DNA of 40,364 nt, taken from IMG/VR virus record IMGVR_UViG_3300022919_000007, positions 1 through 40,364 of that record; one strand, given 5' to 3'. This document shows positions 1 through 40,364 of this stretch, one piece after another. The position numbers and the translations under genes were made by a program. The notes under the pieces are model-generated. The model saw only the letters and a program-made list of their open reading frames with translations, ran no database searches and was not told the origin of the DNA. This DNA is from a virus. Numbering within the stretch: the first letter of the stretch is position 1; every line of letters starts with the position of its first letter.

Positions 1-127
1 GTTGTTATCAGTAACATCAACCCGGTTCCCAGTAACTACATCGCTATCGGCTGAAACCTCTATGCTTTCTTTTACAGTAGTGTTTATACATTGTCTACAT
101 AAAACTGTCTCGGCGGCAGCTGTTCCT
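1..127. repeat. Terminal 127-bp overlap, left copy
   Basis: Bases 1-127 are identical to 40238-40364. An exact overlap of 127 bases at contig ends is the usual trace of a circular sequence assembled with k = 127. The gene crossing this point reads in frame through the join, which supports a circular or circularly permuted genome of 40,237 bp. It is probably not a physical terminal repeat. Confidence 0.93.
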
Positions 128-162
128 TCATCAGTTAATAGTGCGTATTTAATAAATCCCAT
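1..162 (-). CDS. Small zinc-ribbon protein, N-terminal part (gene crosses the circle junction)
   Basis: The ATG is at 162-160 and 54 codons read to base 1 without a stop. The frame continues exactly into base 40237 at the other end and stops at 40205, giving a 64-residue protein. It has a CRQC pair near residue 22 and a CMNC pair near residue 58, the four cysteines expected of a small zinc ribbon. The function is unknown; such proteins often bind nucleic acid or another protein. It is the first gene of an early operon, about 25 bp downstream of a good Bacteroidota promoter (188-217). The gene is invisible if the window is treated as linear. Confidence 0.8.
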   Translation of the reverse strand, partial: MGFIKYALLTDEGTAAAETVLCRQCINTTVKESIEVSADSDVVTGNRVDVTDNN

Positions 163-187
163 AATTTCTATTGCTTTAATTGTTTGA

Positions 188-217
188 CAAATATAAAGCT
201 ATTTTTGAAATTACAAA
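188..217 (-). promoter_or_regulatory. Bacteroidota-type promoter for the junction-crossing early operon
   Basis: On the minus strand the -7 element TATATTTG (188-195) lies 18 bp downstream of TTTG (214-217), matching the known Bacteroidota consensus TTTG/TAnnTTTG. It would drive the zinc-ribbon gene and then 40160 down to 37673. The 163-247 gap holds only this promoter and AT-rich sequence. Confidence 0.7.
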
Positions 218-247
218 AGTATTTTTTATAAAAATTAAAACTAATTT

Positions 248-616
248 TTAAAACGGGCAATAGCCGCAACCTTTACGGGAGTTGGCCGATAGCGTAAGTA
301 CTTGTAAATTACCAACTTCGTAGCCTTTACTGTTATCTTTGCGGTCAATGCTCAGGTTACTACCCTGTTTACCTTTTAGCACAAGGTAATCCGTTTCGGT
401 GCAGAACTGCCTGAACTGTTCAAGTGTTAAAGTAAACACCTTGCCTCGTCTTTTGGCGTTAGTCTTTAGCAGGCTGTACGTGTATCCCAGCGGGTTAGTT
501 TCTGCCTGGCGCATGTGGTGGTGCCTTGGGCAGAAACGTTTCTTTGTACCCCGCTTATTGCCGCACCGGTAAGCAGGGCAGAGGGCTTTACTTTTGTGCT
601 TAGCTATTTTGAACAT
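248..616 (-). CDS. HNH-type endonuclease-like protein
   Basis: 122 residues. The C-terminal half holds the motif LSIDRKDNSKGYEVGNLQVL followed by SANSRKG. This is the ID-R-x-DN-xx-GY-xx-xN pattern of phage HNH/homing-type endonucleases. The N-terminal third has Cys and His residues (CPAYRC, then FCPRHHH) that probably bind a structural zinc. Such proteins nick or cut DNA and in phages help packaging or act as homing enzymes. It is the last gene of the replication operon; its ATG overlaps the stop of the upstream membrane gene at 616. The canonical first HNH histidine is not obvious, so the family is likely but catalytic activity is uncertain. Confidence 0.7.
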   Translation of the reverse strand: MFKIAKHKSKALCPAYRCGNKRGTKKRFCPRHHHMRQAETNPLGYTYSLLKTNAKRRGKVFTLTLEQFRQFCTETDYLVLKGKQGSNLSIDRKDNSKGYEVGNLQVLTLSANSRKGCGYCPF

Positions 617-864
617 TAGAATATTAAATACTGAAGCCCTTTAGCTCCTACGTATATGCCTCCTATAATAGCAAAAGCGATTATAGCTATTTCCGTCACA
701 ATAATAAAACCTTGTAAGGGGTTACCATTTAAGTAATACTCAAATTTATTGTAGTTGGTTTTACTATACTTGTATCGGTGGTATGCCCATACCAATAAAG
801 CGACAAGGCATATAAATATTAAAATGCATAAAGCTAATTGATTTTCAACTCGTAAATTTTTCAT
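616..864 (-). CDS. Small membrane protein, two predicted helices
   Basis: 82 residues. There are hydrophobic segments at about residues 9-27 (LALCILIFICLVALLVWAY) and 53-78 (GFIIVTEIAIIAFAIIGGIY). A basic, tyrosine-rich stretch of about 25 residues lies between them. I do not recognise a family. The start has the context GAAACCATG used by many early genes of this phage. It lies between the SNF2-type helicase and the HNH gene and shares a base with the latter, so it is co-translated. An inner-membrane location is inferred. A superinfection-exclusion or host-membrane role would be a guess. Confidence 0.65.
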   Translation of the reverse strand: MKNLRVENQLALCILIFICLVALLVWAYHRYKYSKTNYNKFEYYLNGNPLQGFIIVTEIAIIAFAIIGGIYVGAKGLQYLIF

Positions 865-869
865 GGTTT

Positions 870-2255
870 CTATTTTAAGTATTTATTAATTTTAGCCTTC
901 ACGGCATCCATAAGTCTGTTTTGGTTATTGCCTTTCGTCTCCTGCGCTTTAAGCACATCCTCGTCCATAGTACCAACCACTGCCAGCTTGTTCACTACAA
1001 CCGCATTTTTCTGCCCCTGGCGGTCAAGCCTTGCGTTAAATTGCTGCTCAAGCTCCAAACTCCACGTATTGCCAAACCATACGATTATATTACCGCCGGC
1101 CTGCAGGTTAAGGCCGTGCCCTCCTGACGCGGGATGCATCATCATGACTTGTATTTTCCCGGCGTTCCAGTCGTTTATATCCTGGTCCGTCTTTAGTTCC
1201 TGCGGCTTGTACTTCTTTAGCTTCTCGAGCATCCTGTCACGGTCATGCCTGTAGGTCCATGCGATAAGCACCGGGTGCCCGTTGGCCGCTTCGATAAGCT
1301 CCTCCAAAGCTTGCAGCTTTAAATTGTGTACCTCGTGGTAAACTTTATTTTCGTCGTACATAGCGCCATTGGCAAACTGTAATAATTTATTCGATAGGGC
1401 TGCCGCATTAAGGGCAGATATTTCTTTGTCGTCGCCCTCAGCGCTTACCAGGTTCATAACCTGTTCCTTCTCGAAGTCGTCGTATTGCTTCTGCAAGTCG
1501 GGCGGCATATCAATACGCACAATATTATTAATACGCTCGGGTAAATCTAAATAATCTTTTGCTTTCATGCTCATACAAATGTCGCCTATCTTAGCATAGA
1601 TTTGCTGCTCCCCCGACTCTTCAAGTTTATAACTGTACGTTATCGAGCCGTTACGCTTATCCGGCCTGAAGTACGTTTCCCGGTAGGTAGTAATAAACTT
1701 GCCCAGCCTTGCCCCGCGGTCAAGTAAATATATTTGGCTCCACAAGTCTATAAGGCCGTTAGGCGCAGGCGTACCGGTAAGGCCTACCACGCGGCTAAAC
1801 GATGGCTGCACCGCCTTTAATGCTTTAAAGCGTACTGACTGCGGGTTTTTGAAACTGCTAAGCTCGTCAATCACAAGCATATCAAACGGGGTGCGGGTGC
1901 CACCAAACTGGGAACAAAGCCACGCCACGTTATCCCTGCCTACGGTGTACACATCTGCCGGTTGCCGCAGGGCAGCTTTACGCTGCTTCTCGTTGCCCAG
2001 TATCTTAGATATACGCAGGTGCTTCAGGTGTTCCCACTTGCCAATCTCAGCACTCCACACACTTTCAGCTACCCGCTTAGGGGCTATGATAAGCACGGCG
2101 TTTATTTCCAGCTCTTCATAAATTAGTTTGTTGATAGCGGTAAGGGTCGATACGGTTTTGCCTAAGCCCATTTCAAGCAGCAGCGCCCCGTGTGTATTTT
2201 CCATTATGTGGCTTACAGCGGTATGCTGGTAGCCGTGCAGGTTTGACTCGTTCAC
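870..2255 (-). CDS. SNF2/DEAD-like phage helicase
   Basis: 461 residues. It carries a superfamily 2 ATPase core: Walker A MGLGKT at residues 29-34, Walker B/DExx VIDEL at 128-132, motif III GLTGTP at 158-163, and a motif VI of the SNF2 type, ARLDRQGQ, near residue 410. This layout is that of SNF2-like helicases carried in phage replication cassettes beside polymerase, VRR-NUC and VirE genes. It probably remodels or unwinds DNA during replication or recombination. The start is GTG at 2255-2253, forming a GTGA overlap with the stop of the upstream methyltransferase gene. No ATG fits better without losing the N-terminal helicase motifs. Confidence 0.92.
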   Translation of the reverse strand: MNESNLHGYQHTAVSHIMENTHGALLLEMGLGKTVSTLTAINKLIYEELEINAVLIIAPKRVAESVWSAEIGKWEHLKHLRISKILGNEKQRKAALRQPADVYTVGRDNVAWLCSQFGGTRTPFDMLVIDELSSFKNPQSVRFKALKAVQPSFSRVVGLTGTPAPNGLIDLWSQIYLLDRGARLGKFITTYRETYFRPDKRNGSITYSYKLEESGEQQIYAKIGDICMSMKAKDYLDLPERINNIVRIDMPPDLQKQYDDFEKEQVMNLVSAEGDDKEISALNAAALSNKLLQFANGAMYDENKVYHEVHNLKLQALEELIEAANGHPVLIAWTYRHDRDRMLEKLKKYKPQELKTDQDINDWNAGKIQVMMMHPASGGHGLNLQAGGNIIVWFGNTWSLELEQQFNARLDRQGQKNAVVVNKLAVVGTMDEDVLKAQETKGNNQNRLMDAVKAKINKYLK

Positions 2256-3223
2256 GGTATCAGATTTTTAAAAAACTCAACAATAACATCAACTGTCCAG
2301 CCGTTACCTAAGCCTTTAAATCTTTGGCTATCGCTTATGACCGATGTATAATTATCAGGCAGGGTTTGCGCCCGCTCGGCTTCTGTAGGGGTTAGACTTC
2401 TCCATGTGTCTACATCAAAATCGCCTACGTTAGTACGGCTACCGAAAGAAGAGGTTATACTGTGAACCTTACCTGCTATGTGAAAAACTCTGTCCTGCAT
2501 ATACGGCTGCATACCGTTGCAGCGAGTACTTGAGTTTATTTGATTTGTCTTATAAGCTACTACGCTATCTTTACGGACGGTGGTCAAGCTGTTTAATTTT
2601 TGGCTCTTATTAAGTTCTAAAGTCTGTACTGTCTTATCCCCTGCGTAACGGTCGCGTATTGCTGCTCCGTAACCTTCTACCCCGTCTTCGAGTATATCTT
2701 TAATTACTATGCCTTTATCTGCTGGCGCGCTAAAGCCGCGGATATTTGTCCAGTATAAGCGCTTACGTACTTGGGCAGAAACTATCGAACTGCAAACTTC
2801 TATAGGCTCTACCCCTAAAAATGAACTTATAACCGCTTGGTGTTCCTTTTTCATTTTAACATTCTCAAGGAAAAACTTAACGCCGGGATTATACTCCCGT
2901 ATCTCGTTGAGTATTCTCACGTACTCAAAAAACAATGCGCTGCGGGGGTCTTCAAAATTCAACTGCTTACCCGCAAAGCTAAAGCCTTGGCAGGGGCTCC
3001 CGCCGATTAGTAAATCTATATGCGGCAATATTAAATCTAAGCCTGCTATTTTAGTAACGTCTCCGAGTTGTTGCGTTTTAGGGTAGTTATGCTGCGTAAC
3101 TTTTATGGCGTGCTTATCTATCTCGCTTGCGAAGTAATTAGCTACGGGTACACCTGCGCGCTCAAGGGCTACCTGCCCGCAGCTAATGCCGTCGAATAGG
3201 CTAAGTACATTTATTGGTTCCAT
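2252..3223 (-). CDS. DNA (cytosine-5) methyltransferase, orphan
   Basis: 323 residues. The C5-methyltransferase motifs appear in order: motif I SLFDGISCG at residues 8-16, motif IV GGSPCQGFS at 74-82 with catalytic Cys78, motif VI ENV at 120-122, motif VIII QVRKR at 151-155, and the C-terminal GNGWTVDVI. The variable region between VIII and IX is short, so this looks like a compact phage enzyme. It transfers a methyl group from S-adenosylmethionine to cytosine. No partner restriction enzyme is visible, so the likely role is protection of phage DNA from host restriction. The start context is TTTAAACCATGG. The end overlaps the helicase start. Confidence 0.94.
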   Translation of the reverse strand: MEPINVLSLFDGISCGQVALERAGVPVANYFASEIDKHAIKVTQHNYPKTQQLGDVTKIAGLDLILPHIDLLIGGSPCQGFSFAGKQLNFEDPRSALFFEYVRILNEIREYNPGVKFFLENVKMKKEHQAVISSFLGVEPIEVCSSIVSAQVRKRLYWTNIRGFSAPADKGIVIKDILEDGVEGYGAAIRDRYAGDKTVQTLELNKSQKLNSLTTVRKDSVVAYKTNQINSSTRCNGMQPYMQDRVFHIAGKVHSITSSFGSRTNVGDFDVDTWRSLTPTEAERAQTLPDNYTSVISDSQRFKGLGNGWTVDVIVEFFKNLIP

Positions 3224-3504
3224 GGTTTAAATATATTTTTAATCTGCTCGGCGGTGTCTGCCACTTCAACGCGGAAGCCCAGCCGGCGCAATTTGTTATG
3301 TACTAATTTTTGTATCTTTGTCGGCGTTTTGCCTTTACGCTTCGTTTCCACGAAGACAACTACCCCACCGGGTAACAGCGCCATACCATCAGGTAATCCG
3401 GTTATATGGATTGTAGGCAGCTTTATAAGCCATCCGTGCAGCTCTGACTCTACGGTACGCTTCAATGAATTCCAAACGACTTTCTCGCTTAAGGTACTGC
3501 TCAT
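3211..3504 (-). CDS. VRR-NUC domain nuclease
   Basis: About 97 residues from the ATG at 3504. A TTG start at 3522 is also possible. The sequence follows the single-domain VRR-NUC pattern of the PD-(D/E)xK fold: an N-terminal SEKVVWNSLKR, then GLPDGMALLPGG, then VVVFVETKRKGK with the catalytic E-x-K, and a final LRRLGFRVEVAD. Such phage proteins are predicted Holliday-junction-type or repair nucleases and commonly sit between the methyltransferase/helicase and VirE genes. The start of the methyltransferase gene overlaps its 3' end. A second plausible frame (3389-3547) overlaps its first 39 codons. Confidence 0.88.
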   Translation of the reverse strand: MSSTLSEKVVWNSLKRTVESELHGWLIKLPTIHITGLPDGMALLPGGVVVFVETKRKGKTPTKIQKLVHNKLRRLGFRVEVADTAEQIKNIFKPWNQ

Positions 3505-3547
3505 ACTCTTCGGGAGTTTCAAAGTTAATTTTGCTTTGTAGTGTCAT
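3389..3547 (-). CDS. Possible small charged protein overlapping VRR-NUC
   Basis: A 52-residue frame starting MTLQSKINFETPEEYEQYLK and ending NPYNRIT. It is rich in Glu, Arg, Tyr and Ala and predicted helical. The composition looks like a real protein rather than a shadow frame. It would overlap the 3' end of the 73-residue gene by 23 bases and the first 116 bases of VRR-NUC. No family is recognised. Either it is a real overlapping gene, or the VRR-NUC frame makes it look good by chance. Conservation of the frame in relatives would settle this. Confidence 0.4.
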   Translation of the reverse strand: MTLQSKINFETPEEYEQYLKRESRLEFIEAYRRVRAARMAYKAAYNPYNRIT

Positions 3548-3746
3548 TCGTAGCCTCCTCCCACTCATGCTCCGGGTCATACGAAAAAGGTATATTTCCG
3601 TCTCTGTCCATGATAAACTTTGTTGAGGGCCCTTTAAAAAGTATTACGTTTCCATTTTCGGATATTCTTAACAACTCACGAGCTTCTGCTTTATCCTCAT
3701 GTAGGAAATATTTTTTACCTACTATTAAATCTTCGTTTGATAACAT
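3525..3746 (-). CDS. Small acidic protein of unknown function
   Basis: 73 residues, mostly polar and acidic, beginning MLSNEDLIVGKKYFL and ending with a Glu/Asp/Thr-rich tail. The pattern IVGKKYFLHED then LRISENGNVILFKG suggests a small beta-barrel (SH3-like), loosely like the start of the protein at 39810-40160. That is inference only. The start has the AAAAACCATG context. It lies just 5 bp downstream of the primase-helicase stop, within the replication operon. Confidence 0.7.
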   Translation of the reverse strand: MLSNEDLIVGKKYFLHEDKAEARELLRISENGNVILFKGPSTKFIMDRDGNIPFSYDPEHEWEEATNDTTKQN

Positions 3747-3751
3747 GGTTT

Positions 3752-6151
3752 TTATTTTTTAAGTTGATAATATTTTTGTTTGCCGTATAGGCTAAAATTA
3801 CGTGTTGAATTGATAAACTCCCAGCCTTCGATATTTCTGACAATCGTATTCAGTTCCCGGGATTTGTACGGGTCTAAGTCTTCACGTTTTTTACCTAAGC
3901 ACTCACACCATATCTCGGCAGTACAAACGTACTCCCGTGCCTCAGTACCTTTAACAAGCGGGTCGGCTAAATACGCCCTGCGCTCTAACTCGTCTTTACT
4001 ATCCCAGTCGGCAGATACGGGAGTGTTAAGGTACTGCTCAATTATGCCCTTGCGCTCGTCGGTTTCGCTGTGCTTCATCTGCTCCACTGCTGCGATTGCC
4101 TCAGCATCACGGCTAAGGTATAGCGGCTCTTTGGCTTTGTACAGCGTTACGGCCTCAGCCCATACCTGGTTAATATTAGCCTCGTCATTTATGAACTGCC
4201 ACAGTACAGGGTTGTCTACCAACTTCACAGGTTTGGTATCAATCGGCATAAAGCGGCGGTTACCTACCGGGTCTTTAAGAAAGTCGCGGCGGTTTGTGGT
4301 GCCGCCAAATATGCTTTGCCTCGGGTAGGTTTCAGTCGTCCTGCCATACGCTGGCCTAAAAGTATCTTCTTGTTTAGATATAAAGTGCCGTATACCTTCT
4401 ACCTCGGCATTCTTTAGCCCGGCAAGTTCTGCCATTTCAATAATCCATGCCCCTTGCAACTGCTCAAAACTCTCTTTACCCTGCAACGTGCTGAAGCTAT
4501 CACTGAACCATTGGCGGCCTAACGCTTTCAGGAACGAGCTTTTACCCGCCCCCTGTATCTGCGCGCCTACCAATACCAGTACAAGCTCAAACTTAATGCC
4601 GGGCTGCATAACCCGGGCCACGCCGCCTACCAGCCATTTACGCATAGCCTCGCGGGTGTATAGCGTATCGTCTGCACCGAATAAGTTTATCAGTAGCGTA
4701 TCTATACGCTGCACACCATCCCATGTTAGGCCCCTAAGATAGTCTACTACGGGGTGAAAGTGGTTTTTTTCAAATTCCAGGCTTATGCTATCCTCAATCT
4801 TTTGCGCGCCGGTAATGCCGTAAATACTTTCTATGTAGTTGCGGATGCCTGAGTAGTCTACATTGCGCACCGGTTCGGGCTTAGGCACTTTACGCCAGGG
4901 CAGGTTATTAAACACATATCGTTTACTATCAAAGTCGTTTAATCGGAACAGCTTTTTAAGGCGGTGGTCGTTGGCAAATATTAAGTTGAGGTTTGTAGCA
5001 CTTGACAGGTAATTTTTACGGCCGTCAATTTCTAAATCCTGCATCCAGGTAATGTCCTCAGCTTCGGGGTCTGCCTCGCTTAAGTCTTCGGGCATATCCT
5101 CATTGAAGTCGTAACGGGCATCGCTCAGGGTATCGGAGGCAATTAGCTTACGTACTGCTTTGTCCTCACGGGCGAAGTCGTCCATAGCCTTGTAACTCTT
5201 TGTAGCTTTGCCGGCAGTAAGCCCTTCGTCTAAATGTCCAAAACGGTGCACACGAACCAGGTCGAAAGCGTTTGACAGCTTGCCGCTGCACGGATCGGTA
5301 CCGTGATGCGAGAACGCAAATTTATCGTCGTAGACAATAAGCCCGGCAGCCGTTGTACTTTTAGAATAGGTGTAGCGGTTCTCAATATCAGTAGGCAGGT
5401 ACTCGTCTGTAAGGAACTTGGTAATTGCCTCAGTCATAGTGTACGCCCTACAGAATGCCCCTACGATACCTTTTTTCGTTTCGGGGTCTTCCTGCTTATC
5501 AGCATGCGCCCGTACCTGGTCGAACTTGGTTTGCGAGGTAGGCCATAGACTGCTGTCTTTCCAGTCGGCATAGGTGGCAAGCACCTCGTCAACGTCTACC
5601 GCTGGTCCCGATTGCGTCCTAAAATAGTACTCCATATCTTTAGGAGTAGAAGGCCAAAACATTAAGCGGTTAGGCTCGAAGGTAGTGTTATCGAAAAGGT
5701 CGATACCTAAATCCCCTGCGACTTTACGGCCTGCAGCCACGTATTCGTCGGGCGTGCATTCGCGGTTAAGCGGTATGATAAGGCGGTAACGCGGCGAAGC
5801 CTCACAATGCTTATGCGTGGCATGCAGCACGGCGGCGCAGTCCATCATTAAAGTGAAGTCGTCCCAAAAGTCTTTGTGTGCGAAGTCTATATCCAGCGTA
5901 AGCAGCTGGCGGTGTACAACGGTATCGTGCTTACGCTTGCCCCCTCTTAGGTAGCCCCCCACAAAACCGCCTACATCTTTAATACGCAGCTGCTCCTCAC
6001 GGGTTGCGCCTAAGAACTCCTTAAGCGTTTCGTTCGTCTTTACCGTTTCGCTTAATCGCTGCACAAGCTCCGGCCACGTAACTTTTTTATTTTTCCAGCT
6101 TGGCGAGTTGTACCGCAAGCCGGTTGCTATGTCTATTTTGATGGTGTTCAT
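3752..6151 (-). CDS. Primase-helicase: primase-like N-terminus with VirE-family ATPase
   Basis: 799 residues in two parts. Residues 1-190 look like a primase-polymerase (AEP-type/BT4734-like) domain: LLTLDIDF with Asp87 and Asp89, then ASPRYRLIIPL at 118-128 and EPNRLMFWP at 159-167. Residues 430-700 match the virulence-associated E (VirE) helicase family, with Walker A VGAQIQGAGKSS at 528-539, WIIEMAEL at 569-576, and downstream GTTNRRDFLKDPVGNRRF. The protein probably primes and unwinds the phage DNA, working with the polymerase encoded upstream. The start ATG shares one base with the previous stop (TAATG). The length is normal for such fusions. Confidence 0.9.
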   Translation of the reverse strand: MNTIKIDIATGLRYNSPSWKNKKVTWPELVQRLSETVKTNETLKEFLGATREEQLRIKDVGGFVGGYLRGGKRKHDTVVHRQLLTLDIDFAHKDFWDDFTLMMDCAAVLHATHKHCEASPRYRLIIPLNRECTPDEYVAAGRKVAGDLGIDLFDNTTFEPNRLMFWPSTPKDMEYYFRTQSGPAVDVDEVLATYADWKDSSLWPTSQTKFDQVRAHADKQEDPETKKGIVGAFCRAYTMTEAITKFLTDEYLPTDIENRYTYSKSTTAAGLIVYDDKFAFSHHGTDPCSGKLSNAFDLVRVHRFGHLDEGLTAGKATKSYKAMDDFAREDKAVRKLIASDTLSDARYDFNEDMPEDLSEADPEAEDITWMQDLEIDGRKNYLSSATNLNLIFANDHRLKKLFRLNDFDSKRYVFNNLPWRKVPKPEPVRNVDYSGIRNYIESIYGITGAQKIEDSISLEFEKNHFHPVVDYLRGLTWDGVQRIDTLLINLFGADDTLYTREAMRKWLVGGVARVMQPGIKFELVLVLVGAQIQGAGKSSFLKALGRQWFSDSFSTLQGKESFEQLQGAWIIEMAELAGLKNAEVEGIRHFISKQEDTFRPAYGRTTETYPRQSIFGGTTNRRDFLKDPVGNRRFMPIDTKPVKLVDNPVLWQFINDEANINQVWAEAVTLYKAKEPLYLSRDAEAIAAVEQMKHSETDERKGIIEQYLNTPVSADWDSKDELERRAYLADPLVKGTEAREYVCTAEIWCECLGKKREDLDPYKSRELNTIVRNIEGWEFINSTRNFSLYGKQKYYQLKK

Positions 6152-6324
6152 TAGTCGATATATACAGGTGTCTTATACGAGTCTATAATCTCTTTAGCTT
6201 CTTCTATGGACCCGAAGGTATTAACGTCGTTCCACTGTATCCAAAAAGGGAAAAACAAATACCACACCTGTATCTCATATCCTAAATATGCATCCCTAAC
6301 AATTCTGAACCTTCTTATTCTCAT
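6151..6324 (-). CDS. Small conserved-looking protein (57 aa)
   Basis: The frame starts MRIRRFRIVRDAYLGYEIQV and ends DSYKTPVYID, with an aromatic centre (YLFFPFWIQW) and then NTFGSIEEAKEIID. This arrangement, an R/K-rich start followed by YLGYEVQ, a WPFW-like core and NTF-S-EEA, occurs in small proteins of many phages and Bacteroidota. No function is known to me. It fits exactly between the polymerase stop (2 bp upstream, TAACCATG context) and the primase start (TAATG overlap). It is therefore almost certainly translated despite its size. Confidence 0.8.
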   Translation of the reverse strand: MRIRRFRIVRDAYLGYEIQVWYLFFPFWIQWNDVNTFGSIEEAKEIIDSYKTPVYID

Positions 6325-6326
6325 GG

Positions 6327-8276
6327 TTATTCCTTTTTATAAAAATTTGTTATATATCCGTCTGCATTAAGAGGCAACCCGGCTGCCCAGTTTGGCGCTT
6401 CGCCCATAATTTCTTCGGTAAATTTTAATCGGGCTTCGGCATAATCTTCGTTAAATTCACAAACTACCTCATCATGTATGTGCATTACTATTTTAGTCCC
6501 GGCATCGTCTAATCGCAGCATACACTCAGAAAGTAAATCGCGGGATATGGCCTGCACGATATTCTCTACCAGCTTGCCGCCGTAGGTGTCAATACGCCCC
6601 CATACCTTTTTAGTTTGCTCCATACCCATATAGGCAATGGAACTGCCGCCGAATTTACCGGGTACGAGTTTAGCGTCCCAATAAAATAATTTACGCCCCG
6701 AAGGTAATCCTATTTGCAGAGTTTTATTCGAATACTCGAATGTTAATTTATCGAGCTTAAAACGCTTACCGGGATTTTCCAACGCGTGGATTGCGTAATC
6801 GTTTACTTTTTTCCACAACTTCACTATCTCGGGATTTGCCTTGCGCCACTTATCAACTATCATTTGGTATTCGTGTTCAGGTATTTTCTTTTCGCTGTCC
6901 ATCGTTGCCATAGCACCCTTGCCGCCCTGGTAGCCGAGTGCAAGCTCCGCTACTTTACCCCGCTGCCTGTACTCAGAACCTTTGCCAATACTTTCAAGAG
7001 GTATGCCAAACATCATTGCAGCAGACGCTTCATATATTTTGCCGTGTGTGTTGAACACGTCAAGCCGCCACTTTTCGTCAGCAAGCCACGACAACACGCG
7101 GGCTTCTATGGCGCTGAAATCTGACACGGCAAAGGTCTTACCCACTGAAGGTATTAAGGCCGTACGGACAAGCTCTGACAGCGCGGTCGGTACTTTATCC
7201 GCAATCTCTGTAAAGGTTCTGTATGTGCCGATTTTTAATTCGGTGCGTACCTCTTCTAAATTACTCATATGGTTACGCGCCAGGTTCTGCAACTGTATTA
7301 ACCTGCCTGCCCAGCGGCCGGTGCGGTTCGCTCCGTAAAACTGGAACAGGCCGCGCGCCCTGCCGTCTGCACAAACGCAATCCATCATTTTTAAGTACTT
7401 CTTTATAGAGGTTTTGGAAAGCATTTGCCGCCCCTCGAGAACCTCTAAAACAGCCCCGTCAGTTGTTTCAGAAAGCAGGTCGTTTACTGCTGCTTTAGTA
7501 AGGCATGTTATCTCTGTGCCTGTTGCATCGCTTAACCACTTCTTTAACTGCGCCGGGCTGTTTGGGTTCTGTAGGTTGGTCAATTCCTTTATACGTACCG
7601 TTAGCTCTTCGCTAAATCGTTTGTCGGTTGCTACTGCTATGCTTGCCAGTTGCGTATCAATGCGTACGCCTCTGTCGTTTATCTGCTGGTCAAGGGTATA
7701 CGCCTTTTGCTCAATATCAGGTATCTCAAAGTGTGCAAGGCGTGAACATATTTCTCTTTCAGCTTCAACGTCGGCAATACAATAGCGTTTAAACTCTTCC
7801 CACTTTACAGGGTCGTGAAAATAAAAGTTCCTGCTGCGCATACCGTTAGCTTTTGAGGGCTTACAAGGTACAGAAAAATATCGTATCAGGGCTTTACCTG
7901 TTGATAATTTTCCTTTCTCTTCCAGCTTCAAAGCCTTACTTACCATATCCAGGGATTGAGGTAAACCGCAATACAGTGATTTAATTGCCGTGCACCGCCA
8001 TTCCGATATATCCGTTTCATAGCCGTACGCTTTGAACGCGTTACGCTCAAAGTTTGCATTGTGGGCGTATTTAATGTACTCCGGGTTTGTAAGGGCTTCG
8101 ATAAAACTTTCAGGTAATATCTCGCCCGCTGCAAGGTCTACGATTTGCACGGGGTTGTCGTCAAACGCATAGGCTACCATTAATATTTCAAAGTCGGGAG
8201 ACTCGAAGTACTTATAGGCGCCGACGTTTCTAATGTCCTCAGACGAGAACGTTTCAATGTCAATGTGAAGTTTCAT
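6327..8276 (-). CDS. Family A DNA polymerase with 3'-5' exonuclease
   Basis: 649 residues. The exonuclease motifs are Exo I with Asp6 and Glu8 (HIDIETFS), Exo II AHNANFERNAF at 71-81, and Exo III YCIADVEAE at 165-173. The polymerase motifs are RTGRWAGR at 318-325, motif A SDFSAIEARVLSWLA at 385-399 with Asp386, motif B RQRGKVAELALGYQ at 437-450, and motif C HIHDE near 607. This is the compact phage-type DNA polymerase I without a 5' nuclease and should replicate the phage genome. Its start context is CAAACCATG. The leader carries a tRNA-like structure, and a terminator separates it from the upstream gene, so it may have its own promoter. Confidence 0.95.
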   Translation of the reverse strand: MKLHIDIETFSSEDIRNVGAYKYFESPDFEILMVAYAFDDNPVQIVDLAAGEILPESFIEALTNPEYIKYAHNANFERNAFKAYGYETDISEWRCTAIKSLYCGLPQSLDMVSKALKLEEKGKLSTGKALIRYFSVPCKPSKANGMRSRNFYFHDPVKWEEFKRYCIADVEAEREICSRLAHFEIPDIEQKAYTLDQQINDRGVRIDTQLASIAVATDKRFSEELTVRIKELTNLQNPNSPAQLKKWLSDATGTEITCLTKAAVNDLLSETTDGAVLEVLEGRQMLSKTSIKKYLKMMDCVCADGRARGLFQFYGANRTGRWAGRLIQLQNLARNHMSNLEEVRTELKIGTYRTFTEIADKVPTALSELVRTALIPSVGKTFAVSDFSAIEARVLSWLADEKWRLDVFNTHGKIYEASAAMMFGIPLESIGKGSEYRQRGKVAELALGYQGGKGAMATMDSEKKIPEHEYQMIVDKWRKANPEIVKLWKKVNDYAIHALENPGKRFKLDKLTFEYSNKTLQIGLPSGRKLFYWDAKLVPGKFGGSSIAYMGMEQTKKVWGRIDTYGGKLVENIVQAISRDLLSECMLRLDDAGTKIVMHIHDEVVCEFNEDYAEARLKFTEEIMGEAPNWAAGLPLNADGYITNFYKKE

Positions 8277-8290
8277 GGTTTGAAAATTTG

Positions 8291-8345
8291 TGGCGGCCCT
8301 AAGAATCGAACTTAAACCCCTTGTCAGTTGTTCACGTTAAACAAC
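8291..8345 (-). other. tRNA-like 3' half in the polymerase gene leader
   Basis: On the minus strand a 6-bp stem GTTGTT/AACAAC (8340-8345 with 8327-8332) encloses the 7-base loop TAACGTG. Twelve bases later comes a T-arm look-alike: TTAAG, loop TTCGATT, CTTAG, then GGCCGCCA. No D-arm or matching 5' acceptor strand exists, so it is not a functional tRNA. It could be a tRNA relic, an attachment-site-like sequence, or a structured 5' leader ending 14 bases before the polymerase ATG. Confidence 0.4.
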
Positions 8346-8461
8346 CTATGCAAATAAATATACTCCGTTTACTACTTCTGTTTTTATAGCTAATTAAAAC
8401 AATTTCGTTTTATTGTTTCTACGTCTTTGCAAGTCCCGAAAACCGTTACGGGTAGACCGCC

Positions 8462-8496
8462 AAATAAAAATAGGGCGTTTAAATACGCACGCCCTA
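8462..8496 (-). terminator. Intrinsic terminator after the ssDNA-binding protein gene
   Basis: On the minus strand the stem TAGGGCGT pairs perfectly with ACGCCCTA (8489-8496 with 8471-8478) and is followed by TTTTTATTTG. It lies just after the stop of the gene at 8506-9033. The 8277-8505 gap holds only this hairpin, the tRNA-like element and weak -7-like sequences (8351-8362). Confidence 0.8.
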
Positions 8497-8505
8497 AGCG
8501 GTTAA

Positions 8506-9033
8506 CTACAAAATGTCGTCGCTGTCTTCTGCAAAGTCCTGCTCTGCTGAAGCACCGCCCGAAAGCCTTTCGCCATCTTTCAAAAACTGTAAGTTGCCAA
8601 GCCCTGCGGCTACGCCCTTATTACCGTTTGTGTTGAAAGCGTAAAAGTTGATACTGGCACGGCCATAGCATCCTGAATAAAATTCGTCGGTCGAAATTAT
8701 CTCAGATAGGGAGGCATCGACAACACCAGGCTTTTGCGTTGAGTTAGCATTGATAAAATAATGCCCTTTGTACGCGTCATCGTCCGGACGCTCTTCGTCG
8801 CCGTCCCTTAGCGGTAGTTTTAGGGTAGTTTTTACAAACTTACCTAGTTTAGTTTTACCCGTTTCGATAGCCTCGTCAATCGCTGCTTGCAGCTTATTAA
8901 CAGTTGCGGTATCTTTTTTAGGTATCAGTATAGCAACACTATACTTTGGCTCCTGCCCTTCGTTTATAGCCTTTGGCTTAAACACGTTCGCGTAACTAAA
9001 TCGCACTGTTCCCGTCGTAACTCTTGTACTCAT
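8506..9033 (-). CDS. ssDNA-binding protein, DUF2815 family
   Basis: 175 residues. The start TRVTTGTVRFSYANVFKPK, the central KYSVAILIPKKD and the late YSGCYGRASINFYAFN match the DUF2815 family. These are OB-fold ssDNA-binding proteins found next to DUF2800 and polymerase genes in phages. The C-terminus is strongly acidic (EQDFAEDSDDIL), the tail by which such proteins contact polymerases. It should coat single strands at the replication fork. It has its own good promoter (9065-9095) and its own terminator (8462-8496), which suggests expression at higher dose than its neighbours. Confidence 0.88.
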   Translation of the reverse strand: MSTRVTTGTVRFSYANVFKPKAINEGQEPKYSVAILIPKKDTATVNKLQAAIDEAIETGKTKLGKFVKTTLKLPLRDGDEERPDDDAYKGHYFINANSTQKPGVVDASLSEIISTDEFYSGCYGRASINFYAFNTNGNKGVAAGLGNLQFLKDGERLSGGASAEQDFAEDSDDIL

Positions 9034-9064
9034 AACTCGTAAATTTTGTTGTTATTAATTTTTG

Positions 9065-9095
9065 TAAATGTACACTTTATTTCTATTTAGCCAAA
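9065..9095 (-). promoter_or_regulatory. Promoter for the ssDNA-binding protein gene
   Basis: On the minus strand TTTG (9092-9095), 19 bp, then TACATTTA (9065-9072). The spacing is exactly that of the other strong promoters here. The -7 element has one mismatch (A for the final G of TAnnTTTG). It lies about 32 bp upstream of the ATG at 9033. Confidence 0.65.
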
Positions 9096-9124
9096 ATTAT
9101 TTTTACTTTTTTATAAAAATAATT

Positions 9125-10315
9125 TTAATCTGTGAAATCTTTTATTGCTTGTTCTACGCCGCCAATCGCGGGCCGCTTATCCGTATCAGGTACAAGCGTA
9201 GGCTTACCAGGCGGCAAATCTACCAGCTTACCCAGCGTTTCAGTAAATTCTTTTTTGCCTAATAGCTTCTCAATTGCAGGAATACCCGCCAGCTTTTTAA
9301 CCACGTAGTCGTCTTCTTTATAACCCGCTACGAATAAGCTGTTGCTAACCGTAGTTTCGTCTACCCAACGCCTGTTACTCCTGCCCTCGACAACTTTATA
9401 ACCTTGTACCTTTTTGCCCTGTAGGGCTTGTTGTAGAAGGTAATCCCCTACGGCGTTAGCCCAGTCTACCAGCATAGGTATTTGCTTGAATACATCGACT
9501 ATCTGCTGGTCGGTCAAGTAGTGCGGGTCTTTAAATTCGTGCTGTGCAAGTTTTACGTTAACGCTGGCAAGTGTAGCACACATCGCTTTTACTTTGCAGA
9601 ACTTGCAGTGCTCTCCTGCCTTCTGCACACCTTCGCCTTTGTAGGCCTTTACAGCTTGCGGCCTTACTACTTTTTGCCCCCACGCTTCTAAATCCTGTAC
9701 GCTTATATCCCACGTAGAAACGTGGTCAAGTCGGGGCTGTACAATGGTTAGGCGTACCGTGTTAATGTCGTAAAGAAAATCGTAAGCGGCTAATGCCCCT
9801 GCACCGTACAGCATAAGCTGCGGGTTATTATCGGCATCCACTTTTACACCTTTACCGAATTTAAGGTCGATAACCTCAAGCACGCCATTAGAAATTATGC
9901 AGGCATCACCTGTACCGAAGCCCTGCTCTACCAGGTGCGAAAAGTCTAAACGCTCTTCGATAAATAACAAGGCTGCGGGGTCTTCTTTTTTGGCTACAAG
10001 GTAAGTCTCGATAACAAGGTCAACGTAATCCTGTACCTCAAAAACCATTTCAGGATAGTAAAGAGGGTGTTTTTTTAATTTAATAAGTTCCTTTTCGTAA
10101 ACCTTTGGGCTAATATCTCCCTTGAAAGCCTTTAAAGCTAAATCTGCTATCTCATGAGCCAGTGTACCCTCGTCTGCAAATACGTTAGGCTTTTCCTTAT
10201 TGGATTGCATAAACTTATCTTCAAGCCGGGCGCTGGGTGTGCAGGCCAGCCAGCGGGAGGCAGACGAAGCCGAAAGCAGGGCATGCTTCCGCGCTCCGTG
10301 GTCTACCGCGTCCAT
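9125..10315 (-). CDS. DUF2800 / Cas4-like PD-(D/E)xK nuclease with Fe-S cluster
   Basis: 396 residues. The catalytic core of the RecB/Cas4 type is visible: FGTGDACII with Asp137 and LEVIDLKFGKG with Glu147, Asp150 and Lys152. Four cysteines have the spacing of the iron-sulphur cluster in Cas4 and AddB nucleases: Cys25 (SRWLACTPSAR) and Cys237, Cys240, Cys246 (EHCKFCKVKAMC). This is the DUF2800 family of phage replication cassettes, probably a single-strand exonuclease for recombination or end processing. Its ATG overlaps the stop of the upstream gene (TAATG at 10315), so the two are co-translated. Confidence 0.9.
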   Translation of the reverse strand: MDAVDHGARKHALLSASSASRWLACTPSARLEDKFMQSNKEKPNVFADEGTLAHEIADLALKAFKGDISPKVYEKELIKLKKHPLYYPEMVFEVQDYVDLVIETYLVAKKEDPAALLFIEERLDFSHLVEQGFGTGDACIISNGVLEVIDLKFGKGVKVDADNNPQLMLYGAGALAAYDFLYDINTVRLTIVQPRLDHVSTWDISVQDLEAWGQKVVRPQAVKAYKGEGVQKAGEHCKFCKVKAMCATLASVNVKLAQHEFKDPHYLTDQQIVDVFKQIPMLVDWANAVGDYLLQQALQGKKVQGYKVVEGRSNRRWVDETTVSNSLFVAGYKEDDYVVKKLAGIPAIEKLLGKKEFTETLGKLVDLPPGKPTLVPDTDKRPAIGGVEQAIKDFTD

Positions 10316-10965
10316 TAGTCTAAACTGTTTAAGAAGGCAACTAACTCACCATATTTTTCTTTAGGCAGTAGCGTTACGCTTTTGCTGCCTAAAGCGTTTA
10401 GCTTTGCCACAATTACCGGGCGGTGCGCGTTAACTTTATCGGCTACAAGCTGGCGCACTTCCTGCTCGGTGTACTGTTTAATTTCGGTTTGAGATAGGAA
10501 ACTGGAAATATCGTTAGCCTGGTCTTGTAATTCCTGCGACATAGGCACGCCGTTCACAAGAGGTTTAGACTCTTCCGCTACTTCAGCGGCAGGCGTAACC
10601 TCTTCGGGTTCGTTTACCTCAACGTTTTCGGCTGCGGCCATATCAGCAGGCTGCTCTTCGGTTGCTTGTGTTTTACGCGGCGCACGGGTTTTCTTTTCCT
10701 TTACGGGTTCGGCATTGTACTCTGACATAGCTTGTTTAGCTTCGGCAGGCATTTGTTCGTCGTGCAAATCCTGCGGATGCTTCAGCGTTAAAACTTTTGC
10801 GAGCGCAAGGGCTTCATCTTCGTTTAGACCTTCCCTTTCAGCTTTTTGGAAACGCCCACTAAAACTAATCGGCTTTTGTGCCGCTGCTGCCTGTGCGCTT
10901 ACAAGGTTTTGAAATGCTGCCGCCTGTGCCTTGTCTGCCAGGTCAATTGTTACTTTTACTTCCAT
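10315..10965 (-). CDS. DUF2800-partner protein with Ala/Glu-rich linker
   Basis: 216 residues. The N-terminal 50 residues look like a small folded domain (KVTIDLADKAQAAAFQNLV). The middle, about 75-140, is low-complexity Ala/Glu/Pro/Lys and probably unstructured. The last 65 residues (SFLSQTEIKQYTEQEVRQLV to LPKEKYGELVAFLNSL) resemble the C-terminal helical module of several phage proteins that ends in LP-EKY-xx-xx-L. No enzyme motif is seen. Coupled translation with the Cas4-like nuclease suggests a partner or loader for it. The start context is ATAAACCATGG. Confidence 0.75.
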   Translation of the reverse strand: MEVKVTIDLADKAQAAAFQNLVSAQAAAAQKPISFSGRFQKAEREGLNEDEALALAKVLTLKHPQDLHDEQMPAEAKQAMSEYNAEPVKEKKTRAPRKTQATEEQPADMAAAENVEVNEPEEVTPAAEVAEESKPLVNGVPMSQELQDQANDISSFLSQTEIKQYTEQEVRQLVADKVNAHRPVIVAKLNALGSKSVTLLPKEKYGELVAFLNSLD

Positions 10966-10979
10966 GGTTTATTTAGTGT

Positions 10980-11105
10980 TTAAAGATTTGAATTTTTAAA
11001 GGGTATAAAACTACCTGTAATTTTGCCTTTGAAGTATTTGTTTTGGGTAGCAACCCAAAAGCGCATAGGGTTTAAAACTGTTCTCGGTTCCGATATTTCT
11101 TTCAT
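10980..11105 (-). CDS. Small protein (41 aa)
   Basis: A short frame from the ATG at 11105 to the TAA at 10980. It starts MKEISEPRTVLNPMRFWVAT and ends PFKNSNL. It sits with 6 bp upstream spacing to the HTH-like gene and 14 bp before the next gene, filling an otherwise empty 146-bp gap in a tightly packed operon. The N-MRFWVATQNKYFKGKITG core looks like a small beta protein. No family is recognised. Packing and composition argue that it is real. Confidence 0.65.
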   Translation of the reverse strand: MKEISEPRTVLNPMRFWVATQNKYFKGKITGSFIPFKNSNL

Positions 11106-11111
11106 ACCTTA

Positions 11112-11510
11112 TTATTTTGAATTTATAATCTTTTCAATCCCCTGCAGGTAAACGCTAAGTGCCATAGTGCCGCTGTGTATAACAGTTTCGCTGATTAGCT
11201 CGGAATTGTGGTACACTCGGGTTGTCCAGTCGGTACGGTCAAGTTCTGCCGTGTACTCGCCATTAGTGAAACGGGTTAGCTTGCCATTGCTTTCAGCCTT
11301 GCGCCAGGTTTCGCCGAATATAGCAGCAACGGGCATACCTGACAATTCAGACAGTTTAGTTATCTGCGTTGAATTTAGGTCGCCGTCGCCCTTCATGACT
11401 CTGTCAAGGGCCATAACCGGGTATTGGTTAGACGGGAACAGGTGCGTTGCAATAGCGGGCTTATCTAAGCCGCTGGCAGTAATTGCCTCTTGTATTTTTA
11501 GGTTGTTCAT
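11112..11510 (-). CDS. HTH-like DNA-binding protein, candidate regulator
   Basis: 132 residues from the ATG at 11510 (MNNLKIQEAITASGLDKP). An earlier in-frame ATG at 11546 would overlap the upstream gene. Residues 1-65 look like an XRE/Cro-type helix-turn-helix: IQEAITASGLDKPAIATHLF, an ALDRVMKGDGDLNSTQITKL stretch, then LSELSGMPVAAIFG. Residues 75-125 form a separate beta-rich part with paired Trp/Tyr (TDWTTRVYHNSE). It is the second gene of the replication operon, close to control region R1, so it is the best visible candidate to bind the repeated motif there. That link is inference. Confidence 0.7.
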   Translation of the reverse strand: MNNLKIQEAITASGLDKPAIATHLFPSNQYPVMALDRVMKGDGDLNSTQITKLSELSGMPVAAIFGETWRKAESNGKLTRFTNGEYTAELDRTDWTTRVYHNSELISETVIHSGTMALSVYLQGIEKIINSK

Positions 11511-11526
11511 AGTTGTGTTTAGTTTT

Positions 11527-11709
11527 TTATAAATCGAATACGGCATCTACGACGCTAAAATCTTCCTGCACTCGGATAGACCAGCCGTCTTTAAAAGTTA
11601 TAACCGTTCCGTTATCGGTTGGGTAATCTGTTCCGGCATAAGATTGAATATCTTTTTTATGTAATTCAATTCTTTCGCCATCTTCTTTTTTAAATATTGC
11701 GCTATTCAT
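11527..11709 (-). CDS. First gene of the replication operon, unknown function (60 aa)
   Basis: 60 residues, acidic, starting MNSAIFKKEDGERIELHKKD and ending DFSVVDAVFDL. A probable small beta-rich protein (TVITFKDGWSIRVQEDFSV). No family recognised. The start context is GAAACCATG. It lies 22 bp downstream of the promoter at 11732-11762, so it would be the first and most strongly expressed product of this operon. Early position and small size suit a host-takeover or regulatory role, but nothing in the sequence proves this. Confidence 0.7.
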   Translation of the reverse strand: MNSAIFKKEDGERIELHKKDIQSYAGTDYPTDNGTVITFKDGWSIRVQEDFSVVDAVFDL

Positions 11710-11731
11710 GGTTTCTTTGTTTTTACTTCAG

Positions 11732-11762
11732 CAAATATAAACCTATTTTTATAAAAACCAAA
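11732..11762 (-). promoter_or_regulatory. Strong promoter of the replication operon (control region R1)
   Basis: On the minus strand TTTG (11759-11762), exactly 19 bp, then TATATTTG (11732-11739). This is a full match to the Bacteroidota consensus. The repeat array of R1 begins 24 bp upstream of the TTTG element. Confidence 0.85.
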
Positions 11763-11785
11763 AATATTTTTTACTTTATTTTCAG

Positions 11786-12130
11786 CGTAAACCATGCTTT
11801 TTTATGGTTTACGTGTCAACTATTTGCAAATCAATCTTTTAAGCCCGAAAACGGCAGAAACGTAAACCATGTAAACGTTAATCTCTTATAGGCGTATATA
11901 CGCATTTACGGGTGCTTATTACGGGTTATGTATTGTATATCCCCTATTATTATATAATATTAATCTTTTAGTATAATAATGGTTTACATGGTTTATTTTG
12001 ATGTGAAGCCCTGTAAAATATAGGGTTTCGACGTAAACCATAAATGAGATATTACGTTTACATGGTTTACGTATAGGCACAAAAAAAGAGACACCGTAGT
12101 ATCTCTTTGGGTAAAAGACTCGCAAACCAT
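11786..12130. repeat. Control region R1: array of ATGGTTTAC motifs in both orientations
   Basis: The 11710-12162 gap has no credible gene. It holds six perfect copies of ATGGTTTAC or its reverse complement (starting at 11787, 11804, 11862, 11979, 12033, 12062) and two near copies (11988, 12122). The first pair forms a perfect 10-bp palindrome, CGTAAACCAT/ATGGTTTACG at 11786-11795 and 11804-11813. An AT-rich core lies at 11945-11973. Sequence 11886-12071 is homologous to 37379-37563 in region R2. Shared pieces are TTTACGGGTGC, TATTATTATATAA, TAATCTTTTAGTA, a 23-mer at 11979-12001 and GTGAAGCCC. Likely an operator array, a replication origin, or both. Confidence 0.9.
12081..12108 (-). terminator. 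Intrinsic terminator ending the late operon
   Basis: On the minus strand a 10-bp stem (AAAGAGATAC with GTGTCTCTTT, one G-T pair) closes a TACG loop and runs straight into TTTT. It lies about 55 bp past the spanin stop and within region R1, so it would insulate late transcription from the replication operon. Confidence 0.75.
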
Positions 12131-12148
12131 GCAAAGAAAGCCTTTGTG

Positions 12149-12156
12149 CAAATATA
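12149..12156 (-). promoter_or_regulatory. Isolated -7 element, weak promoter candidate
   Basis: TATATTTG on the minus strand, between the spanin stop and the terminator at 12081-12108. No TTTG is found at the expected distance upstream. If active it would yield only a short RNA ending at that terminator. Confidence 0.25.
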
Positions 12157-12162
12157 GTATTT

Positions 12163-12633
12163 TTATAATAGCTTCGACGTTAAACCCTGTAAAACTTTAC
12201 TGTTTTGATTTATGGTGCGGTACAGCAGAAATATAAAAAAGCACAGCACTATCGTAATAACGCCCCCGGCAACGTAGATAAATGTAGGGTCGAACTTCGC
12301 CGACTCGGTTTTATCTTTTGTACTATTGGCCTGCTGCATATCTTTAGAGTACTTCAATATCTCGCTTATAGCAGACGAAAAGCAATCCACCTGGCTAACG
12401 TTACCGCTGCTGTCGTAAACAGTCCTTAGCGTTGTTCCCTGCTTGTTTACGGCGTATATAGTAGTATCTTTCACGTGCAGCACGGTTTTATATGTTACCG
12501 TGTCGCCACGGCGTTGCGTGATTTGCTCGAGTTGCTCCTGCGTGTCGGTGCTGCTATTGGTTTTAGCTACCTGCCTTTGCACGTCGCAGGAGGTAAGGCA
12601 AAGCAGTAAAATAATTAATATTTTTATTTGCAT
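12163..12633 (-). CDS. Single-gene spanin (u-spanin) candidate
   Basis: 156 residues. The N-terminus is a lipoprotein signal, MQIKILIILLLCLTSC, with the lipidated Cys at 16. A hydrophobic helix spans about 118-138 (TFIYVAGGVITIVLCFFIFLLY) and a short polar tail follows. A lipid anchor at the front and an inner-membrane helix at the back, joined by about 100 periplasmic residues, is the architecture known from the T1 u-spanin, which fuses inner and outer membranes in the last step of lysis. It is the gene immediately after the endolysin. No sequence match to known spanins is claimed; the call rests on topology and position. Confidence 0.75.
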   Translation of the reverse strand: MQIKILIILLLCLTSCDVQRQVAKTNSSTDTQEQLEQITQRRGDTVTYKTVLHVKDTTIYAVNKQGTTLRTVYDSSGNVSQVDCFSSAISEILKYSKDMQQANSTKDKTESAKFDPTFIYVAGGVITIVLCFFIFLLYRTINQNSKVLQGLTSKLL

Positions 12634-12657
12634 ATATGATAAAGTTTTGTATGTTTG
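12627..12657 (+). promoter_or_regulatory. Plus-strand promoter opposite the late operon
   Basis: TTTG (12627-12630), exactly 19 bp, then TATGTTTG (12650-12657) on the plus strand. Same spacing and same -7 sequence as the late promoter at 37216-37246. It is the only plus-strand promoter I found and it points at the terminator at 12722-12752. Confidence 0.6.
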
Positions 12658-12662
12658 TACTT

Positions 12663-12752
12663 CCTATGACGTTCCATAATTTTTAACTTTGAGAGAGTTG
12701 ATTAAGTACATTTGAGAAAACAAAAGCCCCAGTTAATAGCGGGGCTTTTTTT
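12663..12752 (+). ncRNA. Predicted ~90-nt plus-strand small RNA
   Basis: A consensus promoter (12627-12657) is followed 65-95 bp later by a textbook terminator, AAAAGCCCC/GGGGCTTTT with a run of seven Ts (12722-12752). No open frame longer than six codons lies between. A transcript starting near 12663 would be antisense to the spanin mRNA's leader and to the endolysin-spanin spacer. The start is approximate. The function (antisense control of lysis, or a trans-acting RNA) is inference. Confidence 0.5.
12722..12752. terminator. Bidirectional intrinsic terminator between endolysin and spanin
   Basis: A 9-bp stem, AAAAGCCCC (12722-12730) with GGGGCTTTT (12741-12749) and a 10-base loop. On the plus strand seven Ts follow. 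On the minus strand the stem runs into TTTTGTTTT. It therefore ends the predicted small RNA and can attenuate late mRNA after the endolysin gene. Confidence 0.85.
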
Positions 12753-12755
12753 ATT

Positions 12756-13130
12756 CTACCATCGGGCGGCGGTGCCCCGCCTGTCGTAATGCACGAAGCC
12801 TTTATATATACCTATGCCCCCCTGCTCCATCTTACCGGCCTTAATAAGTTTCTCGATAACAGCCGCAAGCTGTTTAGGGCTTTTACTGCGCACGTTTATA
12901 TCTGCGGCGTTAGCGTATAGGTGCTGACTGTTTTTAGCGCCGCCTACGGCTTTATTATGCGCAGGGGTACGGTAACCGCTGCCGGTTATTAAAACAGGTT
13001 CTTTAAGGTAATCCCTAAGCACCTGTAAGTTCTCGGCAACTTTTTTACAATTGCTCATGTACTGCTCAGGAACGGGCGTACCGTCGTTACAGTCAAACTC
13101 CTGGCGGGTAAAGTTTTTAGCTAGTTTCAT
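12756..13130 (-). CDS. Endolysin, M15 peptidase family
   Basis: 124 residues covering a single peptidase M15 (M15_3) domain. The zinc-site motifs are visible: SGYRTPAHNKAVGG at 51-64, SQHLYANAADI at 68-78 with His70 and Asp77, and FVHYDRRG at 112-119 with His114. These enzymes cleave peptide cross-links in peptidoglycan and are common phage endolysins. There is no signal peptide, so it should need a holin to reach the wall; the membrane proteins just upstream are candidates. Its start overlaps the stop of the gene before it (TAATG). Confidence 0.9.
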   Translation of the reverse strand: MKLAKNFTRQEFDCNDGTPVPEQYMSNCKKVAENLQVLRDYLKEPVLITGSGYRTPAHNKAVGGAKNSQHLYANAADINVRSKSPKQLAAVIEKLIKAGKMEQGGIGIYKGFVHYDRRGTAARW

Positions 13131-13480
13131 TATTTCTTTTCTTTATTTGATATTATAAAATGCAGTGTAAGTATTACCCAAAAGCACGAGCCTAAAATGC
13201 TTTGCACATCCATGCGTATTTTTAAATTGCCCATGCCTAATTGGTTTATGAGGAATACCGCAATAGGCAGCATAAACGGAACCAGGCACAGCCGAAGCAA
13301 TAGAACCTTATGGTTTGCAATGTGGTTATATAGAGTATTATCATGCAGGTAATACTTATTATACAAGGCTTTTAACGGCTTTATATCCTGCTTATCGGCT
13401 TGAGTAACGATAAACGTGCAGGAAACTATAATGCTAATTATAGATATGCAGGTGAATATTAAAACTAACGGCTCAGTCAT
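13130..13480 (-). CDS. Small membrane protein beside the endolysin (holin candidate)
   Basis: 116 residues with three hydrophobic segments: about 5-26 (LVLIFTCISIISIIVSCTFIV), 61-83 (LLRLCLVPFMLPIAVFLINQL) and 93-110 (ILGSCFWVILTLHFII), and a basic end (SNKEKK). No family recognised. It directly precedes the endolysin gene in the transcript, with a one-base overlap, the classic place for a holin. Three further multi-helix proteins with equal claim lie upstream, so the holin assignment is open. Confidence 0.65.
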   Translation of the reverse strand: MTEPLVLIFTCISIISIIVSCTFIVTQADKQDIKPLKALYNKYYLHDNTLYNHIANHKVLLLRLCLVPFMLPIAVFLINQLGMGNLKIRMDVQSILGSCFWVILTLHFIISNKEKK

Positions 13481-13823
13481 TTTCTAAATTTTTAGCTTTC
13501 TTATTTATCCATTGCGCACCATATTTTATTATGATGTGTACTATCAATTCAGCAAAAAGGGTTACTATAAAAATGTAATAGAATATCTCAATCTGTATTT
13601 TTTTATCTTGCCAATAAAGCCACCCCATTGTAACAAGCCCGAAAATATACATCAGTCGAATGATAATATCTTTTCTGTTTATTGAGCCTTTCACAAAGTC
13701 GGGCAATGTCTTAAGGCATAACCCAGCAAGGAATGCTAACACATTGGCTATATATGGCGGTAAGTCTCCGTTCATTAATACCAAAAGTACAACCATTATA
13801 ATAAACGCATCTGCTTTTAGCAT
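13473..13823 (-). CDS. Small membrane protein (holin candidate)
   Basis: 116 residues with four possible helices: about 6-16, 23-37 (PYIANVLAFLAGLCL), 55-70 (LMYIFGLVTMGWLYW) and 79-99 (IFYYIFIVTLFAELIVHIII). The charged C-terminus is INKKAKNLEND. The layout of three or four helices plus a charged tail resembles class I or DUF-type holins, but I recognise no family. It overlaps both neighbours by a few bases, so the whole membrane-gene run is one translational unit. Confidence 0.65.
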   Translation of the reverse strand: MLKADAFIIMVVLLVLMNGDLPPYIANVLAFLAGLCLKTLPDFVKGSINRKDIIIRLMYIFGLVTMGWLYWQDKKIQIEIFYYIFIVTLFAELIVHIIIKYGAQWINKKAKNLEND

Positions 13824-14236
13824 CTTATTAAGATTTTACCTACTGTTATTACTACAAATGTAAGGTAAATAATTATAATGTAAGCAGCGTAGTAAAAATC
13901 ACATTCCATATCCATACTCACATAAAACAGGTTTAAAGCCCATATAACAAACAAACAGCACCAGCATAACCAAGATAGCCACTTATAGTATTTGGCGTTA
14001 ATTATCATCATTAGTAGAGCGAATAGGGAGGTGTCAGCAAAATGCCTGAGTATGTAGTCATATTTACCAAAAGATTCTTCTGACATGTTTATCCATCCCA
14101 ATTTATATCCGTACACAAAACATAATAGTATTGTCATAAAAGAGAATGCAATAACAGGCAGATAAGCGTTGAATACCGATAACGAAAAAAGCAGGCGTTT
14201 AGCCTGCTCTAATCTATATTGAATTGAATGCCTCAT
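13817..14236 (-). CDS. Multi-pass membrane protein of unknown function
   Basis: 139 residues. Basic N-terminus (MRHSIQYRLEQAKRL), then hydrophobic stretches at about 26-45, 72-83 (LFALLMMIINAK), 86-108 (WLSWLCWCCLFVIWALNLFYV) and 115-135 (YYAAYIIIIYLTFVVITVG). No family recognised. It overlaps the next gene and begins one base inside the stop of the preceding one. It belongs to the lysis-region run of small membrane proteins. Confidence 0.6.
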   Translation of the reverse strand: MRHSIQYRLEQAKRLLFSLSVFNAYLPVIAFSFMTILLCFVYGYKLGWINMSEESFGKYDYILRHFADTSLFALLMMIINAKYYKWLSWLCWCCLFVIWALNLFYVSMDMECDFYYAAYIIIIYLTFVVITVGKILIRC

Positions 14237-14481
14237 TATTTTGGGAATATTTTGCGTATCGGCGAAACAGGGCTCGTCCCATCAATAACCGTTTGAGAAA
14301 TAGTTACAGTTGTGTATTCTGAAGGGTCAAGATAAGCTGCGGCTATTTCCGTATAAGTGTAATTATCACTTCCGTTCTTGTAAACTTTTACACAGTCGAA
14401 CCTGTCTGCCAATGCCTGTGCTGTCGATGCACTTGTTATTTTCGCTACCGTTTCGCTCATTTTTTTGGGTTTTAATTTCAT
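14236..14481 (-). CDS. Small soluble protein of unknown function
   Basis: 81 residues from the ATG at 14481, or 74 from an internal ATG (MSETVAKITSAS). Composition is Ser/Thr/Tyr-rich (GSDNYTYTEIAAAYLDPSEY). No membrane helix is seen, which is unusual among its neighbours. No family recognised. Its first 115 bases overlap a second frame (14366-14572) that carries a signal-like N-terminus. The two may be separate overlapping genes, or parts of one protein joined by a +1 shift at the A7 run just after its start. Confidence 0.6.
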   Translation of the reverse strand: MKLKPKKMSETVAKITSASTAQALADRFDCVKVYKNGSDNYTYTEIAAAYLDPSEYTTVTISQTVIDGTSPVSPIRKIFPK

Positions 14482-14572
14482 CTAAATTATCGTTGTTGCA
14501 AAAACCAAACGCAAAACCGAATACTATTAGAATCAAACATACTTTTACCAGGCTTCTAATAAAATTTTTCAT
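14366..14572 (-). CDS. Possible short secreted or lipoprotein-like ORF
   Basis: 68 residues starting MKNFIRSLVKVCLILIVFGF followed by AFGFCNNDN. The N-terminus has a basic start and hydrophobic core like a signal peptide, with a Cys at the end. The rest is polar and, from residue 31, overlaps the next gene in another frame, so the C-terminal half is doubtful. A -7 element (TATATTTG, 14595-14602) lies 22 bases upstream of the ATG, in favour of a real start. Confidence 0.35.
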   Translation of the reverse strand: MKNFIRSLVKVCLILIVFGFAFGFCNNDNLDEIKTQKNERNGSENNKCIDSTGIGRQVRLCKSLQERK

Positions 14573-14608
14573 CGGTTATATAGTTTCGGTTGTTCAAATA
14601 TAATCAAA

Positions 14609-14977
14609 TTATTTGTTATCGGCTATATTAGTTTTGGTATCTACAACCTTTTGTATTTTTTTATCAGCACGGCTTAAAGCACCTAATAATACAGACGAAC
14701 CTGTATAGCCTACAAAAATAAAAAAGAATTTAGCATACTTTACTATGCTGGGGTAAGCCCCTGTAATTTCGTCAAATAAAAATATGCCTATGAGTATAGT
14801 TACTAATGATGCGGTTAAAGCTAACCAGTCGTCTTTAAAGTACTGAGCAGGGTTAAATCCCATATTTGCATCAGTTGCCCTTTTTTTTAGTGCAGGTAGC
14901 TTTATAACAAGCACGTGGAATATTTGTCCCAATAACCCGCCAATAAATAAATCTAAGTAAACGTTTCCTGTTGTCAT
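14609..14977 (-). CDS. Holin-like membrane protein
   Basis: 122 residues with three predicted helices: about 8-26 (LFIGGLLGQIFHVLVIKL), 51-71 (WLALTASLVTILIGIFLFDEI) and 83-105 (FFFIFVGYTGSSVLLGALS). A charged, lysine-rich C-terminus follows. Three helices, about 120 residues and a charged tail suit a class I holin, and it lies in the lysis region. Membrane proteins of similar size are also next to the endolysin, so this is one of several candidates. It overlaps the upstream gene by four bases (ATGA). Confidence 0.65.
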   Translation of the reverse strand: MTTGNVYLDLFIGGLLGQIFHVLVIKLPALKKRATDANMGFNPAQYFKDDWLALTASLVTILIGIFLFDEITGAYPSIVKYAKFFFIFVGYTGSSVLLGALSRADKKIQKVVDTKTNIADNK

Positions 14978-15348
14978 GCTTTAAATATTTTACCGCCCCA
15001 TTTCCACAAGGCTAAATTAAACAATAGTATTATCCCGCCGTACCAATACCAAGCGGCTGCTGGGTTAAGGAATGAAAGGGTAACGCATGTAATAACCCCT
15101 AAAATCATAGCCCTTAGAATTTCTCCTTTATCATTATTCCACGGATGCCCTGATTGTATCCAGTTAAAACCTATCTGAGGTATACCGCATAACACACCTG
15201 CTAATAGCCCAAATAGGGTATACTGCCATTGCTCTATATGTTCCCCTTTAGAGGTATCGGCTACCATGCTATCGCTGGTCATAAACCACGCCATCAAAAT
15301 GAAAGCAGCCCATATGCCGTTAAGGCAGTTTATAATTTTTGTCCTCAT
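14974..15348 (-). CDS. Four-helix membrane protein
   Basis: 124 residues from the ATG at 15348 (MRTKIINCLNGIWAAFILMA). A start at 15369 is possible but would overlap the previous gene. Helices at about 7-25, 42-60 (WQYTLFGLLAGVLCGIPQIGF), 80-97 (AMILGVITCVTLSFL) and 104-120 (WYWYGGIILLFNLALWKW). No family recognised. The gene spacing is two bases and the downstream overlap is ATGA. It could belong to the lysis set or act at the host membrane. Confidence 0.6.
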   Translation of the reverse strand: MRTKIINCLNGIWAAFILMAWFMTSDSMVADTSKGEHIEQWQYTLFGLLAGVLCGIPQIGFNWIQSGHPWNNDKGEILRAMILGVITCVTLSFLNPAAAWYWYGGIILLFNLALWKWGGKIFKA

Positions 15349-15350
15349 AG

Positions 15351-16016
15351 TTATAAATTCATTTCCCATTGTTGTACAATAGACGCTGAAGCCGTGCCAG
15401 TTGTGGCTGTCTGCACTCTGAAATAATAACCAGCAGGTACAGGGAATACAATATTTCCCGTTTGCCCATTGGTTATGGCTATTGCCACAGCAAGTGCTAC
15501 GGAACTGCTATTTGCGTTTTGAGTTGGTGTTGTCCACGTAATACCGTTTGTGGATATTTGCCCCGTAATATTAACCGTACTGCTACCCGCAAGTAAAGGG
15601 TTTGTTACGCTGGCGCTTATGCTGTACACGCAAAGCATTGGACGGCTACCCGTATTTTGATAATTAGTATTAACAACACGACCGGGGCTAAAATTAATAG
15701 TAGGTATCGGCGTTTCACCCGTTGGTAACTTATATATAAACATCCAGCGCCCAGGCTCAGTAGTAAGCATAGCATCGGGCTTAATTATCGTACTACCATT
15801 GTCTGGCAGAACTGATACTGAATCGTATCGCCACAGCTCAGGTGTCATATCCCCAAATGCGGACACGCCATAAACTGAACAAACCTGATTGTTGCTGGCG
15901 AAATACCCTCTTAAGCTTGTCCGTTTAGCTATATTCAACGAAGTATAGCACGGGTCGTAAGGTTGCGAAAACGCAAAGGCTGTCATAAACAGGAATAGAA
16001 ATAAAAACTTTTTCAT
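15351..16016 (-). CDS. Fibre-like protein with a Sec signal peptide
   Basis: 221 residues. The N-terminus MKKFLFLFLFMTAFAFSQ is a strong signal peptide of the Bacteroidota kind, with a likely cut before Q18. Residues 19-115 include LNIAKRTSLRGYFAS and GGSTIIKP-like sequence (DNGSTIIKPDAM then PGRWMFIY), a module seen in phage fibres and pectate-lyase-like tail proteins. The C-terminal 100 residues are Ser/Thr/Asn-rich beta structure. It is the gene after a larger protein of the same type. A virion protein should not need a Sec signal, so its destination is unclear. Confidence 0.7.
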   Translation of the reverse strand: MKKFLFLFLFMTAFAFSQPYDPCYTSLNIAKRTSLRGYFASNNQVCSVYGVSAFGDMTPELWRYDSVSVLPDNGSTIIKPDAMLTTEPGRWMFIYKLPTGETPIPTINFSPGRVVNTNYQNTGSRPMLCVYSISASVTNPLLAGSSTVNITGQISTNGITWTTPTQNANSSSVALAVAIAITNGQTGNIVFPVPAGYYFRVQTATTGTASASIVQQWEMNL

Positions 16017-16033
16017 TATAAATATATTTATGG

Positions 16034-18076
16034 TTACTTGGTTACGTTTACTGTAAAACTACCTGATGCAGGATTTTGACCCGTGCCTGTATAATTATTG
16101 AATCTTACCGTTACTGTATTGGTAGCAGATACCCAAGCCGTGAAACAACTATTTGCAACAATGGCGGCATTGGGAGTTCCAAGTATAACAGGTTTACCCT
16201 CTATTGCCCCCGTAACAGTTATAGTCAAATCACTTGAAGACTGCCCAGCTGTTGATGGAAAATCTAACGTTGCTGTAGTGGTGTATGGAACAGCCTGCCC
16301 CACGGTAGCTGCATCTGTAGCTGCTACGCCGTTAGGTATGGTTACAGGGTTATTAAACGTCCACACCCTGGCATCCGTAACCGTTGCGCTGGTCGTACCG
16401 GCGCTGTTCTGAAACATCATAGATGTACCGTTACCTAATGGCCTGTAATTAGCAGCACGTATAGCGCCTGAGAATACGGTATTAGCGGCATTTGTTACGC
16501 TACCTATAATTATGGTATTATTAGCATTGAATAGAAGGCTACCCGACAACGTACCTCCAGCTAAGGGAAGATAGCTTTGAAACATTGTGTAAGCACCACC
16601 CGACGTAATTAGGTTGCTGCTGGATACTGTGGGTGTTGTGTCTACAGGTGTGTATGTGGTTGAAGTCCCTGATTTTGTTACAACGCCGCTACCTGACTGT
16701 ATAGGTTCTTTACCTGCTAACCCTGTTGTGTAAGTGTTTTGGTCTACACCTCCGTTTGTATTACTACCTGTACCCGTGTATAATCGGGAAATACCCGTTA
16801 CGGATGGCGTTGCCTGTACGTTATCCCCTGTATTTGTTCCTGAAAGCGCGTTTAGCTTAACCTTATCGGTTGCTATTAACACACCGGAATTAGTGGTTGT
16901 CGCTCCTGATATTACCGCCCCGGTGCCGTTACTGTTATTTATAGTGTAGTCTGTTGCGCTGGGCGTACTTGATAGGTTTGTTGCGCCGCCAGCATGAGCC
17001 GCTACATAATCCTGAAGCCTACCCTCTTGTATGTAAATATTACGGTTTGTGCCGTCGTTATTCATAGAAAAATCCTCATCTCCTACTATCCCTTTAAAGG
17101 TTGGATTGTCAGGGGCACTAACCAGCACATCCCCGTTTTCACTAAATTGCATGCCGCCAGTAGAAAACCCGTTACCTACATAAAAACCGCCATCGTTAGA
17201 TATTAAGCCACTTGCGTCTGCCATTTCTAAAAGTCCCGTAACAGGGTTGCCCGTTGTTGTTCCACTTAGAGGGATGCCTGCATGGTCATCTACGTATTGG
17301 CGTTGAGCGTATATTAATTTATTTTCAGGCTCAACTTCTGAATAATCATAGGTAGATATAAGCCCTTCTGTTTTCTGAAACTGCACCCCTGAGTCAATAA
17401 CATTATCTACACTATGCGAAAAGTTTAATCCGCCTTCAGTGAAATTAAATGAAAATTTATTATCAGTATCATAACTAATAAAAAGATTATTATCTAACTC
17501 AGTAAGCTCTAATGGACCAGTAATAGGCGTTGTAGTGCCTTCTAACGGCACATAATCACCCCCGATTTCAATATCGATATTACCAGCTACGTCAAAAGGA
17601 AGCCCGTTAATTGACCTGCCTATATTTTTGGTGTTAAATTTGAATTCGTCGGCACTTGAAACTATATTTAGATTGTCCGCTATATTAAATTCAGCATACA
17701 CGGTAGACAGCCCGCTTTCGAGCCTTAGTTTATGTTCACTCGTAAGTATAATATCCTTGTTGGCGGTGTTACCCGCAGTTAAAACACTTAGTAGATTTGG
17801 TACGAGAATATCTGAAGCGTACGCCAGTTTTTTATAATTAGTACCGTTATGGTGATACAACCTACCGTTATAGGTAAGAATACGGCCCAGGTTAGCAATG
17901 TTTGGAAACAGCGTCGCGGTATCTATCACGGGGGTTTTTAAAAGCTTTTCAGCCCACGTGCCGCCCGGGTAACGGTATACAGTGCTGGCCGTGCCCTGCG
18001 GGGTTACCGTAGCATTCTGTGCCAGTCCTAAAAAGGGTAAAAGAAATAATAAGTAAAACAGTTTTCTCATGATCAT
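16034..18076 (-). CDS. Long tail-fibre-like protein with a Sec signal peptide
   Basis: 680 residues. The N-terminus MIMRKLFYLLFLLPFLGLAQ (ATG at 18076, or 18070) is a signal peptide. The rest is Gly/Ser/Thr/Asn-rich with fibre features: LEMADASGLISNDGG, NNSNGTGAVISGATT, DKVKLNALSGTNTGDN, PLAGGTLSGSLLF, and ATDAATVGQAVPYTT near 600. These phrases are typical of Bacteroidota phage tail fibres that bind the host surface. The gene follows the adhesin-like 430-residue gene by 7 bp. A secreted fibre-like protein is odd for a phage; possible roles are a host-surface decoy or a fibre matured outside the cytoplasm. Confidence 0.75.
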   Translation of the reverse strand: MIMRKLFYLLFLLPFLGLAQNATVTPQGTASTVYRYPGGTWAEKLLKTPVIDTATLFPNIANLGRILTYNGRLYHHNGTNYKKLAYASDILVPNLLSVLTAGNTANKDIILTSEHKLRLESGLSTVYAEFNIADNLNIVSSADEFKFNTKNIGRSINGLPFDVAGNIDIEIGGDYVPLEGTTTPITGPLELTELDNNLFISYDTDNKFSFNFTEGGLNFSHSVDNVIDSGVQFQKTEGLISTYDYSEVEPENKLIYAQRQYVDDHAGIPLSGTTTGNPVTGLLEMADASGLISNDGGFYVGNGFSTGGMQFSENGDVLVSAPDNPTFKGIVGDEDFSMNNDGTNRNIYIQEGRLQDYVAAHAGGATNLSSTPSATDYTINNSNGTGAVISGATTTNSGVLIATDKVKLNALSGTNTGDNVQATPSVTGISRLYTGTGSNTNGGVDQNTYTTGLAGKEPIQSGSGVVTKSGTSTTYTPVDTTPTVSSSNLITSGGAYTMFQSYLPLAGGTLSGSLLFNANNTIIIGSVTNAANTVFSGAIRAANYRPLGNGTSMMFQNSAGTTSATVTDARVWTFNNPVTIPNGVAATDAATVGQAVPYTTTATLDFPSTAGQSSSDLTITVTGAIEGKPVILGTPNAAIVANSCFTAWVSATNTVTVRFNNYTGTGQNPASGSFTVNVTK

Positions 18077-18083
18077 GAATAGT

Positions 18084-19376
18084 TTAAGAATAAAATACTA
18101 CTATGTTTGCAGAGGCTATGCCCTCAATCCCTGATATTTTACCCAGGGCACTATCGAAAGAATATTCGGCAGGCAGGCTAAAGTCGTCATACATAACGCC
18201 ATTTGCCAATACGGCATTTATCTCACGCCCTATAAGGTAATCGCTTTGGTAGAAGCCAGGGTTAGCCTCGTCATACATTATCTTTATCTGTCCTGAGGTT
18301 GACGCTTGCGGCGTGGTCTGCGGGATAGCCTGGAAGTTATCAAGGGCAGAAGGCGGTTGCCCTACGCCGTAAAGGCCCGCCTCGCCTACGAATAGATAAT
18401 CTACAGATAGGCCGCTAACTGTACCCTGAAACAATACATAGCCATCTTCCTGCCCCTGTAAAGTTATTGCCGGGTTTTGGGTATTCAGCCATTCTGATAC
18501 GTTTTGAGTAGTGAGAGCTCCGTAGTTTACTATCTGCGTAGTAGGGTCGTCGGCTATATCCTGTACGGATATGTAGTTAAAACCTATTTCGTGCAGGTTA
18601 GCGGCCGAGACAGTTTCGCTGCCCCCGTCGCCGTAAATACCTTTACCTTTATTTATAAGTATATAGTTTCTATAGAAGCCCGCAGGCCCTGCTAAAGAAA
18701 ATACCTGGAATACGATTATGTTTTTCTCGCCTATGGCCAATATGTGCCCGGTATTTATTTCGTCCGCTAATATTGTTTTATTGTACAGTTCATACTGCAG
18801 GTTAACCAGCCTTTTTATAAAAACGTTGTCCTGATCTATGGCAGGGGTTCCGCTTATGCCGTCGCTTATAAATTCAAAGTTACCGGCGGTTATTTGAGTC
18901 GCCCCGCTTCCGTACGTCCCTTTGCCTTGCCCTTTAGCGATTAGAACAGCATATCGCGAAGGGCTTTCGCCCGGGGCTGTTTGCGCTATGTAGACTACAT
19001 TTTCAAACTCACTTACATTGTACGCCGCTATGGCGTTTATTTTTGCGGCTATAACGGTTTTGTCGTCTTCTATGTCAATAGCTACGGCAATAGCCTTAAA
19101 TTTGTTATCCTGTACAAGCTCGGGTACGTCGTTGCCTAAAGTGCCACGGCTGTATATGATTTGATTAAGGGCAGCCTGTACTTCGTTAGCGTTTGCAAAA
19201 GTTTCGCCCTCTACGTTGAACTGGTCGAACTCTAAAGGCTCTACAAGTGCATCACAATTTTCGTAGCAGTTGAAAATAGCAACTTTAGTACCCGTTACCC
19301 GGCTAATGTAATTGCGCAGGTAACGGGTACCATTGAAGTAAAATTCTCGATTGCTGTATGTGCTTATTACTACCAC
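18084..19376 (-). CDS. Adhesin-like virion protein with three internal repeats
   Basis: 430 residues, GTG start overlapping the previous stop (TAGTG). Three related segments share the pattern Y-x-(L/F)-(I/V)-x-x-G-x-G-x-YG-x-G: at about 142-170 (RYAVLIAKGQGKGTYGSG), 236-265 (RNYILINKGKGIYGDGG) and 326-351 (DYLFVGEAGLYGVG). Each is followed by an A-x-NF/L turn. The N-terminal 120 residues differ. Repeated beta modules ending in glycine turns suit a host-binding fibre or baseplate component. No signal peptide, unlike the next two genes, so this one is the more likely true virion fibre. Confidence 0.65.
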   Translation of the reverse strand: MVVISTYSNREFYFNGTRYLRNYISRVTGTKVAIFNCYENCDALVEPLEFDQFNVEGETFANANEVQAALNQIIYSRGTLGNDVPELVQDNKFKAIAVAIDIEDDKTVIAAKINAIAAYNVSEFENVVYIAQTAPGESPSRYAVLIAKGQGKGTYGSGATQITAGNFEFISDGISGTPAIDQDNVFIKRLVNLQYELYNKTILADEINTGHILAIGEKNIIVFQVFSLAGPAGFYRNYILINKGKGIYGDGGSETVSAANLHEIGFNYISVQDIADDPTTQIVNYGALTTQNVSEWLNTQNPAITLQGQEDGYVLFQGTVSGLSVDYLFVGEAGLYGVGQPPSALDNFQAIPQTTPQASTSGQIKIMYDEANPGFYQSDYLIGREINAVLANGVMYDDFSLPAEYSFDSALGKISGIEGIASANIVVFYS

Positions 19377-19888
19377 TATCCTATTTTTTTAATGCGGAAG
19401 CCACCTGTACGCGGTGCGCTTTGGCAATGGTTAAAGCCGTAATCGGGTTGTTTGGTACGTACAAGGTAATTCCGTACGCTGTCCCATATCTGCGCTGCAG
19501 CTTCTTTATTGATTTGCCATGTACTTTTACGCATTGAGTCGCTTACAGGCTGGCTAACGTCGCTGTTAAGCTTCTGAACGAAGCCGAAAGGCGTAGCGGT
19601 AGCGTCGCCCAGCATAACGAAACGGGCATAGGTGTAATAAGCTATCACCGCTTTAAGGCCATAGCTATTATAGTCGGTGCCATCTACCGTGTAGCTGCCA
19701 CCGTCCAGCAGCTCGGTGTAATCGGCCGGCGTGGCCACAAGCTTATTATAAAGCTTCTCGCCTAAAAGCGGTGCCACATCAAGCATTTGCGCGTCAAGTA
19801 TAAGCTCGTTCAGCTTCGCGTCGTTCCACGTTGTAGAAATCTGCCTATACTGGGCTATATCATTCCGGGTTATCAGTAGTTGCGGCAT
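19376..19888 (-). CDS. Head completion / head-tail connector protein (DUF6712-like)
   Basis: 170 residues from the ATG at 19888 (MPQLLITRNDIAQYRQIS). An in-frame ATG at 19927 would overlap the portal gene further. Features are the N-terminal KLNELILDAQMLDVAPLLGE with a mostly helical body, AVIAYYTYARFVMLG in the middle, and KSTWQINKEAAAQIWDSVRNYL near the end. This resembles the small helical head-tail adaptors of Bacteroidota phages (DUF6712). It would sit below the portal and join head to tail. Position directly after the portal gene supports this; the family assignment is from memory of its pattern. Confidence 0.7.
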   Translation of the reverse strand: MPQLLITRNDIAQYRQISTTWNDAKLNELILDAQMLDVAPLLGEKLYNKLVATPADYTELLDGGSYTVDGTDYNSYGLKAVIAYYTYARFVMLGDATATPFGFVQKLNSDVSQPVSDSMRKSTWQINKEAAAQIWDSVRNYLVRTKQPDYGFNHCQSAPRTGGFRIKKIG

Positions 19889-21041
19889 CCTGTATGAGTA
19901 AAATGGGTTGTAGGACTGTATTTTCACTCCCTGTCATTCTTTTAACAAGGTCGTTAAGTGTATTGGTAAGCAGGTTGCGCTCTTTAGTAGTGCTTTCCTG
20001 GTAGGTGCGTTTCATTTCAATAATAGCCGTACCGCTATTGCCAAACATTGCGTTATCACTGGTCTTTAAAAGGCCTGCGGGTAGGTTGTTGAATGCTACA
20101 AGTATGTTTTCCCGTACACTGCTTTCGGTATAGTTGAAAAGCTTGTCGTCTATTTTACTGTCTATCTGTTTTATCAGTATCGCGTCGTCGAGCTTTTCAC
20201 CGGCAAAGTCCATTTCAAGGCACAATACTCCGCCGACACTTTCCGCACCTAAGCTTTCCTTAATGGCATTTTGGAATGCGTCGCGCTCACTTTCGGCTGC
20301 AGTCCATAGCGGGTTAATCTTATCGTCTATAAACTGCGGCATTACGTTTTCATCTACAAGAGGACGGGTAACCACTAAAGTATTACCGAAAAACCCTTTA
20401 CGTAGCAACCTGTTTTTGTATATGGCCGCCTGTGCTTCACTGTCGCAGTCATTCGATACGCTGTCTATGCGGCTAAGGGGATATATAAGTTTACTGTCCT
20501 GATTAACGAATAGTATTTGCCCCTTGTAAGCTTCCCAGCTTCCCGCTTTCTCAACTTGAAGCTCTATAATTTTAGGGTTTGGGTTGTACACGTCAATGAG
20601 CGTAACGTCTTTTGACTTCGGCTTATCCCACGACTCTTTATACACAGCAATTTTGCCGTTATAGTCTGAGCTGTCTTTTTTACCGACGCGGCACCATTCG
20701 TAAGGTACTACTGCCAGGCTGTCAATTTCGTATGCGGCGTTATACCCTACAGATATGAACGCCCCACGGTGCTTAACAAGATCGTCGGCGAGGTCGTCGG
20801 CGAAATCGATTAGCTTAATATTTTTTTGCTTGTTTACTATTATATTGTCGGCCTCTGTACCATAGCCTTTACCTAAAAGGTATTGCACCATGATATTTGC
20901 GGCGCTCTTTGCGGTAACGCTGTTATTGATAAGCCTATCCATTCTTTCAGGATACATATTATCAACGTCGTTACCGTAAACGTCAACACCCTTTTGCCAG
21001 GGTGTTAAACGTTTGAATATTTCAAATAAGGATGTACGCAT
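19860..21041 (-). CDS. Portal protein
   Basis: 393 residues. The start FKRLTPWQKGVDVYGNDVDNMYP, then INNSVTAKSAANIMVQYLLG and YNAAYEIDSLAVVPYEWCRV, is the pattern of the small portal proteins of Bacteroidota siphophages. The C-terminal NYTESSVRENILVAFNNLPA and MFGNSGTAIIEMKR regions match the portal's wing and clip area. The portal forms the ring at the capsid vertex through which terminase pumps DNA. Its place after the capsid gene, about 14 kb from terminase, is unusual. It overlaps the head-completion gene. Confidence 0.72.
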   Translation of the reverse strand: MRTSLFEIFKRLTPWQKGVDVYGNDVDNMYPERMDRLINNSVTAKSAANIMVQYLLGKGYGTEADNIIVNKQKNIKLIDFADDLADDLVKHRGAFISVGYNAAYEIDSLAVVPYEWCRVGKKDSSDYNGKIAVYKESWDKPKSKDVTLIDVYNPNPKIIELQVEKAGSWEAYKGQILFVNQDSKLIYPLSRIDSVSNDCDSEAQAAIYKNRLLRKGFFGNTLVVTRPLVDENVMPQFIDDKINPLWTAAESERDAFQNAIKESLGAESVGGVLCLEMDFAGEKLDDAILIKQIDSKIDDKLFNYTESSVRENILVAFNNLPAGLLKTSDNAMFGNSGTAIIEMKRTYQESTTKERNLLTNTLNDLVKRMTGSENTVLQPILLIQDAATTDNPE

Positions 21042-21045
21042 TTAG

Positions 21046-21531
21046 TTACAGTATTTCGTCTGCGTCCGTGTCTTCTTTAGGCTCAGTCGGCGCCACTGGG
21101 GCGGCGTGTTCTGTTTCTACTTTTTCAGTAGGCGCTACCGGTGCGGCCTTAGTTTTTTTAGTTTTGGTTTTTACCCCGCCTTCGGGTATGCTCGAGAACA
21201 GTTTTTCTCCATGTTCACGCTTTAGCAACTTCTCGGCGTACTCGTCTGTGAGGTTGGTGTTGTTCACCAGCACGGGCGAACCAAATTCAAGCGGAATATT
21301 TTCATATTTCGCATGCAGCTTGTAGCCGCTATTCTCTGCATTAATTACTGTTTTTGCCATGGCTTTTTTATATTTTGATAAATAGTTGCTTAAACATTTT
21401 GGGCATGAGGGGTTAACCGTACCGCCGAAAATGGTTTTATAGTCTTTTAGGAACTTACTTAAATATCGCTCGCCGTCGGGGTCAACTCCTGACATGACGG
21501 CGGCAATATCCATTTTAGTAAAATCAAGCAT
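21046..21531 (-). CDS. Virion-region protein with CxxC motif and Pro/Glu-rich tail
   Basis: 161 residues. The first 55 residues are helical with a CPKC pair near 39-42 (NPSCPKCLSNYLSKY). The middle mentions LHAKYENIPLEFGSPVLVNN. The last 45 residues are low-complexity Lys/Thr/Ala/Pro/Glu containing a direct repeat of HAAPVAPTE and KAAPVAPTE. No family recognised. It lies between the likely tail tube gene and portal with a TAATG overlap, so it is probably a minor structural or assembly protein. Confidence 0.6.
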   Translation of the reverse strand: MLDFTKMDIAAVMSGVDPDGERYLSKFLKDYKTIFGGTVNPSCPKCLSNYLSKYKKAMAKTVINAENSGYKLHAKYENIPLEFGSPVLVNNTNLTDEYAEKLLKREHGEKLFSSIPEGGVKTKTKKTKAAPVAPTEKVETEHAAPVAPTEPKEDTDADEIL

Positions 21532-22124
21532 TATGCTGATGCAAAATCGTTGTCGAATGCCAGCCTGGTAGTTTCGTAGTCCGTTTCAAGCAGCGTGGCC
21601 GCCATGTTAGGCTCTTCAAAACCGCTTGCGCTTGCAAGTGTGAAAACGATTGTGTTGTCGTTCTCTGCTGAGTTGTTTGTCATGGTAGCAATCTCAAGTC
21701 CGGCACGTATGCCCAGCACTTCAAAAGCATCGGCACTGTTAAGGCCTTTCCATTTCTGTTCTACTACGGCAACGTAACGGGATCCCTGGGCAAGTGCTGA
21801 AGCCTGTAGCTTATTAGCAGCACTCGGGTTAAGTATTACGCCGCTAAAAGTGTGCATGAACTTATCGGGGGCGTTATCTTTTTTCACAAGTTCCCAGCTT
21901 TTGCCGTTCGTCTGCTTAACACCGGTAAGGGTGTAAGCCTGCGTATCGGCTTTAAGGGCAAGGTTTGTGATAAGTGCCGGGTTAGTAGCGCTGAAGGTTG
22001 TCAGGGCATAATCTATGTCGTCCTGGTTAATCAGCTTCACGTTTTGCTCGATACCTCCTACGGGGGCATTTGCGCAATCGTATGTTATATTGGCGGTTAG
22101 CGCGCCTGTGCAATCTATTGCCAT
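21531..22124 (-). CDS. Structural protein, probable tail tube (major tail) protein
   Basis: 197 residues. After an N-terminal MAIDCTGALTANITYDC comes VGGIEQNVKLINQDDIDYAL and ALKADTQAYTLTGVKQTNG. Later come RYVAVVEQKWKGLNSADAF and DNTIVFTLASASGFEEP. The all-beta profile and length are typical of phage tail tube proteins, and similar genes sit by the capsid gene in Bacteroidota phages. It would polymerise into the tail tube around the tape measure. The alternative is a head decoration protein. Start at the ATG 37 bp after the capsid stop. Confidence 0.6.
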   Translation of the reverse strand: MAIDCTGALTANITYDCANAPVGGIEQNVKLINQDDIDYALTTFSATNPALITNLALKADTQAYTLTGVKQTNGKSWELVKKDNAPDKFMHTFSGVILNPSAANKLQASALAQGSRYVAVVEQKWKGLNSADAFEVLGIRAGLEIATMTNNSAENDNTIVFTLASASGFEEPNMAATLLETDYETTRLAFDNDFASA

Positions 22125-22161
22125 TTACTGTATCTTTTTAAATGTTAAAAATAGTTGCAGC

Positions 22162-23226
22162 TTAGTAAGCTGCAACTGTTAAGTATGACTCAAGGTGCTT
22201 AGCATCGATTGTATAAGCGGCATCCATAACGTTTACTTTACGGTATTTGTCATAGAACACGTCAAGGGCTTCCAGGTCTTCCTGTGCGTAAGTGCCTACC
22301 GGGATATTCTCCTTAATGGTAAGTACCGCACGGTGCGGCAGGTTCCATTTAGTGCCGTTGTCCTGCATTTCGTCAATAACCCTGTCCCAAATGTCCATCA
22401 TAACGATAGGCACACCGCGGTAACGGATAGTAGCTGAACCGTCTTCGGTACGTTCAAGGAAACCGTTAGTAATCGTTTTGTTTTCCAGCGTGTCAACGAA
22501 GTTGTCAAACAAGGTAGCCGTAACAAGCAGTTCCGCGTTACTATCTTTCGCAAGACGTTTATCTGCTTTGTTGAACATGCTTTTAAATATCGCAAGTGCA
22601 GCGTCAGCAGGCAGGGCCTGTAGCGTGTATGATGCCCCGGCGTTCTGCGTAATTGGTACGTAGTTCCTTGCGGTCGTAGGTATATCAATCATGATCTGTT
22701 TAAACAGGCCGTCAAAAGTGTTGATACGGGCAAGGTCAGTACCTACCGTAAATACCCCGCCACCGGTTGTAAGTGCAGCCGCTTTATCAGCAAACCATAC
22801 TTTGATAAGAATACTTTGCAGCATAGCGTCCTCAATGGCGGCTACTACAAGGCCAAGCTCTTCAGAACCTACCATATCAAAGAAGTCAGGGTTTACTTTT
22901 TGCGCTTTTTTGAATATTTTCAAAAGTGTAGGCATATCAGCCTGACAGTGCTCAAGCCTGAAATCTTCCCAAGCCGGGTCCCAATACTTTTCAGATAGGG
23001 TAAAACCTGTTTCGGGGTTAGGCGTACAGCCTACCATCGCTTTACCCAAAAGCCTGTTAATCCTTGCGGCCAGTACAATTTGAGTTTTCATTTTAATACC
23101 AGTCTCAACGGCGTGAATATCCGTAAGCGTTGGGTTTGTATAAAGTTTCTCGAAGATAATTTTATTAGCTTCGGTAACTTCCTGGGGGTTAAGCGTTAAA
23201 TCGCTTACGTCTAATACTGTTGCCAT
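22162..23226 (-). CDS. Major capsid protein, HK97-like fold
   Basis: 354 residues. The N-terminus MATVLDVSDLTLNPQEVTEA is followed by a helical arm and the stretch LGLVVAAIEDAMLQSILIKVW. A large beta-rich domain follows with YVPITQNAGASYTLQALPAD, YRGVPIVMMDIWDRVI and HRAVLTIKENIPVGTY. The final LESYLTVAAY resembles the ends of other capsid proteins. Position directly after the ClpP-type protease/scaffold gene is the classic arrangement, which is the main support along with size and composition. It builds the icosahedral head. Confidence 0.82.
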   Translation of the reverse strand: MATVLDVSDLTLNPQEVTEANKIIFEKLYTNPTLTDIHAVETGIKMKTQIVLAARINRLLGKAMVGCTPNPETGFTLSEKYWDPAWEDFRLEHCQADMPTLLKIFKKAQKVNPDFFDMVGSEELGLVVAAIEDAMLQSILIKVWFADKAAALTTGGGVFTVGTDLARINTFDGLFKQIMIDIPTTARNYVPITQNAGASYTLQALPADAALAIFKSMFNKADKRLAKDSNAELLVTATLFDNFVDTLENKTITNGFLERTEDGSATIRYRGVPIVMMDIWDRVIDEMQDNGTKWNLPHRAVLTIKENIPVGTYAQEDLEALDVFYDKYRKVNVMDAAYTIDAKHLESYLTVAAY

Positions 23227-23252
23227 TTAGCTGTAGTGTTTTTTAGTTGTTG

Positions 23253-24362
23253 TTATTTTTTACCAGCCTTAACCCTTGCGGCTGCGCCTGCAAAGCGGTT
23301 TGTAGGGTCTGTTTCTGTTGCGGGTTTTTTACCGTCTACTTTGCCAGCCGGTGCGCCACCTGTAGTAATAGCCCTTTTAAGGTTTACTACTTCGGTTTTA
23401 ATTTCGTCTACAAGTTTAGCAGACGCGGCGTTTTCAGCTTTCAGTGTTTCAATCTCAGATTTAAAGGCTTCGTTCTCAGCTTTCAGGGCTGCGGCCTCTT
23501 CGGGTGAAATAGCGTCAGCAGGCAGCACAATTTCTGTAAGCTCACCGGCTACGAAAGTGTAAACGGTACCATCGGGCAGCGTGTACTCACCTTCAGCGGG
23601 TACGCCTGCGGCCATAGCCGTAGCACCTACCACAATAGCGTCGCCATCTGCAAGCTCTGTAAAGTCAAGCTCTACACCTGTAGCGTCCTGCACTAATTTG
23701 TTTACCACTTTGGCTGCACTTACTGCGTTCACTACTTTCGACTTATGGCCGAATTTTGCGAGCAGCGTGGCGATAAAACCGTTTACAGCGGCTTCTGTTT
23801 TAGTATCACTCATTTTAGTATCCTGTTTGTTAATATTTAATTTTGCTTTTGCTGCAACGGGTACAGGGGCAGTAGTTATAAAGCCCAAAGTTTGCAACTG
23901 GTCAAGGGTAAGCCATGACTCGTCACGCATGAGGGGCTGTATAACCTCTTCGGTAAGGCCTAACTCTTTTGTGTAAAAACTTATGAGTTGTTTCTCCGCG
24001 TTGCGTAGTTCTTTTGCGTAGTCTTCCAATTCGTCAGCGTTGCCTACCGCTTCAGTCCAAGGCAAGTGTATCATGAATTGAGTGTTTGGCCTTATGGTGC
24101 GGTTAACGCCAGCCATAAAAATAATGGTTGCAATACTTGCCACCATACCGTTACCAATTGTATTAACTGGCTTGCCTAAGTTTTTAAGGTAGTTGTAAAT
24201 GTCAAAGCCAATATCTACAAAACCGCCTTCGCTGTTTATGTAAACATTAAATTCTGTAGCTTCCGGCTGCGCCTTAACCTGCTTTACAATGTCCATAAGG
24301 CTTACAGATTGAGAGTCTTCCCAATGCCCTATAGCGCCGTTAATATAAATGTTGCCTACCAT
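23253..24362 (-). CDS. ClpP-type prohead protease fused to a scaffold domain
   Basis: 369 residues. Residues 1-165 are a ClpP/S14 serine protease: INSEGGFVDIG at 42-52, GNGMVASIATI with nucleophile Ser76, NTQFMIHLPW with His99, and RDESWLTLDQ with Asp147 as the probable third residue. Residues 185-369 form a scaffold-like part with a coiled coil (EEAAALKAENEAFKSEIETL then KAENAASAKLVDE) and a basic end. An internal ATG at 23813 (residue 184, MSDTKTEAAVNGF) could make the scaffold alone, as in lambda C/Nu3. The protease matures the prohead built by the scaffold. Confidence 0.88.
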   Translation of the reverse strand: MVGNIYINGAIGHWEDSQSVSLMDIVKQVKAQPEATEFNVYINSEGGFVDIGFDIYNYLKNLGKPVNTIGNGMVASIATIIFMAGVNRTIRPNTQFMIHLPWTEAVGNADELEDYAKELRNAEKQLISFYTKELGLTEEVIQPLMRDESWLTLDQLQTLGFITTAPVPVAAKAKLNINKQDTKMSDTKTEAAVNGFIATLLAKFGHKSKVVNAVSAAKVVNKLVQDATGVELDFTELADGDAIVVGATAMAAGVPAEGEYTLPDGTVYTFVAGELTEIVLPADAISPEEAAALKAENEAFKSEIETLKAENAASAKLVDEIKTEVVNLKRAITTGGAPAGKVDGKKPATETDPTNRFAGAAARVKAGKK

Positions 24363-24393
24363 GCAGCTAATGTATAAAATCGGTTTAACAAAT

Positions 24394-24450
24394 CAGTGCC
24401 AAAAATAAGGCACTGAAAAACCCCTAAGCTACTATTGTTCACTTAGGGGT
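24394..24450 (-). terminator. Tandem hairpins: terminator of the accessory cassette plus a leader hairpin
   Basis: On the minus strand the first hairpin is ACCCCTAAG/CTTAGGGGT (24442-24450 with 24420-24428), followed at once by TTTTTC, a good intrinsic terminator. A second perfect 7-bp hairpin, CAGTGCC/GGCACTG (24409-24415 with 24394-24400), follows in the leader of the protease gene. No clear promoter lies between here and the ATG at 24362, so head genes may depend on read-through. The rest of 24451-24516 shows nothing. Confidence 0.8.
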
Positions 24451-24516
24451 GTGTACTTTGCAAAGACGCGGTGTACTGCTTTAATGGCTTCGACTTGCCG
24501 GCGGGGTAGGGTTTTG

Positions 24517-24825
24517 CTATTTCATGAGTTTAGACGGGCTTAAATTACAAAATGTTTTTCCTGCTTCAGTCATAATATAATTTCTCTGATGAAAAAGTAT
24601 ATGGTATCTGTTTCCATCTTCGGCCTCTACAATGGCGTGACAGGTGTTATACGGGTTAGGTTCCTCGGCTACTACTTTTTTTGCGTACTCTTCCCCGAAA
24701 TGCGTTTCACATAAATTTAACCATTCATTTTCCGGCATCCTATCCTTAACTAAGAGGGCATAGTATTTACCCAAATAATAATTTTGCTCCGTGCCATCGT
24801 CTCTGATTTTTCTTAATGTGTACAT
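24517..24825 (-). CDS. Accessory cassette protein, unknown (102 aa)
   Basis: 102 residues starting MYTLRKIRDDGTEQNYYLGK, with a central EWLNLCETHFGEEYAKKVV and the pattern GNRYHILFHQRNYIMTEAGK. Mixed alpha/beta, no membrane helix. I recognise no family, but the opening, a residue on display of a beta hairpin with LG-YYA, looks like small proteins found scattered in Bacteroidota phages. It is the last gene before the terminator and is separated from its neighbour by 51 bp, which may hold a weak -7-like sequence. Confidence 0.65.
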   Translation of the reverse strand: MYTLRKIRDDGTEQNYYLGKYYALLVKDRMPENEWLNLCETHFGEEYAKKVVAEEPNPYNTCHAIVEAEDGNRYHILFHQRNYIMTEAGKTFCNLSPSKLMK

Positions 24826-24876
24826 GTGTAAATATATTTATGTATTGCCTACTCTATACGCTTTTCGGCTTCCGCG

Positions 24877-25113
24877 TTATTTTATACTTTCCATCCAGGC
24901 TTTTATGCGGTATACCTGCCTGCGGTTAATTGGGAACTTATCACAGGTAAGCATAACAGCCTTTTCAGTTTTGTGGCCTTGCTCTTTTTGCCATTTGAAA
25001 AACTCATAGTAGGTTTTCCACTCGATATACTGCACCGGGATAAAGCCCCTTGCCACAAGCGGTATAAAAGTTTTATCCATCGATAGCAGTATTTCGTAAT
25101 TGGTTCCTGTCAT
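24877..25113 (-). CDS. Small HTH-like protein of the accessory cassette
   Basis: 78 residues. The C-terminal part, HKTEKAVMLTCDKFPINRRQ then VYRIKAWMES, has the look of a helix-turn-helix, with the second helix NRRQVYRIKAW as a possible recognition helix. The N-terminal EILLSMDKTFIPLVARGFIP is probably a dimerising or capping segment. It may bind DNA and regulate the cassette or the host; no family is recognised. Its ATG overlaps the previous stop (ATGA). Confidence 0.6.
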   Translation of the reverse strand: MTGTNYEILLSMDKTFIPLVARGFIPVQYIEWKTYYEFFKWQKEQGHKTEKAVMLTCDKFPINRRQVYRIKAWMESIK

Positions 25114-25304
25114 AATTTATGCGCTATGCGTAAAAAGATTTTAGCGGCAAGAGAGTAATTAGCTTCAACGGTCATAACCTCGTATGAAGGCCGCCGTCTA
25201 AGGTTTTCTTTTAATTCCTGCATACAAGCTTCACGGTCAAACATATTGTAAGAACGATACTGTTCAATAGAAGCGATTAATATATTTTTGGTTGCCGCAT
25301 TCAT
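25110..25304 (-). CDS. Small helical protein (64 aa)
   Basis: 64 residues from the ATG at 25304 (MNAATKNILIASIEQYRSYN). A longer reading from 25394 would overlap the zinc-binding gene by 86 bases and is less likely. It is mainly helical with basic stretches (LKENLRRRPSYEVMTVEANY) and ends LAAKIFLRIAHKL. No family recognised. The gap from the previous stop is 4 bases and the downstream overlap is ATGA, so it is embedded in the cassette. Confidence 0.6.
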   Translation of the reverse strand: MNAATKNILIASIEQYRSYNMFDREACMQELKENLRRRPSYEVMTVEANYSLAAKIFLRIAHKL

Positions 25305-25308
25305 ATTT

Positions 25309-25554
25309 TTACCATTTATTTTCAGGGCAGGTGTCGTTACTACGTATTTTAGCAGATAGGGGGCATTTGCAAATGTTGCAGTAGTACCCTTCAATTTCTT
25401 TCAGGTCGTCTTTTATAAACGCCAGTAGCTTACCGTGTTTAGCGTGTGGGCAAGTCGCGCAAATCCTTACGCGCTCCTGCGCTTTCTTTTCGGTAACTTC
25501 GCTTTTGTCAAGGAAGTTACGCCAGCCTGTCAGTATGGTTTTAAGTCTACTCAC
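25309..25554 (-). CDS. Cysteine-rich zinc-binding phage protein
   Basis: 81 residues with a GTG start at 25554-25552 that overlaps the previous stop (GTGA). N-terminal helix SRLKTILTGWRNFLDKSEV, then RICATCPHAK, later YYCNICKCPLSAKIRS and final DTCPENKW. The six cysteines spaced C-x2-C ... C-x2-C-x-C-P-L-x-x-K-x-R ... C-P-x-x-KW match a small metal-binding protein that recurs in phages of Bacteroidota. It probably binds zinc, perhaps in a virion or assembly complex. The function is unknown. Confidence 0.75.
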   Translation of the reverse strand: MSRLKTILTGWRNFLDKSEVTEKKAQERVRICATCPHAKHGKLLAFIKDDLKEIEGYYCNICKCPLSAKIRSNDTCPENKW

Positions 25555-25712
25555 ACCTGTATCTCTAAACTGTTCTCAAATACTTCTACTTTTAACGCCG
25601 GTCGCCACGTCATGCCGCCGTTTTCGGTATATATTTGCGCAAAATCGTCCTCACTAAGCCGCCCGGCTTCAACTTCTATAGCAATGAAGTTTAATAAATT
25701 TTTTACTGTCAT
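25551..25712 (-). CDS. Small protein (53 aa)
   Basis: Frame from the ATG at 25712 (context TAACCATG) to the TGA at 25551, where it overlaps the GTG start of the next gene. It starts MTVKNLLNFIAIEVEAGRLS and ends VEVFENSLEIQV. A helix then beta pattern is likely. The sequence EDDFAQIYTENGGMTWRPAL looks like a real folded protein. No family recognised. The two exact junctions with its neighbours make it very likely to be translated although it is short. Confidence 0.75.
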   Translation of the reverse strand: MTVKNLLNFIAIEVEAGRLSEDDFAQIYTENGGMTWRPALKVEVFENSLEIQV

Positions 25713-25714
25713 GG

Positions 25715-25900
25715 TTATTCGGATTTGCTTTTATCATAACGAGCATTATAGATGGGGTAAAAATCCCTACCGTCGAGAACCTTATGTCCGCCTATGCGTT
25801 CATATAAATATCCGTCGTCTTTAAAATAGTTGCCGTTTGGTATTACATTTTCGGCGGGTATGCCTTCGGGTACTGGATAGTTTTTAAATACGTCGCTCAT
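25715..25900 (-). CDS. Small acidic/aromatic protein (61 aa)
   Basis: 61 residues, MSDVFKNYPVPEGIPAENVI to ARYDKSKSE. Rich in Tyr, Asp and Gly (NYFKDDGYLYERIGGHKVL), with no membrane helix and no recognised family. The start context is AAAACCATG and its ATG overlaps the previous stop region. The stop is two bases from the next ATG. Member of the accessory cassette. Confidence 0.65.
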   Translation of the reverse strand: MSDVFKNYPVPEGIPAENVIPNGNYFKDDGYLYERIGGHKVLDGRDFYPIYNARYDKSKSE

Positions 25901-26130
25901 GGTTTTAAGATATTAATTGTTTTTACTGATATCCGGCGTTTTTTCTCAATATTAGCAAAATGAATAAAAGCCGCCTTTTGAACTTGAGTTATTTTTTCGT
26001 CTGAAATCCATACAGGGGGCCAACAATTAGGGTCTTCAAAATATTTATCCAGTAATTCCGAAACATTTTGTTTCTCTTTTAGCAGTTCACTTTCTGTATA
26101 TTCCACGTTGTTGTATAGTAATTTTGACAT
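25897..26130 (-). CDS. First gene of the accessory cassette (77 aa)
   Basis: 77 residues, MSKLLYNNVEYTESELLKEK then helical NVSELLDKYFEDPNCWPPVW, basic C-terminus (KKRRISVKTINILKP). No family recognised. Start context AAAAACCATG. It is 24 bp downstream of the -7 element at 26154-26161 and shares an identical 27-base leader segment with the gene at 35110-35355. It is the entry gene of a cassette that has its own promoter and terminator within the late operon. Confidence 0.7.
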   Translation of the reverse strand: MSKLLYNNVEYTESELLKEKQNVSELLDKYFEDPNCWPPVWISDEKITQVQKAAFIHFANIEKKRRISVKTINILKP

Positions 26131-26153
26131 GGTTTTTGCTTTTAAATTATAAG

Positions 26154-26184
26154 CAAATATAAAACTATTTTTATAATAACCAAA
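26154..26184 (-). promoter_or_regulatory. Promoter of the accessory cassette
   Basis: On the minus strand TTTG (26181-26184), 19 bp, TATATTTG (26154-26161): full consensus. It starts just after the tape measure stop (26193), inside the late operon. The 27 bases 26138-26164, covering the -7 element and leader, are identical to 35364-35390. Confidence 0.82.
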
Positions 26185-26192
26185 AATTATTT

Positions 26193-28982
26193 TTAGAAAT
26201 TTGCATTCTCCTGCACTTTGGCCATACGCCCCGTAGTTGCTGCAATATCGCTAACGGCTACTATCGGCGCAGGAATTGAGGCGTTGGCCGCTGCTATCTT
26301 CATGGCGAGTTCGTCTATATCGAAATTCACGCCCTGCGCCTCTGTACGGTTTACAAAGCCGCCACTGGCGAAATAGTTCGGTGCGCTTCCTGCTCCTGCC
26401 GGGAAAGCATTATTAAAGGCCATGAAGTGCTTTGCTGCGTTCCTGTTCATAACGCCGATCAGTTCGCCCTGCTCCGCTTCAAACTGGGTGCCGTCGCTGC
26501 CTTGAAAAGTTGTACCGCCCGCGATGTGTCGGTTGCCACCTATCTCTTGCAAGCCGCCACGCTCGAATTTTGTTTTAGTTGACGTTATTTTCTTAACATT
26601 GCCTATACCCGTAGCAATTGCTGCCGCTGCGGCTATAGCACCAAACGGCGGCGGGTATGCCGCTAACGCTTTATTCGCTGCTACATACGTGTCGATAGTA
26701 GCCTGGGCAGCGGCAAAGAGTTTACCTGCTGTAGTTTCCTGCCCGAATATAGTTGAAAGGTTGCCCAGGGCCTGTGCTCTAAGTTCCATCTTGTAAGTCT
26801 GCACTGCTTTCTCACGGTCTTCCCTATCCTTAGCAAATTTGTCTTCTATTATTTTTACATCGGCACCGGTTTTACGGGCGTTGGCTAATTCCTGCTCGCG
26901 CCTTATATCTGCATGCAGTTGCTCAATCTGCATGTTCTCTTCAAACTGCGCAGCCCTTTGCGATTTTTGGTTCTCAAGGTCGAGCAATTGCTGGTCTTGT
27001 TCGGCTTGTTTGCGCTGCATGTCAAGCTCGGCCTGCGTTTTATCGTTGGCAGCGTACAGAGCGTTAACCGCGTCCAAGTATTCACGTTCCGCTATAAGCC
27101 CGTTATTGTATTGCAGCGTTAAGTTGTCTACCTCAAGCTGGTTAAGCGTATCGAGCCTGTCCTTTTCCTGCTGCGCAAGCTGGTCGGTAAGGAATTTATT
27201 AGCATCGAGCCTTGTTTTGGCTATCTGCTTTTGGTGCTCGAGTTCTAAATCGGCCTCGTTAATTATTGCCTCACGTTTAACAGCTTCTAATTCTATTAGG
27301 GCCTCATTGTTTGAAGCGGTCAATTCCAGCTCGTTAAGTGCTAAGCGCCTTTGCAGTGCGGCCTTATCCGCGCCGGTCTTTAGGCTTGCAGCATATTCGT
27401 TTTGTGCTGCAGCGTCATTGGCCGCTTTCTGCTTTTGTATAATTTCAAGTTGGCGCTTATAAAGTTCGTCAGCTTTTGCAAATTCCTGCTCATAGGTAAG
27501 CAGCCTGCCCTCGCTGGCCTGCGCGTATATTTCTTTTTCCAGTTCCAGCTTTTCGATAAGGTCGTCAAGGGTTTGCTGCCTTGCGTCCCTTATGGCCTGC
27601 TGGCGTTCCTTCTCTTTATCCGCGGCCTCTTTACGTAAGCCGTTTAAGTTTGCCAGCTGCTCGGACTCCTGACCGGTGATGCGCTCCTGTATGTCGGCAA
27701 TATTGGTAAGCGCCTCAGCTCTTTTATCCAGCGCCTCAGTGGTTTCGCCCTCCGATTTTATACGCAAGTCGGCAACGCGTAACGCCTGGTTAGCGATTGC
27801 AAGCTCCGCGGCAGCCTGCTCCTTCAGTACTGCACCCAGTTGCTCATTAGCTTTCATACGCTCAGGTATAGATTTGCTTTCGTCGTCGCGAAGCTGTCTT
27901 AACTTCTCGGCCTGCTTTTGGTAATCAAGTTGTATCTTACGGCCTTCGCGTTGCATCTTTTGCAATTCAGCCTCGGCGGCGGCAAGGTTTGCAGCGGCTT
28001 CTGCTGAAGCTTTTAGCTCTTCCTTAAATCCGCGTATGTCGGCTGCCGCTTCCGTAAACCCTAAAAAATCCAGGGCTTTAGCAATACCCTCCGAAAGTTC
28101 GTCGAGTGCCTGCCCTACAGTCTCAAGATAAGCAATAAATACTTTACCTAAAAACTCCCCTAAAGGCTTCAGTACTTTAAACAGGCCGTTAAACAGGCCT
28201 GACAAATAGGCAGTAACCTTTGCAAGTTTGTTGCTGCCTTCCTCGGTGCTGTTCATTGAGGCCACCATAAACTTAAAGGCCCCCACGACTAAAAGCACCA
28301 CAACAGCGATAGCGGCTAACGCTATCCCCAAAGGCGTAGCGATAAACGCTAAAGAGGCTTTTACCAGTCCCCACAACCCGGTAGTCATTGCCGAAAAGGA
28401 TTTACCCAGTAAAGGCCCTACCCCGCCAGCCGCTTCTGCACGTTGCGTAAAGCCCGCCAACCCCCCATTAAGCAGATTTATTTCGCCAAAGGCTTCTGAA
28501 ATTGCATCTTTATATTGGCCTATGCCCGCGATACGTTCCTCGTTAGCGTCGCCGTTTTGTTTTATGAAGCGGGTATTCTCGTTTATTTTTTCGTTCAGGT
28601 CTGCCAATGTAGCCGCGCCCTCTTCCGTAGTAACGTCAAGTTTGTTGCGTATCTGCCTTAGCTCTTTGTTATTATCGACTGCATCCTGTATGGTTACGTT
28701 ACCGCTTTTAAGTGCTTTCGTCAGGGCTTGCTCGGTAGTTAATAATTTACCGTCAGAAGTAATGCGGCTTTGCACTGCCCCATTAAGCTGGTTGTAATCT
28801 TTAGACAGGTTTTTAACCTGGACCCCCATGACGGTATATTCTACAGTATTTTGTTTGCCCTCGTCGCGCAGGCTTTTCATTTTAGCGCGCAGGTCGGTAA
28901 TCTGTTTTGCTACCGCGGTAGTAGATTGTATCAGCAGGCTTGCGTCAATATCGAGCGCGGCAATTTCTATTTTGTCAGCCAT
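26193..28982 (-). CDS. Tape measure protein
   Basis: 929 residues, the longest gene. Residues 1-160 are coiled coil with coil-breaking loops. A hydrophobic block at about 195-235 (LGIALAAIAVVVLLVVGAFK) is typical. Residues 330-700 are long Ala/Gln/Glu/Lys coiled coils (AAAELAIANQALRVADLRIK, for example). The C-terminus carries GGNRHIAGGTTFQGSDGTQF, seen at the end of many tape measure proteins. It sets tail length; at about 0.15 nm per residue the tail would be near 140 nm. No tail-assembly-chaperone frameshift pair is visible upstream, and tail-tip genes precede it, an unusual order. Confidence 0.92.
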   Translation of the reverse strand: MADKIEIAALDIDASLLIQSTTAVAKQITDLRAKMKSLRDEGKQNTVEYTVMGVQVKNLSKDYNQLNGAVQSRITSDGKLLTTEQALTKALKSGNVTIQDAVDNNKELRQIRNKLDVTTEEGAATLADLNEKINENTRFIKQNGDANEERIAGIGQYKDAISEAFGEINLLNGGLAGFTQRAEAAGGVGPLLGKSFSAMTTGLWGLVKASLAFIATPLGIALAAIAVVVLLVVGAFKFMVASMNSTEEGSNKLAKVTAYLSGLFNGLFKVLKPLGEFLGKVFIAYLETVGQALDELSEGIAKALDFLGFTEAAADIRGFKEELKASAEAAANLAAAEAELQKMQREGRKIQLDYQKQAEKLRQLRDDESKSIPERMKANEQLGAVLKEQAAAELAIANQALRVADLRIKSEGETTEALDKRAEALTNIADIQERITGQESEQLANLNGLRKEAADKEKERQQAIRDARQQTLDDLIEKLELEKEIYAQASEGRLLTYEQEFAKADELYKRQLEIIQKQKAANDAAAQNEYAASLKTGADKAALQRRLALNELELTASNNEALIELEAVKREAIINEADLELEHQKQIAKTRLDANKFLTDQLAQQEKDRLDTLNQLEVDNLTLQYNNGLIAEREYLDAVNALYAANDKTQAELDMQRKQAEQDQQLLDLENQKSQRAAQFEENMQIEQLHADIRREQELANARKTGADVKIIEDKFAKDREDREKAVQTYKMELRAQALGNLSTIFGQETTAGKLFAAAQATIDTYVAANKALAAYPPPFGAIAAAAAIATGIGNVKKITSTKTKFERGGLQEIGGNRHIAGGTTFQGSDGTQFEAEQGELIGVMNRNAAKHFMAFNNAFPAGAGSAPNYFASGGFVNRTEAQGVNFDIDELAMKIAAANASIPAPIVAVSDIAATTGRMAKVQENANF

Positions 28983-28989
28983 AGCGTTT

Positions 28990-29283
28990 CTATTTTATGC
29001 CCAAAGGTAGTATATTACTTTCAAGGCTTATCGTTTTGTCAAGGTTTTCAATTGTCAGCTTTATACTTTTATCTCCCGAAGTCGCAAACTGCAATTGCAC
29101 ATGCCCTAACTCAGCGAGCAATACCGTTGCGCCGGGGGCGTATACCGATATGGTGTAAAAGGAATTATTGTAAATGGTATCCTGCCAAATATCAATCCGG
29201 CTGCCTGCATCGATACCCGGGATTTCTATAACCCCAAAACCGAAATGTATAAAAGGGGCGGCCCTTCGCAGTTGCTCTATCAT
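28990..29283 (-). CDS. Small tail-region protein upstream of tape measure
   Basis: 97 residues from the ATG at 29283, which overlaps the previous stop (ATGA). A longer frame from 29421 would overlap 142 bases of the gene before and is unlikely. It starts MIEQLRRAAPFIHFGFGVIE, then beta-rich YTISVYAPGATVLLAELGHV and final LDKTISLESNILPLGI. It is probably a minor tail or chaperone-like component, judging only by position between tail-tip and tape measure genes. Confidence 0.6.
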   Translation of the reverse strand: MIEQLRRAAPFIHFGFGVIEIPGIDAGSRIDIWQDTIYNNSFYTISVYAPGATVLLAELGHVQLQFATSGDKSIKLTIENLDKTISLESNILPLGIK

Positions 29284-31511
29284 AGTAGTAAGGATTGACT
29301 GTTTGAAAGTACTGTGTTTGCAGTATCGTTTATCCTGAAATAGTTTAGCCCGGTACCCAGGTAGTCGCTTACAAGCGCAAACCCCCACGTAGTGCCCAAA
29401 TCGGCGGCTGTAGTTTCCCACACAGTATTATCAAGTGACCGCTCGAATGTTAAAGTACCGCCGTCGTAATCTTTCGTAAAACTCACCGCTATTACAGGCA
29501 GGTCTGCAAACTTTTCTACCCCTACCAATACGATAGCATTCGCCAGTACAGGGGTATCTGAATACAACACGCGCACCAATTCCACTTTTGTAAGTTTACC
29601 CGGGATATAATTTTGTATATTATTTACCAAATAATAATTTGAAAGCTGCTCAATGTAGATAAGGCTTTTAAAATCAAACGGCACTATATCGGCATCGGTT
29701 AACCAAAGGTAGGCAGTAACAATCTGCGTGCGGTCGAGTATTGCCGCAAACGGGTTGTAATATGCCGCCTTAATATCGGTAAAGCTCAGAGCCAAAAAAC
29801 TTTCACGGTAGAACGCCGAAACACTGGCAGGAGTTCCCAACGCTTCAGAGTACACATTTATCGGCGTATCGGTTACGTGGTCGGCACGCATAAGGTAATA
29901 GCGCTTATCCAGCTGCTTATAATTAATCGTGTCGTCTTCTTTTACCTCTTTGTCCCAAAGTTTGTAAACGTTGCCCTCCTGCCCTAAGTATATGCTACGC
30001 TGACGCTCGGGGCTGTATATTTTACTTTGCAACACATTACGGCTATCGGCAAGGTTTACATTGTTCACCTGTATAAACGCGTCATTGTGGCTTGCCTCTT
30101 TATCGTTGTAGGTGTAGCGCATAAAGTTACGCTGCGCATAACTGCCAAAAGCATACGACTCATTATCTTTGCCGTGGTACTTTTTTGACCAGTCTACAAC
30201 GTTACTGTTTTGCAGCACCTCTTGCAACGTTTGGAACTCGTAATTTTTACTGTACTTATCTTTAAACAGTGTAAGGCCGAAGCGTTGCACTATCTCATTT
30301 ATAAAATCCTTAATACTGAAATCGGTAAACGCCGCTGTAAAATCTATATAGTTAGGGTCCACCCTTACAAGTGTAACTTCAAGCTCGTTGTCGTCTGCCG
30401 GGTTAAGTATATAGCCGCCGGTTTCGCCCACGCCTCTTGTAATGACTACCGCCACGCTTTCAAGTTCGTTGAGCTGGAACGGGGCAGACGTTAAATCAAA
30501 TTCAATGCCGTAGGACAGGCTTTCGGCATCGGAACCGAATACATAATAATTGCTTTCGGTTAATGCGCCATTAGCCCATGCCGCCAAAGGGTCTAAGCCC
30601 TCACTGTTTTTCACGATACGGACATGGGCCGGTTGCGGTTGTACGCTGCCCTGCGTACGCGTTCCATACAGCGTGCCCTTTATCTCAAATCGATAGGTAG
30701 CCGTATCAGCTACTTTTAAATGCCTGTTTTCTATTAGGGCATTAAGCTCGTTCAGGTCGGCAAGGTTTACCTTTGCATAGTAGTAACCGTTAACGTTAGG
30801 GCTTTGAAATGCGTAGTCGTCACTATGGAAAACAGGATGGTCGTTTTCACCCGTAGTTCCTAAGCCTTTCGGAAAAGTAAGCCACAGGTTTTGAAAGTTG
30901 AAAGTGCTGAATACCGCACCTGAGTATGTAACATTAAAAGTCGACATTATTAAATCCCATAACCACGATACTTTAACGCTCGGCACCAGGTAGTCGATAT
31001 TTACCTGCGGTAACCCTGTTTCCGGTGTAGTGTCGCCCGTGTTACCGTTGTAGTCGGCTAAAATATAAAGGTAGGGAAGCCCTGCGGTAAAGCTGGCTAC
31101 CACTGTAGCTACGTCTTTGCTGTGGCCTATGCCGGTCAAATCTAAATCCGATAGCGCTTTGTTCTCTATATCTTTATACAAATCAACTATGCCGTCTACC
31201 AGGGCCACATCGTAAGTATCTCCAGCGTCGGTAACTATGGCGCGCCCGTTGTATACAAAACATTCGCCGCTTTCGGCGTATAGGCTTGCAAGTATTTTAT
31301 TGTATGGTATAAGGGTAGTGTTACCGGGGACTGCCATATACTCCATAATACGGGTATTGGTTGCCGTCTTAGGGAGTTTAAAGGTATTGGTAAAATTAGC
31401 CTGCCTGCTGTTCACCGTTGCCAGGTCGTTAACCTGTTTGGTCTGCGCTATAACGGTGCCCGGGGCAAGCTCGGCCTTAACGCCGTTTAGGTAAAGTATG
31501 TAGCCGTTCAT
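29280..31511 (-). CDS. Large tail-tip protein
   Basis: 743 residues. The N-terminus MNGYILYLNGVKAELAPGTV with VNSRQANFTNTFKLPKTATN is a pattern I associate with tail-tip/baseplate proteins of Bacteroidota siphophages. The centre is beta-rich with many aromatic residues (for example KNYEFQTLQEVLQNSNVVDW). The last 80 residues resemble a fibronectin-like domain (TKDYDGGTLTFERSLDNTVW). It probably forms the distal tail hub or tip. The gene overlaps both neighbours by ATGA. Role from position and style, not from a solid family match. Confidence 0.6.
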   Translation of the reverse strand: MNGYILYLNGVKAELAPGTVIAQTKQVNDLATVNSRQANFTNTFKLPKTATNTRIMEYMAVPGNTTLIPYNKILASLYAESGECFVYNGRAIVTDAGDTYDVALVDGIVDLYKDIENKALSDLDLTGIGHSKDVATVVASFTAGLPYLYILADYNGNTGDTTPETGLPQVNIDYLVPSVKVSWLWDLIMSTFNVTYSGAVFSTFNFQNLWLTFPKGLGTTGENDHPVFHSDDYAFQSPNVNGYYYAKVNLADLNELNALIENRHLKVADTATYRFEIKGTLYGTRTQGSVQPQPAHVRIVKNSEGLDPLAAWANGALTESNYYVFGSDAESLSYGIEFDLTSAPFQLNELESVAVVITRGVGETGGYILNPADDNELEVTLVRVDPNYIDFTAAFTDFSIKDFINEIVQRFGLTLFKDKYSKNYEFQTLQEVLQNSNVVDWSKKYHGKDNESYAFGSYAQRNFMRYTYNDKEASHNDAFIQVNNVNLADSRNVLQSKIYSPERQRSIYLGQEGNVYKLWDKEVKEDDTINYKQLDKRYYLMRADHVTDTPINVYSEALGTPASVSAFYRESFLALSFTDIKAAYYNPFAAILDRTQIVTAYLWLTDADIVPFDFKSLIYIEQLSNYYLVNNIQNYIPGKLTKVELVRVLYSDTPVLANAIVLVGVEKFADLPVIAVSFTKDYDGGTLTFERSLDNTVWETTAADLGTTWGFALVSDYLGTGLNYFRINDTANTVLSNSQSLLL

Positions 31512-32650
31512 AGGGTAACGGTATCACGTTGCGGCAAATCAAAGTCAAGGGCGAAAACCGATTTATTATTTTTGTACTCCTTCACCCGTACAGATGTAGT
31601 TTTAAGGGTTACCTCCTGCCAGTCATATTTGCCATTGCGGCTAAACGGTGCGCCGGTAAACATATAAATTTTAGGGCTGTCAAGTATCTGCCTAACGATA
31701 GCGGCTTCCTGCTCGGTAAGTATCTCGGTTACTACCCTTATCGTATCTTGTACCGCCTGCCCAATGTTTAAGCTTCGCGCCCGTGTAGTTTGGATATTAT
31801 CGAAATCAGTATAGAGGTCGCCCAGTGACTTAGTGCTTCGGTCGATAGCCGCCGTATCTTCAAACAGCCAATAACTAAAGCCTGCCGACTGGTTAAGGAA
31901 TTTAAAATAAACGCCGCAACGGTGCGGTACTTTCTCAACTGTTAAGAATTTATCGGTAACCCCTCCCAGTTCAAAGTGATTTATTGTAAGCTGGTTCTGC
32001 CCCATTATAAGCGGTAGAAACTCTTCAATTGTTTCGTCTGTACGGCCGTCGCTAAAGAACAGGCGGCAAAGTATATAATTGTTTGTGGAGAACGCCGCAG
32101 AAAGCAGGTTAGTATTATTGTAGATAAAAATATTATCTTCGGGTGTATACACCGGCAAGTCAAATGGATAACCCTCCCAATACTTTACGTAATTGGTATT
32201 TGCGGCTAAGCCTGACAGCGGGGTAAGCACGTGCAAATCAGATTTGCTAAGGGCTTTATACTGACCTATCTGCTGCGCACCGGTCAGAAACGTAAAGGTA
32301 GCCGGGAAGCCCTCGGCGGTGTCGTCTGCTAAAGTTATGGTGAAGGTGTATATTTCCGAATTGTAGAACCCGGGTGCGCCATTGTATACAAAGCTATCGG
32401 CCTCGGTAATATCGAGGTCAGGCACCACGTTGTCTTCAAAGTTTTCGGTGTTGGCGTACGCCGCTAAGAACGGTTTAAGGTTTATGTAGAACGAACCATC
32501 GGGCGCAGGGTATAGCCGCACGGTAAAACCTGCATTCGTAACGTCGCAATATTTGGTAGGCGTGCCGCTGTCTTCGTAAAAGCGGAATACCTGGTTATTG
32601 TATACCCATCGTAACGTATCAGGGTTTAGTGCGTCTATAAAAATTATCAT
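31508..32650 (-). CDS. Tail-tip/distal tail protein
   Basis: 380 residues, all-beta and aromatic: MIIFIDALNPDTLRWVYNNQ at the start, IYTFTITLADDTAEGFPATF, LDSPKIYMFTGAPFSRNG and final KSVFALDFDLPQRDTVTL. The closing part (YDWQEVTLKTTSVRVKEYKN) resembles the ends of phage distal tail or baseplate proteins. It is coupled to the 743-residue gene by ATGA, so both likely build the tail tip. No exact family recognised. Confidence 0.55.
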   Translation of the reverse strand: MIIFIDALNPDTLRWVYNNQVFRFYEDSGTPTKYCDVTNAGFTVRLYPAPDGSFYINLKPFLAAYANTENFEDNVVPDLDITEADSFVYNGAPGFYNSEIYTFTITLADDTAEGFPATFTFLTGAQQIGQYKALSKSDLHVLTPLSGLAANTNYVKYWEGYPFDLPVYTPEDNIFIYNNTNLLSAAFSTNNYILCRLFFSDGRTDETIEEFLPLIMGQNQLTINHFELGGVTDKFLTVEKVPHRCGVYFKFLNQSAGFSYWLFEDTAAIDRSTKSLGDLYTDFDNIQTTRARSLNIGQAVQDTIRVVTEILTEQEAAIVRQILDSPKIYMFTGAPFSRNGKYDWQEVTLKTTSVRVKEYKNNKSVFALDFDLPQRDTVTL

Positions 32651-32805
32651 AGTTCTGTATCGGTTATATACAACTCGTTAGCTTCTTGGTTCCACTTTAC
32701 GGGGTCTGCTCTTTTTACCGGTTGAGGTGCGGCATAAGCCGACGTAGGTATATCGCTGTAGGGCTTTACCTGTATGTCCGGGTTACTTTTCGTGTTAATG
32801 CCATT
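32647..32805 (-). CDS. Open frame without start codon, probable 3' part of a split gene
   Basis: From AAT at 32805 this frame reads 52 codons to the TGA at 32647-32649, which overlaps the next ATG (ATGA). The text starts NGINTKSNPDIQVKPYSDIP and ends NQEANELYITDTEL. It looks like genuine coding sequence, but no ATG, GTG or TTG start lies between the upstream in-frame stop and this text. It follows directly, in the +1 frame, on the 30-codon gene ending at 32804. Together they would encode an 82-residue membrane protein. It is a programmed +1 shift, a rare ATT start, or a one-base error. Confidence 0.5.
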   Translation of the reverse strand, partial: NGINTKSNPDIQVKPYSDIPTSAYAAPQPVKRADPVKWNQEANELYITDTEL

Positions 32806-32896
32806 ATTTCCGTTTTAAAATGTAGTGTACTGACCACACCCCTAAAAGCAGGGTACACAAACCGACTGTAATAGTTATCAGCGTTAGTGTTATCAT
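32804..32896 (-). CDS. Small single-helix membrane protein (30 aa), 5' part of a split gene
   Basis: M-ITLTLITITVGLCTLLLG then VWSVHYILKRK, stop TAA at 32804. The ATG overlaps the previous stop exactly (ATGA, 32893-32896), good evidence that it is translated. It has one membrane helix and a basic cytoplasmic end. Immediately after, in the +1 frame, the open text NGINTKSNPD... continues for 52 codons, so this is probably the N-terminal anchor of a longer protein. No family recognised. Confidence 0.6.
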   Translation of the reverse strand: MITLTLITITVGLCTLLLGVWSVHYILKRK

Positions 32897-33378
32897 GCTG
32901 CTGCCGTTTTTAAGTGTCGTACTATATCGCTGGTAAGAGTTGGCAGGTATGCCGCGCTTACCGAGTCTATTATTTTTTGTATTGCCTCGGCGGTTACTAC
33001 TTCACTTATAAGCTCCACTCCGCCGTACTCTTCCCGTTTCCAGCCCTGCCTGCCAATCTTACGGGCAATGAGGAACGCAAGGCTGCTAATACTTATTTCA
33101 CCCTGTAAACGGGCTGCTATGCCTTTATCGATTAGCCACTGCATAATTACGCTGCTCGGCGGCTGTTTACCTGGCCGCCTACCCGTTTCAAGTTGTTGTG
33201 AGTAGGCTAAGCCCAATACCGCAGCGTGGAAGCCTCCGTTCATTTTCTCGCTTACAACCGTTTCAAGGCTATCAGCCCATTTACCGCTTGACCGCATGCC
33301 CTTAGCGTCGTATGCCTCGATTAGCTTGAGGCGTAAAGCCTCGAAGCTATCAAATAATATTTCGTCAGCGGTTTGCAT
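32893..33378 (-). CDS. Neck/tail-completion protein, HK97 gp10-like
   Basis: 161 residues. Helical N-terminus (LFDSFEALRLKLIEAYDAKG), then YSQQLETGRRPGKQPPSSVI, IMQWLIDKGIAARL and SSLAFLIARKIGRQGWK. The LE-GR-PGK-PP motif plus IA-KI-xx-G-W is typical of gp10-like tail-completion proteins of Bacteroidota phages. It would form part of the neck or tail end. Its ATG shares a base with the upstream stop (TAATG). Confidence 0.7.
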   Translation of the reverse strand: MQTADEILFDSFEALRLKLIEAYDAKGMRSSGKWADSLETVVSEKMNGGFHAAVLGLAYSQQLETGRRPGKQPPSSVIMQWLIDKGIAARLQGEISISSLAFLIARKIGRQGWKREEYGGVELISEVVTAEAIQKIIDSVSAAYLPTLTSDIVRHLKTAAA

Positions 33379-34457
33379 TACGGCTGCGGTATTGTTATCA
33401 TAAGTGCTTCGCTAAATGCGGAGTATGCTCCTGCTATACTCTTAAACCTGCACTTAAATTCGAACGGGGTAAGCACCGGTAAAGGCGGTACCCGCTGCAT
33501 AAGGTCAGCTTTATGCCCTGCCTGGTTTATATCGAACGGCATGCCGTCGATAAAAGTACGATACAGTTCGCCATCTATGAAAAACTCTAATCGCTCGTAG
33601 CCTGGGGCGTAATGCTGAACATCGTATTCATACATGAAGCTAACGCCTATCGTGTTATAGCTTGTAACTTCAGGATTATACGGGGGTGAAAGTGTATTCA
33701 CGTCGTAAGCTACCACCTGCAAGTTATAGCCTTTAGTTATTTGCCCCCCGTCATAGAGTACCTGTAGCCCAAAAGTAACATTGTCTTCAGTATCGGGCAG
33801 TGTACCTGTAATTAAACCGGTTACCGTATCAACGCTCAAATAGTCGGGAAGGAAAGAAGCGTTATAGCCGCTTATTGTATGCCCGTTAGCGTTCACCGTT
33901 ATTTGCAGGCTCAACTCAGTACCTACTGTAAAGTAATTACCCGAGCCTGAATTAGTGATAACGGGTAAACTTCCCCCGCCGCCGGGCTCTTCGCCTCCAC
34001 CGTTAGATGGTACGTAAGTACTTTCTATCCGCATACGGTAGCTGATTAGCAGCCCGTCAAAATTAGCATCGAGCGCGTCGGTTATGTCGATGCAATCCCA
34101 TTGCGATACTGCGATACTGTCGCAGGCCAGTTCGTTGCCCATGGCCTTAAACGTTTCAAGCAACGGCTCGATGTTCAAAGCATATTTACTTTGCGATACG
34201 TTGCCGTTCTCGTTGAATACTGGCGCATCAAGGTTGCTATGTTTTACCAAAAAGAATTTACCTTCATACGTTACGGCGGTTATGCCTGTACCTGTTTGAT
34301 TGTATTCACTTTTACGGTTGGTATACTCATGCAGCATATAGACTTTATCGGCTTCGGCGGTACCGTCCAGTATATTCAAAGCAGCTTTTTTACCGTAGTG
34401 GTATTCAAGGCCGCGGCCTTCTGCGATGTCCTGCAATATTCTTACTATGTCCTGCAT
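33378..34457 (-). CDS. Tail protein with immunoglobulin-like domain
   Basis: 359 residues in three parts. Residues 1-150 (DIVRILQDIAEGRGLEYHYG, then VYMLHEYTNRKSEYNQTGTG) may be a tail-terminator-like domain. A Gly/Glu/Pro linker lies near 152-163. Residues 165-250 contain FLPDYLSVDTVTGLITGTLP, the signature of putative-Ig (He_PIG) domains. Residues 255-359 are a second beta domain (HYAPGYERLEFFIDGELYRT). Ig-like domains often decorate phage tails and weakly bind cell-surface sugars. Start ATG lies inside the end of the 43-aa gene (13-base overlap). N-terminal role is inference. Confidence 0.6.
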   Translation of the reverse strand: MQDIVRILQDIAEGRGLEYHYGKKAALNILDGTAEADKVYMLHEYTNRKSEYNQTGTGITAVTYEGKFFLVKHSNLDAPVFNENGNVSQSKYALNIEPLLETFKAMGNELACDSIAVSQWDCIDITDALDANFDGLLISYRMRIESTYVPSNGGGEEPGGGGSLPVITNSGSGNYFTVGTELSLQITVNANGHTISGYNASFLPDYLSVDTVTGLITGTLPDTEDNVTFGLQVLYDGGQITKGYNLQVVAYDVNTLSPPYNPEVTSYNTIGVSFMYEYDVQHYAPGYERLEFFIDGELYRTFIDGMPFDINQAGHKADLMQRVPPLPVLTPFEFKCRFKSIAGAYSAFSEALMITIPQP

Positions 34458-34576
34458 TTAAATCTAAGTTTTATTAGCCCCCATAGGCCTGCTATAATTG
34501 CGCCTATGCACCAAAGGGCAAAGCCAAATACCGCTGCTAACATAATCAGGAAAACTACACCCCCTAAATACGCCAT
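34445..34576 (-). CDS. Small membrane protein (43 aa)
   Basis: Frame from the ATG at 34576 (context TTAAACCATGG) to the TAG at 34445. MAYLGGVVFLIMLAAVFGFA then LWCIGAIIAGLWGLI is about 33 hydrophobic residues, one long or two short helices, followed by a basic end (KLRFKCRT). Start context and placement in the 122-bp gap between two tail-region genes support it. The 13-base overlap with the next gene is normal for this genome. No family; a small holin-like or host-membrane role is possible. Confidence 0.65.
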   Translation of the reverse strand: MAYLGGVVFLIMLAAVFGFALWCIGAIIAGLWGLIKLRFKCRT

Positions 34577-34579
34577 GGT

Positions 34580-35113
34580 TTAACTGTTTTTAAGTTTATA
34601 AAAATCCTGCTCTACTTCGCTTTGTGTTTTAACGGCTACCAGCAGGTTAAGCACTTCGCCGTATGGCTTGCGGCCCATGTCAAAAGGATAAGCACTGAAC
34701 AGCTTACCCAGGTTAACCAGCGGTAATATATCGCTCATAGGCTTTAGCCTGTCGCTACCTGCACGCCTCCATAGCTCTTCATCTTCTGACTTACTGGCAA
34801 ATAGCTTTTGCTCCTGCTCGGCTAAGATAGTAAATTCCTGAATAATAAACGCTTTAGCCTGAAAATATTCTATAGCGGGTGCGTTCCATATTATTTCCTG
34901 CTCTACTTCAAAACATACCTCGAATAACTCAAGGGCTGCCTCTAATGTAGACCGCTGCAATAGTTTTAAGCAATGCCTGGTATTGATATACGGCATAGCG
35001 TTTACGTTGAGTAGCTGCCCTGCAAATCCGTTTTTCGCTTTTAAAGCAGAAAACAGCCCGGTGTACAGGGCTGTAGGTTTCTCGTAGTATTGCTTAAGGG
35101 TTGGGCTTTTCAA
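34580..35113 (-). CDS. Helical late protein of unknown function
   Basis: 177 residues with a TTG start at 35113 that overlaps the previous stop (TTGA). Mostly helical: SALKAKNGFAGQLLNVNAMP, LEAALELFEVCFEVEQEIIW, AFIIQEFTILAEQEQKLFAS and ending QSEVEQDFYKLKNS. There are no membrane segments or enzyme motifs. It lies just after the early-looking 81-aa gene near terminase. It may be an assembly factor, but nothing shows this directly. Next ATG in frame would remove the first 38 residues. Confidence 0.55.
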   Translation of the reverse strand: MKSPTLKQYYEKPTALYTGLFSALKAKNGFAGQLLNVNAMPYINTRHCLKLLQRSTLEAALELFEVCFEVEQEIIWNAPAIEYFQAKAFIIQEFTILAEQEQKLFASKSEDEELWRRAGSDRLKPMSDILPLVNLGKLFSAYPFDMGRKPYGEVLNLLVAVKTQSEVEQDFYKLKNS

Positions 35114-35355
35114 GAGGTGTAAACTGCAATTCGTTTATATCCATTAGGAGCAACCGAAAACCCGCCCGGATATTTATGGCAGTAAGCTTTTAGTTTTTCA
35201 TAGTCGTGAGACTCACTAATTCTTTCGGTAAGCTCCGCATTAAAATACTCTTTACCGGCATGCTGTTTTAAATCACCGTAATCCGGGTCTACATATAATT
35301 CGACTCCTGTTTGCTCTTTTATTAACATCAGGGTTTTTTCTATAACTACATTCAT
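35110..35355 (-). CDS. Small accessory protein with its own promoter (81 aa)
   Basis: 81 residues, MNVVIEKTLMLIKEQTGVEL then VDPDYGDLKQHAGKEYFNAE and ending NGYKRIAVYTS. Looks folded (alpha then beta), no family recognised. Start context AAAAACCATG. A promoter lies 25 bp upstream (35380-35410) and its 27-base leader segment equals that of the cassette at 26130. It therefore appears to be a second independent accessory gene placed directly after terminase. Confidence 0.65.
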   Translation of the reverse strand: MNVVIEKTLMLIKEQTGVELYVDPDYGDLKQHAGKEYFNAELTERISESHDYEKLKAYCHKYPGGFSVAPNGYKRIAVYTS

Positions 35356-35379
35356 GGTTTTTTGCTTTTAAATTATAAG

Positions 35380-35410
35380 CAAATATAAAAATAAGTTTTT
35401 AATAAACCTA
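35380..35410 (-). promoter_or_regulatory. Promoter before the 81-aa accessory gene
   Basis: TATATTTG on the minus strand (35380-35387) with a degenerate -33 element (TAGG at 35407-35410) 19 bp upstream. Leader and -7 region 35364-35390 are identical to 26138-26164. Confidence 0.65.
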
Positions 35411-35418
35411 AACTTTTT

Positions 35419-36762
35419 TTATCTATTTCCCACCCGCACTTTAGCTGTATAGTTTTTACGCAGTGCAAACCAGTAGCGCATCATAATACTATCCCACTCG
35501 TCAGGGCTGCGGCCTATATGCTCTTTAACTTTATCCTTCGGTATTACGCCCTGCTTGCCGTCTTTGTCAATATCTTTCAGCTTTACCTGTTCCATTTCTT
35601 CAGATGTGATACGCTGTACCTCGCTATCTTCGCAGACTTCGGCAGCCAGCTTATCCGCAATCAACTCAGCCATTTTAATACTGCATTGGCTTTTAAGGTT
35701 GTCGTAATTGGGTTTAACGTAAACAGTACCTTCCAGCATTTCAAGCGGGCTACTGTTATTTACAAAACCTTTACATCGCAAACCATCTACCACACCGCCG
35801 CCTACGCCGTCCTCGTCTGCGATAATGTTACCCAGCGGTACGCCGTTAGCGGTTGCCAGCTTACGGGCCGCTGCGATTGTCTCGGGAATAGTTGACACTG
35901 CCAAAGCAAAGCGGTGTATCACTACCCAACCATGCCACACACGTATCACGGTTTTGTCTTTGCCTTTACGGGCCACGTCGATAGTCATGTACTTTTGGCC
36001 TTCGGGCTTTACATGACACTCTGACAGGCTTTGTACAAAATAATCGCTTATACTGTCATGGTCGATAAGTGTTGCCGGGTCGTCGTCATACTCCCAGTTA
36101 CCGAAATAAAGACGCTCACGGCTGTTTTTGTCAAGTCTGAGCAACGATTGCAGGTAAGAGGGGTGCAAGTGTGGGTTATCGGTAGGTAGGCTCTGTATAA
36201 AGCGTCTGTGCGTGTCAAGTGATTTGCCCCTTGCGGGTTTGTAGAACTCGGCATAAGTCCAATTTTTTGAAGGGTTGCAGGTTCCCAACATTTTAGGTGT
36301 AAGGCCATACTCGGTTAGCTTGTAACGTATACGGCTTTTCACTATCTGCCATGCGCCATACGTTACCTGGTTGCATTCGTCAATGAATGCACCGGTAATT
36401 TCTAACGAGCCTAAACTATCAAAGTTTGGGTCGCTGGGGTACAGCATCAAATCTTTAAGAAGTATTTGGCTGCCGTTGTTCCAGTTGATAACGTTGTCCT
36501 GTCCGTTGTATTTGAATTGCGGCCCCAGCTTTAAAAGCGTTGCCAATTCAAAAAAGGTATTGAGGGTAGTTTCTTTAAGGGATTTTAATTTGCTCCGGCC
36601 CATTAGCCACCTGGTGCCTGGGTACTTTTGGCACTGCTCTATTAACCAAAGGCATCCCAATGCGCTTTTACCTCCGCCCGCCGCGCCGCCGTATAAAATC
36701 TCTTCTGTAGTTTTATCCTTGAGGTAGTAAACAGCATTATTCTGTTTTGGCAGCAGCTCCAT
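35419..36762 (-). CDS. terL: Terminase large subunit
   Basis: 447 residues. Walker A GGAAGGGKS at 25-33, Walker B ITGAFIDE at 122-129, coupling motif CNPS at 162-165. The nuclease part has MTIDVARKGKDKT with Asp262, IIADEDGVGG with an acidic cluster at 316-318, and a late Asp in SPDEWDSIMMRYW. This is the motor that cuts and packages DNA into the prohead. Size is normal. Its start lies 26 bases inside the small-subunit gene. Circular permutation of the assembly fits a headful (pac) mode, but that is inference. Confidence 0.95.
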   Translation of the reverse strand: MELLPKQNNAVYYLKDKTTEEILYGGAAGGGKSALGCLWLIEQCQKYPGTRWLMGRSKLKSLKETTLNTFFELATLLKLGPQFKYNGQDNVINWNNGSQILLKDLMLYPSDPNFDSLGSLEITGAFIDECNQVTYGAWQIVKSRIRYKLTEYGLTPKMLGTCNPSKNWTYAEFYKPARGKSLDTHRRFIQSLPTDNPHLHPSYLQSLLRLDKNSRERLYFGNWEYDDDPATLIDHDSISDYFVQSLSECHVKPEGQKYMTIDVARKGKDKTVIRVWHGWVVIHRFALAVSTIPETIAAARKLATANGVPLGNIIADEDGVGGGVVDGLRCKGFVNNSSPLEMLEGTVYVKPNYDNLKSQCSIKMAELIADKLAAEVCEDSEVQRITSEEMEQVKLKDIDKDGKQGVIPKDKVKEHIGRSPDEWDSIMMRYWFALRKNYTAKVRVGNR

Positions 36763-37198
36763 TGCCCAGGTTTATCACGTTGATACTTTCGCCGTTTGTC
36801 GTTACATCGGTTTTGTCAGTAAGCCCTAACTTGCGGGCAATGATGCTCGGGTTGTAAGCGCCGACCGTAGCCCCTTCAAACTGGTGCATCTCAATAACCG
36901 CTCTTATGCGTGAGCAGACTTCCACAAAATCAGTATGCTTTTCATAGTTCAGAAACGTTTGGTGCGCTATATCTGCAAACAAGCAAAACGTTTCAATACT
37001 CATAGGCGTAGATGTTGGTATCTTTACAAGCGCTCCGGCCATGTCCCCCGACTTAATCGCCTCGTGCTTTACCCAAGATCTGCCAGCCATCCATTTGAAA
37101 TACTTTTCGGCTTCATCCCAAAAAGCCTCCGGGGTATACTTGTGGTCTCTCCCGTGCTTGTTTCTGAATTGCCAGTAATTGTTTCCTAATGCGGCCAT
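36737..37198 (-). CDS. terS: Terminase small subunit
   Basis: 153 residues, DNA-packaging gp3-like. PEAFWDEAEKYFKWMAGRSW, MSIETFCLFADIAHQTFLNY with a helix-turn-helix look, and YNPSIIARKLGLTDKTDVTT near the end are all typical of Bacteroidota phage small terminases. It binds the packaging site and recruits the large subunit. First gene of the late block, 18 bp downstream of the promoter in control region R2. Start context TTTAAACCATGG. Confidence 0.9.
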   Translation of the reverse strand: MAALGNNYWQFRNKHGRDHKYTPEAFWDEAEKYFKWMAGRSWVKHEAIKSGDMAGALVKIPTSTPMSIETFCLFADIAHQTFLNYEKHTDFVEVCSRIRAVIEMHQFEGATVGAYNPSIIARKLGLTDKTDVTTNGESINVINLGNGAAAKTE

Positions 37199-37215
37199 GG
37201 TTTAAATCTTTGCCA

Positions 37216-37246
37216 CAAACATACGAATAAATTTCAAACTACCAAA
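37216..37246 (-). promoter_or_regulatory. Late promoter in control region R2
   Basis: On the minus strand TTTG (37243-37246), exactly 19 bp, TATGTTTG (37216-37223). It precedes TerS. The nearest ATGGTTTAC motif (37279-37287) lies 32 bp upstream, as in R1, so the promoter-to-array layout is conserved. Confidence 0.85.
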
Positions 37247-37278
37247 AATATTTTCATTGCTTCAAAACGAAACAAAGC

Positions 37279-37686
37279 GTAAACCATAAAAAAAGAGTAC
37301 GTTTCTCGTTTAACCCGCTGCAAATCAAAACGTTAAGGCCGTTTTTTGACAAATTGTAAACCATAAACCATAAAACCCTTATAAGGCGTATAGGCGTTTT
37401 ACGCGTTTTACGGGTGCATTTATGTGTATATATTCCCTTATTATTATATAAATAATCTTTTAGTAATAGTATGGTTTACATGGTTTATTTTGACGTGAAG
37501 CCCAGTGTTTACCGGGGTTTCCCGGTAAACCATAGTACGTTTACATGGTTTACATGGTTTACGTTTTTTGGCAAAACACTGTTTTCAAAAGTTTGCGGTT
37601 TTTATCGTTTACATGGTTTATCGGCATGGAAAGCCCAGTGTTTACAGGGGTTACAGCGTAAACCATATACGTTTACGTACGTTTAC
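37279..37686. repeat. Control region R2: array of ATGGTTTAC motifs in both orientations
   Basis: The 37199-37672 gap holds no gene. It has seven perfect copies of ATGGTTTAC or its complement (starting 37279, 37356, 37471, 37525, 37545, 37554, 37658) and three near copies (37363, 37480, 37613). Part 37379-37563 is homologous to R1. A module ATGGTTTAC...GCCCAGTGTTTAC...GTAAACCAT...CGTTTAC occurs twice here (37471-37563 and 37607-37686) and once in R1. A perfect 10-bp hairpin, GTTTACCGGG/CCCGGTAAAC with a 4-base loop, lies at 37507-37530. Its R1 counterpart (12009-12025) keeps a hairpin with different sequence. The upstream gene's stop (37673) lies inside the array. Confidence 0.9.
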
Positions 37687-38218
37687 CGAAAATTCTTTGG
37701 TACACCACTGTTAAAGTTCCTTTTTTTTCGGGCAGGCTGTTTTTAGCTATGATTTGCTGCCCTGAAAAGTGGACGGCATACCCCGCTAATACTATTCTTG
37801 TAAGTTTATACTGACTGGAAAACTTTGTCGCCCCCTCAATTTTAACACTTGGCTCTGCTTTTCTGCTTAAAAAAAGTACATCGTTGAGGGGTTTTACTAC
37901 CTGCACGGGGCTATGGGTTGGAAAGTTTCGGGTAGTTTCTATGTAAGCCGCCCGCAGTTTCACCGACCGTCTCTGTATATCAATTGACACAATTTCATAA
38001 TAAATACCCGTCATTTTATCCTGCGCCCACACGTATTTTTTACCCCCGTCCTGCCTTCCGGCAGGTATGTAAAACGGTTCGCCGCGCTCTGCTTTTATAT
38101 CCGTAAGTGATAAAAAAGGCACTGTAGTATCAGTGCCTTTTAAATTAATCTCTGCCATTTTCGATGCGAAGTTGAAGCGGATAACATCAACTTCGCCGCC
38201 TTTATAATTTGCTTTCAT
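37673..38218 (-). CDS. Last gene of the second early operon, unknown function
   Basis: 181 residues from the ATG at 38218, which overlaps the previous stop (ATGA). A TTG at 38227 is possible. Opening MKANYKGGEVDVIRFNFASK, then VPFLSLTDIKAERGEPFYIP, YIETTRNFPTHSPVQVVKPL and a basic end (GTLTVVYQRIFGKRT). Beta-rich, no family recognised. Its stop lies within the repeat array of region R2, so its 3' end and the array share sequence. Confidence 0.65.
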   Translation of the reverse strand: MKANYKGGEVDVIRFNFASKMAEINLKGTDTTVPFLSLTDIKAERGEPFYIPAGRQDGGKKYVWAQDKMTGIYYEIVSIDIQRRSVKLRAAYIETTRNFPTHSPVQVVKPLNDVLFLSRKAEPSVKIEGATKFSSQYKLTRIVLAGYAVHFSGQQIIAKNSLPEKKGTLTVVYQRIFGKRT

Positions 38219-38334
38219 ACCCTGCAATTATTACACTTATCATTGTCGTCTAAGTCAAGTTCTATATCGCAGGGGCTTCCACATGTCGGGCATCGATCTA
38301 CCGGCTCAAAAAAACTACTTGGTGAACTATTCAT
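38215..38334 (-). CDS. Tiny zinc-ribbon protein (39 aa)
   Basis: Frame MNSSPSSFFEPVDRCPTCGS then PCDIELDLDDNDKCNNCRV. CPTC and CNNC pairs separated by an acidic loop form a zinc ribbon. The ATG follows the previous stop by 3 bases and its TGA overlaps the next ATG (ATGA). It is therefore almost certainly translated, though too short for most gene finders. Like the 64-residue zinc-ribbon of the same operon, the role is unknown; nucleic-acid or protein binding is likely. Confidence 0.78.
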   Translation of the reverse strand: MNSSPSSFFEPVDRCPTCGSPCDIELDLDDNDKCNNCRV

Positions 38335-38337
38335 AAC

Positions 38338-39420
38338 TTATAAAGTATTTAATCGTTCTTTAAACAGGCCTTCAAGCAATACCAGGTACACCATAGCGTC
38401 GCCCAGCTTCTCATTTACAACCGCCTCGGTAGGTACTTTACCACTGTCAAGGTCGTTCACCAGGTCAACTACACTAACGAAATGTTTTGCAGCAAAGCCC
38501 AGCAGCGCACGCTCAGGTGTACAGCCTAACATCTTACCACCTGCATTGAAGTTATGGAATACATTGCCGTTACGGCGGTACTCCCTACCCTTTACAAGTA
38601 TCAGCCCCCGTATAGCTTCCAGCCTTGCAGCTACCACAGCTTCAAAGCGTTGCTCTTGTGTATGTAGTATTGGCTCGCCAGTATAAGGCTGCCACATATC
38701 TTTAGGGTAAGTATCAGAGTAAGCTCCTACGTACGTACTGCCCCCTGTTTTAACCACTGTACCCGCGAAGTGAGTGGCCGTATGCTTGCCATCATTAACT
38801 ACCACATTATTTAAAGGGCTTATGAAATACTGCCCCGCTACGCTATAGTTTATTACAGGGAAATCAGTAACGCCAGGTAATTCAGCAGGCTGGTCTTTAA
38901 CTTCCGGCTCCTGCTTAAGCACGTGCTGCTTGAACTGCTCGAAAGTAATTTCGGTGTAACCTTTTGGGACTATAGGTTCAGATAAATGGCCTCCATCTAT
39001 CTCGGGGTATACAAAATAACTTTCCGTAGTAGGTAGTCTGTCTTCATAAGTCGATAAGGGCGCGTTTGTTTGCTTATTAGCATCTACCCACGGCAGGAAC
39101 TCCTCAGCCTGCTCTTCGGTTTCACACTTCAAAGCCCATTTCTCAGGCAGTACAAAACTATCGGCCTTTGCATGGATACGAAGCAAATCCCATTCTGCCC
39201 TTTCTGCCTTATCCGCGAGCTCACTCGGCGTTAGCCCTGTACGGTTGAACGCTTCCAGCGCATCGGCAAATAACTGGGCGTGTGCCCTATCGCACAACTC
39301 ATAAACTCCGCTAAATCGCACCCTCGCGTCGGTACCTATGCTAACGCCCGTATACTTTTCGGCGTCAGATTTATAAATATTAACTTCTCCGATAAGAACA
39401 TGCTCTTTATCTACTTTCAT
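38338..39420 (-). CDS. MazG-like nucleotide-metabolism protein, two-part
   Basis: 360 residues. The C-terminal part, about 255-360, has the pattern KGREYRRNGNVFHNF, GCTPERALLGFAAKHFVSVV and VNEKLGDAMVYLVLLEGLF. The E-K-x-G-D-x-xx-YL motif with a preceding KH is typical of phage MazG-like/DUF6378-type all-alpha nucleotide pyrophosphohydrolases, which may adjust dNTP pools or host alarmones. The N-terminal 1-150 contains FVLPEKWALKCETEEQAEEF and a GYTEITFEQFKQHVL end, a module seen in other Bacteroidota phage proteins. Central 180-250 is beta-rich. The activity is inferred. Confidence 0.7.
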   Translation of the reverse strand: MKVDKEHVLIGEVNIYKSDAEKYTGVSIGTDARVRFSGVYELCDRAHAQLFADALEAFNRTGLTPSELADKAERAEWDLLRIHAKADSFVLPEKWALKCETEEQAEEFLPWVDANKQTNAPLSTYEDRLPTTESYFVYPEIDGGHLSEPIVPKGYTEITFEQFKQHVLKQEPEVKDQPAELPGVTDFPVINYSVAGQYFISPLNNVVVNDGKHTATHFAGTVVKTGGSTYVGAYSDTYPKDMWQPYTGEPILHTQEQRFEAVVAARLEAIRGLILVKGREYRRNGNVFHNFNAGGKMLGCTPERALLGFAAKHFVSVVDLVNDLDSGKVPTEAVVNEKLGDAMVYLVLLEGLFKERLNTL

Positions 39421-39803
39421 TATTTCTTACTGTTTAACTGGATTACTTTATTTTCTATGCGGTCAAGGTCTTTAAGTACTGCCCTGATATTATCGAACTG
39501 CAAAGCCTCACGGTGCGCTCCTGCTTCAGATATGAAGCCCGAAGTGTTATAGCTTACTACGTTATCATTAACGCTAAAGATACCTAATCGGGTGTAACGC
39601 ACCTGTGAAAGCCAGTTATCCCCTGTAAAATATAGATAGTACAGCCTACCCTCTTTTACTATTTTGAAGTCAAACACCCTTTTCTTAAAGGGGTTGAAGT
39701 ACCCGGCGCTGTTCACTACTACGAACCTGGGCGGGATAACCGCTACGCCTATTATAAGGCCAGCGAAAGCGGTTATTAGAAATGCTTTGATAATTGTTTC
39801 CAT
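39420..39803 (-). CDS. Membrane-anchored protein of unknown function
   Basis: 127 residues. One N-terminal hydrophobic helix (IIKAFLITAFAGLIIGVAVI), then a soluble beta-rich domain (VKEGRLYYLYFTGDNWLSQV) and a helical end (NIRAVLKDLDRIENKVIQL). Probably anchored in the inner membrane with the domain on one face. No family recognised. It shares one base with the next gene (TAATG), as part of the second early operon. Confidence 0.65.
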   Translation of the reverse strand: METIIKAFLITAFAGLIIGVAVIPPRFVVVNSAGYFNPFKKRVFDFKIVKEGRLYYLYFTGDNWLSQVRYTRLGIFSVNDNVVSYNTSGFISEAGAHREALQFDNIRAVLKDLDRIENKVIQLNSKK

Positions 39804-39809
39804 GATTTA

Positions 39810-40160
39810 CTATTTAAGTATTATTGCCCCGCTATCTTCCCCTACAAGAAAATCAACCTCATGCCTGAAGCATTCAGGGCGCGTTATTTTACCGTCTTTA
39901 TAAAGGTCTGTGGCAATGATAGCTTTTGCCTCTAAATACGCCTCGTTATTTAATGTAATGCACTCGATTTGATACATACCATCAACACCCATAAAACCCA
40001 TATTTCCCTGAACCGTAGTATTTTCGCCTCTTACCACGTGTACCTCGGAGTAGTTGCCGTACACTTTAACACTTTCAACAACAGCATTGTTTATTTGTTT
40101 AAAATGTCCATATTTATCAACACGCGCATTCACTAAATCCCCTTTTTTAAAATTTTTCAT
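39810..40160 (-). CDS. Small soluble protein, SH3-like guess
   Basis: 116 residues, starting MKNFKKGDLVNARVDKYGHF with VVESVKVYGNYSEVHVVRGE and ending ECFRHEVDFLVGEDSGAIIL. The opening KGDLV-A and alternating beta pattern suggest an SH3-like small barrel; this is inference. A late Cys/His pair near 100-104 is single. Second gene of the junction-crossing operon, downstream of the hairpin at 40177-40194. Confidence 0.65.
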   Translation of the reverse strand: MKNFKKGDLVNARVDKYGHFKQINNAVVESVKVYGNYSEVHVVRGENTTVQGNMGFMGVDGMYQIECITLNNEAYLEAKAIIATDLYKDGKITRPECFRHEVDFLVGEDSGAIILK

Positions 40161-40176
40161 AATTCAATTTTTCAAA

Positions 40177-40194
40177 GGGCGGCGTTAACCGCCC
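40177..40194 (-). terminator. GC-rich hairpin, weak or attenuating terminator
   Basis: A perfect 6-bp stem GGGCGG/CCGCCC with a 6-base loop. On the minus strand it is followed by TTTGAAAAATT, a poor U-tract. It sits between the zinc-ribbon gene (stop 40205) and the gene starting at 40160. It may trim or attenuate the operon rather than stop it. Confidence 0.45.
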
Positions 40195-40204
40195 GTGGTT
40201 AGTT

Positions 40205-40364
40205 CTATCTTCTACCGCAGTTCATGCACCTTATGGCGTTGTTATCAGTAACATCAACCCGGTTCCCAGTAACTACATCGCTATCGGCTGAAACCTCTAT
40301 GCTTTCTTTTACAGTAGTGTTTATACATTGTCTACATAAAACTGTCTCGGCGGCAGCTGTTCCT
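40205..40364 (-). CDS. Small zinc-ribbon protein, C-terminal part (continues at base 162)
   Basis: This is the 3' part of the 64-residue zinc-ribbon gene whose ATG is at 162. Sequence 40238-40364 duplicates 1-127. The unique part encodes the last ten residues, AIRCMNCGRR, with the second CxxC pair, and ends in TAG at 40205-40207. A GC-rich hairpin follows at 40177-40194, before the next gene of the same operon (39810-40160). Seen directly: open frame through the join and paired CxxC motifs. The function is unknown. Confidence 0.8.
   Translation of the reverse strand, partial: GTAAAETVLCRQCINTTVKESIEVSADSDVVTGNRVDVTDNNAIRCMNCGRR
40238..40364. repeat. Terminal 127-bp overlap, right copy
   Basis: Exact copy of bases 1-127. 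Removing one copy closes the genome to 40,237 bp and joins the two halves of the zinc-ribbon gene at 40205-40364 and 1-162. Confidence 0.93.

Follow-up and report, generated by a model that had tools for sequence, protein, structure and literature searches.

A conserved pair of homologous control regions heads the replication and late operons of many Bacteroides/Flavobacterium-group phages

Introduction

The Bacillus phage SPP1 replicates from two origins, oriL and oriR, that lie ~13 kb apart and share a similar organization of direct repeats and an AT-rich unwinding element, and a single origin-binding protein, gp38, binds both (PMC6316719). In addition, oriR has been proposed to stall replication forks, triggering the shift to concatemers (PMC6316719). 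The Vibrio phage ICP1 uses an early theta origin and a late, packaging-proximal origin (PMC7145576).

The window analysed here, the whole stretch of 40,364 bases, contains two homologous control regions, R1 and R2, that can be set against these systems. As in SPP1, two similar elements with repeats and AT-rich DNA occupy one ~40-kb genome, here 14.7 kb apart along the replication operon compared with ~13 kb, and one lies near the replication genes and the other in late territory. Unlike oriL, which is inside gene 38, R1 and R2 are intergenic promoter regions; their cores have a repeat doublet at either edge, the two in inverted orientation; and the replisome is of a VapE/PolA type rather than the DnaB-type gp40 plus host replisome of SPP1. 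No gp38-type or other known phage replication-initiation protein was found among the early-region proteins scanned against Pfam and PHROGs. ICP1 sets a precedent in that a second origin, used late, lies close to the packaging end, but its origins were inferred from read depth and not from a homologous repeat pair (PMC7145576). We do not file R1 and R2 as SPP1- or ICP1-type members, because a gp38-like protein was not found and origin activity is putative. An earlier, sequence-only reading knew of no described phage element with such a layout; oriL and oriR of SPP1 are in fact a functional precedent (PMC6316719).

Two further classes bear comparison. Plasmid and lambdoid iteron origins (Rep or O iterons, DUE and IHF) share with R1 and R2 short direct repeats by an AT-rich core, an IHF-type site and a replicon-private repeat, but differ from them in that R1 and R2 are two copies per genome with a short, 9-bp unit; no Rep_3, RepA_N or O homologue was found in the scanned proteins. 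Cro/C1 phage operators and the operators of restriction-modification (R-M) C proteins likewise have a small HTH protein encoded beside the candidate sites, upstream of promoters, whereas R1 and R2 have many more sites, an AT-rich core and a homologous second copy before the late operon. We found no description of an R1/R2-type pair in the open-access literature searched. To our knowledge, replication start sites of Bacteroidota phages, including gut Bacteroides and Parabacteroides phages, are poorly characterized.

Two homologous control regions in one genome

An exact 127-bp terminal repeat (1-127 and 40238-40364) indicates that the assembly is circular and complete, with a length of 40,237 bp. 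The - strand carries the large genes of the window; R1 therefore stands at the head of the replication operon and R2 at that of terS and terL, in agreement with the initial proposal of a paired element ahead of both operons. Below R1 are encoded an HTH protein, a DUF2800 exonuclease, an Enc34-type SSB, PolA, a VapE helicase-primase, a small endonuclease, a methylase and an SNF2 helicase; below R2, terS comes first, followed by terL and late genes. A C-5 cytosine methyltransferase at 2252-3223 (- strand) is part of the replication operon. A megablast search of phage records with the first 25 kb of the window, including R1, gave no match. The genes, regions and promoters discussed below are as follows.

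3752-6151, - strand: VapE-type helicase-primase, rival candidate initiator (PF05272, 1e-75; phrog_256)
11112-11510, - strand: 132-aa Cro/C1-like DNA-binding protein, candidate binder (AF2 model, HTH-domain matches)
11710-12162, - strand: R1, control region ahead of the replication operon (homologous to R2, no genes in the gap)
11732-11762, - strand: Bacteroidota-type promoter of the replication operon (exact TTTG-N19-TAnnTTTG)
36737-37198, - strand: terminase small subunit (terS), first gene past R2 (PF16677, phrog_606)
37199-37672, - strand: R2, control region ahead of the late operon, whose first gene is terS (gap lying between 37673-38227 and terS at 36737-37198)
37216-37246, - strand: late operon promoter (exact TTTG-N19-TAnnTTTG)

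Both gaps noted in the sequence-only reading are present, with extents that change to those listed once short spurious ORFs are ignored. Its main observations on the homology were borne out: R1 (11886-12071) aligns with R2 at 75% identity over ~185 bp (E 1e-27), and the identical 23-mer at 11979 and 37471 and both shared 13-mers were recovered. A longer alignment covers 218 bp at 74% (E 1e-29). The 13 perfect copies reported for the 9-mer ATGGTTTAC/GTAAACCAT were also recounted, with six in R1 (11787, 11804, 11862, 11979, 12033 and 12062), seven in R2 (37279, 37356, 37471, 37525, 37545, 37554 and 37658) and none elsewhere in the window, whereas the reported five near copies became six with one mismatch (11988, 12122, 37363, 37480, 37604 and 37613). 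Dinucleotide shuffles of the two gaps gave means of only 0.013 and 0.021 copies; arrays of short repeats, as expected of iteron origins, are thus present far above chance.

The two regions share a series of parts, given here in order of position (no strand is assigned where none is stated).

11787-11812: R1 promoter-proximal inverted pair, GTAAACCAT-N8-ATGGTTTAC
11829-11841, - strand: R1 IHF-consensus site YAANNNNTTGATW; the window has just one other
11862-11876, - strand: R1 inverted doublet GTAAACCATGTAAAC, at the opposite core edge from the direct doublet
11877-11978: R1 core, 102 bp, 73% AT, no 9-mer (alignment, stability ranking)
11979-11996, + strand: R1 direct doublet ATGGTTTAC-ATGGTTTAT, 9-bp period, at one core edge, kept in 18 of 18 aligned control regions
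12033-12070: R1 outer motif pair, GTAAACCAT at 12033-12041 and GTTTACATGGTTTAC at 12056-12070
37279-37287, - strand: R2 promoter-proximal GTAAACCAT
37323-37335, - strand: R2 IHF-consensus site, second of only two in the window
37356-37371, - strand: R2 inverted doublet GTAAACCATAAACCAT
37372-37470: R2 core, 99 bp, ~71% AT, with AAACGCGTAAAACGCC and GCCTTATAAGGG in operon orientation
37471-37488, + strand: R2 direct doublet ATGGTTTAC-ATGGTTTAT
37525-37562: R2 outer array, GTAAACCAT and then GTTTACATGGTTTACATGGTTTAC
37604-37667, + strand: R2 partial extra copy of the array unit (blastn, 74% to R1)

Read in operon orientation, the R1 core has a TTAGTATAATAAT edge followed by ATGCGTATATACGC and CTATAAGAG-type elements. 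The window's only two IHF-consensus sites occupy matching places, one in each region. The partial extra array unit at 37604-37667 makes R2 longer than R1.

We scanned the whole window for exact TTTG-N18-20-TAnnTTTG matches. The nearest 9-mer lies 24 bp from the promoter in R1 and 32 bp in R2, the spacing originally reported. Three more exact matches have no array (188-217 and 26154-26184 on the - strand, and 12627-12657 on the + strand). The last of these opposes all large genes and may be an antisense promoter, close to where the late operon ends.

The paired element recurs with a changing repeat word

R1 and R2 are a real, conserved and paired control element. The paired layout recurs in Croceibacter phage P2559Y, Elizabethkingia phage TCUEAP1, Bacteroides and Parabacteroides phages and many metagenomic phages, and is thus found in many Bacteroides/Flavobacterium-group phages, written in differing repeat words. 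Common to these phages is a mostly AT-rich core of roughly 90-100 bp (82-102 bp among the aligned regions described next) that lies between a repeat doublet and an inverted doublet, together with an IHF-consensus site. An alignment of 18 control regions from nine phages runs from an outer motif pair through a direct doublet (9-bp period), the core and the inverted doublet to the promoter, with doublet, AT-rich core and inverted doublet present in all 18. Many of the aligned regions also contain a TTAA-N4-TTGATTTGCA-like element between the inverted doublet and the promoter.

The repeat word changes from phage to phage, whereas R1 and R2 within one phage use a common word. Words found across phages were GTAAACCAT, GTAAACAAT, GAAACAAT, TCACACAAT, GGAACAAT, ATAAACAAAG, GTCTCAAAT, TGTAAAAGAT and TATCTATCC. 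The cultured phage P2559Y has an equal layout written with GTAAACAAT, and TCUEAP1 has an equal layout with another word; a homologue of the window phage's TerL was not found in P2559Y. A near relative, G001, is 97% identical in R1 and has both copies. Its circular contig (L110-L112) is cut inside R2 and has a 63-bp terminal repeat, probably an assembly break. Six more phages, G028-G033, were reached through the 11112-11510 protein and a motif scan, and each has one region before the HTH gene and a homologous second copy directly before the terS operon.

To assess how general the pairing is, we considered a wider sample of 46 genomes or records, not all independent (the window phage, G001 and G028 are close relatives), with pair counts covering genomes in which terL was located. 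Of the genomes with a homologue of the 11112-11510 HTH protein, 19 of 23 had homologous gaps ahead of the replication genes and ahead of terL; of those without one, 4 of 8 did. The automated test missed two pairs that are visible on inspection, in BF486P2 (gap too far from terL) and in G029 (terL not found), and it gave no pair in G043, G047 and G062. Cultured pair carriers without the HTH homologue include Bacteroides phages SJC13 and BKO1-1 and Parabacteroides phage PM116P6; the two gaps of PM116P6 are homologous (84% over 293 bp), with no enriched word in them. An initial split of 11/11 against 0/10 had suggested that the pair is confined to phages with the HTH homologue, an idea overturned by the wider sample.

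In two tests, no such pair was seen in ten relatives that had been reached by way of the SSB and are mostly more distant (G009-G014, G021 and G023-G025). One of these, G009, has the same replisome, lambdoid-looking control genes and a single element region before terS, and no homologue of the 11112-11510 protein was found in it. That single copy lies at 13819-14215 of its contig L152, which is temperate-looking and has Cro/CI-like genes at 16566 and 17055. The sequence-only reading had held that relatives with one copy and random motif changes would speak against it; the relatives mostly have two copies that change in concert, and G009 is the single-copy case. In G038 the late operon is flipped and both elements retain their absolute orientation, which indicates that element orientation does not depend on promoter direction.

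A candidate binding protein

The 11112-11510 product, which the sequence-only reading considered the best candidate binder, is the first conserved gene past R1, with homologues in 27 of the 46 genomes or records. Its AF2 model (pLDDT 83.7) shows a five-helix HTH at the N terminus and a sheet with a helix in the C-terminal part. The HTH domain resembles the R-M controller proteins C.AhdI and C.Csp231I at about 2 Å, with weak individual E-values; the best rows of the fold search were unrelated enzymes, and we used only the consistent HTH-domain rows (C proteins and BldD). Family members have weak PHROG matches to 'transcriptional regulator', and a search for the protein in genome contigs returned no relative. 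An XRE-fold protein encoded nearby, as expected for Cro/C1 operators, is thus present, with weak individual scores.

Fold, gene position and conservation make this protein a reasonable candidate, whereas the assignment itself is unproven because some pair-carrying phages have no detectable homologue. Motif distance between phages followed protein distance about equally well for the HTH DNA-binding half (rho 0.71), VapE (0.70) and PolA (0.71), and so does not single out the binder; the C-terminal half of the HTH protein gave 0.54. The 11112-11510 protein is a good candidate, and probably the one that binds the R1 and R2 repeats.

Replication origins or operators

The iteron-like array with an AT-rich core, as suggested from the sequence, is supported as anatomy, and by analogy with SPP1 oriL and oriR our preferred reading, at about even odds, is that R1 and R2 are two iteron-type origins inside promoter regions. 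The cores contain no 9-mers, yet are conserved between R1 and R2 within one genome (z 5-18 against shuffles), and the part in common comprises arrays and core but not the promoter stretch. Core and promoter lie between 71 and 257 bp apart, depending on the phage, and this distance differs between R1 and R2 within one phage. Together with the retained orientation in G038, the invariant doublet-core-inverted doublet order in all 18 regions (with another word in TCUEAP1) and the three window promoters that have no array, these features argue for an origin-type element. So does the IHF consensus, for which the R segments of 23 genomes have 29 sites compared with 4.2 expected, tenfold the rate of other gaps; as in iteron origins, an IHF/HU-type site is present, here as a consensus match. 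The R1 and R2 cores fall at the 0.07 and 0.25 percentile of stability among 80-bp windows of the genome, and cores are among the least stable stretches in each genome. This too is expected of an iteron origin, but other promoters are equally unstable and the G038 core includes a GC-rich part. SPP1 and ICP1 provide the precedent for two origins with the late one in late or packaging territory.

Other observations point away from origins. GC skew, which had been suggested as an origin test, showed no sign change and is weakly informative; of 20 genomes, 7 had the skew minimum within 2.5 kb of R1 and none had it that close to R2, a pattern that lends weak support and is confounded because R1 and R2 are also operon borders, which could equally produce it. 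DnaA boxes, which are common but not universal in iteron replication origins, were absent from R1 and R2 (7 in the window compared with 4.5 expected). G009 has a single region and no protein homologue, some pair carriers also lack the protein, and motif distance does not pin the binder.

The candidate binder resembles a transcriptional regulator, and the arrays, directly upstream of both operon promoters, reach to 24-32 bp from the -33 box. R1 and R2 could therefore be operator arrays at which the Cro/C1-like protein represses and/or activates both promoters, autoregulating the replication operon and timing the late one, with the AT-rich core a mere flexible or UP-element-like spacer. The XRE-like fold, the place of its gene at the head of the replication operon and palindromic motif pairs such as GTAAACAATCATTGTTTAC in relatives fit such a role. 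Conservation of a core without motif copies does not, nor do elements that stay unturned beside the flipped late operon of G038. An operator array of the Cro/C1 kind would also be expected to keep a fixed promoter geometry, whereas core-to-promoter spacing varies and the last 9-mers of R1 and R2 (24 and 32 bp) stand in different helical phase to their promoters. We regard operator arrays, the main rival reading, as possible but rather unlikely.

An origin pair might instead be recognized by the VapE helicase-primase itself or by some other protein of the replisome, in which case the Cro/C1-like protein would be a bystander or a modulator. VapE is the replisome helicase, its divergence tracks the motif as that of the HTH protein does, and phages without the HTH homologue still carry paired or single arrays. 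However, two of the three cultured pair phages without the HTH family, BKO1-1 and SJC13, encode a small protein of another type, HTH_17, close to R1, and the motif fits the HTH DNA-binding half better than the C-terminal half. We consider this reading improbable. Packaging (pac/cos) or recombination sites, suggested by the position of R2 immediately upstream of terS, are very improbable and were rejected as a main function: a full second copy ~14.7 kb away precedes the replication genes, and the motif is kept where the terminase is unrelated, as in P2559Y.

Returning to paired origins, we infer from the layout how binding, melting and initiation, order of use and an effect on transcription might proceed. 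A phage-specific protein, most likely the 11112-11510 product made from the operon below R1, would bind the 9-mer doublets flanking the core, helped by an IHF/HU-type bending protein at the conserved consensus site; the core would then open, and the VapE helicase-primase and PolA would be loaded. R1 would be used first, and R2, adjoining terS, would act either as a late origin or as a site where forks stall, tying packaging to the switch to concatemer-making replication, a role already suggested for SPP1 oriR. By binding close to the promoters, this protein could also modulate both operons; the origin and operator functions may coexist. More tentatively, and with somewhat less than even confidence, we propose that a large group of Bacteroidota phages has an undescribed paired-origin system, in which two homologous inverted-iteron origins head the replication and packaging/late operons, a phage-specific repeat code is matched in both copies even after a late module swap, and early replication is linked to late expression and to packaging through one small HTH protein. 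If late modules are swapped while R1 and R2 stay matched, this would imply that a trans-acting factor holds the two regions together.

As a recognizable element, the pair marks candidate origin or switch positions in the cultured phages P2559Y, TCUEAP1, BF486P2, PM116P6, BKO1-1 and SJC13, and the matched repeat and protein variants across phages form a natural set for specificity work. Many relatives also share ACGCGTATA-like and CCTTATAnGG-like words, which recur between the AT-rich stretch and the inverted doublet.
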